From: an uncultured Acidobacteriia bacterium
Lineage (GTDB): Bacteria > Acidobacteriota > Terriglobia > Bryobacterales > Bryobacteraceae
DNA: 63,635 bases
Direction of reading: 5' to 3'
Assembly: GCA_903900705.1 (NCBI GenBank)
Contig: CAIUOG010000077.1
Span: 1-63,635 of the forward strand
The first letter of the stretch is position 1; every line of letters begins with the position of its first letter. A model generated the notes under the pieces. It made no database searches, was not told the origin of the DNA, and saw only the letters and a list, made by a program, of their open reading frames with translations. Shown piece after piece: positions 1-63,635 of the stretch. A program made the translations under genes and the position numbers.

Positions 1-567
1 ATTCTCCGCCAGATGACGGAGCACGGCGTCTTTCTGTTGTGTATCGAGGCCGTCCTGTTCGGCGCGGGAGAGATATCGGGCCAGTTCGGCATCGCGGGCA
101 TCGCGGCTTCCGAACCGCAGGGGGTCGGTCTTCCAGAGCAGGTAACTCAAGGCCAGGTTAAAGACCGGCAGCCGGTAGTGCATGTAGTGGGTGGTCAGGT
201 AGAGCGTGCAGGGAAAGCCGAAGTCGCGCAGGGCTGGCAGGGCGTGGCGGTGAAAATCACGAAAGCCGTCATCGAAGGTGAGAACCACGCTCCGAGGGGG
301 GAGGGTCCCGGCGCGGAGCCTCGCAAGAGCTTCGCCCAGAGGCAGCACGTTGGCGCCCCAGGACTTCAGAAACGCGAGGCGCTCGCGAAACAGCGCGGGA
401 GGGATGTAAAGTCCGGGCGCCCACTGGTGCTCGTCCCGCAGGGAGATGCCATGATAGCAGAGGATGACGAGCGTATTGCCGCGCCGGAAGCGCGCGGAGG
501 CAGACATGGCGCCGGCGGCGCGCAGGGAGCGAAGCGCCGCCTTTTTCAGCGAGGTGCGCAGGGGCAT
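1..567 (-). CDS. Polysaccharide deacetylase family protein, partial (3' end outside window)
   Basis: This gene reads leftward off the window edge, so only the first 189 codons are present. The chain begins MPLRTSLKKA and shows CYHGIS (residues 37-42) followed by TFDDG (97-101), the metal- and base-bearing motif of NodB-type carbohydrate esterase 4 proteins. These remove N- or O-acetyl groups from polysaccharides, usually in the envelope or in exopolysaccharide modification. It has no clear signal peptide, as in many PEP-CTERM/EPS-locus deacetylases. It diverges from a glycosyltransferase only 48 bases away, so the two are probably part of one cell-surface polysaccharide locus. A GATAAT hexamer lies 10 bases before the ATG and no Shine-Dalgarno sequence is seen. 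The substrate cannot be predicted. Confidence 0.85.
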   Translation of the reverse strand, partial: MPLRTSLKKAALRSLRAAGAMSASARFRRGNTLVILCYHGISLRDEHQWAPGLYIPPALFRERLAFLKSWGANVLPLGEALARLRAGTLPPRSVVLTFDDGFRDFHRHALPALRDFGFPCTLYLTTHYMHYRLPVFNLALSYLLWKTDPLRFGSRDARDAELARYLSRAEQDGLDTQQKDAVLRHLAEN

Positions 568-615
568 AGAAGCTTTAATTATCGAATGCGACGCGTGGAA
601 TAAGGGAATTCCACT

Positions 616-1836
616 GTGAGTCGCCGGATCTTACTCATCATCGCGTATCATTTTCCGCCGGACAATGCGATCGGCGGTCTGCGTCCCCATCGTTTTTTCA
701 AATATCTGAAGCGGCTGGGCTATGAATGCCACGTGCTCACCGCCGCACCGCGAAAAGATGTGGACGCTCCGGACATTGAGTACATTCCGGATCCCCTTCG
801 CGAGGGCAAAAAACAGGGGCTCGCCTGGCAGGCGGAACGGATGATCTGGAAGTTCCTGGTGCGGGGGCAGGCGCTGCTGAGCTGGACGGATGCGTTATTC
901 GCCGCGGGTTCCGCGTTTCTGGAGGCGCACAAAGACGACGCGGTCACCATCCTGTCGTCCGCGCCGCCGCTCGGTGTTCACATCGCGGCGCGGCGACTTT
1001 CGAAGGCGTTCGGGTGTCCGTGGATTGCCGATTTCCGGGACCCCATCGACAGCCCGGGCGGAGACCGCGCGGTGTTTCAGGACTTTGCCGCGCCGCGCGT
1101 CGAACGGCACTTTCTGAATCGGGCCGGTCTGGTTCTCGCCAATACGGACGCCATGCGCGACCGCTGGGTGACGCTTTATCCGGAACTGCGGGACAAGATC
1201 CATCTGATGTGGAATGGCTTTGACCCCGAAGACGCGATTGTGCCGCCGGCGCTGCCTGCGCGGGAACAGAAGTTGCTGATCCATACGGGGGAACTGTATG
1301 GCGGCAGAGATATCCGGCCGGTGCTGTATTCCATCGGGAGGCTTACCGCCAGCGGGAAGGTTCCGGCGTCGTCGATTCAGGTGATGCAGGTGGGGCCCAC
1401 GGAGCCGGGCGAGATTCCGGATGCGGCTTTTCTTGCAGCGGCGGGTGCGCAAGCCTGGCTGGAATTCCGGGATGCGGTACCCTCGGCGCAGGCCCGGGCA
1501 ATGGCGCTCAATTCCGATGGTCTGCTGCTGATTCAGCCGCATACGGCGGTGCAGGTGCCGGGCAAACTGTTTGAGTATTTACGCATGGGCCGGCCGATTC
1601 TGGCCTATGTGATTCCGGATTCCCCGGTGGAACGGATTCTCGCGCAGGCGGGCGTTCCGTACGAGTGCATCTACCCGGGCCAGGCGGAGGCGGAAATCGA
1701 TGCCCGCGTGGGGCGTTTTATCGCGAGACTGGATGGGCGGGTTTGTCAGGCGGGCGCCTGGTTTGAAGAGACATTCGAGGCGTCCCGGCAGGCTGCGGCG
1801 CTCGACCGGCTGATCCGGTCCCTGCACGGGGCGTAA
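616..1836 (+). CDS. Glycosyltransferase, GT4-like
   Basis: A 406-residue GT-B-fold glycosyltransferase. The N-terminus (RILLIIAYHFPPDNAIGG) is the usual first beta strand and glycine loop of GT4-type enzymes that open with an 'YHFPP' motif. The C-terminal half carries LLIHTGELYGGR and then VPGKLFEYLRMGRPILAYV, the nucleotide-sugar binding region of the family. It presumably transfers a sugar from an NDP-sugar to a lipid-linked or polysaccharide acceptor at the cytoplasmic face. The start is a GTG with an AAGGGA Shine-Dalgarno sequence about 8 bases upstream, one of the few clear ribosome sites in the window. The neighbouring divergent deacetylase supports an exopolysaccharide role. Donor and acceptor are unknown. 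Confidence 0.85.
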   Translation: MSRRILLIIAYHFPPDNAIGGLRPHRFFKYLKRLGYECHVLTAAPRKDVDAPDIEYIPDPLREGKKQGLAWQAERMIWKFLVRGQALLSWTDALFAAGSAFLEAHKDDAVTILSSAPPLGVHIAARRLSKAFGCPWIADFRDPIDSPGGDRAVFQDFAAPRVERHFLNRAGLVLANTDAMRDRWVTLYPELRDKIHLMWNGFDPEDAIVPPALPAREQKLLIHTGELYGGRDIRPVLYSIGRLTASGKVPASSIQVMQVGPTEPGEIPDAAFLAAAGAQAWLEFRDAVPSAQARAMALNSDGLLLIQPHTAVQVPGKLFEYLRMGRPILAYVIPDSPVERILAQAGVPYECIYPGQAEAEIDARVGRFIARLDGRVCQAGAWFEETFEASRQAAALDRLIRSLHGA

Positions 1837-1897
1837 GCCCCTTCAGCCAATCTTCAGCTTCAACTGTTTCACTGGTACACTGCCTCAATTGATCGTT

Positions 1898-3208
1898 ATG
1901 CGCGCTCCCCAGCTCCGATCGCTCTTTCTCGCCATTCTCACCGTCTCCGGTCTCGCGCGCGCTCACACGCCCGCGCCCCCCGCGGTGACGCTCGCCGACG
2001 CCATCGCGCGGGCCAAACAGTACGCCGGCCAGATTCAGAGCGCCAACCTCGCCGTCCTGCAGGCCAGGGAGGACAGTACGCAGGTTCGCGCCAACCGTCT
2101 GCCCACCGTGAGCGCCTTCAACCAATACATCTATACGCAGGGCAATGGCACTCCGTCCGGCGTTTTTGTGGCGAATGACGGCGTGCATGTTTATAACGAA
2201 CAGGTGCAGATTCACGAAGAAGTTCTCGCGTTCTTCCGCAAGGGGGAAACGCACCGCGCGCTCGCCGCGGAGGCGGCTGCCCGCGCGAAGGTGGAGGTGG
2301 CGGCGCGCGGTCTGAACACCACGGTGGTGCAGAACTACTTCGCAATCGTTTCGGCGCAACGCAAATTCAGCAACGCGCAGACCAGCCTTCGTGAGGCGGA
2401 GCGGTTTCTGGATATTACGGATAAACAGGAAAAGGCCGGTGAAGCCGCCCGCGCGGACGTGGTAAAGGCGAAGCTGCAACTCCGGCAGCGGCAGCGGGAT
2501 CTGCAGGACGCGCAGGTGGCAATCGAAAAGGCGAAGATCGCCCTGGGCGTGCTGATCTTCCCCAATTTCAGTTCGGAATTCACGGTGGTGGACGACATTG
2601 CCGGCGCGGGAATTCTGCCGCCGGTGGAAGAAGCGCGGGCCAAAGCCTCGGCCAGCAGTCCGGATCTGAAGGCCGCGAGGTCTGGCGTGGAGGCCGCCGG
2701 TTACGACGTGGCCGTGGCCCGCTATGGGTATCTGCCTTCGCTCGGCGTGGATGTCTTCTACGGCTTCAATGCCAATCAGCTGACCGCCAATCGCATCACC
2801 GATGGAGACATGCATCGCAACTTCGGTCTCTCCGGGCAGGTGACGCTCAACATTCCGGTCTGGAACTGGGGCGCGACGAAGAGCAAAATCGCCCAGGCGG
2901 AACTGCGGCGCTCGCAGGCGCAGCTCGACCTTTCTCTTACGGAGAAGACCCTGCAGGCGAACCTTGCGGCGGCGCTGGCGGAAGGAAAAGCCGCGGAGCA
3001 GCAACTGGAATCTCTGAAATCTTCGCTCGACCTCGCGGTCGAAAGTCTGCGTCTCACCCTGCTGCGCTATACCGCCGGCGAGGCCATCGCCTTCGAAGTG
3101 GTAGACGCGCAATCGACGGTGACCCAGGCGCGCAACGCGTACGACGACGGGCAGGTGCGCTACCGCATCGCCCAGGCCAATCTGCAACTTCTGACGGGGA
3201 GCTTATAA
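1898..3208 (+). CDS. TolC-family outer membrane efflux protein
   Basis: A 436-residue outer-membrane channel of the TolC/OEP family. I start it at the ATG that gives a normal signal peptide (MRAPQLRSLFLAILTVSGLA, cleaved near ARA-HT); an in-frame TTG nine bases earlier is less likely. The mature part opens with VTLADAIARAKQYAGQIQSA, the first helix typical of the family, and has the two long alanine-, glutamine- and lysine-rich helical repeats expected for the trans-periplasmic barrel. The stop codon abuts the ATG of the adaptor gene, and the pump follows 18 bases after that, so the three form one efflux operon. A TACACT hexamer at 1876-1881 may be the -10 element. The exported substrate is not evident. 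Confidence 0.92.
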   Translation: MRAPQLRSLFLAILTVSGLARAHTPAPPAVTLADAIARAKQYAGQIQSANLAVLQAREDSTQVRANRLPTVSAFNQYIYTQGNGTPSGVFVANDGVHVYNEQVQIHEEVLAFFRKGETHRALAAEAAARAKVEVAARGLNTTVVQNYFAIVSAQRKFSNAQTSLREAERFLDITDKQEKAGEAARADVVKAKLQLRQRQRDLQDAQVAIEKAKIALGVLIFPNFSSEFTVVDDIAGAGILPPVEEARAKASASSPDLKAARSGVEAAGYDVAVARYGYLPSLGVDVFYGFNANQLTANRITDGDMHRNFGLSGQVTLNIPVWNWGATKSKIAQAELRRSQAQLDLSLTEKTLQANLAAALAEGKAAEQQLESLKSSLDLAVESLRLTLLRYTAGEAIAFEVVDAQSTVTQARNAYDDGQVRYRIAQANLQLLTGSL

Positions 3209-4498
3209 ATGTTGAAGAAACACCAGATGCGGCAGGCGGTCCGGCCTGTCAGCCTCGCTCTGATCTGCATCACGGTCTCCTGCGGCATGATCTCGTGCGG
3301 TAAAGAGAAGCCCAAAGAGGCGGAAGCCGAGGCTCCCACGCCGGTGCAGGTGGAAGACGCGCGCCGCGGTCCCATCGACCACATTGTGACGTCGGATGCG
3401 GTGCTCTATCCCATCAATCAGGCCAACGTCACGGCCAAGATCAGTTCCCCCATCAAGCGTATTCTGGTGAACCGCGGCGACCACGTGAAGGCGGGCCAGC
3501 TGGTGGCCGAACTCGAAAGCCGCGACCTGACTGCGGCGGCCGCCGAGAGCAAATACATGCTGGAGCAGGCGCAGGCCAACTACACGGCCGCCACCGGCGC
3601 CACCATGCTGGACGAAAAGACGAAGTCGGAGGCGGACGTCGCCTATGCCCGGCAGAATCTGGAAGCGGCGAAGAAGGTCTACGAAAACCGTGTGGAACTG
3701 GTGAAGCAGGGGGCGCTGGCGCAGAAGATTGCGGATGACGCGAAGGTCACCATGGTGCAGGCGCAGAGCCAGTTCGATACCGTGCAGCGCCATCTGCAGA
3801 CGCTGAACTCCACCGGTCAGCGCGAACAGACGCGCAGCGCGCAGGCGCAGATTGACGCCGCCAAAGCGCATCTGGAAACCGCGCAGGCGCAGCTTTCCTA
3901 CTCTCAGATCACCAGCCCGATTTCCGGCGTGGTGTCGGATCGCCCGGTCTATCCCGGCGAACTGGCCGCGCCCGGCACGCCTGTGATTTCCATCGTGGAT
4001 ATCTCGCAGGTGGTGGCACGGACGAATGTGCCGGTGAAGGATGCGCTGGCGATCAAGGTCGGCAGCCCGGCGACTATTCCCGGTCCGGAAGGCGATATCG
4101 CGGGCAAGGTGATTGTGGTCAGTCCGGCGGTTGACCCCGCGACCACCACGGTCGAGGTGTGGGTGCAGGCGCCGAATCCCGGGGAGAAGCTGAAGCCCGG
4201 CGGCACCGTGCACGTGACCATCAAGGCGGAAACGTTGAAGGACGTGATTATCGTCCGTGCGGCGGCACTGCTCAATTTCGATGAAGGCGGCCTGAAGGTG
4301 ATGGTGGTGACGGCCGACAATCTGGCGCATGAGCGGCGCATCACCACCGGGGTCCGGCAGGGTGAGAACGTTGAGATCGTTACAGGTCTGCAGGAAGGCG
4401 AGAAGGTGATCGTCGCCGGCGGCCTGGGCCTGGATGACAAGGCGAAGGTTAAGATCGTCGAGGCGCCTGCCGAAGATGCGGACGACGACGACAAGTAA
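3209..4498 (+). CDS. RND efflux periplasmic adaptor (HlyD/MFP family), probable lipoprotein
   Basis: A 429-residue membrane fusion protein linking the inner-membrane pump to the TolC-type channel. The N-terminus has a hydrophobic stretch ending in cysteines (C25 and C30), so it is probably a lipoprotein, although neither lipobox is perfect. A lipoyl/biotinyl-like half-motif (VNRGDHVKAGQLVAELES) precedes a long coiled-coil hairpin rich in A, Q, E and K. The second lipoyl half and beta-barrel follow (YSQITSPISGVVSDRPVYPG). The C-terminus ends in an unusual acidic tail, DADDDDK. The start codon follows the tolC-type stop with no gap, which implies translational coupling. The family is well established; the substrate is unknown. 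Confidence 0.92.
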   Translation: MLKKHQMRQAVRPVSLALICITVSCGMISCGKEKPKEAEAEAPTPVQVEDARRGPIDHIVTSDAVLYPINQANVTAKISSPIKRILVNRGDHVKAGQLVAELESRDLTAAAAESKYMLEQAQANYTAATGATMLDEKTKSEADVAYARQNLEAAKKVYENRVELVKQGALAQKIADDAKVTMVQAQSQFDTVQRHLQTLNSTGQREQTRSAQAQIDAAKAHLETAQAQLSYSQITSPISGVVSDRPVYPGELAAPGTPVISIVDISQVVARTNVPVKDALAIKVGSPATIPGPEGDIAGKVIVVSPAVDPATTTVEVWVQAPNPGEKLKPGGTVHVTIKAETLKDVIIVRAAALLNFDEGGLKVMVVTADNLAHERRITTGVRQGENVEIVTGLQEGEKVIVAGGLGLDDKAKVKIVEAPAEDADDDDK

Positions 4499-4516
4499 GG
4501 GGACCAGGATACCGAA

Positions 4517-7500
4517 ATGAGCGATCTTATTCCTGTCCCGCCGCCCGAACAGCCCGATCACTGGACGGCGCGCTTCTCGAAGCCCATCATCTTCGTGATT
4601 GTGGCGCTGGTGGTGATGGGCGCGTATCTGGCCCTGTCGATTCCGGTGGCGGTCTTCCCGTCCACCGATTTTCCACGCATTGTGGTCGGCGTTGATAACG
4701 GCGTTGCGCCCATCGATCAGATGCAGGTCACGGTGACCCGCAACATCGAAGAGGCCATGAACAGCGTACCGGGGCTGGAGACCGTGCGCTCGAACACGAG
4801 CCGCGGCTCGGCTGAGGTGAATCTGTTTTTCAACTGGAATGTGGATATGTTCCAGACGCTGCAATCGGTGAACGCGGCGATTGCGCGCGTGCAGCCCACG
4901 CTGCCCTCCACCGCGAAGCTGACGGCCAACCGCCTCACGTTCGCGGCCTTCCCGATCATCGGCTACAGTCTGACTTCCGATTCCATTCCGCAGACGACGC
5001 TCTGGGAACTGGCGAACTACACGATCAAACCCCGGCTGAACCGCGTCAACGGCGTGTCCATGGTGGTGATCCAGGGCGGGCAGCAGCCCGAGTTCCAGAT
5101 TGAGCCGGACCCGGCTAAACTGCTCGAAGCGCAGGTCACGGTGCCGGGGATTCTGGACGCCATCGGCCGCGGCAACATGATCGATTCGCCGGGGCTGCTT
5201 GAGAATAATCACGAACTGGAACTGGCGCTGGTCACCAGCCAGACGCGCAACCCGGCGGAGATTTCGAACATTGTGGTGAAGACGTCGCCCGCGGGTGTGC
5301 CGGTGCGGATCGGGGACATCGCGAAGGTGGGGCCATCCGTGATGCCGGTCTATACGATTGTGACCGCGAACGGCAAGCCGGCCGTGCTGCTGAACATCTT
5401 CCGGCAGCCCACCGGCAACACGGTGGAGGTGGCGGATTCCATCGCGAAGGAACTGGAATCCATCCGCAGGACTCTGCCTCCGGGCGTGAAACTGCAGGCG
5501 TTCTACGATCAGTCGCAGCTGGTGCGCGATTCCATCACCAGCGTGCGGGACGCGATTCTGATTGGTCTGGTACTGGCTGCCATTATCCTGGTTCTGTTCC
5601 TTCGGGACTGGGGCAGTTCCATTGTTGCCGGCCTGGTGATACCGGCTACGATCGCCATCACGCTGGTGGTGCTGAAGTGGCTGGGGGAAAGCTTCGACCT
5701 GATGACGCTGGGAGGTCTGGCGGCTGCGGTGGGGCTGGTGATTGACGATGCCATTGTGGTGGTTGAAAACATCGTGCTGCACCGCGATACGGGCCAGTCG
5801 CGCGGGGAGGCGATCCGCTCCGCGCTGGCGGAAATCCGCGTGCCGCTGCTGGGCTCCACCATTACGCCGATTGTGGTGTTTCTGCCGCTGGTTTCCATCA
5901 CCGGCGTGACGGGCACTTTCTTTCGCGCGCTGGCCGTGACGGTGGGAACATCTCTGCTGACCTCGCTCGCCCTTGCGTTGACGTGGACGCCGGCGCTGAG
6001 TCACTTCCTGCTGCGCCGGAAGCGTTCGGATACCGGCCCCATTGAACACGGGCATGCGACCTCCGGCTTCATGGGCCGCATGACGCGCGGGTATGTCCGC
6101 ATCCTGAGCTTCGCGCTGGCGCGCCCGTTCATCCTCGCGCTGGGGTGCGTCGCGCTGGTGGGTGTTTCCTTTCTCTGCTATCGCTCGCTGGGCAGTGATC
6201 TGTTGCCGGAGATGGACGAGGGCGGTTTCGTGCTCGATTACCTGATGCCCGCCGGTTCATCGCTCAAAGACACCAACGCGGTTCTGCTGGGCGTGGAAAA
6301 GATGCTTTCGAAGACGAAGGATGTGGCGGGAACCTCGCGCCGCACGGGGCTGCAGTTGGGCCTCGCCGCCGTCACGGAAGCCAATACGGGCGACTTCCTG
6401 GTCCGGCTCAAGCCGGCAGGGGAACGGCGTCCGGTGGAGGAAGTGATTTCCGATCTCCGGAAGAAGATCAACGAAAAATACCCGCAGCTCGACGTGGAAT
6501 TCATTCAGGTACTGCAGGACATGATCGGCGATCTCAGCAGTTCTCCGGAACCCATCGAAATCAAGCTCTTCGCGCAGGATCCGCTGCTGCTCAAGAAGTG
6601 GGCAACCAAGGTGGGCGACCGCATCAAGAAGATTCCGGTGGTAAAGGACGTGAAGAACGGCATCGAGAATACGGTGAGCGGTTCCGCCGTGATCATGCGG
6701 GTGGATCCGGTTCTGGCCGCGCGTTCCGGCTTTACGCCGCAGGAGATTGAACTGGATGCCAGCGCGATTCTGCAGGGCGAACCGGCCACCAACCCGGTGG
6801 TGGTGAATGATCGTTCCTACACGATCCGCGTTCGCTTCCCGGAAAGCACGCGCCTCAACATCGAAGAGGTGAAGAACACCATGATCGTGAGTGCGACGGG
6901 CAAGAACGCCACGCTCGGTTCGCTCGCGACGTTCGAAGACCAGGCGGGGCAGACTGAGGTTCACCGCGAGAATCTGCAGCGCGTGGTGGGCGTCACGGGG
7001 CGCTTTGAAGGCATCAGTCTGGGGAAGGGCATTCTGGAGGTGCAGAAGGCGGTGGCTGAACTGCAGTTGCCGCCGGAGATTCGTGTGGTTTACGGCGGCA
7101 CTTATGCCGAACAGCAGCGCTCGTTCCGCGATCTGGGCTTCGTGCTTTTCGTGGCCGTGGTGCTGGTGTTTATGGTGCTGCTGTTTGAGTTCGGAACCTT
7201 CGGCGCGCCCGCCGCGATTCTGGCGTCGGCTCTGCTCTCCACTTCCGGCGTGTTCCTGGCTCTGCTGGTCACCGGAACCACGTTCAATATCTCGTCGTTC
7301 ATGGGGCTGATCATGGTGATCGGCATCGTGGCGAAAAACGGCATTCTGCTGCTGGATGCGGATCAGCGCTTCCGGGCGGAAGGCTACAACGCGCATGACG
7401 CCATGATGGAAGCCGGGGAACGCCGGCTGCGTCCGATTCTGATGACGGCGATGGCGACGGTGGCCGGTATGGTGCCTCTGTCCCTGGCCATCGGAGCGGG

Positions 7501-7615
7501 TTCGCAGATGCTGCAGCCACTGGCGATCGCGGTGATCGGCGGCATTCTCGCGTCGATGGTGCTCTCGCTGATTGTGACGCCGGCCGTTCATTACTACCTG
7601 GGTGGCAAGCACTAA
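4517..7615 (+). CDS. RND efflux pump, inner-membrane transporter (AcrB/MdtB-like)
   Basis: A full-length pump of 1032 residues, the size expected for the HAE-1 type RND family. It has two repeats, each with an N-terminal membrane helix, a large periplasmic loop and a bundle of six helices. The motif GLVIDDAIVVVEN places adjacent aspartates at residues 410-411, matching the proton-relay pair in TM4 of AcrB; heavy-metal pumps differ here, so a drug or lipophile substrate is more likely. The second half carries the matching VIGIVAKNGILLLDADQ. It takes substrate from the periplasm or outer leaflet and passes it to the TolC-type channel using the proton gradient. A GC-rich hairpin follows the stop codon. 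Confidence 0.94.
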   Translation: MSDLIPVPPPEQPDHWTARFSKPIIFVIVALVVMGAYLALSIPVAVFPSTDFPRIVVGVDNGVAPIDQMQVTVTRNIEEAMNSVPGLETVRSNTSRGSAEVNLFFNWNVDMFQTLQSVNAAIARVQPTLPSTAKLTANRLTFAAFPIIGYSLTSDSIPQTTLWELANYTIKPRLNRVNGVSMVVIQGGQQPEFQIEPDPAKLLEAQVTVPGILDAIGRGNMIDSPGLLENNHELELALVTSQTRNPAEISNIVVKTSPAGVPVRIGDIAKVGPSVMPVYTIVTANGKPAVLLNIFRQPTGNTVEVADSIAKELESIRRTLPPGVKLQAFYDQSQLVRDSITSVRDAILIGLVLAAIILVLFLRDWGSSIVAGLVIPATIAITLVVLKWLGESFDLMTLGGLAAAVGLVIDDAIVVVENIVLHRDTGQSRGEAIRSALAEIRVPLLGSTITPIVVFLPLVSITGVTGTFFRALAVTVGTSLLTSLALALTWTPALSHFLLRRKRSDTGPIEHGHATSGFMGRMTRGYVRILSFALARPFILALGCVALVGVSFLCYRSLGSDLLPEMDEGGFVLDYLMPAGSSLKDTNAVLLGVEKMLSKTKDVAGTSRRTGLQLGLAAVTEANTGDFLVRLKPAGERRPVEEVISDLRKKINEKYPQLDVEFIQVLQDMIGDLSSSPEPIEIKLFAQDPLLLKKWATKVGDRIKKIPVVKDVKNGIENTVSGSAVIMRVDPVLAARSGFTPQEIELDASAILQGEPATNPVVVNDRSYTIRVRFPESTRLNIEEVKNTMIVSATGKNATLGSLATFEDQAGQTEVHRENLQRVVGVTGRFEGISLGKGILEVQKAVAELQLPPEIRVVYGGTYAEQQRSFRDLGFVLFVAVVLVFMVLLFEFGTFGAPAAILASALLSTSGVFLALLVTGTTFNISSFMGLIMVIGIVAKNGILLLDADQRFRAEGYNAHDAMMEAGERRLRPILMTAMATVAGMVPLSLAIGAGSQMLQPLAIAVIGGILASMVLSLIVTPAVHYYLGGKH

Positions 7616-7625
7616 TTGAGACGGA

Positions 7626-7662
7626 GGCGGCGCGGTGCTCAGGCCCCGCGCCGCCGGCTTTT
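7626..7662. terminator. Hairpin terminator after the RND operon
   Basis: A 10-bp GC-only stem (7626-7635 with 7646-7655) and a 10-base loop are followed by GGCTTTT. It lies between the convergent RND operon and the permease-amidohydrolase gene, so it probably ends the plus-strand operon and may also slow polymerase from the other side. The T run is short, so termination may be only partial. Confidence 0.6.
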
Positions 7663-7673
7663 CCGCGGTGTGC

Positions 7674-9872
7674 TTACTCCTGGTTGAACAACTCGGCCCG
7701 GTTCACTTTCTCGCCCTTGAAGATCACGAACGAGATTGCCTCCGTGGCCTTCACATCCACCAGCGGATTGCCGTCCACAATCAGCAGCGTGGCATCCTTC
7801 CCTTTCTCGATGGAGCCGAAGCGGCTGTCGGCTCGCAGCGCCTTCGCGGCATTCAACGTTGCCGCCTGCAGCGCCACGGTGACGGGGATGCCGGCTTCCA
7901 CCCAGAGTTCCAGTTCATGCTGAATGGTGGGCCCGTGGAAAACCAGCGTATTGCCCGCATCGGACCCGGTGATGAGCGGCACACCGGCCTTCCAGGCCCG
8001 CAGCAGATTGTCCTTCGCGATGGCCATATCCACCGGATACTCGCCCACACGTTTCCGCATGGCGAGGGAATCGGGGGAATCCATCATCTTCTTCGTGGCG
8101 GCCATCATTTTCGCCGGCACGACCTGCTGTACCAGTGACCGGTTCAGCAGATCCATTTTGCCCGCGGCAAACTGCGGGAAGGCCTCGCCGACGCTCAGCG
8201 TGGGGTCGTAGGTGACGCCGGCCTTCGCCATGGCGGCGAAGAGTTCGTCGGGGATACGCTGACGGAAAGAGCCGTGCTCAATGCCGTTGACGGCGGCATG
8301 CAGTGCGTCTTCCACGTCCTTCGCATCGCCGGTGTGGACGACGATGGGCAGACCATCGGCCCGCGCCGCCGCCGCGATGGCGTTAAGAGTCTGCGGGTCC
8401 AGCCGGTTGTAAACGAGGCCGCCCGCGCCTGCTTCGAGAATGGCCTTGATGCCATCCACCCGGGCGGTCTTCAGCGCGTCGACGTTCAGTTTCGCTTCGG
8501 CGGCGGTCTTCGGCATGCGCAGGAACTGCGCTTCCATCTGCTGCCGCATGTTCTCCGGAATGTTGCGGAAGATTTCGGTGCCATGGCCGCCGGGGACGGT
8601 AAAGAGCGGGCCGACCATGAAGAACTCGGCCCCGAGCTTCTCGCCGCTGTTGACGGTTTCCCGGACTTTGAGCCCGCCATCAAGCAGATCGCCCACGCTC
8701 TTTACAGCGGTGACGCCGCTGTAAAGATAGGCGGCAAGTTCCCGTTCCGCGGCCTTGACGGAATCGTAGTCTTTCCAGTCCTCAATAAAGCCGCCGGGCG
8801 AGCCCAGGTGGACGTGCATGTCGATCAGCCCGGGCAGAATGGTCTTGCCGGCGGCTTCGATGGGCGCGGCGTTCACGTCCTTCGGTTCCGGGATCTTGTC
8901 GGTATAGATCTCGGCGATCTTCCCGTTCTTCACCAGCACCGCCCCGTTCACGATTACCTGGCCGTTGCCGACGAAGATGCGACCGTTGCGGATGAGCCAG
9001 GTGCGGGAGCGGTCGAGTTGCCGGTCGAGCACTTTGGTCTTGCGGACGTTATCTTTTGCGTGCGCCTGCCAGGAGCCGAGCACGACGAACGGCAGCAGCA
9101 CGGCGATCACCCAGAGTTTCGCGGCGGGCCGCATCTTTTCTTCCTTTTCCCAGCGGAAGAGTTTGACGCAGAGCAGCAGGCCGACAAGGGTGGTCAGCAG
9201 CAGCGCTCCCACGGCCTGCCAGTTGGCGGCGAGCGATTCCTGCCTGATGAGGATGCCCTGCAGTCCGGTCACCAGCCAGGTGGCGGGAATGAACTGCGTG
9301 GCGGTCTGCAGCCATGCCGGGAACATGGTGGGTGGGAAGGTGGCGCCGCTCAGGAAGAGCATCGTCATGTACGCAATCTGCACCATGATGCCGCTCTCCT
9401 GCATGGAGTTGACGACGGAAGCGATGATCAGTCCGAGTGACCGGATGGCCACCACGCCCAGCGCGATGAAGGTCAGCACCGTGGGGAGGTTGGGTGGCAC
9501 CGCCATCCCGTACCGCATGACGGAGATGGTCAGCATCAGCACCACATACGGCATGTAGATCACCAGGCCGGTGATGGTGGAGGCGACCAGCAGGGGGAGG
9601 GGTGAGATCGGGGCGACCTTGTAGCGCCGGAGGATGTTCGCTTCGCGTTCCTGCACGGCGCGCATGCCGCCACCGAACAGGCCATTTCCCAGGATGCCGA
9701 TGACTGAAACCATGGTGACCACCTGCGTAATCGCGCCGCCCTGTTCCGCATGGGACGACTGCGCGAAAACGAAGAAGAAGATCAGCGGCATCAGGTAGTT
9801 GAAGAAAATCACCACCTTCTGCCGGAAGGCGAGACGAATCTCGATTTTTATGAGTGCGAGGTAAATGTTCAT
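7674..9872 (-). CDS. ABC-2 permease fused in frame to an exported-type amidohydrolase
   Basis: A 732-residue chain with two complete parts. Residues 1-246 (from MNIYLALIKIEI) are an ABC-2 type permease of normal full length, with about six membrane helices. At M247 a second hydrophobic segment begins (MRPAAKLWVIAVLLPFVVLG, ending near AHA-KDN) that reads exactly like a signal peptide. The rest is a metal-dependent amidohydrolase of the imidazolonepropionase-like group: HVHLG at 353-357, then VVHTGDAKD, GIEHGS and TGSDAGN. No stop codon separates the parts. The internal ATG at 9134-9132 is preceded by AAGGAAGAAAAG, a good Shine-Dalgarno sequence with normal spacing, so the hydrolase could also be made alone. 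The start overlaps the ATPase stop as ATGA. The hydrolase should face the periplasm; its substrate is unknown. Confidence 0.88.
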   Translation of the reverse strand: MNIYLALIKIEIRLAFRQKVVIFFNYLMPLIFFFVFAQSSHAEQGGAITQVVTMVSVIGILGNGLFGGGMRAVQEREANILRRYKVAPISPLPLLVASTITGLVIYMPYVVLMLTISVMRYGMAVPPNLPTVLTFIALGVVAIRSLGLIIASVVNSMQESGIMVQIAYMTMLFLSGATFPPTMFPAWLQTATQFIPATWLVTGLQGILIRQESLAANWQAVGALLLTTLVGLLLCVKLFRWEKEEKMRPAAKLWVIAVLLPFVVLGSWQAHAKDNVRKTKVLDRQLDRSRTWLIRNGRIFVGNGQVIVNGAVLVKNGKIAEIYTDKIPEPKDVNAAPIEAAGKTILPGLIDMHVHLGSPGGFIEDWKDYDSVKAAERELAAYLYSGVTAVKSVGDLLDGGLKVRETVNSGEKLGAEFFMVGPLFTVPGGHGTEIFRNIPENMRQQMEAQFLRMPKTAAEAKLNVDALKTARVDGIKAILEAGAGGLVYNRLDPQTLNAIAAAARADGLPIVVHTGDAKDVEDALHAAVNGIEHGSFRQRIPDELFAAMAKAGVTYDPTLSVGEAFPQFAAGKMDLLNRSLVQQVVPAKMMAATKKMMDSPDSLAMRKRVGEYPVDMAIAKDNLLRAWKAGVPLITGSDAGNTLVFHGPTIQHELELWVEAGIPVTVALQAATLNAAKALRADSRFGSIEKGKDATLLIVDGNPLVDVKATEAISFVIFKGEKVNRAELFNQE

Positions 9873-10801
9873 CAGTCGCGCAGCCTCTTGCCTGTTAATT
9901 CGATAAAGACATCTTCGAGCGTGGGACGCTGCAGGTGGACATCTTCCAGCCCGAGCCCCCGCGCATCCACCCACTTCACGATTTCCACCAGTGAGCGCGC
10001 CGGGCGGGACGAGGCCACCGTGAGACTGCGGTGATCGTCACTCAGCGTGCTGCTGAGCGCCTCCGGCCAGGCCGGCATGGTGCTTTCGTCCATGGGCTGC
10101 TCACAGCGGATCTCAATGGTCGACTTGCCCGCGCTGCGCTCCACCAGTTCCCGCGGTGTGCCGATGGCGATCACTTTTCCCGAATCCACGATGGCGACCC
10201 GGTCGCAGAGCCGCTCGGCCTCTTCGATGTAGTGAGTTGTCATCAGGATGGTGCGGTGGTCCGCCTTCATGCCCTCGATGAGCGAGTGGATTTCCAGGCG
10301 GACCTGCGGGTCAAGACCCTGTGTGGGTTCGTCGAGGAACAGCAGAGACGGGTCATTGATCATGCCCAGAGCGATGGCGAGCCGCTGCTTCTGGCCACCG
10401 GAAAGCGTTGAATAAAAAGCCTCGCGCTTTTCCGACAACTGCAGGCGTTTGAGCAGCGCATCGGGGTCGAGAGTCCTGCTGTAAAAGGAGCCGAAGAGTT
10501 GCAGGGCTTCGATCACCTTCATCTTGTCCGGCAGGTTGGTGGACTGGAGGCAGACGCCGATGCGGTCCTTCAGTTGTTTGGTTTGTTTGTCGGGATCGAG
10601 GCCGAGTACGGTCACCTCGCCGGCGGTGCGCTGGCGGATTCCTTCCAGGATCTCAACGGTGGTGGTTTTCCCTGCGCCGTTCGGGCCCAGCAGTCCGAAG
10701 ACCTCGCCGGTGCGAACTTCGAAATCGACGCCTTTGACGGCCTCGAAATCGCCGTAGCTTTTTCGTAATCCCTGAACGGAGATTGCGTTCTGTTGGCTCA
10801 T
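9872..10801 (-). CDS. ABC transporter ATP-binding protein (ABC-2/NatA-DrrA type)
   Basis: A 309-residue ATPase partner of the permease fusion. It has Walker A GPNGAGKT (39-46), signature LSGGQ (133-137), Walker B LLFLDEP (153-159), and the H-loop in TTHYIEEAE. The C-terminal region, with the motif PTLEDVFIELTGK, is typical of DrrA-like exporters of lipids or antibiotics. I chose the ATG giving MSQQNAISVQ because sequence farther upstream in the same frame is low-complexity and not conserved-looking. A TACTCT hexamer lies 13 bases upstream. The gene overlaps the permease by one base (ATGA), so ATPase and permease are coupled in translation. It powers export by ATP hydrolysis in the cytoplasm. 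Confidence 0.92.
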   Translation of the reverse strand: MSQQNAISVQGLRKSYGDFEAVKGVDFEVRTGEVFGLLGPNGAGKTTTVEILEGIRQRTAGEVTVLGLDPDKQTKQLKDRIGVCLQSTNLPDKMKVIEALQLFGSFYSRTLDPDALLKRLQLSEKREAFYSTLSGGQKQRLAIALGMINDPSLLFLDEPTQGLDPQVRLEIHSLIEGMKADHRTILMTTHYIEEAERLCDRVAIVDSGKVIAIGTPRELVERSAGKSTIEIRCEQPMDESTMPAWPEALSSTLSDDHRSLTVASSRPARSLVEIVKWVDARGLGLEDVHLQRPTLEDVFIELTGKRLRD

Positions 10802-10871
10802 ACGCTTCCGTTTCAGAGTAACGGGAGCGAGGCTGGCGCGGTTCGCTTTTTGGACGAACGGTCGGATTTTG

Positions 10872-12725
10872 CTACTGAATCGACAGATTGATCTGATCGT
10901 GGAATGCGTCGGGCGTCTGGATGGCGATGGGCAGATCGCCACTGACCGTGATGCTGGTGGGCACGGTGAAATTGATCTGGTAGAGACCCGGGTAGACGGG
11001 ATTCAGGCCGGCGTAGCCCGGTGTTGCGGCGGGTACGCCGTTCACGTAGACCACGACCTGGGTGGTGGCCGCATCCGCCGCCGGAGGATTCGGCGCGGCG
11101 CCGTCCGGAACCGTTTTCTGAACGGCTCCCAGACCGGTCAGATAAATTACCAGGATCTCGCCCTTTTTCGCCGGGTTCGAGGGGGATACGAGGGAGTTGT
11201 CCGCGGCATGCAGGATTGCGCCTTCGCCCGTGCCGCTGGTGTCATTCGAAAAGATGCCGGGGGAGGTCTTCGCGAGCGGCACGGTCACGGTGTTGGACGT
11301 GACGCCGTTGTTCGTCAGGGTAATGTTGACGGACGATTTGGTGACGTCGACGCCGTAGGGCACCAGACAGTTGATCTGGCCGCTGCTGACGAGATAGACG
11401 GGCGCGGGCAGGCCGCCGATCATCACGCTGACGCCGGCGAGAGACGCTGGATAAGGCGGTGTGGAGACGGTGGTGGAGGGGGCGAGTCCGCTGCCATAGA
11501 TGGCGATGAATTCGCCCGGCGAGATCGCGTCGCCCGCCGGCGCGTTGCTGGCGGCGTTCACCACACCCTGCGGGTTGATGAAGACGCCGCTGCCGCTCAC
11601 ATTCGGAATGGCGACGCCGAAGCTGATTTCGTAGCCGGTGGGGTCCAGTTGCTGGGCCACGTTGCTTGACACGATGGTGTTGCCCGAGCCGAGCGCGATT
11701 TTGGCGGGCCCGATGGACCCGGTGCCGTCGGAGGCGATCGTGTAAACCCGCGCGGCGGTGATGTTGTAAGCGGGATAGCCGGTTTGATGGTAGCGGCGCG
11801 AAGAGATGACGGAAGTATCGGCATTGATCACAGTGCCGGAGCCCGCGTAGTTGGCGCTCGAACCGGAACTGTCGACGCGAAAGCCGGCCGTCCAGCTGCG
11901 CCCCGTGAAGGTCGTGTTGCCGGACGGTGTGGAAAGCGCCTTGACGCCGATGAAGATGTCATGCGCGCCGGGCGTGCCGGCAAGGATCACATTGCCCGAT
12001 TGGGAGACGTAGAGAACTCGCTGGGTGGAGTTCATCAGCGCCGGCGTAACGCCGGAGGGTTGCGCGAACGCGATGGCGCCGGTGCCATCCGGGCTGAGAT
12101 TGTAACTGCCTCCGGGGATCGTCTGATTGAGCTTTGCGCCGCCGGAGATGCCGGCCGCATGACCCTGTACAGCGATGCCCGAAATGTTCCCCGCGCCATC
12201 GAAGCTGAACTGCGAGATGGAGTTCCGGACCTGACTGGTGGAGACGGAACTCAATTCGAAATCCGTGGCGGAAAAACCGGCTTTCAGGCTGGCGTTGTTC
12301 AGCGTTCCGGTGGGGGCGGGAATGGCGACGAACATGTCAAAGGTGTTTTCCGCGGACTCTGTGGAGGCGCCGACCACGGCTTCCGTGCCGATGCGAGCGT
12401 TGATCGTGAGGGACGGTTTCTGCGGGTTGGAAATGGTGGCGGCGCCGCCGGAGGTGACCGAATACGTGCCGCTGCCCGAAAACGACAAGGCGGAATTTGA
12501 GAGGACGGTCTGCTGCGAGGTGAAGGTGTAGGCGCCCGCGCCATTGAACTGGAAGACGCCGATGATGCTGCGGGCGTCTGTCACCGTATTGTTCGCGTCG
12601 GTTGTGAACTGCACATGGCGGACGAAGTACTTTCCGTTCAGTGAGGCGTTGCTCAGCGTTTGCGCGGAAACCGCGGTGGTCAGTGTCAGAAGAACTACGA
12701 GCGGCTGGACGCGCATGAACATCAT
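10872..12725 (-). CDS. Secreted protein with Solibacter-type C-terminal domain (TIGR03437)
   Basis: A 617-residue protein with a signal peptide (MMFMRVQPLVVLLTLTTAVS, cut near SA-QT). Three start codons lie close together (12725, 12722, 12716); any of them gives the signal peptide. The N-terminal 370 residues are a repetitive beta-rich region with the patterns 'FNGAGAYTF' and 'FDGAGNISG'. The last 230 residues are the TIGR03437 domain that is abundant in Solibacter: GVVNAASNAPAGDAISPGEF, IYGSGLAP, GQINCLVPYGV, and the ending in which TPGYAGLNPVYPGLYQINF can be recognised. This domain is thought to be exported and to mediate surface or adhesion roles, but its function is not established. Its neighbours give no further clue. 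Confidence 0.85.
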   Translation of the reverse strand: MMFMRVQPLVVLLTLTTAVSAQTLSNASLNGKYFVRHVQFTTDANNTVTDARSIIGVFQFNGAGAYTFTSQQTVLSNSALSFSGSGTYSVTSGGAATISNPQKPSLTINARIGTEAVVGASTESAENTFDMFVAIPAPTGTLNNASLKAGFSATDFELSSVSTSQVRNSISQFSFDGAGNISGIAVQGHAAGISGGAKLNQTIPGGSYNLSPDGTGAIAFAQPSGVTPALMNSTQRVLYVSQSGNVILAGTPGAHDIFIGVKALSTPSGNTTFTGRSWTAGFRVDSSGSSANYAGSGTVINADTSVISSRRYHQTGYPAYNITAARVYTIASDGTGSIGPAKIALGSGNTIVSSNVAQQLDPTGYEISFGVAIPNVSGSGVFINPQGVVNAASNAPAGDAISPGEFIAIYGSGLAPSTTVSTPPYPASLAGVSVMIGGLPAPVYLVSSGQINCLVPYGVDVTKSSVNITLTNNGVTSNTVTVPLAKTSPGIFSNDTSGTGEGAILHAADNSLVSPSNPAKKGEILVIYLTGLGAVQKTVPDGAAPNPPAADAATTQVVVYVNGVPAATPGYAGLNPVYPGLYQINFTVPTSITVSGDLPIAIQTPDAFHDQINLSIQ

Positions 12726-12787
12726 GGTAATCCAGCTAAACCGGAAACCCTGTCTAAAGTTGTGGGTGCGGAGTGCAGGGAACGACA

Positions 12788-12793
12788 TATAAT
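12788..12793 (+). promoter_or_regulatory. Putative -10 element of the DUF1592 gene
   Basis: A perfect TATAAT ends 11 bases before the ATG at 12805, and no Shine-Dalgarno sequence is present. A start site 6-7 bases downstream would leave an mRNA leader of at most about five bases. No good -35 element was found at standard spacing. Confidence 0.5.
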
Positions 12794-12804
12794 TGGCTCA
12801 TCCA

Positions 12805-15210
12805 ATGCTGTCTCCCCAACGCGCGTGGTCGTTTTTTGCCATATTTGCGGCACTGCTTTGTCTGGGCGCGGAGCCGTATGAACAATTCCTCACGAAGCAC
12901 TGTTACAGCTGTCACAACGCGACTCTGAAGACGGCCGACCTGAATCTGCAGGGCGAGAAGAACGCGGACATCTGGGCGCGCGTGCTGGAGAAGATCCGCA
13001 GCGGTGAGATGCCGCCGCGCGGGATGCCGCGCCCGGACCCCGCGCAGGCTGCGAGCGTCACGAAGGCGATTGAAGCGGAACTGGGCCGGCAGGAGAAGGC
13101 AGCCAGGCCTGATGCCGGGCACATCACGGCCCGCCGCCTGAACCGGGCGGAATACAACAACACGATCCGCGACCTGCTGGGTGTGGACGCCCGTCCGGCG
13201 GATGATTTCCCGCAGGACGACTCGGCCTACGGTTTTGACAGCATTGGCGCGGTGCTCTCGGTATCGCCTGTATTGATGGAAAAGTACATGGTGGCTGCCG
13301 AAAAAGTGGTACACAGCGCGCTGTTCGGCAACGAGTTTGCAAAGCCTCTGGTGGAACGCTACCAACCCCCGTACCGCGAATATGAACTTTCGCAAAAACC
13401 GGAGTTCGATTACGACAAGACTGGCTTGAGCATGCCGCAGAGTCTGCACTGGCTGCACCGGTTCCCGGCGGATGCCGAGTATCTGATCCGCGTGACTCCG
13501 GAGGGGCGACGGCCGACCGGTACCGCGCCCATCGAAATGGGCGTCTGGCTGGACGGCAAGCTGGTGAAGACGCTGGTGGTGGATGACGCGCCGCAGGAAG
13601 GCAATACGCTCGATCTGTTCGGCATGTCGAAGGAATTCCGTATGCGGGTTCCGGCGGGCGAACACTGGCTGGCCGGCACGGTGCTGCACATTTATGAAGG
13701 GTTGCCGAAAAGTTACGGCGGGCCGAATCCATCGCCTCTGCCGGAACCGCCCCCGCCTGATATTTCCCGCTTCCTGAAGATTCCCGCCAACGCGACGCCG
13801 GAAGAAGCGGCGAAGCTGCGCAGGGAAGCGCAGCTGAAGATCGCGCTGATCCGTGCGCCGGCGAATCGCGCATACATCCATTTCATGGAAGTGATCGGCC
13901 CGTATAACTCCGTGAAAGGGCCGTCACAGGCGAGTCTGGGGAAGATTTACACGTGCGGACATCTTGACGGCAACCACAAGCCCGGTTGTGACCGGAAGAT
14001 CGTCGCGGGCATGGCGCGGCGGGCGTTTCGGCGACCAGTGACGGCGGCGGAAGTGGAGCCGTATCTGAAGTTGGTTGCGCTCACGCAGAAGCAGGGCGGG
14101 ACTTTCGCCGACGGCATCGGCACGGCGATTGAGGCAATGCTGGTCTCGCCGGATTTCCTGTTCCGGGTAGAGAAAAACGAAGCCGCCGCGGTGACTCCCG
14201 CTGAACTCGCTTCCAGGCTTTCGTACTTTTTGTGGTCCAGCATGCCGGATGACGATCTGCTGAAGACGGTGGAGAGCGGGTCCCTCCGGAAGCCGGAAGT
14301 GCAGGAGGCGCAGGTGCGGCGGATGCTGCAGGATCCGAAGGCGAATGCGCTGGTAGAGAACTTCGCGGGACAGTGGCTGGAGTTGCGGCGGCTGGAATCG
14401 GCAGTGCCGGATCGCGACCGGTTCCCGCAGTTTGAAGAATATCTGCGCCTGTCGATGCGGAAGGAATCGGAATTATTCTTCGCGAACATCATGCGGGAAG
14501 ACCGCAGCGTGCTGGAACTGCTGGATGCGAAATATACGTTTCTGAACCAGCGGCTGGCCGAGTTTTACGGGATTCGCAGCGTGAAAGGACCAGAGTTCCG
14601 CCGGGTGGATCTGGCGGGCACGCACCGCGGCGGCATTCTGACGCAGGCCAGTGTGCTGACGGTGTCTTCGTACGCGACGCGCACCTCGCCGGTGCTGCGC
14701 GGCAAGTGGGTGCTTGAAAATCTGCTGAATGCGCCGCCGCCACCGCCGCCACCGAATGTTCCGCCGCTTGAAGAGGCGAAGGCGGGCAGCGCGGCTTCGT
14801 TGCGTCAGGTGATGGAGCAGCACCGGGCGAACGCGCTGTGCGCGTCCTGCCATTCGAAGATGGACCCGCTGGGCTTCGGTCTGGAGAACTATAACGCGAT
14901 CGGGGAATGGCGCGAGAAGGACGGAAAATTTCCGATCGATTCGTCCGGCGTGCTGCCGGATGGACGGACGTTCCGCGGGCCGGATGAACTGAAGTCGATC
15001 CTGCTCTCGAATAAGGCCGCGTTTGCCGATTGCATGACGGAAAAGATGATGACCTACGCGCTGGGCCGCGGTCTCGAACGCTTCGATCACACGGCGGTCC
15101 AGGGCGTTGTGGCGGACCTGGCGGCGAAGGACTATAAATTCTCTACACTGGTACTTGGAATCGTCCGGAGCATGCCGTTCCAGATGAAGAGGGGTGAAAG
15201 CCGCACATGA
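12805..15210 (+). CDS. DUF1587/1595/1592/1588/1585 multi-domain secreted cytochrome-like protein
   Basis: An 801-residue exported protein of the kind common in Planctomycetes and Acidobacteria. After a signal peptide (MLSPQRAWSFFAIFAALLCLG) comes a heme c site CYSCH (33-37) in a planctomycete-cytochrome module. DUF1587 follows (ARRLNRAEYNNTIRDLLG), then a jelly-roll-like middle part, DUF1595 (MARRAFRRPVTAAEVEPYL), DUF1592 (LASRLSYFLWSSMPDDDLL), DUF1588 with a second heme motif CASCH (679-683), and DUF1585 (MTYALGRGLERFD). An in-frame TTG at 12793 is an alternative start. The stop overlaps the next ATG as ATGA, pairing it with the DUF1552 protein. The pair is widespread but biochemically uncharacterised; extracellular polysaccharide oxidation has been guessed for this group. 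Confidence 0.9.
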   Translation: MLSPQRAWSFFAIFAALLCLGAEPYEQFLTKHCYSCHNATLKTADLNLQGEKNADIWARVLEKIRSGEMPPRGMPRPDPAQAASVTKAIEAELGRQEKAARPDAGHITARRLNRAEYNNTIRDLLGVDARPADDFPQDDSAYGFDSIGAVLSVSPVLMEKYMVAAEKVVHSALFGNEFAKPLVERYQPPYREYELSQKPEFDYDKTGLSMPQSLHWLHRFPADAEYLIRVTPEGRRPTGTAPIEMGVWLDGKLVKTLVVDDAPQEGNTLDLFGMSKEFRMRVPAGEHWLAGTVLHIYEGLPKSYGGPNPSPLPEPPPPDISRFLKIPANATPEEAAKLRREAQLKIALIRAPANRAYIHFMEVIGPYNSVKGPSQASLGKIYTCGHLDGNHKPGCDRKIVAGMARRAFRRPVTAAEVEPYLKLVALTQKQGGTFADGIGTAIEAMLVSPDFLFRVEKNEAAAVTPAELASRLSYFLWSSMPDDDLLKTVESGSLRKPEVQEAQVRRMLQDPKANALVENFAGQWLELRRLESAVPDRDRFPQFEEYLRLSMRKESELFFANIMREDRSVLELLDAKYTFLNQRLAEFYGIRSVKGPEFRRVDLAGTHRGGILTQASVLTVSSYATRTSPVLRGKWVLENLLNAPPPPPPPNVPPLEEAKAGSAASLRQVMEQHRANALCASCHSKMDPLGFGLENYNAIGEWREKDGKFPIDSSGVLPDGRTFRGPDELKSILLSNKAAFADCMTEKMMTYALGRGLERFDHTAVQGVVADLAAKDYKFSTLVLGIVRSMPFQMKRGESRT

Positions 15211-16565
15211 TCATCACGAAAAAGCACCTTTCCCGCCGGACTCTGCTGCGTGGTTTTGGCGCGGCGCTCGCGCTGCCCCTGCTGGATGCCATGGCGCCGG
15301 CGATGGCCTCTCCCGCGACGAACGGAGCGAAAACGCCCCCGCTGCGTCTGGCGTTTACATACGTGCCGAACGGCGTCAATTACAAGGAATGGCTGCCGGC
15401 GGGGGAAGGCTCTTCGTACGAACTGAGCCGGATCCTGAAGCCTCTCGCGAAGCACCGGGAGGACATGCTGGTGCTGACCGGCCTCGATATCCACAACGGC
15501 AACGCGCTGGGCGATGGCGGCGGGGATCATGCCCGCGCCGGCGCTTCCTACCTGACCGGGGTGCATTGCAAAAAGACCATCGGCGCGGATATTCACGGGG
15601 GCGTTTCGGCGGATCAGATTGCCGCCGCGACGGTGGGCTCGAAGACGCGTCTCGCGTCGCTTGAACTCGGCTGCGAGGATTCACGGACCGTGGGGAACTG
15701 CGACAGCGGCTTCAGCTGTGCGTACACCAACAGCATTTCCTGGAGAACTCCGACGTTGCCCATGCCTCCGGAAACCAATCCGAGGGTGGTCTTCGAGCGC
15801 TTGTTCGGGTCGGACGATCTGAAGGTGGACCCGGCGGCGCGGGCCCGGCGCAATCTGCTCCGGAAAAGCATTCTGGATGTGGCTGGCGAGCGCACCAGCA
15901 GACTGATGGGCGATCTGGGCGCTTCAGACCGCCACAAGCTGGATGAGTATCTGACGGGCGTGCGGGAGGTCGAGAAGCGGATTCAGCTGGCCGAGACAGG
16001 TGCGCCGAAGTTCACGCCGTCCATCGAAGAACCCGCCGGCGTCCCGGTGGAATTCGCGGAATACGTGAAGCTCATGTTCGACCTGCAGATTCTGGCCTTT
16101 CAGGCCGATCTCACGCGCGTCTCGACGTTTATGTTCGGCCGCGAGGGAAGTGTGCGGACGTATGGCGAGATTGGCGTGCCGGACCCGCATCATCCGATTA
16201 CGCACCACCGGAATCTCCCGGAACTGCTGGAAAAGGTCGCAAAGATCAACACGTATCACGCGGAGCTTTTCAGCTACTATCTGGACCGGATGAAAGCCAT
16301 TCCGGATGGCGATGGCAGTCTGCTTGACCACTCCATGGTGGTGTATGGCAGCGCGCTGTGCGATCCGAACCGCCATCAGCACGAGAACGTGCCAACGGTG
16401 CTGGTGGGACGCGGGAACGGCTCGCTGAAACCCGGGCGTCATGTGGTTTATCCGGACGGAACGCCGATGACAAACCTCTATATGTCGCTGCTGGACCGGA
16501 TGGACGTGCATCCGGAGATGATCGGGGACAGCACCGGCAAGCTGGCTCATCTGACCGATCTGTAG
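15207..16565 (+). CDS. DUF1552 domain-containing Tat-exported protein
   Basis: A 452-residue DUF1552 protein. It opens with a twin-arginine signal, SRRTLLRGFGAALALPLL, so it is exported folded. The body has RLAFTYVPNGVNYKEWLP and GGGDHARAGASYLTG, conserved in this family and reminiscent of the alkaline-phosphatase/sulfatase-like fold of the related DUF1501 proteins. HENVPTVLVG and a PDPHHPITHHRNLPE histidine cluster could bind metal. It overlaps the DUF1592 gene by four bases and is certainly co-translated with it. This gene order (DUF1592 then DUF1552) is the standard arrangement in planctomycetes and acidobacteria. No reaction has been assigned to the family. Confidence 0.9.
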   Translation: MIITKKHLSRRTLLRGFGAALALPLLDAMAPAMASPATNGAKTPPLRLAFTYVPNGVNYKEWLPAGEGSSYELSRILKPLAKHREDMLVLTGLDIHNGNALGDGGGDHARAGASYLTGVHCKKTIGADIHGGVSADQIAAATVGSKTRLASLELGCEDSRTVGNCDSGFSCAYTNSISWRTPTLPMPPETNPRVVFERLFGSDDLKVDPAARARRNLLRKSILDVAGERTSRLMGDLGASDRHKLDEYLTGVREVEKRIQLAETGAPKFTPSIEEPAGVPVEFAEYVKLMFDLQILAFQADLTRVSTFMFGREGSVRTYGEIGVPDPHHPITHHRNLPELLEKVAKINTYHAELFSYYLDRMKAIPDGDGSLLDHSMVVYGSALCDPNRHQHENVPTVLVGRGNGSLKPGRHVVYPDGTPMTNLYMSLLDRMDVHPEMIGDSTGKLAHLTDL

Positions 16566-16573
16566 GCCGTTGA

Positions 16574-16579
16574 TATAAA
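16574..16579 (+). promoter_or_regulatory. Putative -10 element, leaderless GTG start
   Basis: TATAAA ends 8 bases before the GTG at 16588, with no ribosome-binding site between. Transcription would begin at or next to the start codon. Confidence 0.45.
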
Positions 16580-16587
16580 CTCAGCAC

Positions 16588-17484
16588 GTGATCCGAAACG
16601 TTTCCCGGCGCACCGCTTTGGCGGTGCTTGCCTCCACACTCGCGCGCGCGGCGGATAAGATTCCGGCCAACAGGAATGTGAAGTGGGCGCTGGGGTCGAA
16701 TCTCTGGAACCAGTTCCCGCCGTTTTCGTTCCTGGATATCTTCGACGTGATGAAGGACACGGGCTTCCGGGGAGTGCGCGTGACGCAGTTTCCTCAGATC
16801 CTGACCAAGTTCAACATCACCACTGAGCAGATGCGGAAGGAAGCGGATAAGCGCGGCCTCCAGATCATCACCATTTCGTTCAATGGCCCGGCTTACGATG
16901 CGGCGCAGCGGCCGAAGTTGTTCGCCGATGCGAAGACGGCGATGACGTTCCTGAAGAACTTCGACGCGAAGATGCTGGTGGTGTTCTCGCCCAACCGGAC
17001 CAATCTGAGCGAGACGAATTTCAAAACCATGTGCGAAACCTACAATCAGCTGGGCGAGATTGCGGGCGAGATGGGCTTCCGCGCGGGACTGCACAACCAC
17101 ATGGGCCAGATGGTGCAGACGCAGGAGGAAGTGGACCGCTGCATGGCGATGACGGATCCGAAGCTGTTCGGCTTCTCGCCGGATCTGGCACACCTGCACC
17201 TTGCCGGTTGCGATGCGGCCTACAATCTGGAAAAGTACAAATCGCGGCTGATGATGTTGGATTATAAGGACGCGAAGCGCGATGAATCGCTGAAGTTTCC
17301 GAACAACATCTTCGACCTGGGGGATGGGGAAGTGGACTTCCCGGCCTGCCACCGCGTTCTGAAGTCGGCCAATTTCAAGGGTTGGATCTGCGTGGATCTG
17401 GATATCGCCCGCAACCGTCCGCGGGCCAGCTATGAGCGTTGCGGGGCTTATGTGGTGAACCGGCTGGAACCGATTTATCTGTAG
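16588..17484 (+). CDS. Sugar phosphate isomerase/epimerase-like TIM barrel protein, Tat-like signal
   Basis: A 298-residue xylose-isomerase-like TIM barrel (AP endonuclease family 2 fold). It begins with VSRRTALAVLASTLARAADK, a short twin-arginine-type signal, so the enzyme is probably exported. Likely metal ligands are E in ETYNQLGEIAGEMGF, H in AGLHNHMGQM, D in FGFSPDLAHLHLAG, and the ending GWICVDLD. Family members interconvert sugars or inositol derivatives; no substrate can be named. It starts with GTG close behind a -10-like box and seems to be a single-gene unit ending before the ribosomal protein promoter. Confidence 0.8.
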   Translation: MIRNVSRRTALAVLASTLARAADKIPANRNVKWALGSNLWNQFPPFSFLDIFDVMKDTGFRGVRVTQFPQILTKFNITTEQMRKEADKRGLQIITISFNGPAYDAAQRPKLFADAKTAMTFLKNFDAKMLVVFSPNRTNLSETNFKTMCETYNQLGEIAGEMGFRAGLHNHMGQMVQTQEEVDRCMAMTDPKLFGFSPDLAHLHLAGCDAAYNLEKYKSRLMMLDYKDAKRDESLKFPNNIFDLGDGEVDFPACHRVLKSANFKGWICVDLDIARNRPRASYERCGAYVVNRLEPIYL

Positions 17485-17513
17485 GGCCGGGGGAGTGTAT
17501 TTCGCGACGGCAT

Positions 17514-17543
17514 TTGCATTCCCGATTTCATTCGTGTTAGGAT
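17514..17543 (+). promoter_or_regulatory. Promoter of the rplA operon
   Basis: TTGCAT (17514-17519), an 18-base spacer and TAGGAT (17538-17543) form a good sigma-70-type promoter about 100 bases before rplA. Because rplK is not upstream, this is probably the main promoter for rplA-rplJ-rplL. Confidence 0.55.
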
Positions 17544-17552
17544 CACAGAGTG

Positions 17553-17640
17553 CCCGGAAACGGGTCTCAATGGGAGGTGTGCGCGCTCCGGCAGCAAACT
17601 GCCGAACACGGGCTGACGCAACCGCTTGAACCAATGAGGA
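17553..17640 (+). promoter_or_regulatory. Structured leader of rplA, candidate L1 autoregulatory site
   Basis: Two hairpins are visible: CCCG-GAAA-CGGG with a GNRA loop (17553-17564), and CGGCAG-CAAA-CTGCCG (17589-17604). Between them is TGGGAGGTGTG, and farther on GCAACCGCTTGAACCA, an arrangement like the GGGAGG...ACC internal-loop target that L1 recognises in other bacterial leaders. That L1 binds here is inference; the hairpins are seen directly. Confidence 0.4.
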
Positions 17641-17643
17641 GAC

Positions 17644-18363
17644 ATGGCAAGGAAACCAGGAAAAAAGTACCAGGCTGCGCTTAAGCAGGTTGAAGCGCGC
17701 GATTATACCCTCGATCAGGCAGTTCCTCTTCTCCAGAAGATCAAATTCGCCAAATTCGACGAGACGGTTGAGGTGCACATGCGCCTTGGCGTAGACCCCA
17801 AGCATGCCGACCAGATGGTCCGCGGCACCGTGGTCATGCCCAACGGTCTCGGCAAATCCAAAAAAGTTCTCGTGATCGCCAGCGGCGACAAATTGCGTGA
17901 AGCCACCGAAGCCGGCGCTGATTTCGTCGGCGGCGAAGACATGGTCAACAAGATTCAGTCGGAAGGCTGGACGGATTATGACGCCGTGATTGCCACGCCG
18001 GACATGATGCGCTCGGTCGGTAAGCTCGGCAAGGTTCTCGGCCCCCGCGGCCTGATGCCGAACCCCAAGACCGGAACCGTGACTGTCGATGTGGCAAAGG
18101 CTGTTCTCGAAGTCAAGGCCGGTAAGGTCGAATTCCGTGTCGACAAGACCGGAATTATTCACGCTCCCATCGGCAAGATCAGCTTCACTCCGGCCAAGCT
18201 GGTGGAGAATGCTTCCAGCCTGATCACTGCCGTGCTGAAGGCAAAGCCGTCGGCCGCCAAAGGGAAGTACGTGAAGAACGCGACGTTGTGTTCCACGATG
18301 GGCCCGGGCATTTCGCTCGATACCTCTGAGCTGACGGCGAAGGAAACGGCCGCCAACGCGTAA
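17644..18363 (+). CDS. rplA: 50S ribosomal protein L1
   Basis: A 239-residue ribosomal protein L1, normal in length. Recognisable parts are the N-terminal [20 protein letters not shown], the motif [16 protein letters not shown], the hinge region [20 protein letters not shown] (the strongest L1 signature), and [18 protein letters not shown]1 binds 23S rRNA helices 76-78 to form the mobile stalk and represses its own mRNA in many bacteria. It starts at an ATG after GAGGAG. Unusually it is not preceded by rplK; an isomerase-like gene is upstream and a promoter lies between. Confidence 0.98.
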
Positions 18364-18372
18364 ACCCGGCGG

Positions 18373-18405
18373 GCGCCATCTGTCGGTACATCGGCGGATG
18401 GGCGC
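18373..18405 (+). promoter_or_regulatory. Hairpin in the rplA-rplJ gap, candidate L10 leader
   Basis: GCGCCATC (18373-18380) pairs with GATGGGCGC (18397-18405) with a single bulged G. The hairpin is followed by AAGCCACTGGCATACCCGGAG before rplJ. Position and size suit the L10(L12)4 autoregulatory leader known before rplJ in other phyla, but I could not match the kink-turn motif with certainty. Confidence 0.35.
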
Positions 18406-18432
18406 AAGCCACTGGCATACCCGGAGTCTGAA

Positions 18433-18960
18433 ATGAAAAACAGGGAAGACAAGAAAAAAGATTTTGAAGAGTTGCGCAAGGCTCTTGAAGCGTCGAACAA
18501 CGTGTTCGTGACCGGCTTCGAGAAGATGAAGGTCTCGCAGGATTTTGATCTGCGCAAGACTGTGCGCGGCGCCGGCGGCAGCTACAAGGTCGTCAAGAAC
18601 AATATTGCGGAAATTGCTTCCGAGGGTCTCGCTTCAAACGAAGTTCTGAAGGGCCTGAAGGGCATGACGTCGCTGGCCTATACTTCGGGTGACCCCGTGG
18701 CGCTGGCGAAGGCTCTCACTGCTTACGCGAAGACGAACCCCACGTTCTCTTTCAAGGCCGGAATGGTGGAAGGCCGTGCGATCGACATCAAGGCGATCAA
18801 CGACCTGGCCAACATGCCGCCGAAGGAAGAAATCTTCGCCAAGCTGCTTTATCTCATCAATGCACCGGCACAGCGGTTGGTGACGGCGCTTGGTGCGGTT
18901 GGCCGCAATCTGGCGGTGGTGATCGACCAGGGCGTCAAGGAAGAAAAGTTCACGGCGTAG
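18433..18960 (+). CDS. rplJ: 50S ribosomal protein L10
   Basis: A 175-residue L10 protein, the base of the ribosomal stalk that carries L7/L12 dimers. The N-terminal domain shows VFVTGFEKMKVSQDFDLRKT and SYKVVKNNIAEIA, which match the rRNA-binding part of the family; the C-terminal helix that binds L7/L12 ends with RNLAVVIDQGVKEEK. GGAG lies about 7 bases before the ATG. It is between rplA and rplL as in most bacteria. Confidence 0.97.
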   Translation: MKNREDKKKDFEELRKALEASNNVFVTGFEKMKVSQDFDLRKTVRGAGGSYKVVKNNIAEIASEGLASNEVLKGLKGMTSLAYTSGDPVALAKALTAYAKTNPTFSFKAGMVEGRAIDIKAINDLANMPPKEEIFAKLLYLINAPAQRLVTALGAVGRNLAVVIDQGVKEEKFTA

Positions 18961-18976
18961 TTGGGCTTGCGTCCGG

Positions 18977-18994
18977 TTTCCGGTTTACCGGAAA
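18977..18994 (+). other. Hairpin in the rplJ-rplL gap
   Basis: A perfect 7-bp stem TTTCCGG-TTTA-CCGGAAA lies just after rplJ in a 165-base gap. There is no T run, so it is more likely an RNA-processing or stability element than a terminator. It may help set the high L7/L12 to L10 ratio; that is inference. Confidence 0.4.
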
Positions 18995-19125
18995 TTCCGG
19001 AACGTGGTTCCTGCGCATGCGGGTAAACAGCGTACGGCGGTTCAGGAGTACGCGGGTGACAGATAACAAGGGCCCCATGCCTTGCATGTGGCAGTAAGAA
19101 AAGATTTTCAAAGGAGTTTAAGATC

Positions 19126-19506
19126 ATGGCGGACATTAACGCAATTGCGGAACAGATTCAGGGCTTGACGCTGCTTGAAGCATCGCAGCTCGTTAAGTTG
19201 CTCGAGGAAAAGCTCGGCGTTTCGGCAGCGGCAGCGGCTCCGGTCGCAGTTGCCGGCGGCGCAGCGGCTGCGGCGGCTCCGGTCGTCGAAGAGAAGACCG
19301 AATTCACGGTCGTTCTCGTTGCGGCGGGCGCAAACAAGATCAACGTCATCAAGGCAGTTCGCGAAGTCACCAGCCTCGGCCTGAAAGAAGCCAAGGACCT
19401 GGTCGACGGCGCGCCGAAGCCGGTGAAGGAAGGCGTCAGCAAGGAAGAAGCTGCAACCATCCAGAAGAAATTCGTCGACGCCGGCGCAACTGTCGAGCTG
19501 AAGTAG
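19126..19506 (+). CDS. rplL: 50S ribosomal protein L7/L12
   Basis: A 126-residue L7/L12. The N-terminal dimerisation helices ([20 protein letters not shown]) are joined by an alanine-rich hinge to the C-terminal domain ([40 protein letters not shown]), which recruits translation GTPases. The hinge has an A/P/V run typical of the family. A strong AAAGGAG Shine-Dalgarno sequence lies 9 bases before the ATG, consistent with the need for several copies per ribosome. A large attenuator-like hairpin follows before rpoB. Confidence 0.98.
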
Positions 19507-19566
19507 TTATACTGGCTCGCCAGCCCAAATTGGGGCCGGCGGGAGCAGCGGACGGGGCGAAATCAA

Positions 19567-19616
19567 GGCGGTCCCGGCTCAGCGCGGCAACGCGCGATGC
19601 CGGGACCGCCCTTAGT
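19567..19616 (+). terminator. Attenuator/terminator-like hairpin between rplL and rpoB
   Basis: A perfect 12-bp stem, GGCGGTCCCGGC with GCCGGGACCGCC (19567-19578 and 19599-19610), encloses a second stem GCGCG-GCAA-CGCGC (19582-19595) capped by a GNRA loop. The downstream CTTAGTCATTTCATCTGTTT is only moderately T-rich, so partial termination or RNase processing is likely. An attenuator at this place is known in other bacteria, where it lowers rpoBC relative to ribosomal proteins. Confidence 0.65.
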
Positions 19617-19642
19617 CATTTCATCTGTTTACGTGTCGCATG

Positions 19643-19680
19643 TTGACGGGTTGACCGTCCGCATGGTAGCGTCGTACTTT
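19643..19680 (+). promoter_or_regulatory. Promoter for rpoBC
   Basis: TTGACC (19651-19656), an 18-base spacer and TACTTT (19675-19680) make a good sigma-70-type promoter just after the attenuator. A second TTGACG at 19643 pairs less well with TAGCGT. It would start rpoB mRNA about 400 bases before the gene. Confidence 0.5.
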
Positions 19681-20094
19681 GGCGTGGTATCGGCGGGACT
19701 TCGCTCCCGGATTGGTGACGGTGGCCCTGGAAACTTTGGCGGATCATATGCATGCCGGCCTGTTCGGCGCGCTGCGGGAGCTTGCGCTTTTGCGCCGGAA
19801 CCCGACGTGTGTCCGTTCCCGGAGCATCTGCCGCCGCGATTCGAGCCATGTTCCGGATTTCTCTTGCGGTTTTCGTCCAGTAGTGCCTCAGACGGACCGC
19901 CACACTGCACGTAAGGGCAACCTATCTGCCCGGTACTCTCACAATAAATTGGCATTTCCGGTGGCCATTCGTCAATCGGCTTCTTCAGGTCTTTTGTCGA
20001 ATCGGGCTTTAACAAGCTTCAACAGCGCTATTTGATGGTTTTCCGGCCTCGGCGTTCCAAGCGCCGCAGCCGTTTACGGAGTTCTTGAATTCTT
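19681..20094 (+). other. Long untranslated region before rpoB
   Basis: About 410 bases without a convincing gene separate the promoter from rpoB. Open frames exist on both strands, for example 19679-20035, but they have no ribosome site, no recognisable family and an arginine/serine-rich composition like out-of-frame DNA. A small hairpin CGGCG-TTCCAAG-CGCCG lies at 20050-20066, shortly before a GGAG at 20078-20081. I see no known riboswitch. Confidence 0.5.
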
Positions 20095-23000
20095 ATGTCT
20101 TCTGAGAACGGTCTTGCTCCCGACAGAGTTGATTTCTCGAAAATCAAAACTTCGATTCCGATCCCGAATCTGATCGAAGTTCAGAAAAATTCCTATGAGA
20201 AGTTCCTGCAAATGGACCTTCTGCCGAACGAACGCGACGACATCGGCCTGCAGACCGTCTTCACGTCGGTCTTCCCGATCTCGGATTTCCGTGGCGTCAG
20301 CCAGCTGGAATTCGTCGACTATTCGATCGGCAACTGGGAGTGCAAGTGCGGCAACCTGAAAGGTTTGCATCACCTTCGCTCCACCTGCCGCAATCCTTCC
20401 TGCGGCCAGACAATTCAGACCGATCCTTTCCACCCCGGCGACATTCTTTGTAAGCATTGCGGTACGTTCAACCGCAATATCGTCACCTTCTGTAACAAGT
20501 GCGGCGATCCTGTCGGACTGCAGCTCAAGTACGATCAGGCCGAATGCGAAGAGCGCGGCATGACGTATGCCGCCCCGCTGAAGGTCACCATCCGCCTGAC
20601 GGTTTACGCCAAAGACCCGGACAGCGGCCAGAAGAGCGTCCGCGACATCAAGGAGCAGGAAGTCTTCTTCGGCGAAATCCCGCTGATGACGAACAACGGC
20701 ACCTTCATCATCAACGGCACAGAGCGCGTTATCGTCAGCCAGTTGCACCGTTCGCCCGGCGTGTTCTTCGAACGCATCGCGGCGCAGGGCTATTTCCTTG
20801 GCAAGATCATCCCCTATCGCGGCAGCTGGGTTGAGTTCGAATACGACACGAAGAACCTGCTGTATGTCCGCATCGACCGGAAGCGCAAGTTCTACGGTTC
20901 GGTCTTCCTGCGCGCGTTGGGTCTCGAATCGGACGAACAGATCCTCAAGACCTTCTATCGCGTCACAAAGGTTGCCATTCAGGACGCGAAGCTGCGTTGG
21001 ACCGTGGATGAAAGCCTGGTCGGCCTGAAGCTGTCCCACGCGATCACCAACGCCGCCGGCGAAACCGTTGTGGCGCAGGGCCGCAAGGTGACCGCTGGCC
21101 TGATGCGTGAAATCCGCAAACAGCACATCGCGGAAGTGGAAGTGGCGGCCAATGATCTGGATGGCGCCTTCATCGCCGCCGATGTGGTCGATATGTCCAC
21201 CGGCGAGGTGATGATCGATGCGAACCAGGAACTCACGCCGGCCATCATCAGCAAGCTGATTGACGCGGGCATCGAGACTTTCGAAATTTTCTTCCCGGAA
21301 CGGGACGAAGTCGGCACCGTCATCTCGACCACGCTCAGGAAGGATCCGGTCAAGACGCGCAAGGACGCGCTGATCGAAATCTACCGGAAGCTGCGTCCGG
21401 GCGACCCGCCCACCCTCGATACGGCCACCCAGCTGTTCGACGGCATGTTCTTCGACCCGCGCAAGTATGATTTCTCGCGCGTGGGCCGCATGAAGTTCTC
21501 GATCAAGATCCACGATGCGCCGGAAACCCCGAAACGGTTTACCCCCGAAGGCAAGGAATACGATCCGCGCATTCTGCATCCGGAAGACTTCCACAACACG
21601 ATCCGCTACCTGCTGAAGCTGCGCAAGGGTATCGGCGTGGTGGACGATATCGATCACCTTGGCAACCGCCGCGTTCGCGCAGTTGGCGAACTCCTTGAGA
21701 ACCAGTTCCGCATCGGACTCGTCCGTATGGAACGCGCGATCAAGGAAAAGATGTCGGTTTACCAGGAAATGTCGACGGCAATGCCGCACGATCTGGTGAA
21801 CGCGAAGCCTGTGATGGCGGCGATCCGCGAATTCTTTGGTTCCAGCCAGCTCTCGCAGTTCATGGATCAGACCAATCCGTTGTCCGAGATTACGCACAAG
21901 CGGCGTCTCTCGGCTCTTGGACCGGGCGGTCTGTCGCGTGAGCGCGCAGGCTTCGAAGTCCGCGATGTCCACCCGACGCACTACGGCCGTATCTGCCCGA
22001 TCGAAACGCCGGAAGGTCCGAACATCGGTCTGATCTCGTCTCTGTCGTGCTTTGCGCGCATCAACGACTACGGCTTTATCGAGAGCCCGTACAAGCGGGT
22101 TGTCGAAGGCTACGTGGTCGACGAAGTCAAAATTCTCAACCCGGGCGATACCAGTTACAAGGTTGGCGACATCATCCGTCGCGACGACATGGAGAAGGCG
22201 AACGCCGCCGTGGGTGAAGGCCGCAAGGAAGCGGAATTCGAAGCCCACTGCGATTACCTCTCCGCCTGGGAAGAAGACAAGTACGTCACCGCGCAGGCGA
22301 ACGTCGAGCTGGATGAAAATTCCCGCATCGTACCGGACCTTGCCAACGCCCGGCAGGCCGGCAACTTCGTTCTGAAGAGCCGTGATGACATTCAGTACAT
22401 GGACGTCAGTCCGAAGCAGCTTGTCTCTGTCGCGGCCAGCCTGATTCCCTTCCTTGAGAATGACGACGCGAACCGCGCTCTCATGGGATCGAACATGCAA
22501 CGCCAGGCGGTTCCGCTGCTCCGCGGCGATGCTCCCTACGTCGGTACCGGCATGGAATATGTCACGGCGCGCGATTCCGGCGCTGTGGTGCTCTGCCGCC
22601 GTTCCGGCATCGTCGATTCGGTCGATTCCGAGCGCATCATTGTCCGTGTGGACGGTGCGGCGCAGGAAGGGCAGATGTCGCGCGAAGTTGGCGCGGATAT
22701 CTACCAGATGACCAAGTTCAAGCGGTCAAACCAGAATACCTGCATCAACCAGAAGCCGATCGTGCACAAGGGCCAGCGTGTTGTAAAGACGCAGGTTCTG
22801 GCCGACGGACCCTGTACGGATATGGGCGAACTGGCGCTGGGCCGCAACGTTCTGGTCGCCTTCATGCCGTGGCGTGGTTATAACTTCGAAGACGCCATCC
22901 TGGTCAATGAAAAACTGATCAAGGAAGACTACTACACTTCGATCCACATCGAAGAGTTTGAAATCGAAGCCCGCGACACCAAGCTCGGACCCGAGGAAAT

Positions 23001-24423
23001 CACCCGCGACATTCCGAACATCGCCGACTCGTTCCTGCGCAATCTGGACGAATCCGGCGTCATCCGGATTGGTGCCACCGTGAAGCCGGGCGACATTCTG
23101 GTGGGCAAAGTGACGCCGAAGGGCGAAACGCAGCTCACTCCGGAAGAGAAGCTGCTGCGCGCCATCTTCGGTGAAAAGGCCGGCGACGTGAAAGACGCCT
23201 CCCTCTACTGCCCGCCGGGCATCGAAGGCACGGTCGTTGACTGTAAGATCTTCTCCCGCAAGGGTCAGGATAAGGACGAACGGTCCCGCCGGATCGAAGA
23301 GTCGCAGATCGCCCGCCTGCAGCGCAACCTGCAGGATGAAATCCGCATCCTGACCGACGAACGCGCCAAGCGTCTCTGCAACCTGCTCGAAGGCAAGGAA
23401 GTTCTGGCCGACCTGCACGACGAAAAGACCAACAAGCGCCTGGTTGGCAAGGGCCACATTCTTGATCGCGACACGATCGAGAAGATGCGCTCGCGCGACC
23501 TGAAGCGCATCCGCCTCAACTCGAAGGAAACTCGTGTAAACGAGCAGATCGACGAGATTGAGGAAATGACTTCGCGCCAGATCGCGGTGCTCGAAAAGAT
23601 CACCGACGAAAAGACCGCCAAGCTTCGCAAGGGCGACGAACTCCCCCCGGGCGTCATCAAGCTCGTGAAGGTTTATATCGCCATGAAGCGCAAGCTCTCG
23701 GTCGGCGATAAGATGGCCGGCCGTCACGGTAACAAGGGTGTCATCAGCCGCATTCTGCCGGAAGAAGACATGCCGTACCTGCCGGATGGCACGCCGGTCG
23801 AAATTGTCCTGAACCCGCTCGGCGTTCCCAGCCGTATGAACGTCGGTCAGATTCTGGAAACCCACCTCGGGTGGGCGGCCAAGGCTCTGGGTGTCCAGTT
23901 CGCAACGCCCGTCTTCGATGGCGCGACCGAAAAGGGTATCAAAGCCATGCTGACCAAGGCCGGGCTGCCGACCTCGGGCAAGACGCTGCTCTTCGACGGT
24001 ATGACGGGTCAGTCTTTCGAACAGCCGGTGACCGTGGGCTACATCTACATGCTGAAGCTCTCGCACCTGGTCGACGACAAGATCCACGCCCGCTCCATCG
24101 GACCGTATTCGCTGATCACGCAGCAGCCTCTGGGCGGCAAGGCGCAGTTCGGCGGACAGCGTTTCGGCGAAATGGAAGTCTGGGCGCTCGAAGCATACGG
24201 CGCCGCTTACATCCTGCAGGAACTGCTGACCGCGAAGTCGGACGACGTTTATGGCCGCGCCAAGATTTACGAGGCCATCGTCAAGGGCGAGGCGGCGATC
24301 GAACCGGGCGTGCCCGAATCGTTCAACGTTCTCATCCGCGAACTGCAGTCGCTCTGCCTCGACGTCGAGCTGATGAAGAAATTCCGCGAAGCGCCCGAAG
24401 ATACTGCGCTCGCGGCTGATTAA
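20095..24423 (+). CDS. rpoB: RNA polymerase beta subunit, with a cysteine-rich insertion
   Basis: A 1442-residue beta subunit, about 100 longer than the E. coli protein. Typical regions are the N-terminal [20 protein letters not shown], the rifampicin region [20 protein letters not shown] with [37 protein letters not shown], and the C-terminal [15 protein letters not shown] and [16 protein letters not shown]. The rifampicin-pocket residues shown look wild type. Unusual is a segment between FVDYSIG and the [10 protein letters not shown] motif (residues about 80-145) with eight cysteines: C83, C85, C98, C103, C119, C122, C133 and C136, looking like two zinc ribbons. It begins with an ATG 13 bases after GGAG and is followed by rpoC 70 bases later. 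Confidence 0.98.
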
Positions 24424-24492
24424 TCTGGGCTACATGGTGGGGCGGACGGAAGCGTCCGCCCATGCACTTGGTTTTTGAAATCTGGAGCTAAA

Positions 24493-28692
<4,200 letters not shown>

Positions 28693-28704
28693 CTAACCTT
28701 CAAC

Positions 28705-28914
28705 CTACATGGAAAAGGCGACTCGAAAGAGTCGCCTTTGCCATTTTTCCACCATTCGGTGACGGATAGCACGCCGCTCTTCCTTACTTCTTTCGTGAGG
28801 CGGCAAAACCCGTCCGCTGACAGACACCACCGCCCGAGTTCCCTCCGGCAGATCGCAAGGCGAATCGTGCCCCAACTTTCCATCCTCGAATACGGCAGTG
28901 AAGGTCTCGATCAT
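28705..28914 (-). CDS. Orphan antitoxin-like protein (DUF104/AF2212-like)
   Basis: A 69-residue small protein starting [14 protein letters not shown] and containing [15 protein letters not shown], the short beta-strand pattern of AF2212-like antitoxins ('avyenGvl...LpEGtrv'). A Shine-Dalgarno sequence, GCAGGA, lies 5 bases before the ATG, which argues that it is real. No toxin partner (usually a PIN-domain protein) lies downstream; the reading frame instead ends inside the rpoC terminator on the opposite strand, so its last 11 or so codons are encoded by that hairpin. It may be a relic of a toxin-antitoxin pair or a solitary antitoxin. Confidence 0.6.
28713..28749 (+). terminator. Rho-independent terminator after rpoC
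   Basis: An 11-bp perfect stem AAAGGCGACTC/GAGTCGCCTTT (28714-28724, 28729-28739) with a GAAA loop is followed by GCCATTTTT. This is the strongest terminator in the window and ends the rpoBC transcript about 20 bases after the stop codon. Confidence 0.88.
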
Positions 28915-29030
28915 CGGAATCCTGCTTTAATTTCGCCGATTCCGGCACCCCGCTTTTCCCTACAGCCGATCAGCCCGAAAGGGTACGCCCGGCTTTGTTA
29001 CGTGATACCCCGGATATTATGCTTGAGGTC

Positions 29031-30566
29031 ATGACCCGACTCGAAGAACTTCGCCGACGCCATGCCGCAGCCGAAGAAGGCGGAGGCGCGGAACGCCGCG
29101 AACGCCAGCACAAGGAAGGCAAACTCGCGGCGCGCGAGCGGGTGGAATTGCTGCTCGACGAAGGCACTTTCGAAGAACTCGACAAACTCGTCCAGCACCG
29201 CTGCCGCGACTTCGGCATGGATTCCCAGGTCATCCCCGGCGATGGCTTCGTCACCGGTCATGGCCGCATCACCGGTCGCCCGGTTTACGTTTTCGCCCAG
29301 GATTTCACCGTCTTTGGCGGCTCGCTTTCCGAAACCAACGCTCGCAAGATCTGCAAGGTGATGGACCTCGCCATGAAAGTGGGCGCGCCCATCATCGGCC
29401 TGAACGACTCCGGCGGCGCACGCATTCAGGAGGGCGTGGTTTCGCTTGGTGGCTATGCCGATATCTTCCTGCGCAACACCATCGCGAGCGGCGTGGTGCC
29501 GCAGATTTCCGCCATCATGGGGCCCTGCGCGGGCGGCGCCGTGTACTCGCCCGCCATCACCGATTTCACGTTCATGGTGGCCGATACCAGCTACATGTTT
29601 GTCACCGGTCCGGACGTGATCAAAACGGTCACGCATGAGGATGTGACCAAGGAAGCTCTCGGTGGCTCCATGACGCACAATTCCGTCAGTGGCGTGGGCC
29701 ACTTCATCGCGCAGGACGATGCCGACTGCGTCCGCATGATCCGCGAACTGATGAGCTTTCTGCCGCAGAACAATCGCGAAGATGCGCCGCGCAAGGTCTG
29801 CGAAGATCCCATCGACCGGGCCGACCGGGAACTCGACAGCATTGTGCCGGAGGAATCGAATCAGCCGTACGACATCAAGGACGTGATCCTCCGCGTGGTG
29901 GACGATGGCTGGTTCTTCGAAGTTCACGAGCATTTCGCAAAAAACATCGTCGTGGGCTTTGCGCGACTCGATGGCAGACCGGTGGGCATCGTCGCGAATC
30001 AGCCGGCTTTTCTGGCGGGCTGTCTCGACATCAATTCTTCCGTGAAGGGCGCGCGCTTCGTTCGCTTCTGTGACGCCTTCAATATTCCGATCATCACGTT
30101 CGAAGACGTTCCGGGCTTCCTCCCCGGCACAGACCAGGAGTTCGGCGGCATCATCCGCCATGGGGCGAAGTTGCTCTATGCCTACGCCGAAGCCACAGTC
30201 CCGAAAATCACGGTCATTACCCGCAAAGCATATGGCGGGGCCTATTGCGTGATGGGCTCAAAGCATTTGCGGACGGATGTGAACCTCGCCTGGCCGACCG
30301 CCGAAATCGCGGTGATGGGCGCGGAAGGGGCGGTTAACATCGTTTACCGTCGCGAGTTGGCCGGCGCGGGGCCGGAAGCGCGGGCCGCGAAAATCGCGGA
30401 ATTCAAAGAACGCTTCGCCAGTCCGTTTGTCGCGGCGGAACACGGGTATATCGATGACGTGATTGAGCCTCACGAAACCCGGCTGCGTCTGATTCGTTCG
30501 CTGCGCATGCTGGAAACCAAGGTCGACACCATGCCTCGCAAGAAGCACGGCAACATCCCGCTTTGA
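29031..30566 (+). CDS. Acyl-CoA carboxylase, carboxyltransferase (beta) subunit, propionyl-CoA type
   Basis: A 511-residue biotin-dependent carboxyltransferase of the PccB/MmdA group. Two crotonase-like halves are seen: an N-terminal half with [20 protein letters not shown] and [13 protein letters not shown], and a C-terminal half with [40 protein letters not shown] and [13 protein letters not shown]. It transfers carboxyl from carboxybiotin to propionyl-CoA or acetyl-CoA. No biotin-carboxylase or carrier gene is adjacent. The chosen ATG has GAGG two bases upstream and TATTAT ten bases upstream (29015-29020); an ATG at 29019 and a TTG at 28995 are in frame too. In this lineage it would serve propionate metabolism. 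Confidence 0.92.
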
Positions 30567-30571
30567 GCCGG

Positions 30572-32149
30572 TTAGCGAAGGGGCGGCGCAGACACGGGCG
30601 GATGCCTGTGATGCGTTGCCTGTTCATAAGCGTAGGCAAAGCGCAGCAGCGTCGCATCCGACCAGGCGCGCCCGAAAATCGTCATGCCTGCAGGCAACGT
30701 GCCGCCACGGCTGAAGCCCATGGGGACGTTGATCGCTGGAAAGCCGGTGGTCGGGGAATAGATCTGGCTGTTGTCGCCCGCCGGAGAGTTCAGGTCGCCG
30801 ATGAGGCGAGGCGGATTACTCCAGGTGGGATACACGAAGGCGTCCAGATGCAGCCTGTCCATGGTCTTTGTGACGGCCTCGCGGAACTTGTCGCGGTACT
30901 CGCGGTCCGCCTGACACGCGGCGGAATCCGGGCCGTTTTCCGGGCCGGCCTCAGCGGTTTCGAGGCGGCGCTGCACGGAAGGGTGGAAGCCTCCGGATTT
31001 TATAATCTCCGTCAGGTTCTTCACCGGCGCCTTGTCACCCAGCGCGGCCAGGTAGTGGTTGATGTCGTACTTGAAGCCCATGCACTGGCCAGAGCCGCGC
31101 GGGCGGCGGATCGCGTCGAGCCCCTCGATTGGCGCGGGGTCCACAATGGTCGCACCGGCACGCCTGAGTTCTTCCACGGCATTCATGAAGATGCGGAGGA
31201 CCTCGGGATCGGCCGAATCGCGCTCATAGGCCGGTCGCAGAATTCCGATGACCGCGCCTTTCAGCGCGCCCGTATCCAGCCCATACACATAATTAATACC
31301 CGTGTGGGTCTTCGCCGCAGCCGTTACCGGGTCGTTCGGATCCTCGCCCACAATCACCTGAAATACCCGGGCGGCGTCTTCCACGGTGCGTGCGATGGGG
31401 CCCGCGATGTCGGCGGTCAGACTAAGGGGCAGAACCCCGGCGCGGCTCGTGAGTCCCATAGTGGAACGGATGCCCGCCAGCGCCTGGTGCGAGGACGGTC
31501 CGCGAATCGAATTGCCGGTGTCGCTGCCGAGCCCCACCAGGCCAAAGCTGGCGGCAATGGCGGCCGCCGTACCGCCGCTGGAACCGGCCGTCACGCGATC
31601 CAGGGCGTACGGGTTGTGAGTGTAACCGGGTAGTATCGAACTGACCGTTTCATACGGGCTGAAGGCCCATTCGGCCATATTCGATTTCGCCAGTACCAGC
31701 GCTCCCGCCTCTTTCACCTTCTTCACCTGGAAGGCGTCTTTGTCAGGGATAAATCCAGACAGCGCGAGTGCGCCGTTAGTGGTCCGAATCCCTTTTGTTT
31801 CGAAGTTGTCCTTGACGATCATCGGGACGCAGTGCAGCGGTCCGGTTAATCCCCCCTGCGCAAACCGGCGGTCCAACTCTGCGGCTTCTTTCCGGACAGC
31901 AGGATTGATCAGGACGATCGCATTGATTCCCGGGCCGTTTTTGTCATAGGCGGCAATGCGATCCAGATACTTTTCGACGAGACCCGCACAGGTGAGCGAG
32001 CCTGCCTTCATGGCGGCGTGCACCTGCGCGATGGTGGTTTCCTCCACTTCGAAGGGCGGGGTGGTTTGAGCGGCCAACGGACCACAGGACAGCAAAAGAC
32101 ACGGCAACAGCCCACAGAAGAGGGAGTGATGAAAGCGATTCCCGATCAT
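30572..32149 (-). CDS. Exported amidase (amidase signature family)
   Basis: A 525-residue amidase signature enzyme. The Ser-cisSer-Lys triad is visible as K113 (IVKDN), S190 (AGSSGG) and S214 (DTGNSIRGP). The N-terminus is a signal peptide with a lipobox-like LLSC at 19-22, so the enzyme is either a lipoprotein or released to the periplasm after LAAQ. It hydrolyses a C-N amide bond; substrates in the family range from simple amides to amino-acid and fatty amides. It is the last gene of the minus-strand run begun by the MarR-controlled promoter, 14 bases after the MarR stop. TATCCT exactly 6 bases before the ATG could also drive it separately. Confidence 0.9.
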   Translation of the reverse strand: MIGNRFHHSLFCGLLPCLLLSCGPLAAQTTPPFEVEETTIAQVHAAMKAGSLTCAGLVEKYLDRIAAYDKNGPGINAIVLINPAVRKEAAELDRRFAQGGLTGPLHCVPMIVKDNFETKGIRTTNGALALSGFIPDKDAFQVKKVKEAGALVLAKSNMAEWAFSPYETVSSILPGYTHNPYALDRVTAGSSGGTAAAIAASFGLVGLGSDTGNSIRGPSSHQALAGIRSTMGLTSRAGVLPLSLTADIAGPIARTVEDAARVFQVIVGEDPNDPVTAAAKTHTGINYVYGLDTGALKGAVIGILRPAYERDSADPEVLRIFMNAVEELRRAGATIVDPAPIEGLDAIRRPRGSGQCMGFKYDINHYLAALGDKAPVKNLTEIIKSGGFHPSVQRRLETAEAGPENGPDSAACQADREYRDKFREAVTKTMDRLHLDAFVYPTWSNPPRLIGDLNSPAGDNSQIYSPTTGFPAINVPMGFSRGGTLPAGMTIFGRAWSDATLLRFAYAYEQATHHRHPPVSAPPLR

Positions 32150-32155
32150 CCGATC

Positions 32156-32161
32156 AGGATA
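32156..32161 (-). promoter_or_regulatory. Putative -10 element 6 bases before the amidase ATG
   Basis: TATCCT sits between the MarR stop codon and the amidase start, leaving 6 bases to the ATG. No Shine-Dalgarno sequence is at a normal distance. It suits a leaderless transcript but could be chance within an operon. Confidence 0.35.
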
Positions 32162-32163
32162 GA

Positions 32164-32604
32164 CTACTCCTGGTCCTGTGTGGCGGCGGTCAGAAGACCG
32201 AGCGCCAGCCACATGGCGTCCCATTGTTCACGCGTCATGCCCGATTTCAGCTTCTCCTGGGCGCGCTTCCAGTGCGGTTTGGCCGCTTCGAGGAGTTCTT
32301 TGCCCTCGACGGTCAGGCGGACCCCCCGTTCCCGTTTGTCACTGGTCGCAGCGTGGTGGAGCCAGCCGTTTTTCTGCATCAGGCGCAGGTTGCGGGAGAG
32401 CGTTGCTTTATCGATGAGCATCGCCTTCCCCAGCGCCGCCTGGCTGCAGCCCGGGTGGCCGTTCAGCCAGGCAAGCAGGGCAAATTGTGAGGGTTCGAGA
32501 TAATCCCGCAGTTCCTCGGCGTAGAGGTTGGTGACTGCCCGGGCAGCGCGGCGCACCGTGGCGCAGGCACAACACAGGTCCGGCAGTTCGGTCAGATGCG
32601 GCAT
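32164..32604 (-). CDS. MarR-family transcriptional regulator
   Basis: A 146-residue MarR-type winged helix repressor. The N-terminal helix reads LCCACATVRRAARAVTNLY, with three cysteines close together, a feature of MarR proteins that respond to oxidants or reactive electrophiles. The winged-helix part is PSQFALLAWLNGHPGCSQAA, then DKATLSRNLRLMQKNGWLHH, and the wing TSDKRERGVRLTVEGKELL. It follows the small MIase-like gene by 4 bases, and a perfect palindrome lies over the operon promoter, so it most likely represses its own operon. The inducer is unknown. Confidence 0.9.
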   Translation of the reverse strand: MPHLTELPDLCCACATVRRAARAVTNLYAEELRDYLEPSQFALLAWLNGHPGCSQAALGKAMLIDKATLSRNLRLMQKNGWLHHAATSDKRERGVRLTVEGKELLEAAKPHWKRAQEKLKSGMTREQWDAMWLALGLLTAATQDQE

Positions 32605-32608
32605 CCGA

Positions 32609-33001
32609 TTAAGGTGTGGGGGGCGCGAGCAGGATCCGCAACGGCGTCAGCGGTCCCAGTCCCATATATTCAAATTCGGCGAAATTGTTCTTAATGAGTG
32701 GCAGTTTGTCGAGCAGCGCTTTGGCTTCGGACACCTGCGTGCAATTCAGAATAAAGACGACGCCCTTGCCATCGCTGCGCGCATACCATTGCTGAATTTT
32801 TCCATCGAGATGCAGGCGCACGGTGTCGCGAACCTCATCCTGCATGACCTTCATCATCTGATCGCGAGCGGTGCCGGGCTTGACGGTCAAAATCGCCATC
32901 ACCTGCGTAGTGACCGGGGCGGTAGGGGGTTGAGGGGTTTGCGCCTGCGCGGGCAGGAGCGTTGCGATCAGCAGCGGGAGAAACAGAGTCAGTCGTTTCA
33001 A
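32609..33001 (-). CDS. Small exported protein with muconolactone-isomerase-like (ferredoxin-like) fold
   Basis: A 130-residue protein. I place the start at a TTG (LKRLTLFLPLLIATLLPAQA) preceded by GAGG at 6 bases; this gives a clean signal peptide. The mature part MAILTVKPGTARDQMMKVMQ, GKIQQWYARSDGKGVVFILN and LDKLPLIKNNFAEFEYMGLG has the pattern of the muconolactone isomerase/YciI-like dimeric alpha-beta barrel. Small proteins of this kind often lie next to MarR genes. It is the first gene after the operator. Whether it is a true enzyme is unknown, since the usual catalytic residues cannot be assigned. Confidence 0.7.
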   Translation of the reverse strand: MKRLTLFLPLLIATLLPAQAQTPQPPTAPVTTQVMAILTVKPGTARDQMMKVMQDEVRDTVRLHLDGKIQQWYARSDGKGVVFILNCTQVSEAKALLDKLPLIKNNFAEFEYMGLGPLTPLRILLAPPTP

Positions 33002-33010
33002 GAAGAACCT

Positions 33011-33036
33011 CGGATAGTTGCATATGCAACTATCCG
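33011..33036. promoter_or_regulatory. MarR-type operator, perfect 26-bp palindrome
   Basis: CGGATAGTTGCAT and its exact complement ATGCAACTATCCG abut with no spacer. The core TAGTTGCATATGCAACTA resembles known MarR operators. It begins three bases after the -10 element and covers the expected start site, so binding would block RNA polymerase. It lies 10 bases before the first gene of the operon. Confidence 0.85.
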
Positions 33037-33038
33037 AA

Positions 33039-33068
33039 AGTATAAGCACAGAACCCCGCGACCGTCAA
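33039..33068 (-). promoter_or_regulatory. Promoter of the MarR operon
   Basis: TTGACG (33068-33063), an 18-base spacer and TATACT (33044-33039) form the best promoter match in the window. Its start site would lie inside the palindrome. It partly abuts the 3' end of the fucosidase gene. Confidence 0.7.
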
Positions 33069-33071
33069 ACA

Positions 33072-34598
33072 TCAGGCGGCGCCGGCCAACCGGATGCAAT
33101 GCGCCACGCGCTCAGGAAGCCTCTCGCGCAGACCTGCGGGAATTGTGATTGCGACCCCGCCATTTGTGGCGCGCACATTCAGCTTGTCTCCGGTTTCGAG
33201 CAGGGTTGCGCCGGAAGCTTTCACATCCGCAATCATGATTTCACCGGGCAGCCGTCGCGGCACAATCGCGAACACGTCATTCCCCTTCTTCGTGAAAAAC
33301 GCCTCGATGTGGGCCATGCCGGGTTTGGGTTCATCCACCAGTTTGCGGATGTCGTACTCGCTCATGAACTGCTTTTCTTCGAAATTCGGCACCGTGCCGG
33401 CGCTCCACTGGCGCGTCTTCCGCCAGTTACGCGTTCCATAGATCGCCTCGCCATTCACCCTAAGCCAGTCGCCGATCTCGGTGAGCCGCTGTTCCATGAT
33501 GACCGGGATGCGCCCGTCGCCGGTGGGGCCGATGTCGAGCAGCAGGTTACCGCCACGGCTCACCAGGTCAATCAGCATCAGAGTGAGTTCGCGCGCCGTG
33601 TGGTAGTCCTGCAGCGATTCCGCGCGGTTGTAGCCATAGCTGAAGCCCATGCCGCGGCTCTCTTCCCACGGATGGCCGCCCGTCGCAAGTCCGGCGGTGT
33701 ATTCGGTGGTGAAATAGCCGCCATGCTTGTGCCGGGTGTCCTTGCCCCAGCGGTCGTCGATGACCACGTTCTCTTTGGCCGGGGAGTCGTTGAAAAGCCA
33801 CGCCATCAGTTCGGGCGTGTGCCACTGGGAACTGTCGAGTTCCCACTCGCCATCAGAGAAAATGATGTCAGGCTTGTAGCGCGTGACCACGTCTTTGAAC
33901 TGCGGGAACATGTGCTCGCGGATGTAGCGCTGCTTATCGGAGAGCCAGAGCGGGTTGTACCACTCGTAGAGCGAATAATAGAAGCCCATGTGCAGCCCCT
34001 GCGCGCGGACGGATTTGGAGAGATCGCCCAGCAGGTCACGCTTCGGACCGGTCGAGACCGCATTCCACGGGCGTCCCCAGGTTTTGTCAGCCTCCGCGGA
34101 GGGCCAGATGGCGAAGCCGTCGTGGTGCTTGGAAGTGGGCACGATGTACTTCGCACCGGAACGCTCAAATATCTTCGCCCACTGGTCCGGATCGAACATT
34201 TCGGCGCGGAACCGGGGGGCGAAGTCTTTATATTCAAAATCGGCGCCATAGACGCGTTTGTGGAAGTCCCAGGTGGCCGCGCCCCGGGGCTTGCCGGCCT
34301 TGCCCTCGGTGAGGGAATTCCAGTACCACTCGGCGTAAGGGGTCTGGCCTTTGGCGCGGGGCGGCGCGAAGGAGGGTACGGAATAAACGCCCCAGTGAAT
34401 GAAGATGCCGAACTTGGCGTCCTCATACCAGGCGGGGCAGGGTCGCTTATCGATAGAGTCCCAGGTCGCTTCGTAGCGGGTTTCAGCGGCGGAACTCCGG
34501 ATGGCTGTGAAGGGCGCAGCGGCGAAGGCGAGCGGCAGCGCGGTGGCGGTCTTCAGAATCTGGCGACGTGTCATTTCCGGGGGCATGGGCGGATACAT
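33072..34598 (-). CDS. Alpha-L-fucosidase (GH29), Tat-exported
   Basis: A 508-residue glycoside hydrolase family 29 protein. The twin-arginine signal is MTRRQILKTATALPLAFAAA. The catalytic barrel shows AKFGIFIHWGVYSVPSFAP, GAKYIVPTSKHHDGFAIWPS and FYYSLYEWYNP; DIIFSDGEW contains the likely nucleophile aspartate. It releases terminal fucose from glycans, outside the cytoplasm. I chose the ATG giving MYPPMPPEMTRRQ, with TACGAT 12 bases upstream; an ATG at 34574 directly before TRRQ is an alternative. It diverges from the alpha/beta hydrolase gene with only 50 bases between, so their promoters must be back to back. Confidence 0.88.
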   Translation of the reverse strand: MYPPMPPEMTRRQILKTATALPLAFAAAPFTAIRSSAAETRYEATWDSIDKRPCPAWYEDAKFGIFIHWGVYSVPSFAPPRAKGQTPYAEWYWNSLTEGKAGKPRGAATWDFHKRVYGADFEYKDFAPRFRAEMFDPDQWAKIFERSGAKYIVPTSKHHDGFAIWPSAEADKTWGRPWNAVSTGPKRDLLGDLSKSVRAQGLHMGFYYSLYEWYNPLWLSDKQRYIREHMFPQFKDVVTRYKPDIIFSDGEWELDSSQWHTPELMAWLFNDSPAKENVVIDDRWGKDTRHKHGGYFTTEYTAGLATGGHPWEESRGMGFSYGYNRAESLQDYHTARELTLMLIDLVSRGGNLLLDIGPTGDGRIPVIMEQRLTEIGDWLRVNGEAIYGTRNWRKTRQWSAGTVPNFEEKQFMSEYDIRKLVDEPKPGMAHIEAFFTKKGNDVFAIVPRRLPGEIMIADVKASGATLLETGDKLNVRATNGGVAITIPAGLRERLPERVAHCIRLAGAA

Positions 34599-34634
34599 GG
34601 GCTGACCGCTATCGTATCGCCATTTGCCAACAGA

Positions 34635-34640
34635 TAAAAT
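34635..34640 (+). promoter_or_regulatory. Putative -10 element 8 bases before the hydrolase ATG
   Basis: TAAAAT ends 8 bases before the ATG at 34649 in the 50-base divergent gap; no Shine-Dalgarno sequence is present. TACGAT on the other strand (34616-34611) may serve the fucosidase. Confidence 0.4.
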
Positions 34641-34648
34641 GGCTCCCC

Positions 34649-36619
34649 ATGAAGTCTTTTGCGCTTTTTCTTTTTGCCGCCACGATGCTGCCCGCACAGA
34701 CGCAGCCGCTGCATCTGATTCCGCCGCCGGGCGTTGCCGTACCGGAGAGCGATCAGCGCGCCCTGAAGGGCGGTCTGGACCGGCTGGCGAAACGCATCGA
34801 CGCGCTCCGGGGTAACCCCCACGTCGCGGACGTCATGATCTTCCACAAGGCTGTCCGCTATGCGCTCGAAGGCAATGAATTCTTCACCGCCGAAGATATC
34901 TTCCGCGGCAAGGAACTGTTGCGTCTGGGCAATGAACGCGCTGCGGATCTCGAGCGCGGCGATGCCCCCTGGACCCGCGCCACCGGCCTGGTGGTCCGGG
35001 GGTACATCTCAAAAATCGATGGCAGCGTGCAGCCGTATGGCCTGGTGGCGCCGCCGTCCTTCGCGCCGGACCGGGCGCACAAGTGGCGCGTCGACGCCTG
35101 GTTCCACGGGCGCGGCGAAACGCTGAGCGAAATCAGTTTTCTGTGGGATCGCATGCACAATATGGGACAGTTCACGCCCAGGGATAATATCGTGCTGCAC
35201 CTCTACGGGCGCTATTGCAACGCCAGCACCTTCGCGGGCGAGGTGGATTTCTTTGAAGCGCTCAACGACGTGAAGAAGAACTTCAACGTTGACGAGAACC
35301 GCATTCTGGTGCGCGGCTTCAGCATGGGTGGCGCGTCCGCGTGGCACATCGGCGCGCATTACGGCACGGATTTCGCGGCCGTCGCGCCGGGCGCGGGTTT
35401 TGCGGAAACCAAAGACTTCTTCGGCTACACGAAGCGCGGAACCACACTGACCTGGTATGAAGAGAAGCTTCTCCATTTGACCAACGCCACCGACTATGCG
35501 GCAAACTTCTTCAACGTTCCCGTAGTCGCCTACAACGGCGATAAAGACGCGCAGAAACAGGCGGCAGACGTGATGGCCACGAACCTGTCAGCGGAGGGCC
35601 TCACGCTCTCCCGCGTAATCGGAGAGAACATGGGGCACGGCTACACGCCGGCAGCAATCGCGCAACTGGACACCATGATGGATGCGCTGGCGCGGAAGGG
35701 CCGTGTGTCCTATCCCCGCGAGGTCCGCTTCACCACGTGGACCCTGAAGTTCAACCGCATGCGCTGGGTTGTGGTGGATGGCATCGAAAAACACTGGGAA
35801 CGGGCGCGCGTCAACGCGACCGTGGAGGGCGATCACACCGTGAAAGTATCCACCTCCGGCGTCACGGCGCTGACGCTTGACATGGCGCCGGGCGCGGCGT
35901 TGCTCAACCCCGCGATGAAGGCGGCCGTGGTTCTGGATGGCCAGAGCCTGACGGTCCCCGGCGCGCTGACGGATGGCTCCTGGGTGGCGCACTTTCGAAA
36001 AAACGAAGCCAAATGGGCGGTTGCGGAGGACGATTCGAAGACCCTGCGGAAACGGCATGATCTGCAAGGCCCTATCGACGACGCCTTCATGAGCGGCTTC
36101 CTCAACGTGCGGCCAACGGGCACGCCGATGAATGCGGCGGTCGGCAAATGGGCGCAATCCGAGCAGGAGCACGCCGCGAAGTTGTGGCGCACGCAGATGC
36201 GCGGCGATGCGCCCGTGAAAGATGACACGGCCGTTACGGATGCCGATATTGCGGCGAATAACCTGGTGGTTTGGGGCGATCCGCAGAGCAATAAAGTGCT
36301 GGCCCGCATCATCGACAAGCTGCCGGTTCGTTGGACTGCCGACGCGGTAACGCTGGGCGCGCGCCGCTTTCCCGCCGCCACGCACGCGGCCGTGCTGATC
36401 TATCCGAATCCGCTGAATCCGAAGAAGTATGTGGTGATCAACAGCGGCATCACGTTCCGGGAATACGCGGAGCCGAATAACTCCCTGCAGGTGGCCTATC
36501 TGCCGGATTATGCGGTCATAGACATCACCACGCCACCGGATCCGAAGTGGCCCGGAAAAGTGGCGGTGGCGGGCTTCTTCGGGGAGAAGTGGGAACTGCT
36601 ACCTGGCGATGGTCAATAA
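34649..36619 (+). CDS. Exported alpha/beta hydrolase, prolyl-oligopeptidase-like
   Basis: A 656-residue protein beginning with the signal peptide MKSFALFLFAATMLPAQTQP. The hydrolase part carries the nucleophile elbow GFSMGGASAWHIG and probably the acid and base in NGDKDAQK and ENMGHGYTP. The domain order is an N-terminal helical and sugar-/peptide-recognising region, an alpha/beta hydrolase core (about residues 140-360), and a C-terminal beta-rich region. Members in Planctomycetes and Acidobacteria are labelled prolyl oligopeptidase family or esterase. It is divergent from the GH29 gene; the pair may act together on decorated glycans, which is inference. Confidence 0.82.
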   Translation: MKSFALFLFAATMLPAQTQPLHLIPPPGVAVPESDQRALKGGLDRLAKRIDALRGNPHVADVMIFHKAVRYALEGNEFFTAEDIFRGKELLRLGNERAADLERGDAPWTRATGLVVRGYISKIDGSVQPYGLVAPPSFAPDRAHKWRVDAWFHGRGETLSEISFLWDRMHNMGQFTPRDNIVLHLYGRYCNASTFAGEVDFFEALNDVKKNFNVDENRILVRGFSMGGASAWHIGAHYGTDFAAVAPGAGFAETKDFFGYTKRGTTLTWYEEKLLHLTNATDYAANFFNVPVVAYNGDKDAQKQAADVMATNLSAEGLTLSRVIGENMGHGYTPAAIAQLDTMMDALARKGRVSYPREVRFTTWTLKFNRMRWVVVDGIEKHWERARVNATVEGDHTVKVSTSGVTALTLDMAPGAALLNPAMKAAVVLDGQSLTVPGALTDGSWVAHFRKNEAKWAVAEDDSKTLRKRHDLQGPIDDAFMSGFLNVRPTGTPMNAAVGKWAQSEQEHAAKLWRTQMRGDAPVKDDTAVTDADIAANNLVVWGDPQSNKVLARIIDKLPVRWTADAVTLGARRFPAATHAAVLIYPNPLNPKKYVVINSGITFREYAEPNNSLQVAYLPDYAVIDITTPPDPKWPGKVAVAGFFGEKWELLPGDGQ

Positions 36620-36626
36620 AGCAGGT

Positions 36627-38378
36627 CTAAGCCACGCGCGGAGCAATCGCGGCATGCCACGCGAAGAAGCTCCGCGCACCGTCTTTGCCCATGTAGCGGC
36701 CGAGTGTCTCAAAGGGGGTCTGCCGTAAATCCACCATCACAAAACCGTCCAGCGTGTTCCCAAACTGCGGATCCACGCTGAACGCGAGAAGGCGGCCTCC
36801 GAGTTTCACGTACTGCTTTACCAGTATCGGGATGCCTTTACCGTCAGGCTCCAGATCTGAGATGGGGGCGGACAGATCCTCCACGTCCGGCAGGAGCGAA
36901 CAAAGCGCCTGCATTTCCCATTTTTCGACGAAATTGCCGCGCAGAGGTCGACGCGCCCGGACCGCGCCCTGATCGGCGAGCAATGCGCTCTTCTCAAAGA
37001 AGCGCGCGATCAGTTCCCGCGAGGCCCGTGTGTACTGGTTGCTGACGCTCACCGCGCCAATCAGCGTGCAGTATTCCGGACGGCGCGCCACATAGACGCC
37101 GATGCCTTTCCAGAGCAGCATCAGCGGCGCGAACTGGCGCTGGTATTCCGGGCGGATAAACGACCGGCCCATTTCGAGAGCCGGGCCCATCTGTTCCACA
37201 AAGCCAGGGCGGAAGCGGAAGAGCGATTCGGTGTAGAGGCCCTTGCGGCCGAAGCGGGCCAGCAGACGGGGTACGTCGCCGATGCGGTATGCGCCGACCA
37301 CTTCCTGCTTCACCCTGTTCCACACGAACAGGTGCAGGTACCAGGGGTCAAAGCGGTCAAGATCCGTCGGCTCGCCCGTGCCCTCGCCGGCCGCGCGAAA
37401 CGTGATTTCCCGCAAACGCCCGATCTCTTCGAGAACCAGCGGAATCTGTGGCGCCTCCGCCAGATAAACTTCCAGGTCGCGGGCCTGTTCCAGCAGGCAC
37501 TGCGCGGGCAGGCCGGAGATTTCCGCCGCGATATCCGCCGCGGGTTTTGCTGCCGCAAGCGGGGCTGCTGAAGCCTCGGCGGGCGCTGTGGTCAGACCGC
37601 GGCGCGCCAGCAGATCCGTACGCAGGCGCAGGTACCGGATCGCCTCGTCGTCATCGGTAAGAGCCTGAATCCGGGCTGCGTCAATCACGCTTCCAACCCG
37701 CACTTCCACCACGCGGCCACGCTTGTTCAGCAACTCGGCGGGCAGTGCCGCGGTGCGCAGCCGCGGATGGACCATGCCCAGCATCTGGAAGGGCAAACTG
37801 TTCGATCCTTTAATCAGCAGCGGCAGAACCTTCGCTTCCGTCATGCGGACCAGACGGGCGGCGGTGCTGCGCCATTCCGGATCGCGAATCGCGCCGGCGC
37901 GGAAATCAAAGTGGGAGACTTCTCCGGCCGGGAAGATGAGCAGCAGTCCGCCCTTCTTCACGTGCGCAATCGCCTGCTTCAGCCCGCGACCATTGGCGGC
38001 GCGGCTTTCCGGCCTGTCAAACGGGTCGATGAAGATGGCGTAGCGTGCGATCTCCGGCAACTCACCCAGCATGTGGTTGGTCAGAATGCGGATGTCCGGC
38101 CGGACACGCGTGAGCAGTTCGCACAGAATCGCGCCATCCAGCAGCCCGAAAGGATGGTTCGAAACCGCGATCACCGGGCCGGATGAGGGAATCCTCTCAA
38201 GGTCGGAATCGCTGACCCGCAAATCGACGTGCAACTCATCGAGCAACTCGCGGCAGAACTCGCCACCGGCACGCGCGCTCTCATACAAACGCTCCAGCTT
38301 GTCGATTTGTAACAGCTTATTAACGGCCACCGCAACCGGGCGAGGCAGGCGGTTCGAAGCGAGCGAAGAGAACGGCAC
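36627..38378 (-). CDS. Two-domain acyltransferase, OlsF-like (PlsC plus GNAT/hemolysin-type)
   Basis: A 583-residue cytoplasmic-side protein with two acyltransferase parts. The N-terminal PlsC-type domain has SNHPFGLLDG in place of the usual HX4D motif (here H and D are five residues apart), then IFIDPFDRP and LLIFPAGEVSHF. The C-terminal half (from about residue 290) has REITFRAAGEGTGEPTDLDR, LYTESLFRF, EMGRSFIRPEYQ and GAVSVSNQY, the pattern of OlsB/hemolysin-like N-acyltransferases. This is the layout of OlsF, which makes ornithine lipids alone, so aminolipid synthesis is the likely role. It starts with GTG, 6 bases after TAATGT. The next gene on this strand reads from a separate promoter. 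Confidence 0.8.
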   Translation of the reverse strand: MPFSSLASNRLPRPVAVAVNKLLQIDKLERLYESARAGGEFCRELLDELHVDLRVSDSDLERIPSSGPVIAVSNHPFGLLDGAILCELLTRVRPDIRILTNHMLGELPEIARYAIFIDPFDRPESRAANGRGLKQAIAHVKKGGLLLIFPAGEVSHFDFRAGAIRDPEWRSTAARLVRMTEAKVLPLLIKGSNSLPFQMLGMVHPRLRTAALPAELLNKRGRVVEVRVGSVIDAARIQALTDDDEAIRYLRLRTDLLARRGLTTAPAEASAAPLAAAKPAADIAAEISGLPAQCLLEQARDLEVYLAEAPQIPLVLEEIGRLREITFRAAGEGTGEPTDLDRFDPWYLHLFVWNRVKQEVVGAYRIGDVPRLLARFGRKGLYTESLFRFRPGFVEQMGPALEMGRSFIRPEYQRQFAPLMLLWKGIGVYVARRPEYCTLIGAVSVSNQYTRASRELIARFFEKSALLADQGAVRARRPLRGNFVEKWEMQALCSLLPDVEDLSAPISDLEPDGKGIPILVKQYVKLGGRLLAFSVDPQFGNTLDGFVMVDLRQTPFETLGRYMGKDGARSFFAWHAAIAPRVA

Positions 38379-38384
38379 AAGCTA

Positions 38385-38390
38385 ACATTA
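38385..38390 (-). promoter_or_regulatory. Putative -10 element 6 bases before the OlsF-like GTG
   Basis: TAATGT, 6 bases, then GTG. No ribosome-binding site lies between; a leaderless mRNA is predicted. Confidence 0.4.
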
Positions 38391-38450
38391 CTGCCGGATT
38401 TACTCAACCGGATGAATTTCACGTTGCAATATTGTTGCGGCCGGGCGGAA

Positions 38451-38951
38451 TCAGACGGACATCACACCCGTTACCGGAGCGGGCCAGGCGGCTTTGGAAT
38501 GAGCGGCGATCATTTCTTCCATCAGCAGCCGCGAGGCTTCAGGGAACGGCGCTGTTCTGCGGATGTTCAGGTCCACAAAAGCGTTGATGCATTCGAAGAC
38601 GGAGGCCACGCGATGCTGTGTCTCATTCACCACGAACATGAGATAGTGCAGCCGTTTGGCGTTCACCTGAAGTGCCCGCACATAAACGGCCACCGCATCG
38701 CCCACCATCACTTCGCCCACGAAGCAGGTGTGGTGTTCGAGGTCCATCGTGCCGCTGTTGCGCTCGCGATGCGATTCCACGGTGAGGCCGTGCAAATCAT
38801 GCAATACGTCGCCCGCGTCGTCATAAAGCACGGCATACCAGCGGACATTTACGTGATTGTTATTGTCTGCCCAGTGGGGCGGAACAACGGTTCGGTAGAG
38901 AGGTTCTCCGAGTTCCCGGATCTGTTCAACGGAGAGTTTCGGCGGCTTCAC
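38451..38951 (-). CDS. Acyl-CoA thioesterase family protein (hotdog fold)
   Basis: A 166-residue hotdog-fold thioesterase. The key segment PHWADNNNHVNVRWYAVLYD is the 4HBT motif, with D as the likely catalytic acid and the conserved N-H-V-N. LDLEHHTCF-like and GDAVAVYVRAL segments form the remaining sheet. The first convincing start is a GTG at 38951; upstream in-frame sequence is not family-like. TATCAT ends exactly 6 bases before it. It could release free acids from acyl-CoA for the nearby acyltransferase, or protect against acyl-CoA build-up; the true substrate is unknown. Confidence 0.82.
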   Translation of the reverse strand: MKPPKLSVEQIRELGEPLYRTVVPPHWADNNNHVNVRWYAVLYDDAGDVLHDLHGLTVESHRERNSGTMDLEHHTCFVGEVMVGDAVAVYVRALQVNAKRLHYLMFVVNETQHRVASVFECINAFVDLNIRRTAPFPEASRLLMEEMIAAHSKAAWPAPVTGVMSV

Positions 38952-38976
38952 TTTTGCATGATAGCTTTTGCATGAT
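38951..38976. repeat. Tandem 12-bp direct repeat at the thioesterase start
   Basis: CTTTTGCATGAT occurs at 38951-38962 and again at 38965-38976, a 14-base period. The copy near the gene supplies the TATCAT -10-like box and the GTG start on the minus strand. It looks like a small local duplication. Confidence 0.75.
38958..38963 (-). promoter_or_regulatory. Putative -10 element 6 bases before the thioesterase GTG
   Basis: TATCAT, then GCAAAA, then the GTG at 38951. It arises within the tandem repeat. No Shine-Dalgarno sequence is present. Confidence 0.45.
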
Positions 38977-39024
38977 GGCCGGCGGGCATACAAAAGGGCT
39001 TCGCTACAATCGGATGACGTCAAG

Positions 39025-40719
39025 ATGCGAATTCTCTGCACCGGCCTGTTGGCGATTCTGTTACCTTTCGCGGCCGCGCAGACTCCACCGGTGCCATCGA
39101 ATGGGGCGGAAATCGCAACTCAGGATGAGACGGTCACTTTCGAATCGCGCACCAGCGTGGTGCAGGTGCCCGTGGTGGTCAGGGACCGGACCGGCGTATT
39201 GGCGGAGCGCCTGACGAAGGAAGACTTTCAGCTTTTCGACAAGGGCAAGCCACAGACCATCTCCCGCTTTTCGGTGGAACGCGCGGGCGCGGTTGCGCCG
39301 CCGCAAGTCCTGAAAACAGCAACGCGCACTCACTCCTCCGGAGAGGTTCCGGAAGACGCGCCGCAGCGATTTGTCAGCCTGTTTTTTGACGACGTTAATC
39401 TGAGCATCGGGGACCTGGCCGCTGCCCGCGCCGCGGCGGAGAAATTTCTGGATAGCGGTCTGCGCCCGGGTGACCGGCTATCTGTCGCCACAACATCGGG
39501 CGCCGGGCAGATGTCCTTCACGGATGATGTTGCGCAGGTCCGCAAGGCATTGGAACTGTTGCGCCCCCGCGCCGTCTCAAAATCCACCGGCGCGGAATGT
39601 CCCTCGGTAACGTTCTATCTGGCCGATCTGATTATCAACAGGCACGACAACCAGGCGCTCTATCTGGTGGAGCGCGAAGCCTACGCCTGCATGAGGCTGA
39701 CGAGCATCGATGAAGCGGAGCAGATTTCAAGATCTTCCGCCGCCGTGGCGCTCGCCGCCGGCCGGCAGGAAAGCAGTCTCGCTTTCGATGCGTTGAAGAG
39801 CCTGATCCGCCGCATGAGCGGGATGCCCGGGCAGCGCGTCATCCTGATGATCTCGCCCGGCTTTCTGCGACTCGATGAGAACCTGGTGGAGGAGTCCACG
39901 CTGATTGATCGTGCGGTGAAAGCGGGCGTCACGATCAATACGCTCGATGCGCGCGGTCTCTACGTGGATGCCACCAACAGCCCGGCGCAGCGCATTCTTT
40001 CCAGTTCCGTGGCGCTCGAAAAAGAGCAGTACGCGCGCGCCGCCAACCGCCTTGCTTCCGATGTGATGGCCGAACTGGCCGCCGGGACCGGCGGGGCATT
40101 TTTCGAAAACAGCAATGACCTCACTGCCGGCGTGAAGCAACTGGCATCCGCGCCGGAGGTTGTCTATGTCCTCAGCTTCTCGCCGACGAGCCTGAAGACG
40201 GACGGCGGCTACCATCCGCTCCGGGTGACTCTGCGAAATCCTGCCGGTTTTTCCGTTAGGGCAAGGGCTGGCTACTATGCGCCGAATCACCTCGCCAATG
40301 GCGCCGAAGAGGCGCGCGAGGAAATCACGCAGACGCTCTTCTCGCGCGAGGAACTGCACGATATTCCCGCAGCCATGCACACGGAATTTCTCAAGACCAG
40401 CGATGACGAGGCGCGGCTCACGGTGACCACCCGCATCGATGTGCGGCGACTGCGTTTTCGGAAGGCGGAAGGCCGCAATGGCAATGAGTTGCTGGTGGTA
40501 TCCGGGCTGTTCGACCGCAATGGCAACTTCCTGAATTCAGTGACGAAAAGAATTACCATGCGCCTGAAAGACGAGACGCTGCAAGGTGGCCTGAACGGGC
40601 GTGTCGCGGTCCATGCGGACTTTCGCATTGCGCCCGGCCGCTATCTGCTGCGGCTGGTCGTTCGGGACGCCGAAGGCAAAATGATGACCGCTCAGAACGG
40701 AGCGGTGGAGATTCCCTGA
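39025..40719 (+). CDS. VWFA-related acidobacterial protein (TIGR03436 type), first copy
   Basis: A 564-residue exported protein. The chosen ATG gives the signal peptide MRILCTGLLAILLPFAAAQ; TACAAT lies 14 bases upstream. The mature part opens with an acidobacterial pattern, RTSVVQVPVVVRDRTG and LTKEDFQLFDKGKPQTISRF, followed by a von Willebrand A domain (FVSLFFDDVNLSIGDL) with a degenerate metal site. Then come a helical part and AELAAGTGGAFFENSNDLTA and VYVLSFSPTSLKTDGGYHPL. These families are expanded in Acidobacteria; a role in protein-protein contact outside the membrane is likely. A homologue follows three bases later. Confidence 0.88.
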   Translation: MRILCTGLLAILLPFAAAQTPPVPSNGAEIATQDETVTFESRTSVVQVPVVVRDRTGVLAERLTKEDFQLFDKGKPQTISRFSVERAGAVAPPQVLKTATRTHSSGEVPEDAPQRFVSLFFDDVNLSIGDLAAARAAAEKFLDSGLRPGDRLSVATTSGAGQMSFTDDVAQVRKALELLRPRAVSKSTGAECPSVTFYLADLIINRHDNQALYLVEREAYACMRLTSIDEAEQISRSSAAVALAAGRQESSLAFDALKSLIRRMSGMPGQRVILMISPGFLRLDENLVEESTLIDRAVKAGVTINTLDARGLYVDATNSPAQRILSSSVALEKEQYARAANRLASDVMAELAAGTGGAFFENSNDLTAGVKQLASAPEVVYVLSFSPTSLKTDGGYHPLRVTLRNPAGFSVRARAGYYAPNHLANGAEEAREEITQTLFSREELHDIPAAMHTEFLKTSDDEARLTVTTRIDVRRLRFRKAEGRNGNELLVVSGLFDRNGNFLNSVTKRITMRLKDETLQGGLNGRVAVHADFRIAPGRYLLRLVVRDAEGKMMTAQNGAVEIP

Positions 40720-40721
40720 AT

Positions 40722-42668
40722 ATGCGACGAACTTCGGTTTTCCTCCTTTTGATTGCGACGGGTTTCGGCGGGCGTGCCCAGCAGACGGGCTCCGTCATCC
40801 GGTCGGAAACGCGCCTGGTGCAGGTGGAAGCGACGGTGACCGATAAGAAGGGGAATCCGGTGCGCGGCCTCACGCAGAAGGATTTCAAGGTCTTCGAAGA
40901 CAACCGGGAGCAGGCCATCACGGCGTACTCCGCCGAATCCGGCGCGCAGGATCGCGCTCTGCAGGATCGCAATGCGCAGCACATTGTTCTGTTCTTCGAT
41001 AATTCCACTGCCGGGGCGGCGCAGGCGTTCGCGCGGCAGGCGGCGGCGAAGTTTATCGATGCGGGTGCTTCGCCGAAGCGGATGATCGCGATTGCGGATT
41101 TCAGCGCGTCTCTCACGATGACCCAGAACTTCACGGCGGATCCCATTCTGTTGAAAAAGGCCGTCGGCGGAACCAGGCTTACTGGCGCGGCCACCGCGCC
41201 TTCTCTGGGAGCGGCGAAGGCATCACAGGATAGTTACGCCGCCAACACCGCGCTGGGCGCATTGCAGACGCTGGCAAAGGGCCTGGCTTCCGTGCCGGGC
41301 CGCAAGGCGATCATCCTGGTGTCCTCCGGCTTCAGTGACGCCGCTGATGCCCGGGCCGGAATTGCAGCTACCATCAACGCCTGCAACCGCGCGAATGTAG
41401 CGATCTATCCGGTTTCATCGTCCCTGACGGAGATGCTGGCCGTGGAAGCCACCGGAGGCACCAGCGACAGTGCTCCGGCGACCGGTTTGGGTGGACGCCG
41501 CAATGCGCTCCGCAACGGCGATTCGCTGGATGATTCCGCTTCCGGCACGCAGCAATCCCTGCTCGCGCTGGCCAACGGCACGGGTGGCTTTCTCACCACC
41601 AATACGGGTGATCTGCTGAAGGCCTTTGAGAAGGTCGGACGCGAACAGCAGGAATTCTATCTGCTGGGTTATGCGCCTTCGAAAGAATCGCCCGCGGGAA
41701 CCTGCCACGTGCTGCGGGTGCGCGTGGAAAATCCGAATGTCGCGGTTCGCTCCCGCGCCGGATACTGCGATGCGGCGGCGCAGGAAGTGCCCGCGGTTCC
41801 CTCGGGCGCGGATCTCGAAGCCCGGCTGAACAGCGGCGCCGCCGTGACCGTGACCGGCGCCATGATGCAGGCTCCGCACTTCTACACCGCCGCCGATACG
41901 GCCCGCGTGCATCTCGCGCTGCAGTTGCCTCCGGGTGCGATTCAGTTTGCGAAGGACAAAGGGAAATACCGCGCAGAGGTCAATATTATCGGGATTGCCA
42001 CGCTTCCCGATGGCACCGTGCGTTCGCGTTTCAGCGATACGCTGCCGCTGGAGTTTGATGAAAAACAGCAGGCGGATGACGCGACTCTGCGTCCCTTCCA
42101 ATACGAAAAGCAGTTCGCGATGGTGCCGGGCGCTTACACTCTGAAGGTCGCCTTCAGCAGCGGCGCGGACCGCTTTGGCAAGCTCGAAATGCCTTTGAAT
42201 GTCGAGGCGTGGTCGCCTGCGAAATTCCTGCTGAGCGGCCTGTCACTCAGCGCCGTGGTTCGCTCGACAAAGGGCGCTGCCGCGGGTGGGGAGGAGCGCG
42301 TGCAACTGGTGGCGAATGGTTTCGAAATCATGCCATTCGGGGCGAACCGGTTTCAGAAGTCCCGCAAAGCTTACCTCTATGCGGAGGTCTATGAACCCGC
42401 CATGGCGCAGGCCGGTATGAAGCCGGAGGAAATTCCCGCCGTGGGTGTGCGCATGGAACTGCTGGAAGCGGCGACCGGCAAAGTGAAGAAAGACTTCGGG
42501 CTGACCCGTCTGCGCATTCCGCCGCTCACCGGCGGCGCGGCAATTCCCATGGGCCTCGTGATCACAGCGCCGGAACTCGAAGCCGGCGACTACAAACTTC
42601 GACTCTCCGCACTGGATGCCACCGGACGGCAGGCAGTGCGGATCGTCGATATTCACCTCGAAAACTAA
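40722..42668 (+). CDS. VWFA-related acidobacterial protein (TIGR03436 type), second copy
   Basis: A 648-residue paralogue of the preceding protein. It has a signal peptide (MRRTSVFLLLIATGFGGRAQ), the same opening domain (LVQVEATVTDKKGNPVRGLT, KDFKVFEDNREQAITAYSAE), then a VWA domain with HIVLFFDNSTAG, LANGTGGFLTTNTGDLLKAF and FYLLGYAPSKESPAGTCHVL. A longer beta-rich C-terminal domain is added, not found in the first copy. It lies three bases after the first gene with no ribosome site visible, so the two are co-transcribed. Its end overlaps the convergent permease/peptidase gene by four bases. Confidence 0.88.
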   Translation: MRRTSVFLLLIATGFGGRAQQTGSVIRSETRLVQVEATVTDKKGNPVRGLTQKDFKVFEDNREQAITAYSAESGAQDRALQDRNAQHIVLFFDNSTAGAAQAFARQAAAKFIDAGASPKRMIAIADFSASLTMTQNFTADPILLKKAVGGTRLTGAATAPSLGAAKASQDSYAANTALGALQTLAKGLASVPGRKAIILVSSGFSDAADARAGIAATINACNRANVAIYPVSSSLTEMLAVEATGGTSDSAPATGLGGRRNALRNGDSLDDSASGTQQSLLALANGTGGFLTTNTGDLLKAFEKVGREQQEFYLLGYAPSKESPAGTCHVLRVRVENPNVAVRSRAGYCDAAAQEVPAVPSGADLEARLNSGAAVTVTGAMMQAPHFYTAADTARVHLALQLPPGAIQFAKDKGKYRAEVNIIGIATLPDGTVRSRFSDTLPLEFDEKQQADDATLRPFQYEKQFAMVPGAYTLKVAFSSGADRFGKLEMPLNVEAWSPAKFLLSGLSLSAVVRSTKGAAAGGEERVQLVANGFEIMPFGANRFQKSRKAYLYAEVYEPAMAQAGMKPEEIPAVGVRMELLEAATGKVKKDFGLTRLRIPPLTGGAAIPMGLVITAPELEAGDYKLRLSALDATGRQAVRIVDIHLEN

Positions 42669-45600
42669 GGCTGCTTCGTGACGTCGATCATATTGTCGTC
42701 CGCAATCCGGTCGATCAGTTTGTTGTACGGATCGATCCCGGCGCGCGTGGGCTCACGATCCACCACAATGGTGAAGGTCTGGTGCTCCTGCGTCAGCTTC
42801 TCGCGCTTCATATAAAGCGGCTTCTCCTCGTCTTTCTTGCCGCTGAAGACGCCGATATCAATGTAGTCCGCCAGCGCCATGGGCGACTCCACGCCGTTGC
42901 CATCGGCCTGCACCTTGCGGGCCTGCACGCTCAGCGTGACTTTGTATTTCCCGTCGGGAGTCTTCTGTGAAGTGGCTGAGACCGCCTTGTTGTCATAAAG
43001 GACGATGCGATTAAAGCCATCGTCGATCAGATACCCAAGTTCGGGCGGCGTCTGCGCGCGGAGCGCCTCCACCAGCATCCGGGTATCGGGATAAGGTTCG
43101 TCGAGACTGTTCCCGGCGTTCTTATACCGGTACTGCATCAGGAAGTTGTGAAGCGCGAGATTGATTTTCTCTTCGCCCACGTAGTCGGCCAGCGTGTACA
43201 TGATCTGGCCGCCCTTCTGATACCAGACGTAGGGTTCGCGCTGCACCAGCGCAAGCGGCGGTTCATGGCGAACCTCACCGGCGCGGCCGCGCAGGTACTG
43301 GTCCAGATAGTGGCGGAGCACCTTGTGCATGTAGTCCTTGCCATACTTCTGCTGCATGACCATGTAGGCCGAGTATTGCGCCAGCGTTTCCGACATCATG
43401 TTGGAACCCTGAACCATCCCTCCGATCAGCTGATGCCCCCACCACTGGTGGCCCAGTTCATGCGCAGTGACGAAGTAAGTCAGGTCCACATCGTCCTTGT
43501 TCTCGATGCGCGTAATGAAACCGATTGATTCCGAGAACGGCACCGTGTTCGGGAAAGACTGCGCAAACGAGCGGTAACGCGGGAATTCCATGATGCGAAA
43601 CTGTTTGAACTGGTAGGGGCTGAAGTTCTTCTCGAAATACTGCAGCCCGGCGCGCGAACTGGCCAGCATCTCGTCCACGTTGTAGGGGTGCGCCTTGTCG
43701 TAATAGACTTCCAGATTCACGGGACCGTTCACGCCCGCGTAGACATCCTTCCGGATGGTGTACCGGCCGGAGAGCCAGGCGGCGAAATCCGCAATGCGGG
43801 TCTCACCCATGCTGTATTCGTAGTAGTTGCGGCCATCTTTGCGCCACGTGCGCACCGGGTAGCCGGGCGCAATCGCGGTCTGGTCGCCGGAGGTGCTGAC
43901 GATGGTGTGGAACGTGATCCAGTCGGAGTTGGCAACGAACAGATTGGTGCGGGAGAAGCGCTCATCGCCGCGCGGCGCCATTTCCTGCAGAGGCCCGAGG
44001 TTTTCTTCGCGTCGCCGCCGCGGGTCTTCGAGTTCCATGTTCGGGTCATAGCCGATCACGGGGAAGAAACCGGCGTCAAAGAACGTGCCGTTGAAGGCGA
44101 ATTCAGCGCGCTCATTGCCATCCCGGAAGCCCCGGGTGAGGTGGCTCGAACGGAACGTCATCCGGACGATCTCACCGGGATTCAGCGGCTGTGCGAAGGC
44201 ATAGATGGAATACGCATTACGTGGGGCGCGGCTCACCAGCGTGACCGGGCGATCAAACTGCACGTTCGACACCGCTTCGTTCGAATCGGAAAGATGAATC
44301 TGCGAAATGGGCGAGGAACTCTTGTTCTGCAGCGTCATGCGGCCGGTGGCTTCGTACGAACGGCGCTCCGGATAGATGTCCACTGTGGCATCCACCGCGA
44401 TGGTTTTGGGCTGCGCCAGAAGCCTGTATTTGGAATAGGCCTTCTCGTACTCCGCCTGCAGATGCCGCCGGTCTTTGGCCGTCAGATACTCATTCAGAAC
44501 GTGGCCGTTGTAGTAATACCAGACGCCTGCGCCGAGAGCGCCTGCCAGGAAAAGCAATGCAACCGGAGCCAGGCGGGGCGCGCGTGCCAGGGCCATGCGG
44601 GTGCGGGCTGAGAACGAATCCTCCGAGCCTCGTCGGGTATAGGCGATCGACACGATACCCAGGAACGCGAAGATGGAGAACCAGTAGAGAATCGCCCAGA
44701 ACAAAGGCGCAACATAGTGGCCGTAGCCATTCATGTCGGAATAGGTGTAAGAGGGAATCGCGCCTGGCAGATAGAGCGTATTCTCCAGGCCGAAATTGAA
44801 CAGGATCGGCTGCATGACGAAGATGCCGACCACAATGCCATGGCCCATGAACTTATTCGGAACCGTGGTCTGGATGAACAGAGCAAAGAAGATGAAGGCG
44901 AGAATCTGCGGGAACGTCACCACGAAGAGCTCCTGCAGATATTGCAGAACTTCGTAGTGGTAGTAGCCCGCGATGGTCTGCATCGCCATGCCGCACAGCA
45001 TCGTGATCGCCAGCAGAATCACTTCCACGAAGGCGATCGCCGTGAACTTCGAAAGCCAGTCGATGGAACCGGCCATGGGCAGGGCGTCGTGAATGCCGTC
45101 GAAACGGTTATCGCGCTCGCGCCACACCATCTCCGCCGCGTACAGGCTGGCCACGATGTAGAAGAACAGGGTTGCGCTTCCCTCCACCGCCTGCAGCATC
45201 AGATAAGTCACCGGCCAGACGTTTTGTCCGGCGACGCGCCCCGCGAAGTGTCCGTTGTTCACGGCGAACGCGATCAGCAGGCCCACAATCGCCCAGAACG
45301 TGATTTCACTGGTGATGTTGCGGATGCGAAGCCTGGTAAGCGAGAGGAACTGCGCGAATGATGTGGCAAGGCCGAAGTGCTGCCCCACACGCGGCAGTGG
45401 CGCTGTGACAAGCGAACGGACGGGCCGGTCTTCCTGTTCAAGTTGCCGCGCCTTGGCCGCACGCTTCCCCTGGGATTTCGCTGTGAGCGCTTCCACAGAC
45501 ATGGGGAACAACGCCCAGAGGCCTGCGAGCGAGACCAGTCCGACGCCCGTCCACAGAAGGCGGTTGAAGAGAAACACGCCGGGCGAATTGCCACTGAAAT

Positions 45601-46321
45601 CCCACGGCAGCAGCAGCGTGTTCTTCTCCACCACTGTCCAGTAGCGCGTGATGTTGTCGAACAGGATGAAGCCCAGGGGATCGAGAATGCCGGTCCAGAA
45701 ATGTTCCAGCGAACGGTTGGCGGAGTAGACGGTGATCCCGATGAGGTACACCATGAACAGAGCCACCCCCTGCAGGTAGACCACGATAATCCGGCGCGTG
45801 AGCGCCGCCACCGTGAAGAACAGCGAGCCCAGAAAGAAGATCTGGATCACTGTGATGGAGAGGAATGGCTGCAGATACCAGGAGAGCTGGTTCGGCGCGA
45901 TGCGGGCATGGTCGGCCCAGGGCGCCAGGGTGCCGAAGAAGGTCCCGAAAATCATGCCGGAGAAGACGAGCACCGTGGTCACGAAAGACCCGGCCCAGCG
46001 TCCGCCCAGATAGGCCAGTTTGGAGACCGGCTTGGTGAAAAGAATCTGGCAGGTATCGCGCTGGAAGTCGCGCAGCATGGATGTTCCGAAGATGGCGGCG
46101 ATCACGATGGTGCCGAACAGGCAGGCGCCCAGATCATTCATGGAGTTTGCCCACGGGCCGTTCAGCAACACCTTGCCGTTGGAAGTTCCCACCGGGCCGA
46201 AACTCTCCGAAGCGACGGAAAGAAATGCGAACAGGAACCAAAGGAGGAAATAGATCCAGGTGGAGAAGCTCTTCATCCGGAAGCGCATCTCAAAGGCAAA
46301 GAACTCGCGGAACATGTACAT
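42665..46321 (-). CDS. ABC transporter permease fused to an M1-family aminopeptidase
   Basis: A 1218-residue membrane protein. The first 600 or so residues hold two ABC-2-like sets of membrane helices, e.g. FSTWIYFLLWFLFAFLSVAS and TFWAIVGLLIAFAVNNGHFA. The C-terminal 600 residues are an M1 zinc peptidase: FPRYRSFAQSFPNTVPFSES replaces the GAMEN exopeptidase motif, HELGHQWWGH is at 954-963, the third zinc ligand is probably E978 (MMSETLAQ), and the catalytic tyrosine is in VWYQKGGQIMY. This fusion is a known family in Acidobacteria and Bacteroidetes. The peptidase probably faces the periplasm. The ATPase gene ends two bases upstream. Confidence 0.9.
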   Translation of the reverse strand: MYMFREFFAFEMRFRMKSFSTWIYFLLWFLFAFLSVASESFGPVGTSNGKVLLNGPWANSMNDLGACLFGTIVIAAIFGTSMLRDFQRDTCQILFTKPVSKLAYLGGRWAGSFVTTVLVFSGMIFGTFFGTLAPWADHARIAPNQLSWYLQPFLSITVIQIFFLGSLFFTVAALTRRIIVVYLQGVALFMVYLIGITVYSANRSLEHFWTGILDPLGFILFDNITRYWTVVEKNTLLLPWDFSGNSPGVFLFNRLLWTGVGLVSLAGLWALFPMSVEALTAKSQGKRAAKARQLEQEDRPVRSLVTAPLPRVGQHFGLATSFAQFLSLTRLRIRNITSEITFWAIVGLLIAFAVNNGHFAGRVAGQNVWPVTYLMLQAVEGSATLFFYIVASLYAAEMVWRERDNRFDGIHDALPMAGSIDWLSKFTAIAFVEVILLAITMLCGMAMQTIAGYYHYEVLQYLQELFVVTFPQILAFIFFALFIQTTVPNKFMGHGIVVGIFVMQPILFNFGLENTLYLPGAIPSYTYSDMNGYGHYVAPLFWAILYWFSIFAFLGIVSIAYTRRGSEDSFSARTRMALARAPRLAPVALLFLAGALGAGVWYYYNGHVLNEYLTAKDRRHLQAEYEKAYSKYRLLAQPKTIAVDATVDIYPERRSYEATGRMTLQNKSSSPISQIHLSDSNEAVSNVQFDRPVTLVSRAPRNAYSIYAFAQPLNPGEIVRMTFRSSHLTRGFRDGNERAEFAFNGTFFDAGFFPVIGYDPNMELEDPRRRREENLGPLQEMAPRGDERFSRTNLFVANSDWITFHTIVSTSGDQTAIAPGYPVRTWRKDGRNYYEYSMGETRIADFAAWLSGRYTIRKDVYAGVNGPVNLEVYYDKAHPYNVDEMLASSRAGLQYFEKNFSPYQFKQFRIMEFPRYRSFAQSFPNTVPFSESIGFITRIENKDDVDLTYFVTAHELGHQWWGHQLIGGMVQGSNMMSETLAQYSAYMVMQQKYGKDYMHKVLRHYLDQYLRGRAGEVRHEPPLALVQREPYVWYQKGGQIMYTLADYVGEEKINLALHNFLMQYRYKNAGNSLDEPYPDTRMLVEALRAQTPPELGYLIDDGFNRIVLYDNKAVSATSQKTPDGKYKVTLSVQARKVQADGNGVESPMALADYIDIGVFSGKKDEEKPLYMKREKLTQEHQTFTIVVDREPTRAGIDPYNKLIDRIADDNMIDVTKQP

Positions 46322-46323
46322 GG

Positions 46324-47223
46324 CTAGTTCTTTCCTGAATGGCGGGCCGCGTTGTGTCTGGAAAGTTCGAGGAAGTAGACGTCTTCGAGACCGCAGGGCA
46401 CGCTCCGGAAGTTCCCGCCCGGTGAGTACGGTGCAAAGACGCGGACTTCGTGACGCCCACCGACCAGATGCGTACTCACCACCTGAAGTTCGGCTTCAAG
46501 CTCCCGCATCTCGTCATCGGTATCCACAATGCGCGACCAGATCTGCCCCTCCAGCGCGGCCAGGGCCTCATCCGGCGCGCCTTCCAGCAGCACTTCGCCG
46601 GAAGCGATAATCGCCATGCGGGCGCAGAGTTCACGCACATCCTCCACAATGTGGGTGGAAAGAATCACGGTCACGTCCCGTCCGATGGACGAGAGCAGAT
46701 TCAGGAAGCGGTTGCGCTCAGCGGGATCCAGGCCGGCCGTGGGCTCATCCACAATAATCAGCTTCGGGCTCGCCAGCAGCGCCTGCGCGATGCCGAAGCG
46801 CTGCTTCATGCCGCCGGAGTAGGTGGAGAGCGCCTTCTTCCTCACATCCCACAGGTTGGTCTGTTGCAGCAGGGCTTCCACCATCTGCTTCCGTTCGCCG
46901 GAATTCGTGATGCCCTTCAGAATCGCGAGGTGATTCAGCATGTCGAGCGCCGACATCTTCGGATAAACACCGAATTCCTGCGGCAGGTAGCCCAGCACTT
47001 TTCGCACTTCGTCCTTCTGCTTCAGCACGTCGATGCCGTCCAGCATGATGGAACCGGAATCGGGATCCTGCAGCGTGGCAATGGTGCGCATGAGGGAACT
47101 CTTGCCGGCTCCGTTCGGCCCCAGCAGCCCGAACATGTTGTTGCCGATGGTCAGAGAGAGGTTTTTCAGCGCGTGTACGCCGTTGGGATAGGTTTTGGAT
47201 AATCCGGTGATCGTCAGTGCCAT
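46324..47223 (-). CDS. ABC transporter ATP-binding protein
   Basis: A 299-residue ATPase with Walker A GPNGAGKS, signature YSGGMKQRFG, Walker B LIIVDEPTAGLDP and H-loop STHIVEDV. The C-terminal extension, after VLLEGAPDEALAALEG, is longer than the minimal fold and may contact the large permease. It partners the permease/M1 fusion that begins two bases downstream, so the two are translated together. TATACT lies 13 bases before the ATG. It energises either export or a mechanochemical step for the peptidase. Confidence 0.92.
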   Translation of the reverse strand: MALTITGLSKTYPNGVHALKNLSLTIGNNMFGLLGPNGAGKSSLMRTIATLQDPDSGSIMLDGIDVLKQKDEVRKVLGYLPQEFGVYPKMSALDMLNHLAILKGITNSGERKQMVEALLQQTNLWDVRKKALSTYSGGMKQRFGIAQALLASPKLIIVDEPTAGLDPAERNRFLNLLSSIGRDVTVILSTHIVEDVRELCARMAIIASGEVLLEGAPDEALAALEGQIWSRIVDTDDEMRELEAELQVVSTHLVGGRHEVRVFAPYSPGGNFRSVPCGLEDVYFLELSRHNAARHSGKN

Positions 47224-47286
47224 AAGACTTCACCGGAGTATACGAAATGCGTGGCGGCGCGGGTTCGGAGAATTAATTCCCGCGCT

Positions 47287-48246
47287 CTAACGAAGCGTTT
47301 GCGGCTGTCCGCCTGACTGTTTGCTCCGCTGCGCCGCGTCCATGAAGGAAATGGTTTCCAGCGTTTCGGAATTCGCCACGGGCGGCACGCCGGTTTCAAA
47401 GAATTTCACGATCTGCTTCAGCAACAGTACATAGCTGAACGGCGCAACGTCGGTACGGCCCTGCCGAATCTCTTTCGCGCCGAAAGAAACCGCTCCGTAG
47501 CCGCTGTTGGGGCGGATCACCCGCACGGACCCCACACGGCCGTCTTTCCACCGGCCCGTAATCACGTCTGTGCCCGCGGCGTCGGTACCGCCCGCGGTCC
47601 GCGTGACGGATTCGCAGCCCGGTCCCATGAGCGCGTAGAGCATCTCCACGGGGTGCACGCCATACCAGGAGAGGTCCAGCGCGTGATGTTCCTCCACCGG
47701 GCCGGGGCCCCAGACGGTAATGCCCGTGGCGTCGGGAATGCGCGCCGAGGCCACCAGGTCTCCGAACCGCAGTGAGGACGCGCTGAACCACGGCGCCTTC
47801 GCGGCAGCGGCCAGTTTGGCAATCTCCCGCGCGTCCGCCAGCGTCGAGGCGAGCGGCTTATCGATGAACAGGGGCTTATGCAGAGCGAGGGCCTGCCGTG
47901 CCTGGTCGAGGTGGGTGCGGCCGTCCACGCTTTCGAGCAGAATCGCATCCACCCGTCCTGCCATCGCGGCAATGGACGGCACAATTTCCACTCCCCACTT
48001 GTCATGAATCTCCGTTGCGTATTCCTCCACGCGCGAGCGGCTGGAAGGGATATCCATGCTGCCGCCCTTGTATGCAGCCACCACGCGAAAGCCGGGTATG
48101 TGATCCGGATTCCCCGGGTCATTCAGCACGCGAGTGAATGCCGTGACGTGCGAGGTATCGGTGCCGATGATGCCGATCCGCAGGTCCGCCGCCCGCAGTG
48201 GCGCAAGCCCGAGAATCAGAAGAAATACCGTTAGTTTTGGCCGCAT
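47287..48246 (-). CDS. Exported Gfo/Idh/MocA-family oxidoreductase
   Basis: A 319-residue protein with a signal peptide (MRPKLTVFLLILGLAPLRAA) before a Rossmann start (LRIGIIGTDTSHVTAFTRVL). The Gfo/Idh/MocA fold continues with VDAILLESVDGRTHLDQARQ, the dinucleotide-binding KPLFIDKPLAST segment (EKP-like motif, here DKP), and HALDLSWYGVHPVEMLYALM. The G-x-G-x-x-G pattern is altered, so NAD(P) binding may be weak. Exported members are common in Planctomycetes and Acidobacteria. It overlaps the D-aminoacylase gene by 16 bases and so is co-translated with it. The substrate is unknown. Confidence 0.8.
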   Translation of the reverse strand: MRPKLTVFLLILGLAPLRAADLRIGIIGTDTSHVTAFTRVLNDPGNPDHIPGFRVVAAYKGGSMDIPSSRSRVEEYATEIHDKWGVEIVPSIAAMAGRVDAILLESVDGRTHLDQARQALALHKPLFIDKPLASTLADAREIAKLAAAAKAPWFSASSLRFGDLVASARIPDATGITVWGPGPVEEHHALDLSWYGVHPVEMLYALMGPGCESVTRTAGGTDAAGTDVITGRWKDGRVGSVRVIRPNSGYGAVSFGAKEIRQGRTDVAPFSYVLLLKQIVKFFETGVPPVANSETLETISFMDAAQRSKQSGGQPQTLR

Positions 48247-49736
48247 AAAATCGATTGTCCGTCTTTGACTACGCGCACGATGCCGGCCGGAGCACGATCC
48301 GGATCGGCGTAGGTGGAGTGGCTTTGCACCCGGGTCGGGTGGAAGACCGTGAGATCCGCGAAGTAACCCTCCCGGATCAGCCCGCGTTCGCGCAGTCCGA
48401 GCCGGTGCGCAGGCTTCGCCGTGATCTTGTGCACGGCGGCCGCCAGCGTCAGCCATGCTTTCTCTCTCGCGACCGTGCCCAGCAGCTCCGGAAATGTTCC
48501 GTAGAGGCGTGGATGGGCCTTTCCGGCCACATGGAAGCCATCGCTGATGATGGAGCAGAGCGGGTGTTGAATCAGCTGCCGCAGGTTCTCTTCGCTTTGA
48601 TTGAATGAGATCACGTTGACGGCGGTCTGCTCTTCGATGAGCACTTCCAGCGCGGCTTCCACGGGCTCCACGCCGCGCTCCGCCGCGACATCTTCGATAT
48701 TCCTGCCCACCAGGCCGGCGTTGCCGGGAGTGGAAAGTCCGGAGATGGTGATGTCACCCCACAACTGTGCGCGGGCTGCTTCCGTATCGGCCGCAATCTT
48801 CCGGCGGAGTTCCCGGTCGCCCAGGCGTTGGAGCAGCGCCTGTCGGCCCCCTTCGAGCGCCCAGGCGGGCAGCCACTGGGTCAGCACGGTACTGCCGCAC
48901 TGGTAGGGGTAGATGTCGAACTCCACGTCCACACCTTCGCGGCGCGCCGTTTCGATTTCTTTGAGGGCCTGTTCCTGGAGGCTCCAGTTCGCCCTTCCCG
49001 CCGCCTGCAGATGGGAGATTTGCAGGCGGCATCCGGAAGCACGCGCGAGGTCCAGTTGCTCGCGCACCGCATCCACCAGACCCGTGGTGTAGCTGCGCAT
49101 GTGCGTGGCGTAGAGCTTGCCGCTGCGCGCCACAATGCGGCAGAGATGTTCCAGTTCGTCGCGCCCCGCGCAGGAACCTGGCGCGTACATCAGGCCGGTG
49201 GAAAATCCGGCGCATCCGGCGGAGAGTGAGTCTTCGAGCAGCCCCGAAATGCGGTCGAGTTCCGGTGCGGAAAGGGGCGACTGCCGCTGCCCCGCCACGG
49301 CGAGCCGCAGACTTCCGTGACCCACCAGCGGGTAAACGTGCAGATTGCTCTCCAGCCCGGCGGTCTTCAGATATTCAGCGGCGGTCGGCCAGCCCCAGCC
49401 ATCGGGCCGGCCCAGAATGCCGGCAGCGAATTCGCGCAGGCTGTCCGGCGTGCCGAGGAAGGGAAAGGGCGAGAAGCCGCAATTTCCCACCACCTCCGTT
49501 GTGACGCCCTGGCGAATCTTCTCATCCCGCTTCTCCAGCACCTGAAGATCCAGATGGCTGTGAAGGTCAATGAATCCGGGCGCAATCGCCAACCCGTCGC
49601 AGTCGATCACTTCGCAGTCCACCACCGGGCCGATCTCGCCGATCCGGGCGATTCGCTCCCCTTCGGTCAGCACCGATCCGCGTACCGGCTCCGCGCCGGA
49701 CCCATCGACAATCCATCCATTCCGTAAAAGGATCAT
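48231..49736 (-). CDS. N-acyl-D-amino-acid deacylase/D-aminoacylase
   Basis: A 501-residue amidohydrolase-superfamily enzyme. Metal-site motifs are FIDLHSHLDLQVL near residue 56, the carboxylate or cysteine-bearing GVTTEVVGNCGFSPFPF, GLMYAPGSCAG, ATHMRSYTTG, LQISHLQAAG and the aspartate in SIISDGFHVAGKAHP. These match D-aminoacylase/dihydroorotase-like enzymes that remove acyl groups from N-acyl-D-amino acids, or open N-acyl rings. There is no signal peptide, so it works in the cytoplasm on imported material. It overlaps the Gfo/Idh gene and lies back to back with an exported amidase, suggesting a shared role in D-amino-acid or amide turnover. Confidence 0.85.
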   Translation of the reverse strand: MILLRNGWIVDGSGAEPVRGSVLTEGERIARIGEIGPVVDCEVIDCDGLAIAPGFIDLHSHLDLQVLEKRDEKIRQGVTTEVVGNCGFSPFPFLGTPDSLREFAAGILGRPDGWGWPTAAEYLKTAGLESNLHVYPLVGHGSLRLAVAGQRQSPLSAPELDRISGLLEDSLSAGCAGFSTGLMYAPGSCAGRDELEHLCRIVARSGKLYATHMRSYTTGLVDAVREQLDLARASGCRLQISHLQAAGRANWSLQEQALKEIETARREGVDVEFDIYPYQCGSTVLTQWLPAWALEGGRQALLQRLGDRELRRKIAADTEAARAQLWGDITISGLSTPGNAGLVGRNIEDVAAERGVEPVEAALEVLIEEQTAVNVISFNQSEENLRQLIQHPLCSIISDGFHVAGKAHPRLYGTFPELLGTVAREKAWLTLAAAVHKITAKPAHRLGLRERGLIREGYFADLTVFHPTRVQSHSTYADPDRAPAGIVRVVKDGQSILCGQN

Positions 49737-49819
49737 AGGCGCTTCAGGGTTCGTTTCACCAGGGATTGCGGTTATGATATCGCCTGGCCGCTATGCGATT
49801 ATACGGGGAATATTTCACG

Positions 49820-51673
49820 ATGAAGCGAACCATACAGCGAACGCTGCTTTGCCTCCTGCTTTCCCCGCCGCTCGCCCCGGTTTCCGCTGCGCAGAGTTTT
49901 GAAGTTGCCGAGGCCTCCATCGCCGAACTGCAGCGCGCCATGACCGAAGGCCGCGTCACTTCGAAAGCCCTCGTGCAGGCCTACCTCGACCGCATTCAGG
50001 CTTTTGACGCACGCGGGCCGAAGCTCAATTCCCTGATCCTGGTGAATCCGGGCGCGCTCGGGGATGCCGAGGCGCTGGACCACGAGCGCGCCGCAAAAGG
50101 ACCGCGCGGCCCGCTGCACGGCATCCCGATCATCGTCAAGGACAACTACGGCACGAAAGACATGCCCACCACCGCCGGCTCCATGGCGCTGCTCGGGTTC
50201 ATTCCGGATGAGGACTCGTTTCAGGTTCGGAAACTCCGTGAAGCCGGGGCCGTGATTCTCGCGAAATCGAATCTGCAGGAACTGGCGTCCGGCATCGTGA
50301 CCATCAGCTCCGCTGGCGGGCAGACTCTGAACCCGTATGACCCGTCTCGCAACCCCGGCGGGTCGAGCGGCGGGACGGGAGCGGCGGTGGCCGCCAGTCT
50401 GGCCGCGGCGGGCATGGGCTCCGATACCTGCGGTTCCATCAGCATCCCCTCCACGCACAACAATCTGGTGGGGCTGCGTCCCACCAAGGGGCTGACCAGC
50501 ATTGCCGGCATCGTGCCACTCGCTACCACGCAGGATGTGGCAGGTCCCCTGGCGCGTTCGGTGGCGGATCTCGCGGTGGTGCTGGATGCCACCATCGGCG
50601 AAGACCCCGCGGACCCCGCGACTCATCTGCAACCGGGCCAGACGCGCCCCGCCTTCCTGTCCGCGCTGCGAGCCGGTTCGCTGCGGGGTGTTCGCATCGG
50701 CATTCTGGAAACGCTGTTCGGGGATGCTTCAGACGATGCCGAAGTCCTCCGGCTGGTCCGCGCCGCCATCGAAGAAATGAAGAGGGAGGGCGCTATTCCG
50801 GTGCCCGTCACCATCCCGGAGTTGACCGCCACCCTCACCGGCGCGTCCGTGATTGATCTGGAGTTCAAAGAAGACCTGGCCGTCTACCTCTCGCAGAACC
50901 GGAACGCGCCGGTCCACTCGCTGGCGGAGATCGTGGAGAAAGGCCTCATTCATTCCTCGCTGGAGGCCACGCTGAAGCGCCGCGTGGAGGGCAAAGGCCG
51001 AAACTCCGAGGAGTATCGCGCCGCCCTGAACAAACGCGCGCAGCTGCAACAACTCGTCCTGAGAGCCATGGAAAGTCAGAATCTGGACGCGATGGTCTAC
51101 CCGGCGATGCGGCGCAGGCCGGCGCGCATCGGCGACCCGCAACTGGGCTCCACCTGCCAGCTGAGCGCCTCTACTGGCTTCCCTTCCATCACCATACCTG
51201 GGGGCTTCACTGCCGACGGGCTTCCCATCGCGGTGGAAATGCTGGGCAGACCACTCGACGATGCCAAACTGGTGGCTTATGCGTTCGATTACGAGCGCGC
51301 TACGCACCACCGCCGCGCCCCGGCCAGAACGCCGGCGCTCGATGCGCGCACCAGTCCTCCGGTAGTCTCCTGGCAGGCGCGCGCCGCCGGCGTCACCGCG
51401 AAGTTTTCCTTCGATCCCGCGACCAGCGAGCTCACGTGGAACCTGACGGTTCCCGGACACGCCTCTCTCGCGACGCTGCATCGCCAGTCCGGCGGCGATA
51501 ATGGTCCCGCCATTGCCGTGCTCTCCAGCCATCCCTTTCAGACCATGAGCGGCTCGGAAATGCTGGGGAATCCCGACCGCGAGAAGCTGCTGTCGGGTAG
51601 CCTCTACGTTCGAATTGTTTCTGGTTCCACCGGCGAGTTGCGCCTGCCGGTCAAGCCTCCCGCCGCTCCATAG
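49820..51673 (+). CDS. Exported amidase with an extra C-terminal CHRD-like domain
   Basis: A 617-residue amidase-signature enzyme. The start giving MKRTIQRTLLCLLLSPPLAP has GGGGAA 10 bases upstream; an ATG 27 bases earlier is an alternative. The signal peptide ends near SAAQ. The triad is K107 (IVKDN), S182 (PGGSSGG) and S206 (DTCGSISIPS). After the amidase fold ends near ATHHRRAP, about 95 residues follow with FSFDPATSELTWNLTVPGHA, GGDNGPAIAVL and SLYVRIVSGSTGELRLPV, the pattern of a CHRD domain, which is usually extracellular. It is 39 percent or so like the other amidase only by eye. TATGAT at 49773-49778 may be its -10 element. Confidence 0.87.
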   Translation: MKRTIQRTLLCLLLSPPLAPVSAAQSFEVAEASIAELQRAMTEGRVTSKALVQAYLDRIQAFDARGPKLNSLILVNPGALGDAEALDHERAAKGPRGPLHGIPIIVKDNYGTKDMPTTAGSMALLGFIPDEDSFQVRKLREAGAVILAKSNLQELASGIVTISSAGGQTLNPYDPSRNPGGSSGGTGAAVAASLAAAGMGSDTCGSISIPSTHNNLVGLRPTKGLTSIAGIVPLATTQDVAGPLARSVADLAVVLDATIGEDPADPATHLQPGQTRPAFLSALRAGSLRGVRIGILETLFGDASDDAEVLRLVRAAIEEMKREGAIPVPVTIPELTATLTGASVIDLEFKEDLAVYLSQNRNAPVHSLAEIVEKGLIHSSLEATLKRRVEGKGRNSEEYRAALNKRAQLQQLVLRAMESQNLDAMVYPAMRRRPARIGDPQLGSTCQLSASTGFPSITIPGGFTADGLPIAVEMLGRPLDDAKLVAYAFDYERATHHRRAPARTPALDARTSPPVVSWQARAAGVTAKFSFDPATSELTWNLTVPGHASLATLHRQSGGDNGPAIAVLSSHPFQTMSGSEMLGNPDREKLLSGSLYVRIVSGSTGELRLPVKPPAAP

Positions 51674-51682
51674 GGTTTGCCT

Positions 51683-51688
51683 TACAAT
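51683..51688 (+). promoter_or_regulatory. Putative -10 element 6 bases before the amidohydrolase ATG
   Basis: TACAAT ends 6 bases before the ATG at 51695. It is only 10 bases after the preceding amidase stop. GGGG just before the ATG is too close to be a good Shine-Dalgarno sequence. Confidence 0.45.
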
Positions 51689-51694
51689 TTGGGG

Positions 51695-52897
51695 ATGCGA
51701 ATTCTCGCCCTGTCCCTGCTCGCCTGCGCCGCCTTTGCGCAGAGTCGCACCGTATTGCAGACCGGCGCCCTGCTTGATGGCAAAGGCGCGGTGCTGCGCA
51801 ATCAGCAGATTGTGATTGAGAACGGGAAGATCGTCTCCGTTGCGCCCGCCAGACGTGGTCAAAAAGCGGATTATGACCTGACTTCACTCACACTGATGCC
51901 CGGCTGGATCGATACCCATGTCCACCTGCACTGGCATATGGACGCGAATCACAAGTCGGTTTCGGGCGGTGTTGCGCCCGATGAGATGGCCCTCTTTACG
52001 GCGGCGGATGCGTGGATGACGCTGCAGGCCGGCTTCACCACGGTCCAAAGCGTCGGCTCCTCCTTCGATGGTCCGGTGCGGGACCGGATTCGCGATGGCG
52101 TTCTTCCCGGACCGCGCGTGCTGACATCTCTGATTCAGATTCAGGGAACCGGCGGCGGGCGTGGGCAGCAGCACGCCTGGACCCCGGAGGAGTTGCGCGC
52201 CATGGTTCGAAAAAACAAAGCCGATGGCGCCGATGTGATCAAGCTCTTCGCCACCACCGGTCTGGGCGCGGGCGGCGGACAGAGCATGACCGATGCGCAG
52301 ATTCAGGCGGTCTGCCAGGAAGCGCGGTTGCTGGGGCTGCGAACAGTGGTCCATGCGATAGGCGACGCCGGCGCGAAAGCCGCTGTTCTGGCCGGCTGCA
52401 ACTCCATCGAGCACGGAACTTTTATTTCCAATGAAACTCTGGATCTGATGGTGAAGCGGGGAACGTTCTTCGATCCGAACTTCCTCGTGCTGCACAACTA
52501 TCTGGATAACCGTGGCAGTTTCACTTTTACCGAAGCCGCGCTGAAGACGCTGCAGGACGGTCTCGCCCCCACCGCCGACGTTTTGCGCCGCGCCCGCAGC
52601 CGGGGCGTGAAAATCGTCTTCGGCACCGATGCCGTGGCCGGGTCGCACGGTCGCAACGCGGAGGAGTTCATCTATCGGGTGAAAGACGCCGGAGAAAAGC
52701 CCATGGACGCGATCGTCAGCGCGACTTCCGCTTCCGCCGAAGCACTCGGCATGGGCCGCGAGTTGGGTATCATTGCGCCCGGATTTCAGGCTGATTTCGT
52801 GGGCGTTACGGGTAATCCGCTCTCTGACATCACGGCCGTCCGGAATGTCGTTTTCGTCATGAAAGACGGCGTCGTCTACCGGAATCTGGCTCGTTAG
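51695..52897 (+). CDS. Exported amidohydrolase (imidazolonepropionase-like)
   Basis: A 400-residue enzyme with a short signal peptide (MRILALSLLACAAFAQ). Metal and catalytic residues are HVHLHWH, the lysine in VIKLFATTG, HAIGDAG, SIEHGTF and VFGTDAVAGSH. It belongs to the same group as the amidohydrolase half of the permease fusion at 7674-9134, sharing FxxGLxDxHVH and the C-terminal FVxVxGNPLxD pattern. Family members hydrolyse cyclic amides, dipeptides or organic acid amides. It follows the amidase by 21 bases but has its own -10-like box. Confidence 0.88.
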   Translation: MRILALSLLACAAFAQSRTVLQTGALLDGKGAVLRNQQIVIENGKIVSVAPARRGQKADYDLTSLTLMPGWIDTHVHLHWHMDANHKSVSGGVAPDEMALFTAADAWMTLQAGFTTVQSVGSSFDGPVRDRIRDGVLPGPRVLTSLIQIQGTGGGRGQQHAWTPEELRAMVRKNKADGADVIKLFATTGLGAGGGQSMTDAQIQAVCQEARLLGLRTVVHAIGDAGAKAAVLAGCNSIEHGTFISNETLDLMVKRGTFFDPNFLVLHNYLDNRGSFTFTEAALKTLQDGLAPTADVLRRARSRGVKIVFGTDAVAGSHGRNAEEFIYRVKDAGEKPMDAIVSATSASAEALGMGRELGIIAPGFQADFVGVTGNPLSDITAVRNVVFVMKDGVVYRNLAR

Positions 52898-52909
52898 CGG
52901 CGGCCACTC

Positions 52910-52956
52910 GTCCGATTCGGACCACTCCCTGATACATTGGTACCCAAACATGGTAC
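52910..52956. promoter_or_regulatory. Palindrome and repeated TGGTAC before the TPR-HTH gene
   Basis: GTCCGA-T-TCGGAC (52910-52922) is a 13-bp near-perfect palindrome. TGGTAC occurs twice, 13 bases apart (52938 and 52951), with TACATT at 52933-52938 as a possible -10 element. It may be an operator or a weak terminator of the amidohydrolase gene; the evidence is short sequences only. Confidence 0.3.
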
Positions 52957-52963
52957 TGAAACA

Positions 52964-54556
52964 ATGCGAGCCGCTATCCGCACCGATTTGCTAACCGGGC
53001 TCCGTGAAGACCTCGGGCTGCGCCGCATCGGCAGCGGCCAGGCGCGGCTGGACGATTACTGGTTCGCCACCGGACGCTTCGACGCGCACGATCCCGACGC
53101 CGCCCCCATCCTTTGCTACATCGCGCAATGGGTGGATGCGGGCTGGCAGGACATTGAGATCGTGCGCAAAGGTCTGCAGACCTTCACGCCGGGCCGGCGT
53201 GCGGCACTCCGTCTGGTCGATTACGTCCATGTTCTGATGGCGGAAGGCATGGTCTTCGTCCACGAGGAACACGTGCAGCGCGCGCTCGGGAATTTCGGCC
53301 TTGTGCTATCCCTGCGGACCGAGATTGCCGACCCCCAACTTGTCGCACTCGCGCATTTCTGGTCCTCCCGCTGCCATCGCAAGGCCGGTGAGTACGATGC
53401 CGCGCTGGTCCATGCGGCGGAAGGCGTCAAGTACGCCACGGAAGCGGAGATGGAGCCGATGGCCGCCGCCATGCGCGTCGCGGAAAGCTGGCTCTTATTC
53501 CAGAAGGGCCGCACGAAAGACGCCCTGAAGCTGCTTTCCGAAGCCGATGCCGTGCTGCGGGAGACGGATGACTTCATCACGCGGGGCAACATCCAGTCCA
53601 GCTACGGCCGTATGTATCGCCGGGAAGGCCGCTACGATCTTGCGCTAAGGCATTTCTCGCAGGCGATCGAAGAGTACAGCAAACGGGATGCGGAGCATCG
53701 CAATCTGGCGCGGTCTCTCGCCAACATGGGCTATGTGGAGCGGCTGATCGCCCTGCAGTTGCGAAAGCGGATTGACGCGGATGCCGCGCAGCGCCGCAAG
53801 AGCCCGCCGGAACTCCGCCATGAATATGAGGAGATGCGCAGCCATGCGCTGGGCCATCTGGACCACGCGACCGACATTTACGGCAAGCATTCCAACCACC
53901 GGGGCGCGGGCACGGTCTGCGTGAACCGCGGCCATCTGCATCTGGATAGTGGCGACGTCCACCGCGCCGCCGAAGAGGCCCGCCAGGCGTACGCGCTTGG
54001 GGAGGAGAAGCAGGACTGGATTCTGATGGCCCGCGCCCGGCTGCTGGAGTGCATGGTGGAGAACTACAAGCTGGAAGAGGGGATCGAAGATCCGGCCTGG
54101 GTGGCGCATCTGGCGCTCGAAGCCGCCAGCGAAGCGGTGGCGTTCTCAAAGCGCACGGAGAATCGGCGTTTGCAGGCGCGCGCGCTGATCTGGCAGGGGC
54201 TGACCATCTGCAACACTTCGTCCGGAGCCTCCGACGCCGCCCGCGAAATCTGCGAACAGGCCGCGGGACTGCTGAAGAACGAAGTGCAGGATCACATCTG
54301 GGAAGACCTGCAGACTCTGAAATCCCTTGTGGTGCGCGGCGGCAGTCTGGATGCCACGCTGCATGCCTGGAGCCAGGGCGTGGTGGGTGAACGGACCTTC
54401 CAGCAACTCACCGAGGACTTCGCTGATCTGATCATCCCCAAAATCTGGGATCACGAGGGGCGAAAGGTGGCGCGCGTCGCCAAGCGCCTCTCTATTTCGC
54501 CCAAAAAAGTCCGTCGCGTTCTGGCCCGCCTGGGGCTCCACGGCGGCGCGAACTAA
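52964..54556 (+). CDS. TPR-repeat protein with C-terminal helix-turn-helix
   Basis: A 530-residue cytoplasmic protein made of tetratricopeptide-like helical pairs, e.g. ALAHFWSSRCHRKAGEYDAA, SYGRMYRREGRYDLALRHFS and CVNRGHLHLDSGDVHRAAEE. Its last 45 residues, IWDHEGRKVARVAKRLSISP with KKVRRVLARLGLH, form a Fis-like helix-turn-helix. This suggests a transcription factor that senses a protein or small ligand through the TPR part. I use the first ATG; an in-frame TTG 27 bases upstream is an alternative. Its stop overlaps the convergent YHYH gene by four bases. The target genes are unknown. Confidence 0.72.
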   Translation: MRAAIRTDLLTGLREDLGLRRIGSGQARLDDYWFATGRFDAHDPDAAPILCYIAQWVDAGWQDIEIVRKGLQTFTPGRRAALRLVDYVHVLMAEGMVFVHEEHVQRALGNFGLVLSLRTEIADPQLVALAHFWSSRCHRKAGEYDAALVHAAEGVKYATEAEMEPMAAAMRVAESWLLFQKGRTKDALKLLSEADAVLRETDDFITRGNIQSSYGRMYRREGRYDLALRHFSQAIEEYSKRDAEHRNLARSLANMGYVERLIALQLRKRIDADAAQRRKSPPELRHEYEEMRSHALGHLDHATDIYGKHSNHRGAGTVCVNRGHLHLDSGDVHRAAEEARQAYALGEEKQDWILMARARLLECMVENYKLEEGIEDPAWVAHLALEAASEAVAFSKRTENRRLQARALIWQGLTICNTSSGASDAAREICEQAAGLLKNEVQDHIWEDLQTLKSLVVRGGSLDATLHAWSQGVVGERTFQQLTEDFADLIIPKIWDHEGRKVARVAKRLSISPKKVRRVLARLGLHGGAN

Positions 54557-55818
54557 CGGTCTTCGTCCTCCGGTGGTGGCGGTCCGCCCCGCCCGGGTCC
54601 GCGGCCACCTGGACCGCGGCCACCGGGTCCACGACCGCCTGGTCCGCCACCCGGCCCGGACATCACATCATCCTTCTGCGCAGTGGACCAGGACGCGCCA
54701 TCCAGCATGTTGAACAACGCCACGCCGTTCACCCAGCGGCCGAGCGGTCCGAGTCCGTTGGTCGATTTCTCCGCCGCCGGTTGTGGACTGCGGGGGAAGC
54801 GGTCCTGGAAGCTCTGATCTGCCGGCCAATTGGGGAAGGCTCTGCCGTCCGGCCCCTGCCATGGACCCATCGTATGGCTGGCCAATCCGGAACCGCTCAC
54901 AAAGACCCAATCCTGTGAGTACAACACTTCGCTGATATCCGGATGGGCGGGCTTTTCCTGGCCCGGCCAGGTCGCGAGCGGCCCGGCGTCGGGTTTCCGT
55001 GCGTCGAGCACATGCGCTTCCTCGCCGCTGTATTTCGTGAGCCACGAAGTCAGAACGGGCGCGGCGTCTTTCTGCGTGCTGTGGAAGGTCTCCACCGTGC
55101 CCGCCGTTACGCGGGTCTGTCGGGAGGGCACGGAGCCAAAATACTGGCGACCCAACACATACGGAAACGCCGGTTTGCCGTTGTCGTCTATGGTCACAAA
55201 GTAGGCGTAAGTGCCGTTTGGAAACTCGGGTGTCACGGTGTGCCGCCCGTTGTAGAGATCCAGATCGCCGCCCGCGAAATCGTAATCTTCCACGTACCAG
55301 CCGAGGGGATGACCGGCGTCCACGTCTGGCCCGTAACGGTTTTCGTCCAGCTTTTCATTCACGTGGTGCAGTTCGGCGGCCCAGCGCGCCAGGCTATGCC
55401 GCTGCGTCATGCCGCGGAGTTTGAAGCCACTCCGCAGACGGCGAACCGGGCTGGTGGGGTCCTTCGGATTGGAGTAGCCATAGGGGCCATAAATCGGATT
55501 GCCATCGTAGGCCCAGCCGAGGATGGGCGAATGACGCCAGGGCGCCGGCAACTCGGAATAAACGTTGCCGTCTTTGCGGATGTTGTCATTCAGCTGCAGT
55601 CGCAGGCAGACCGGGTTGTCGTGATAGTGGTACTCGCCGGTGGGCGGCTGGTGCGCATTGCAGGGGTCGAAGGTCGGGCTTTCGGCCAGCACGGCATTGC
55701 GCAGCCAGATGCCATCGCCGCCTCTTCCACCACCCGGACCCCCACCCCGTGGCGGTTGTGCCTGTGCGGCCCCAAACCCGAAAATCAGAACGCCAACCAG
55801 AACACCTGTCTTCTTCAT
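54553..55818 (-). CDS. Exported YHYH-domain protein with glycine-rich C-terminal tail
   Basis: A 421-residue protein with a signal peptide (MKKTGVLVGVLIFGFGAAQA). A short PRGGGPGGGRGG linker follows. The YHYH domain is seen as CNAHQPPTGEYHYHDNPVCL and GWAYDGNPIYGPYGY, histidine-rich motifs that may bind metal. The C-terminal tail repeats GGRGPGG units and ends PPPPEDEDR. A clear Shine-Dalgarno sequence GGAGG lies 6 bases before the ATG, unlike most neighbours. YHYH proteins are common in marine and soil bacteria and have no known function; some are fused to photosystem- or hydrolase-like domains. Confidence 0.82.
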   Translation of the reverse strand: MKKTGVLVGVLIFGFGAAQAQPPRGGGPGGGRGGDGIWLRNAVLAESPTFDPCNAHQPPTGEYHYHDNPVCLRLQLNDNIRKDGNVYSELPAPWRHSPILGWAYDGNPIYGPYGYSNPKDPTSPVRRLRSGFKLRGMTQRHSLARWAAELHHVNEKLDENRYGPDVDAGHPLGWYVEDYDFAGGDLDLYNGRHTVTPEFPNGTYAYFVTIDDNGKPAFPYVLGRQYFGSVPSRQTRVTAGTVETFHSTQKDAAPVLTSWLTKYSGEEAHVLDARKPDAGPLATWPGQEKPAHPDISEVLYSQDWVFVSGSGLASHTMGPWQGPDGRAFPNWPADQSFQDRFPRSPQPAAEKSTNGLGPLGRWVNGVALFNMLDGASWSTAQKDDVMSGPGGGPGGRGPGGRGPGGRGPGRGGPPPPEDEDR

Positions 55819-55915
55819 CAGCTACCTCCGCTTTTGATTTCACCAGTGCCGCGTTAAGCAATGGTATTCGGAACCGCCGGAATTGTAAGCGCTGCGTAAA
55901 AAACAGAAGCGGCGA

Positions 55916-55921
55916 TATAAT
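55916..55921 (+). promoter_or_regulatory. Putative -10 element of the 55942 gene
   Basis: A perfect TATAAT ends 20 bases before the ATG at 55942. There is room for a short leader, but no strong Shine-Dalgarno sequence. Confidence 0.45.
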
Positions 55922-55941
55922 TCTGGTCGGAATTCCAAAGT

Positions 55942-57162
55942 ATGCCCGTCAACTGGACGCCAATGCGGTGGCCCGCCGAATGGAAGGATCCTTCAGCGGT
56001 GAGTTTTCTCCGGGGCACGCCTGTCGACGCGCTCATTATGGACCCCGGGGCGCTCGCCCGCCAGGTGGAGCGGGCAGGCTTTAAAGTGCTGCGGCCCACC
56101 GAGGCGCCCCCCGGCGTCTCCATCGTGGAGGGCGTCTGGCCCGGCATTCGCCTCACTTCCCGTTTCGGGGCTAAAGATGTTGTCAGCACCGGCCCCACCG
56201 GGGAACCCTGGGTGGATTCGAACCTTGCCCCGATTCGTCTGGCCCAGGCGCGCCAACCCGCCGGCACCGCCATCTGGGTTCGCGCCACGCCGCGGGAGAA
56301 TTCGCTGCGGGCGGAGCCTCTGGTTGCGGCCGCCGGTGACGCGGCCGTCGCGGGCGGGCAATGGGTCATCGCGCTGCCGCCGGCGCTGGCCTCGGGTCTG
56401 CTTGCCCGCATCCCACAGGCTCTGCAGACGTGGAAGACCGTCTCGGATACTGCCGCTTTCTTCGCAACGAAACGGGACTGGAATCGCTACCAGCCCGAGG
56501 CTGTCCCCGGAGTTCTCTCCGATTTCGCCGGTGCGAGGCCGCTTGACGTGATGCATCTGATCGCCCGCGCGGGCCAGCAGTTCCGTGTTGTTCTGAAGCA
56601 GAAGTTCACCCCCGCATCCCTCGCCGGTCTGAAGGCCGTGATCGATCCCGATCCAGCCTCACCCTCGGGGTCGCTCCGGCGGGACGTGCTGAATTTCGTC
56701 GCGGAGGGCGGCATGCTGATCGCCGGGCCCGAATGGGGCGAGATCCGCAATGCCAGGCCCTCCGCCACCACCCATCCCCGCTTCCGGCTGGCCACACTCG
56801 GTAAAGGCTCGGTCGCGATTTCGCGGACCCCCCTCGGCGACCCCTACCTCTTTGCGTCGGACACCGGAATCCTGATCAGCCACCGGCATGACCTGCTGCG
56901 CTTCTGGAATGGCGGCCCGCTGAGCGCGACCTATGCGACGGCCCCCGGCCGGATAAAAGCCCTTGTGCAGACGGTGTTCTATTCGGGGCGTGACCCCGGC
57001 GGGGATACCGCCGTGCGCGTCGCCGGCCCGTGGAAAACCGCGACGCTTTCCACCGTGGAACAGCCTGCCGCGCGCCCCGTCAAAACCGTGCCGCGGCAGG
57101 ACGGTCTGGAGATTCACCTGCCGGGCACCGCCGGCTATATTGCACTGGAACTGGAGGCCTGA
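55942..57162 (+). CDS. Hypothetical protein, first gene of a three-gene unit
   Basis: A 406-residue protein that I do not recognise. It has no signal peptide or membrane helix. The segment DVLNFVAEGGMLIAGPEWGE resembles the last strand and loop of glutamine-amidotransferase-like trimerisation domains found in some beta-galactosidase and GATase-like proteins, but no catalytic cysteine is seen. The rest is rich in proline, arginine and alanine, with strands such as KVLRPTEAPPGVSIVEGVWP. It is followed 7 bases later by a DUF362 gene and then by a UxuA-like gene, so a link with sugar-acid metabolism is possible. No function can be stated. Confidence 0.7.
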   Translation: MPVNWTPMRWPAEWKDPSAVSFLRGTPVDALIMDPGALARQVERAGFKVLRPTEAPPGVSIVEGVWPGIRLTSRFGAKDVVSTGPTGEPWVDSNLAPIRLAQARQPAGTAIWVRATPRENSLRAEPLVAAAGDAAVAGGQWVIALPPALASGLLARIPQALQTWKTVSDTAAFFATKRDWNRYQPEAVPGVLSDFAGARPLDVMHLIARAGQQFRVVLKQKFTPASLAGLKAVIDPDPASPSGSLRRDVLNFVAEGGMLIAGPEWGEIRNARPSATTHPRFRLATLGKGSVAISRTPLGDPYLFASDTGILISHRHDLLRFWNGGPLSATYATAPGRIKALVQTVFYSGRDPGGDTAVRVAGPWKTATLSTVEQPAARPVKTVPRQDGLEIHLPGTAGYIALELEA

Positions 57163-57169
57163 TCTTTAT

Positions 57170-58360
57170 ATGTACCCCTGTCAGAAATACTCGCGACGCC
57201 ACCTGCTGAAGACCGCGGCGGCCTCGGCTGCGTGGTTTGCCACGCCCGCCGCCGTTCGCGCGGCCGGCCCCGCGCCCGCCACGCCGGTCGCCGTTGCGAA
57301 GTGTGCCGACTACGGCCCGGAACTGGTGCCCACGCTGGATCGAATGTTCGATCAGCTGGGCGGCCTGGGGCGTCTGGTCAAAGGTAAGACCGTGGCGATG
57401 AAGATCAACCTGACCGGCGCGCCGTCGTACCGCGTCGGCTATCTGCCCTGTGAGGACACCCATTACACGCACCCCCGCGTGATCGGAGCGGTCTGCTACC
57501 TCATGTCCCGCGCCGGTGCGCGCCGCATCCGTCTGCTCGAAAGCCCGTGGGCCACCGCCGATTCGGTTGAAGAGTACATCCTGCAGGCCAACTGGGAGCC
57601 GCTCGACATTCTGAATTCCGCGCCCGGCGTTGAGTTCGAAAATACCAACTTCCTTGGCAATTCGAAAAAGTATTCCCGGCTGACGGTGCCCTACGGTGGC
57701 CTGATGTTTCCAGCCTTCGACCTGAACCATTCCTACGCCGATTGTGACGTTTTTGTCAGCCTGGCCAAGATGAAGGAGCATGCCACGGCCGGCATTACGC
57801 TCTCCATGAAGAACTGCTTCGGCATTACGCCGGCGACGATTTACGGCACAGGCGCCGGAATTGACGAACCCTCGGTGCTGCCGAAAGGCGGCCGCACCAT
57901 CGTTCACGCCGGAAACCGGCAGCCCTCCAAAAGCGCGCCCGGCGAACTGCATCCGGACTCGCCCCGCGAAGACACCTGGCGCGTGCCGCGCACGATTGTC
58001 GATCTCGTCTCGGCGCGACCCATTGATCTGGCCGTGGTGGAGGGTATCCGCACCATGACCGGCGGCGAGGGCCCCTGGATTCGTGAGCCGCTCACTGGGG
58101 TGCGGCCCGGCATCCTGGTGGCCGGTACGAACTGCGTCAATATTGACGCGGTTTGCATGGCCGCCATGGGCTTCGATCCCCTGGCGGACCGCGGCACGTT
58201 GCCGTTTGAGCAATGTGACAGCACGCTGCGCCTGGCCGAAGACGTCGGCCTGGGTACGCGCGATCTGCGGCGGATTGAGGTTCGCGGCACGCCAATCGAA
58301 GATGTAGTATTTGATTTCGCTTCGATTCGCCGCGCCCGGCGAGCGGCTTTGAAAGGGTGA
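57170..58360 (+). CDS. DUF362 domain-containing protein, Tat-exported
   Basis: A 396-residue protein with a twin-arginine signal (YSRRHLLKTAAASAAWFATP). The body is DUF362: KTVAMKINLTGAPSYRVGYL, SRAGARRIRLLESPWATADS, DCDVFVSLAKMKEHATAGIT, KNCFGITPATIYG, and CVNIDAVCMAAMGFDP. Many DUF362 proteins carry ferredoxin-like Fe-S clusters; here the four-cysteine cluster is missing, so it is the cluster-free type. Its role is unknown. The ATG is 7 bases after the previous stop, with GGAG farther back in the upstream gene, and the UxuA-like gene follows 17 bases later. Confidence 0.83.
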   Translation: MYPCQKYSRRHLLKTAAASAAWFATPAAVRAAGPAPATPVAVAKCADYGPELVPTLDRMFDQLGGLGRLVKGKTVAMKINLTGAPSYRVGYLPCEDTHYTHPRVIGAVCYLMSRAGARRIRLLESPWATADSVEEYILQANWEPLDILNSAPGVEFENTNFLGNSKKYSRLTVPYGGLMFPAFDLNHSYADCDVFVSLAKMKEHATAGITLSMKNCFGITPATIYGTGAGIDEPSVLPKGGRTIVHAGNRQPSKSAPGELHPDSPREDTWRVPRTIVDLVSARPIDLAVVEGIRTMTGGEGPWIREPLTGVRPGILVAGTNCVNIDAVCMAAMGFDPLADRGTLPFEQCDSTLRLAEDVGLGTRDLRRIEVRGTPIEDVVFDFASIRRARRAALKG

Positions 58361-58377
58361 TCCGGAAAGGGTGAAAG

Positions 58378-59466
58378 ATGAACACACACCGCAGAGATTT
58401 CGCAAAGCTGGCGCTGGGCGGCGCCGCCGCATTTCTGGCTTCAGAAGAAAAGTCCCGGGCCACGGTTCACAACAGCCAGCCTGGCATTAAACTCTGCGGC
58501 CAGGCATCGGCCAAACCGACGGACGAGGAACTGAAGTTCTGGCGTCAGATGGGCTGCGGTTACGTCAGTGTGGGTTCCACGCCGGATCTCCGCACTGCCG
58601 ATGGGTTTAAGCAGATCAAAAAGACCTACGCCGATGCAGGTATCACTGTGTGGAACATCGGCAATACCAGCGTCCACAACATGCCCGAGGTGACGCTGAA
58701 TCTGCCGGGGCGCGACAAGAAGATCGAGGAGTACAAACAATACCTGCGGAACCTGGGCGCGGCCGGGATTTACTACACCACCTATGCCCATATGGGCAAT
58801 GGCATCTGGAACAGCGGGCGCACGGAGATTCGCGGGACTTCCGCGCGGGAGTTCGATCTGAACAGCCCGAACAAGGTCGGTATCTGGGACGGCAAGGAAT
58901 TCCGCGAGCCGCTCTCCCACGGGCGGGTTTTCACTCAGGAAGAGATCTGGGAGAACTACACCTACTTCATCAGGCAGGTGGCTCCGGTCGCCGAAGAGGT
59001 GGGTGTGCGCATCGGGATTCATCCGGACGATCCGCCGGTCCCCGTGCTGGCAGGCGTGCCGCGCTGCATCTTCAGTAATTTTGATGGCTACCGCAAGGCC
59101 ATGCAGATCGCCGGCAGTCCCAATGTGGGCATCTGCCTGTGCTGCGGGACCTGGCTCGAGGGCGGCAAGGCTCTTACCGGGAAAGACCCGGAAGAGATGA
59201 TTCGCTATTTCGGTGCGGACAAGATCTGGAAGATCCACTTCCGCAACGTGAGCGCCCCGCTGCCCCATTTTGTGGAAACCTTCATGGATAACGGGTACTA
59301 CGACATGTACAAGATAATGAAGGCACTGCGCGACGTGAATTTCGACGGCATCGTGATTCTGGATCACTCACCGGGTTTAACCGGCGGTCGGTACGCGGAA
59401 CAGGCCTACGGCTTCGCGTACATGAGGGCTCTTTATAACCGCGCCAACGCGGAAGCCAAAGCCTGA
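58378..59466 (+). CDS. Mannonate-dehydratase-like TIM barrel protein, Tat signal
   Basis: A 362-residue protein with a twin-arginine-type signal (THRRDFAKLALGGAAAFLA). The barrel contains GVRIGIHPDDPPVPVLAGVP and RCIFSNFDGYRKAM, a strong UxuA signature, then NVGICLCCGTW, DKIWKIHFRNVS and GIVILDHSPG, with the metal-binding His/Cys/Asp pattern of mannonate dehydratase. UxuA normally works in the cytoplasm, removing water from D-mannonate; an exported version would be unusual, so the activity may differ. AAAGGG lies 6 bases upstream of the ATG. It ends four bases before the convergent guaA. Confidence 0.85.
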   Translation: MNTHRRDFAKLALGGAAAFLASEEKSRATVHNSQPGIKLCGQASAKPTDEELKFWRQMGCGYVSVGSTPDLRTADGFKQIKKTYADAGITVWNIGNTSVHNMPEVTLNLPGRDKKIEEYKQYLRNLGAAGIYYTTYAHMGNGIWNSGRTEIRGTSAREFDLNSPNKVGIWDGKEFREPLSHGRVFTQEEIWENYTYFIRQVAPVAEEVGVRIGIHPDDPPVPVLAGVPRCIFSNFDGYRKAMQIAGSPNVGICLCCGTWLEGGKALTGKDPEEMIRYFGADKIWKIHFRNVSAPLPHFVETFMDNGYYDMYKIMKALRDVNFDGIVILDHSPGLTGGRYAEQAYGFAYMRALYNRANAEAKA

Positions 59467-59470
59467 GGCG

Positions 59471-61237
59471 CTACTCCCACTCGATGGTGCCCGGAGGCTT
59501 GTGGGTGAGGTCGTAGTAGACCGCCGCGATCTCCGGGATGGCCATCAACCGCGCGGCCATGGCGTGCAGCAGGTCATCCGGCATGGTCACGGAATCCGCC
59601 GTCATGCCGTCCACGGACTGAATCGGCCGCAGCACAATGGAATCTCTGGATTCGCCCACACCAACGGGAATCAGAATCACGGGGAACTGCCAGACATCCT
59701 TGTCGAAGCCTGATTCGTGCGACATCTCGCGCACAATCGCGTCCGCCTCGCGCAGCAGTTCCAGCCTGCCGTGGGTCAGCGTGGTCGGGAAAACATGCTG
59801 CCGTTCGAGTGGTTCCCGCGATGCGACTCGCGCGATCACGCGGTTGACGCCCAGGCTGCGGTTCACAAGCTCCGTCGCTTCGTCCTGCAGACGGGACGCC
59901 TCGGACGGGAACGCGTCGATCGCGAGCACCGGCGCATAACTTCTGGAATCGCCCTGCACGCCGACGGATCGCACGGGTACCAGGTAGCCATCGGGGATTC
60001 TTGTAACTGGTTGATCGGCTTCCGCGCACAGGCATCGGATGGCGAGGCCTGGTCCGGGGAAGGGATGCCGGTCGAGCAGCGCGGGCGCGAGGCCCAGTTC
60101 GCGCCCGATGGTCCGGACTTCGTCTTTATAGAAGTCCGCGAGCGGCTCCACAATGTGGCCGGAGTCTATCAGTTTCTGAATGCCCGGCACGCGGTTGTGG
60201 TGCGTCTTGATGGTCGCGGCTTTGGCCGTTCCACCGGATTCAATCGTGTCCGGGTAGATGGTGCCCTGGCCCAGAATCCAGCGACCGCTCAGCAGGCCAA
60301 CCTGCTCGATGATGCGTTCCTGCACCTTCACGAACTGCTCGCCGATGATGTGGCGCTTCAGCTCCGGTTCGCGCACGCCTTCAAGCGCCGTGAGGAATTC
60401 CTCCTCGCAGTTTTCAATGCGAATCAGGCCGAAGCCCGCGAATGTCTCGCGGACAAATTGGGTCTCGCCGTCGCGCATCAGACCGGTATCCACATAAACG
60501 CCGCGGACCCGCTCGGAACCGAGCGCGTCCAGGCACAGCATGAACGCGACAGTGGAATCCACGCCGCCGGAGACGAAGAAGAAAACATTCCGGTCGCCCG
60601 CGCGTTCGCGGATCAGGTCTTCAATGAGGGAAATCCGCTGTCCGGCGTTCCAGTCCTTTGCGCACTGGCAGATATCGAACAGGAAATTGCCGAGGATCTT
60701 CATGCCCTCGGTGGTGTGAACCACTTCCGGGTGAAACTGCACGGCATAGAGCTTTCTTGCCGTATCTTCAATCGCGCCGGTATCGCAGGTGGACGTGGTC
60801 GCGATGATCCGGAAGCCCGGCGGCGGCGCAGCCACCTTGTCGCGGTGAGACATCCAGACCTGCTGATGATCGGTTACGCCGCGCAGCAGCTCGGAATCTC
60901 CGTCCGCGAGGTCGAGCAGTGCGAGACCAAATTCGCCCTTGTCGCCGGGACGCACGTCACCGCCCAGCAGATGCGCAATCAGCTGCTGGCCGTAGCAAAT
61001 GCCGAGCACGGGAATACCCGCCGTCAGGACGGCTTTTTCTACTGTGGGACTGGAATGGTCGTAAACGCTGCTGGGACCGCCCGAGATAATGATGCCCCGG
61101 GCATGCCGCAACTTTTCGAGGGGAGTCTCGCTCGGAAAGACTTCCGAGGAGACGCCCAGTTCCCTGATTTTTCGAGCGATGAGGTGACAGTACTGACCGC
61201 CCGTGTCAAGTACTGCGATCTGAGCGGGAGAAACTAC
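59471..61237 (-). CDS. guaA: GMP synthase (glutamine-hydrolysing), non-canonical start
   Basis: An about 588-codon GMP synthase converting XMP to GMP with glutamine and ATP. The GATase part has IAVLDTGGQYCHLIARKIRE, IISGGPSSVYD, the nucleophile in LGICYGQQLIAHLLGG and the pair QFHPEV. The ATP-pyrophosphatase loop is FVSGGVDSTVAF; the dimerisation domain ends in the canonical KPPGTIEWE. The frame is open through the N-terminal beta strand, but no ATG, GTG or TTG occurs from the upstream stop (61264-61262) down to TTG 61111, which is too late to keep the domain. Possible starts are GTA 61237 (overlapping the protease stop as GTAG), ATC 61219, or a -1 slip in the A run at 61242-61238. I mark the longest frame. 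Confidence 0.9.
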   Translation of the reverse strand, partial: VVSPAQIAVLDTGGQYCHLIARKIRELGVSSEVFPSETPLEKLRHARGIIISGGPSSVYDHSSPTVEKAVLTAGIPVLGICYGQQLIAHLLGGDVRPGDKGEFGLALLDLADGDSELLRGVTDHQQVWMSHRDKVAAPPPGFRIIATTSTCDTGAIEDTARKLYAVQFHPEVVHTTEGMKILGNFLFDICQCAKDWNAGQRISLIEDLIRERAGDRNVFFFVSGGVDSTVAFMLCLDALGSERVRGVYVDTGLMRDGETQFVRETFAGFGLIRIENCEEEFLTALEGVREPELKRHIIGEQFVKVQERIIEQVGLLSGRWILGQGTIYPDTIESGGTAKAATIKTHHNRVPGIQKLIDSGHIVEPLADFYKDEVRTIGRELGLAPALLDRHPFPGPGLAIRCLCAEADQPVTRIPDGYLVPVRSVGVQGDSRSYAPVLAIDAFPSEASRLQDEATELVNRSLGVNRVIARVASREPLERQHVFPTTLTHGRLELLREADAIVREMSHESGFDKDVWQFPVILIPVGVGESRDSIVLRPIQSVDGMTADSVTMPDDLLHAMAARLMAIPEIAAVYYDLTHKPPGTIEWE

Positions 61238-62823
61238 TTTTTCATCCTCTCCACGATGATTTTACGCGCGCTCGAAAGAAGTGCCTGCGCCTTCGGCATG
61301 GCGGAAACCGCGGCTTCCACCTCCGGGTCGGTCATCACTTCATATTTCGCGGCTTCATCAACGCTGAAGGCCGTTTTGTAGATTTCAGCCTGCAAACGGC
61401 GGCGGACCTTGTCATAGTCCCGGGTGAAGTCCGCTTCGGTAAACGTGACCTTCTTTTCGAGCAGCCATTCGTGGAACTGATCGATGTCTTTGGTGGTCAT
61501 CGTCCAGCCCAGCGGCAGCTTTTCCTTGTGGACTGCGAAAAAGTGCTTGGTGTAATCGGAGAACGCGAACTTCGAGAGCAGTTCGATCTCGAAAGGCGTG
61601 AGCTTTTCCGGGGTAAACTTTTCGTCGGGGGAGATGCCGCCGCCGCCGTACACGGTACGGCCGCCATCGGTCATCTTCACGTCCGCCGGGTTCCGCGTCG
61701 CGGTGTTGTTTCGGTAGTAGTAATCGAAGAACGAAACGTTGCTGTAATCGCGCTGGATCAGCCGGCCGCTCGGTGTGTAGTACTTTGCCGTGGTCAGAGT
61801 CAGGCCGGTGTTTTCAATCAGCGGGTAAACCGTCTGCACCAGACCCTTGCCGAAGGTGTTGTCTCCCAACACCCAGGCGCGATCATGATCCTGCAGCGCG
61901 CCGGAAACGATTTCAGCGGCGCTCGCGGAGTTACGGTTGACGATCACCACGATCGGGTAAGCCCGGCCATGGTTGCCGGTCCGCGCCTGATAAACGCGTT
62001 CCGCGGAACTGCGGCCCTTGTGAGAAACGATGACTTCACCTTTGGGAATCAGATGATCCACCACGGCAACGGCTTCCGTCAGAAGTCCACCGGGGTTGCT
62101 GCGAAGATCCAGCACCAGACCCTTCAGGTTGTCTTCGTCGAGAGCCTTCATGCCGTCTTCGAATTCCCGGCCGGTCGTCTCATTGAACTGTTCGATACGG
62201 ATGTAGCCGATGCCGGGCTTCAGGGCGAAGATCTCGGGCACGCTTTTCCGGCTGATTTCGTCGCGGATGATGTCGAAGATCACCGGCTTTTCCACGCCTT
62301 CGCGGGAAACCTTGATCTGTACGGCGGTACCTTTCGGTCCCTTCAGCAGGTCGGCGACTTTGGTGGAGTCGAGGCCTTCGGTGGCCTTGTCATTCACTTC
62401 GATGATGATGTCGCCTGGGCGGAGACCGGCTTTGTAGGCGGGTGAACCCACGAACGGGGCGATGACAATCGTCTTCCCGTTGCGGCCCTGCACCTGCATG
62501 CCGACGCCATAGTAATGGCCGCGCTGGTCTTCGCGGAGACCTTCGAAGTCCTTTGGATCAAAGAAGTTGGAGTGCGGGTCCAGCGTGCGGAGCATGCCCG
62601 GGATCGCACCTTTGTAAATCGCTTTATCCGCGCTGACCGCATCGGCGAAATTCTGTTCGACGGTTGAGTAGACCTTCGTGAAGGTCTGCATGCTCGTTTT
62701 GACGTCATCGTCAGACGAAGCTGCGGAGGCTACCTGAACTTTGGGTCCATAAACGCCGCCGACCAGCGCGCAGGCCAAAACCAGAAGTGGGGTAAAGATG
62801 AAAGACCGGCGATTGATTGCCAT
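61234..62823 (-). CDS. C-terminal processing peptidase, S41 family (CtpA-like)
   Basis: A 529-residue periplasmic protease. A signal sequence (MAINRRSFIFTPLLVLACAL) is followed by a helical region, a PDZ domain (HYYGVGMQVQGRNGKTIVIA, SPAYKAGLRPGDIIIEV) and the S41 catalytic fold. The Ser-Lys dyad is S301 (NSASAAEI) and K326 (TFGKGLVQ), 25 residues apart as in Prc. GYIRIEQFNETTGREF and VLDLRSNPGGLL are also typical. It trims C-termini of envelope proteins. Its stop codon overlaps the region in which guaA should start. TATACT lies about 28 bases upstream of the ATG (62856-62851). Confidence 0.92.
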   Translation of the reverse strand: MAINRRSFIFTPLLVLACALVGGVYGPKVQVASAASSDDDVKTSMQTFTKVYSTVEQNFADAVSADKAIYKGAIPGMLRTLDPHSNFFDPKDFEGLREDQRGHYYGVGMQVQGRNGKTIVIAPFVGSPAYKAGLRPGDIIIEVNDKATEGLDSTKVADLLKGPKGTAVQIKVSREGVEKPVIFDIIRDEISRKSVPEIFALKPGIGYIRIEQFNETTGREFEDGMKALDEDNLKGLVLDLRSNPGGLLTEAVAVVDHLIPKGEVIVSHKGRSSAERVYQARTGNHGRAYPIVVIVNRNSASAAEIVSGALQDHDRAWVLGDNTFGKGLVQTVYPLIENTGLTLTTAKYYTPSGRLIQRDYSNVSFFDYYYRNNTATRNPADVKMTDGGRTVYGGGGISPDEKFTPEKLTPFEIELLSKFAFSDYTKHFFAVHKEKLPLGWTMTTKDIDQFHEWLLEKKVTFTEADFTRDYDKVRRRLQAEIYKTAFSVDEAAKYEVMTDPEVEAAVSAMPKAQALLSSARKIIVERMKK

Positions 62824-62921
62824 GCCGCGTAGGACCGTCCTTATTTTGAGAGTATAACAATCGAGACGCGGACCGGACTCAATAGTTTCGATTCTGTTTG
62901 CGCCGGGGATGCGTTTTCGCC

Positions 62922-63422
62922 CTATTTCAGCAGCCGGTCCAGTATATGCCGGATGTTTGCGTCGGGGTCCTGAAACAGAATGTCGTCACCCGCATGCTGG
63001 CTGACAATCTGCCCGCGCTTGTTGACGAAAGCCACAATCGGGACGAAATAACCCTGATCCATCGGCTGTTTCAGCCAGCCCATGACCGTGTTTTCGTCGG
63101 AAATGCCGAGCGGAAACCCCTTTACATAGGAGTCCTTAAACTTCTGATAGCCCGCTTTTGCGCCGTTATCAAACACCGCGCCGATCACCTGCACGCCTTT
63201 CGGGCCATATTCCTGTTGGTACAGGCTCAGTTGCTGCGCGAAATGCTGGCAATGCGGGCAACCCGTCTGCATGAAGGCGACAATCACCACCTTGCCCTTG
63301 TAAGCGCTCAGGAGTTTCTTCGTGCCATCCGGCATCTGGAAAGTGAATTCCGGCGCCGGACGGGGCGAGGCCTGTCCGAATGCGGCCAGGGCAGCAAGAG
63401 CGAAAGAAAGCAGAAGCTTCAT
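62922..63422 (-). CDS. Exported thioredoxin-like/peroxiredoxin-type protein (TlpA-like)
   Basis: A 166-residue protein with a signal peptide (MKLLLSFALAALAAFGQASP). The thioredoxin fold follows the AhpC/TSA pattern: APEFTFQMPDGTKKLLSAYK, KVVIVAFMQTGCPHCQHFAQ with CPHC at 55-58, and the cis-proline region VPIVAFVNKRGQIVSQHAGD. It probably reduces disulfides or haem-lyase partners in the periplasm. TAATAT ends exactly 6 bases before the ATG, and the BON-domain gene stops 17 bases upstream. Confidence 0.88.
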   Translation of the reverse strand: MKLLLSFALAALAAFGQASPRPAPEFTFQMPDGTKKLLSAYKGKVVIVAFMQTGCPHCQHFAQQLSLYQQEYGPKGVQVIGAVFDNGAKAGYQKFKDSYVKGFPLGISDENTVMGWLKQPMDQGYFVPIVAFVNKRGQIVSQHAGDDILFQDPDANIRHILDRLLK

Positions 63423-63428
63423 CGCTTC

Positions 63429-63434
63429 ATATTA
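63429..63434 (-). promoter_or_regulatory. Putative -10 element 6 bases before the thioredoxin-like ATG
   Basis: TAATAT, then GAAGCG, then ATG. No Shine-Dalgarno sequence is present at normal distance. Confidence 0.45.
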
Positions 63435-63439
63435 CTGCC

Positions 63440-63635
63440 CTACTGTTTGGCGGCCACAACCTTCGCCCGTACGGGAGGCCCCGCGGCGCCCGTACGGTAC
63501 TGCGCCAGTCGCGCCGCGGCCTTCGCCTTGGCTTCGTCGGAAATCTGAATCTGATTCTGCACCGCGACGGCGCCGCCCAGCTTTGCCAGTCGCGTCGCAA
63601 CTCCTTTGTGCTGAATGACATTGGTCTTGCCTTCG
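63440..63635 (-). CDS. BON-domain protein, partial (5' end outside window)
   Basis: The last 64 codons of a gene entering from the right edge. The visible chain contains TNVIQHKGVATRLAKLGGAV and VQNQIQISDEAKAKAA, the end of a BON (bacterial OsmY and nodulation) domain, followed by an alanine- and arginine-rich tail ending VVAAKQ. BON domains bind phospholipids and occur in periplasmic or outer-membrane-stabilising proteins. The N-terminus and any signal peptide are missing. Confidence 0.72.
   Translation of the reverse strand, partial: EGKTNVIQHKGVATRLAKLGGAVAVQNQIQISDEAKAKAAARLAQYRTGAAGPPVRAKVVAAKQ

What the first reader, a model, noticed from the sequence alone, without database searches (positions are those of the whole stretch)
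7674..9872. ABC-2 permease fused to an exported-type amidohydrolase at an ancestral gene boundary
Residues 1-246 are a complete ABC-2 permease. M247 starts a textbook signal peptide, then a complete amidohydrolase. The internal ATG (9134) still has an AAGGA Shine-Dalgarno sequence at normal spacing, so two genes have merged by loss of one stop while keeping the second start. This could give two products: a membrane-tethered hydrolase inside the exporter and a free periplasmic hydrolase. The ATPase lies immediately upstream. A hydrolase in the permease chain suggests that the exported compound is processed as it leaves, or that the transporter drives the hydrolase.
Basis: partly seen in the sequence, partly recalled or inferred. 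Interest (0 to 1): 0.72.

Follow-up and report, generated by a model that had tools for sequence, protein, structure and literature searches.

The report
Exporter carrying a fused outside enzyme
In a family of acidobacteria a membrane export pump appears to carry a peptidase-like enzyme built into the same protein chain on its outer side, and in many relatives that enzyme has lost its active site yet stays attached and conserved, which suggests that it is a working part of the pump.

Summary
The 732-codon frame is real. It is not a recent merger that kept a second start. In 132 of 200 genomes of the family a listed match includes the permease, and the junction is gap-free in 89 of 93 aligned relatives. 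The "signal peptide" is a conserved seventh helix (P261 in 94 of 94), kept in permeases without the hydrolase. Residue 247 is Met in 15 of 94, and the Shine-Dalgarno-like run is as common without a start codon as with one, because EKEEK codons are purine-rich. So this is probably one 7-helix permease with an extracytoplasmic amidohydrolase and an ATPase gene directly upstream.

The unexpected result concerns the active site. All six metal ligands are present here and in 74 of 133 sequences. They are damaged in 52, of which 35 are also shortened in the barrel. The permease tree needs about 20 changes (13 to 21). Damaged modules remain under purifying selection (omega 0.05-0.27 in 17 hand-picked pairs). 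The module therefore probably serves the exporter beyond catalysis. Similar fusions exist elsewhere in Acidobacteriota; so does an operon with the parts as separate genes. An ABC-2/M1-peptidase fusion lies in this same window.

The parts
7674..9872 (-). 732-aa fused protein: ABC-2 permease with a seventh helix plus amidohydrolase module
9135..9872 (-). residues 1-246: six-helix ABC-2 permease core
   Evidence: Pfam ABC2_membrane 5-208; helices in the model
9135..9158 (-). residues 239-246 FRWEKEEK: loop whose codons create the Shine-Dalgarno-like run
   Evidence: F239 and R240 in 94 of 94, W241 in 93 of 93 filled
9132..9134 (-). ATG of M247; not a conserved start
   Evidence: start codon at this place in 23 of 94, ATG in 15 of 94
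   Evidence: K252 92, W254 91, P261 94, F262 92, G266 93 of 94; helix 249-273 in the model, pLDDT under 50 from 257 on; hydropathy peak centred at 256-262
9003..9056 (-). residues 273-290: charged linker, R284 and R288 in 89 of 91
7677..9002 (-). residues 291-732: amidohydrolase module
   Evidence: Pfam Amidohydro_1; best PDB match 2qs8 by sequence and by fold
8808..8816 (-). H353-x-H355 metal ligands
   Evidence: full set HHKHHD in 74 of 133
8445..8447 (-). K476, the lysine expected to be carboxylated (role recalled)
8334..8336 (-). H513 metal ligand
8274..8276 (-). H533 metal ligand
7959..7961 (-). D638, the expected catalytic aspartate (role recalled)
8193..8612 (-). residues 421-560: central barrel, mostly missing in the 35 shortened relatives
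   Evidence: occupancy 0.03-0.23 per ten residues over 431-550, about 0.5 at the two edges
7929..7937 (-). HGP (646-648), kept where the active site is lost
   Evidence: HG in 50 of 52 damaged and 71 of 74 intact
9872..10801 (-). ABC ATPase gene (309 aa) overlapping the permease start by one base (TGATG)
   Evidence: ABC_tran and DrrA1-3_C; an ATPase ORF is upstream on the same strand in 129 of 132 loci

Best explanation
This is the membrane subunit of an ABC-2 (type V-like) exporter. Its permease has seven rather than six helices, so the C-terminus leaves the cytoplasm and displays a metal-dependent amidohydrolase on the outer face of the inner membrane. Two copies would pair with two ATPases made from the upstream gene, giving a pump with two outside hydrolase modules. 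In this species the metal site is complete, so the module probably still cleaves a peptide-like or amide bond in what is exported or nearby. Across the family the module is often kept after the metal site has decayed, so it probably also has a non-catalytic job in the exporter, such as holding substrate, gating the exit or docking a partner.

Shown: the single frame, the conserved junction and helix, the complete ligand set here, the repeated ligand loss, and purifying selection on the damaged module. Inferred: topology, stoichiometry, substrate class, activity and the non-catalytic role.
For: The junction is gap-free in 89 of 93 relatives and helix 7 is conserved. The model has separate helices at 218-243 and 249-273 (mean pLDDT 66). 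Permeases with a hydrophobic stretch after FRW but no hydrolase exist: L107, L109, L110 and L112, and further off L114-L120, L126 and L129 (read by eye). No hydrolase match lies beside L107, L109, L110 or L112. An ATPase is upstream in 129 of 132.

Ligands: complete in 74 of 133, damaged in 52 (motifs of 18 of the 52 checked by eye). On the permease-half tree at least 20 changes are needed, 18 with branches under 80 collapsed and 13 with those under 95 collapsed. Omega of the hydrolase part is 0.05-0.27 in 17 damaged pairs. The beta-sandwich ends and the HG motif are kept.

Fusions at the same place occur in other lineages (L180, L181, L201, L195), all four with HHKHHD. Separate hydrolase, ATPase and permease genes sit in a row in L196 and L197. 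A second exporter-peptidase fusion lies in this window at 42665-46321.
Against: No experiment supports the topology or any activity. The charge pattern does not help: 5 K/R before helix 7 (residues 238-253) but 7 after it (272-292), where the positive-inside rule would want fewer. A hydropathy scan at 1.6 does not pick up the model's helix 160-175. The model is of modest confidence and under 50 across 257-288.

Four family loci (L107, L109, L110; L063 by an in-frame stop) and L112 have the permease without the hydrolase in frame, so the module is not needed everywhere. The hydrolase part evolves faster in damaged pairs than in intact ones (0.05-0.27 against 0.06-0.15 in the 11 of 13 intact pairs that could be computed), so constraint is relaxed though not gone. 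The 13 named relatives are all metagenome assemblies. The pairs for omega were chosen by hand from the tree, and some dS values are near saturation.
Confidence: 0.58

Rival explanations
1. Made as one chain but cut by signal peptidase after A272, so that the hydrolase is released as a free periplasmic enzyme and helix 7 stays with the permease.
For: The window has AHA just after the hydrophobic stretch. An AxA-like pair (-3 in ASTVGIL, -1 in AGS) is present in 61 of 92, and A, S or G is at -1 in 90 of 130.
Against: In 40 of 130 the residue at -1 does not suit cleavage, mostly Thr. Helix 7 is conserved in sequence (P261 in 94 of 94), unlike a signal peptide. The linker beyond the site is also conserved (R284, R288). 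Release would not explain keeping dead modules.
Confidence: 0.2
2. Ribosomes start again at M247 and make a second, exported hydrolase.
For: ATG with an AAGGA-like run at a suitable distance in the window; residues 247-272 resemble a signal peptide. Among the 13 named relatives 7 have ATG and 1 has GTG at this codon.
Against: A start codon is present at this place in only 23 of 94, and in none of the five closest named relatives. The Shine-Dalgarno-like run is as common without a start (64 of 71) as with one (20 of 23). The Met frequency of 0.12 lies within the range of other mixed I/L/V/M columns, 0-0.61.
Confidence: 0.08
3. The hydrolase is a passenger: the fusion is neutral and the module is decaying wherever its activity is not needed.
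For: Repeated ligand loss and deletions. Loss of the hydrolase in L107, L109, L110 and L112, which are nested within the fused clade on the permease tree. Higher omega in damaged pairs. Broken frames in L063, L049 and L177.
Against: Damaged modules stay in frame in 51 of 52, including sets of sister species, keep HG in 50 of 52, keep the beta-sandwich ends, and show omega of 0.05-0.27.
Confidence: 0.14

Closest known systems
ABC-2 permease / M1 aminopeptidase fusions (a RefSeq product name recalled from memory; one lies in this window at 42665-46321)
   Same: An ABC-2 membrane region at the N-terminus, a peptidase domain at the C-terminus of the same chain, and the ATPase gene directly upstream.
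   Different: Unrelated hydrolase (M1 against amidohydrolase); 1218 aa with a much longer membrane part.
Amidohydrolase peptidases: Xaa-Pro dipeptidase 2qs8, Arg/Lys carboxypeptidase Cc2672 (3mtw), ochratoxin-degrading amidohydrolase ADH3 (8ihs)
   Same: Among the best sequence and fold matches.
   Different: Separate enzymes at 24-25% identity in the fold search; here the enzyme is part of an exporter chain, and the NCBIfam Xaa-Pro dipeptidase model is far below cut-off (158.2 of 500 bits).
DrrAB-type drug exporters (TIGR01188, TIGR01247)
   Same: Same kind of ATPase and permease; DrrA is the best NCBIfam match of the ATPase.
   Different: Both below cut-off (269.7 of 312.45 and 47.8 of 223.05 bits); DrrB has no seventh helix or hydrolase (recalled).
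Peptidase-containing ABC transporters with an N-terminal C39 domain (recalled)
   Same: Peptidase built into an exporter chain.
   Different: C39 is a cysteine peptidase on the cytoplasmic side of a different ABC exporter type; here the module is a metal hydrolase predicted to lie outside.

Membership tests
ABC-2 exporter | ABC2_membrane domain above the curated cut-off | tested here: met
   65.8 bits against 26.9
ABC-2 exporter | partner ATPase gene alongside | tested here: met
   ABC_tran in the overlapping upstream gene; upstream in 129 of 132 loci
ABC-2 exporter | transport activity and direction | not testable with these tools
   none
DrrA/DrrB | score over the NCBIfam cut-off | tested here: not met
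   269.7 of 312.45 and 47.8 of 223.05 bits
Amidohydrolase superfamily | Amidohydro_1 domain above cut-off | tested here: met
   94.6 bits against 25
Amidohydrolase superfamily | complete metal ligand set (HxH, K, H, H, D; set recalled) | tested here: met
   HHKHHD in the window
Xaa-Pro dipeptidase (NF051886) | score over cut-off | tested here: not met
   158.2 of 500 bits
Dual-start gene giving two products | conserved internal start codon | tested here: not met
   23 of 94 have any start codon at 247; 8 of the 13 named loci do
Secreted protein with cleavable signal peptide | conserved signal-peptidase site | tested here: inconclusive
   AHA here; A, S or G at -1 in 90 of 130
Exporter-hydrolase fusion as in ABC-2/M1 | hydrolase domain in the permease chain with the ATPase upstream | tested here: met
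Exporter-hydrolase fusion as in ABC-2/M1 | hydrolase domain outside the cytoplasm | not testable with these tools
   charge pattern undecided; inferred from helix count

The most novel reading that the evidence does not exclude
An enzyme has been turned into a structural part of an ABC exporter. The amidohydrolase module was recruited as an active outside hydrolase and then lost its metal site about 20 times independently while staying in the chain under selection, so its lasting role is a non-catalytic cap, substrate holder or docking platform. The same kind of exporter joined this hydrolase family in at least two lineages independently (favoured by the permease tree, not decided by the hydrolase tree).
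Probability: 0.42. Interest if true: 0.75.

Novelty: new variant of a known kind. Interest (0 to 1): 0.58.

Why it matters
The repeated loss of the active site in a module that stays attached is a natural experiment in enzyme-to-accessory evolution, with active, single-ligand-loss, fully dead and shortened stages all in one bacterial family. It makes a direct test possible: does the outside module of an ABC-2 exporter affect transport without catalysis? It also shows two kinds of peptidase-type module (amidohydrolase and M1) fused to ABC-2 permeases in one window, which hints at peptide-like exported substrates. No paper on this fusion appeared in the listings, which search only the open-licence PMC library.

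Tried and rejected
Recent stop loss: rejected, since the same junction runs across the family.

M247 as a start: rejected as a conserved feature, though 8 of the 13 named relatives have ATG or GTG there.

A single origin of all fusions: the permease-half tree (47 rows) rejects one clade of all fused rows (p-AU 3.6e-5), but the hydrolase-half tree (40 rows) does not (p-AU 0.415). Two or three independent fusions are likely but not proven; one old fusion followed by separations is not excluded. L121, L123 and L125 carry a different C-terminal region after the helix; not pursued.

Misalignment as the cause of "lost" ligands: the motifs of 18 of the 52 damaged members were printed, and ten damaged members were run through Pfam (all ten still hit Amidohydro_1 above its cut-off). 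The losses are real at the sequence level in those looked at.

Rows dropped. From the listing I did not fetch four partial hits (G053, G168, G158, G107). The 68 genomes without a listed permease match were not examined; the listing was cut at about E 1e-41. From the 133, four rows without the hydrolase in frame (L063, L107, L109, L110) and three cut or frameshifted rows (L049, L162, L178) were left out of the intact/lost count. L177, whose permease frame is broken, was counted as damaged; leaving it out changes no tree count. In one search I read 29 loci besides the window, out of 175 other genomes with a match, so further fusions in the phylum may have been missed.

Structure: one AlphaFold job on 13 sequences gave only pLDDT 66, so I draw no interface from it. 

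Full report
What is there. On the minus strand, 9872-7674 encodes one open frame of 732 residues. Pfam finds an ABC-2 permease at 5-208 and an amidohydrolase at 344-721. The nearest solved structure by sequence and by fold is the Xaa-Pro dipeptidase 2qs8. An ABC ATPase gene lies immediately upstream and overlaps the start as TGATG. No second copy was found in its genome; the next match to the permease part is 26% identical.

The fusion is old. Of 200 genomes of the same family searched with the whole chain, 132 (the window's own included) have a listed match that includes permease residues; 84 of these match end to end in one piece, one of them with a stop inside, and the relatives among them are 47-79% identical (my count from the listing, which is cut at about E 1e-41). 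The 13 named relatives are metagenome assemblies labelled Acidobacteriia, Terriglobia or Bryobacterales. I gathered 133 sequences: the window, one locus from each of 127 other family genomes, a second copy in one of them, and four further named assemblies.

The junction. In the first 94 aligned (counts), F239 and R240 are invariant and W241 is in all 93 that have the column. Then follows a hydrophobic helix with K252 (92), W254 (91), P261 (94), F262 (92) and G266 (93). A cleavable signal peptide would not be expected to conserve such a pattern. Residue 247 is I31, L25, V17, M15, T4, F2. A start codon stands there in 23 of 94. An SD-like 4-mer precedes it in 20 of those 23 and in 64 of the 71 without a start codon, so the run comes from the conserved EKEEK codons. 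The Met frequency is within the range of other mixed I/L/V/M columns. Against this reading, 7 of the 13 named relatives have ATG and one has GTG; the five closest have none.

Helix 7 without the hydrolase. The helix persists in permeases that have no hydrolase beside them: L107 (same genus), L109 and L110 in the family, and L112 in another family of the class, which ends right after the helix. On the permease tree L107, L109, L110 and L112 lie within the fused clade (99/100), so they look like losses. More distant unfused permeases also have a hydrophobic stretch after FRW, for example L115 with EKKLWALSV against AAKLWVIAV here. Others stop at FRW, among them the permeases of L196 and L197, and the separate hydrolases of L196 and L197 that align there have a hydrophobic N-terminal stretch of their own. 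So the ultimate origin of the helix is less sure than its present place. The model has helices at 218-243 and 249-273 (mean pLDDT 66, under 50 from 257 to 288). The charges do not settle the topology: 5 K/R lie before helix 7 and 7 after it. That the C-terminus is outside is inferred from a seventh helix following a six-helix ABC-2 core, whose C-terminus is cytoplasmic in known members (recalled).

The active site. The window keeps H353, H355, K476, H513, H533 and D638. Of 133 sequences, 74 keep all six; 4 have no hydrolase in the permease frame (in L063 because of an in-frame stop); 3 are cut or frameshifted; and 52 lack one or more ligands, 51 of them in one frame with the permease and one (L177) with a break inside the permease. 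The damaged set is graded: L069 and L071 each lost one ligand, L077 and L148 two, L082 and L083 all six at near full length, and 35 are shortened to 564-689 residues, mostly within residues 421-560. Shortened forms keep both ends of the module, including the beta-sandwich segments and HGP; HG is kept in 50 of the 52 damaged and 71 of 74 intact. On the permease-half tree, intact versus damaged needs at least 20 changes, 18 if branches under 80 are collapsed, 13 if those under 95 are; with loss only, the numbers are 21, 20 and 13. The tree is a quick one with 44 weak forks of 130, so the number is approximate. In 17 hand-picked pairs of damaged relatives the hydrolase part has omega 0.05-0.27; in the 11 of 13 intact pairs where it could be computed it is 0.06-0.15. 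Constraint is somewhat relaxed but far from absent.

Neighbours and other lineages. The ATPase is upstream in 129 of 132 loci; two of the other three lie at contig ends, and L084 is a divergent long branch without it. Among 396 genomes of the phylum searched with residues 1-340, 176 had a match; outside the family L113 matched well past the junction without a stop, and L135 proved to be a fusion when its frame was read. Frames were read for 29 loci only. A search of 147 genomes of the class of L113's genome added L181 and L184, and a search of 147 genomes of the class of L135's genome found only itself. These fusions have all six ligands. In L196 and L197 two separate hydrolases, a PqqD/M50-like protein (my reading of the sequence of L196; no Pfam hit), the ATPase and a permease are consecutive. 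The permease-half tree groups L180 and L181 with unfused permeases and rejects one clade of all fusions; the hydrolase-half tree does not reject it.

Mechanism. I take the chain as one subunit of a 2+2 ABC-2 exporter whose seventh helix puts a hydrolase module outside. Catalysis is likely in this species because the metal site is complete. That the module outlives its metal site in many relatives argues for an additional non-catalytic role in the pump. Substrate, direction, topology and stoichiometry are inference.

Known or new. The closest precedent is the ABC-2/M1-aminopeptidase fusion, a name I recall from RefSeq; one sits in this window at 42665-46321 with its own ATPase. Eight literature searches in the open-licence PMC library listed no paper on the amidohydrolase fusion (I saw only the listings). 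I file it as a new variant of a known kind.

Noticed in passing
window 42665-47223 (-): A 1218-aa ABC-2 membrane region fused to an M1 aminopeptidase domain, with an ABC ATPase gene immediately upstream: a second exporter-peptidase fusion in the same window.
   Followed up: partly
L196 2524-8043 (+) and L197 2369-8007 (-): A run of two separate amidohydrolases, a PqqD-like/M50-like protein (read by eye), ATPase and permease; could be an export and processing set for a peptide product.
   Followed up: partly
L202 2-4969 (-); L198, L199, L200: In other Acidobacteriota the helix-7 permease (fused in L202, unfused in the others) is followed by a gene with TPR repeats and a histidine kinase domain (PF06580), suggesting a sensor linked to the exporter.
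   Followed up: no
L202 2252-4969 (-): The fused permease-amidohydrolase of G574 carries an additional C-terminal CIA30 domain (PF08547); some stand-alone hydrolases match beyond residue 725 and may share it (not tested).
   Followed up: no
L121, L123, L125: Permeases with a helix after FRW followed by about 300 residues of partly proline-rich, unidentified sequence, a different C-terminal module in the same place.
   Followed up: no
window 3209-7615 (+): HlyD-like and AcrB-like genes (by eye) converge on the fused gene; an AcrB gene (Pfam) is also convergent next to the permease in L205 of the same genus, but none was seen beside the fused gene in L209.
   Followed up: partly
window 38968-42668 (+): Two tandem long ORFs with VWA-like sequence (recalled resemblance, not searched) beside the M1 fusion.
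   Followed up: no
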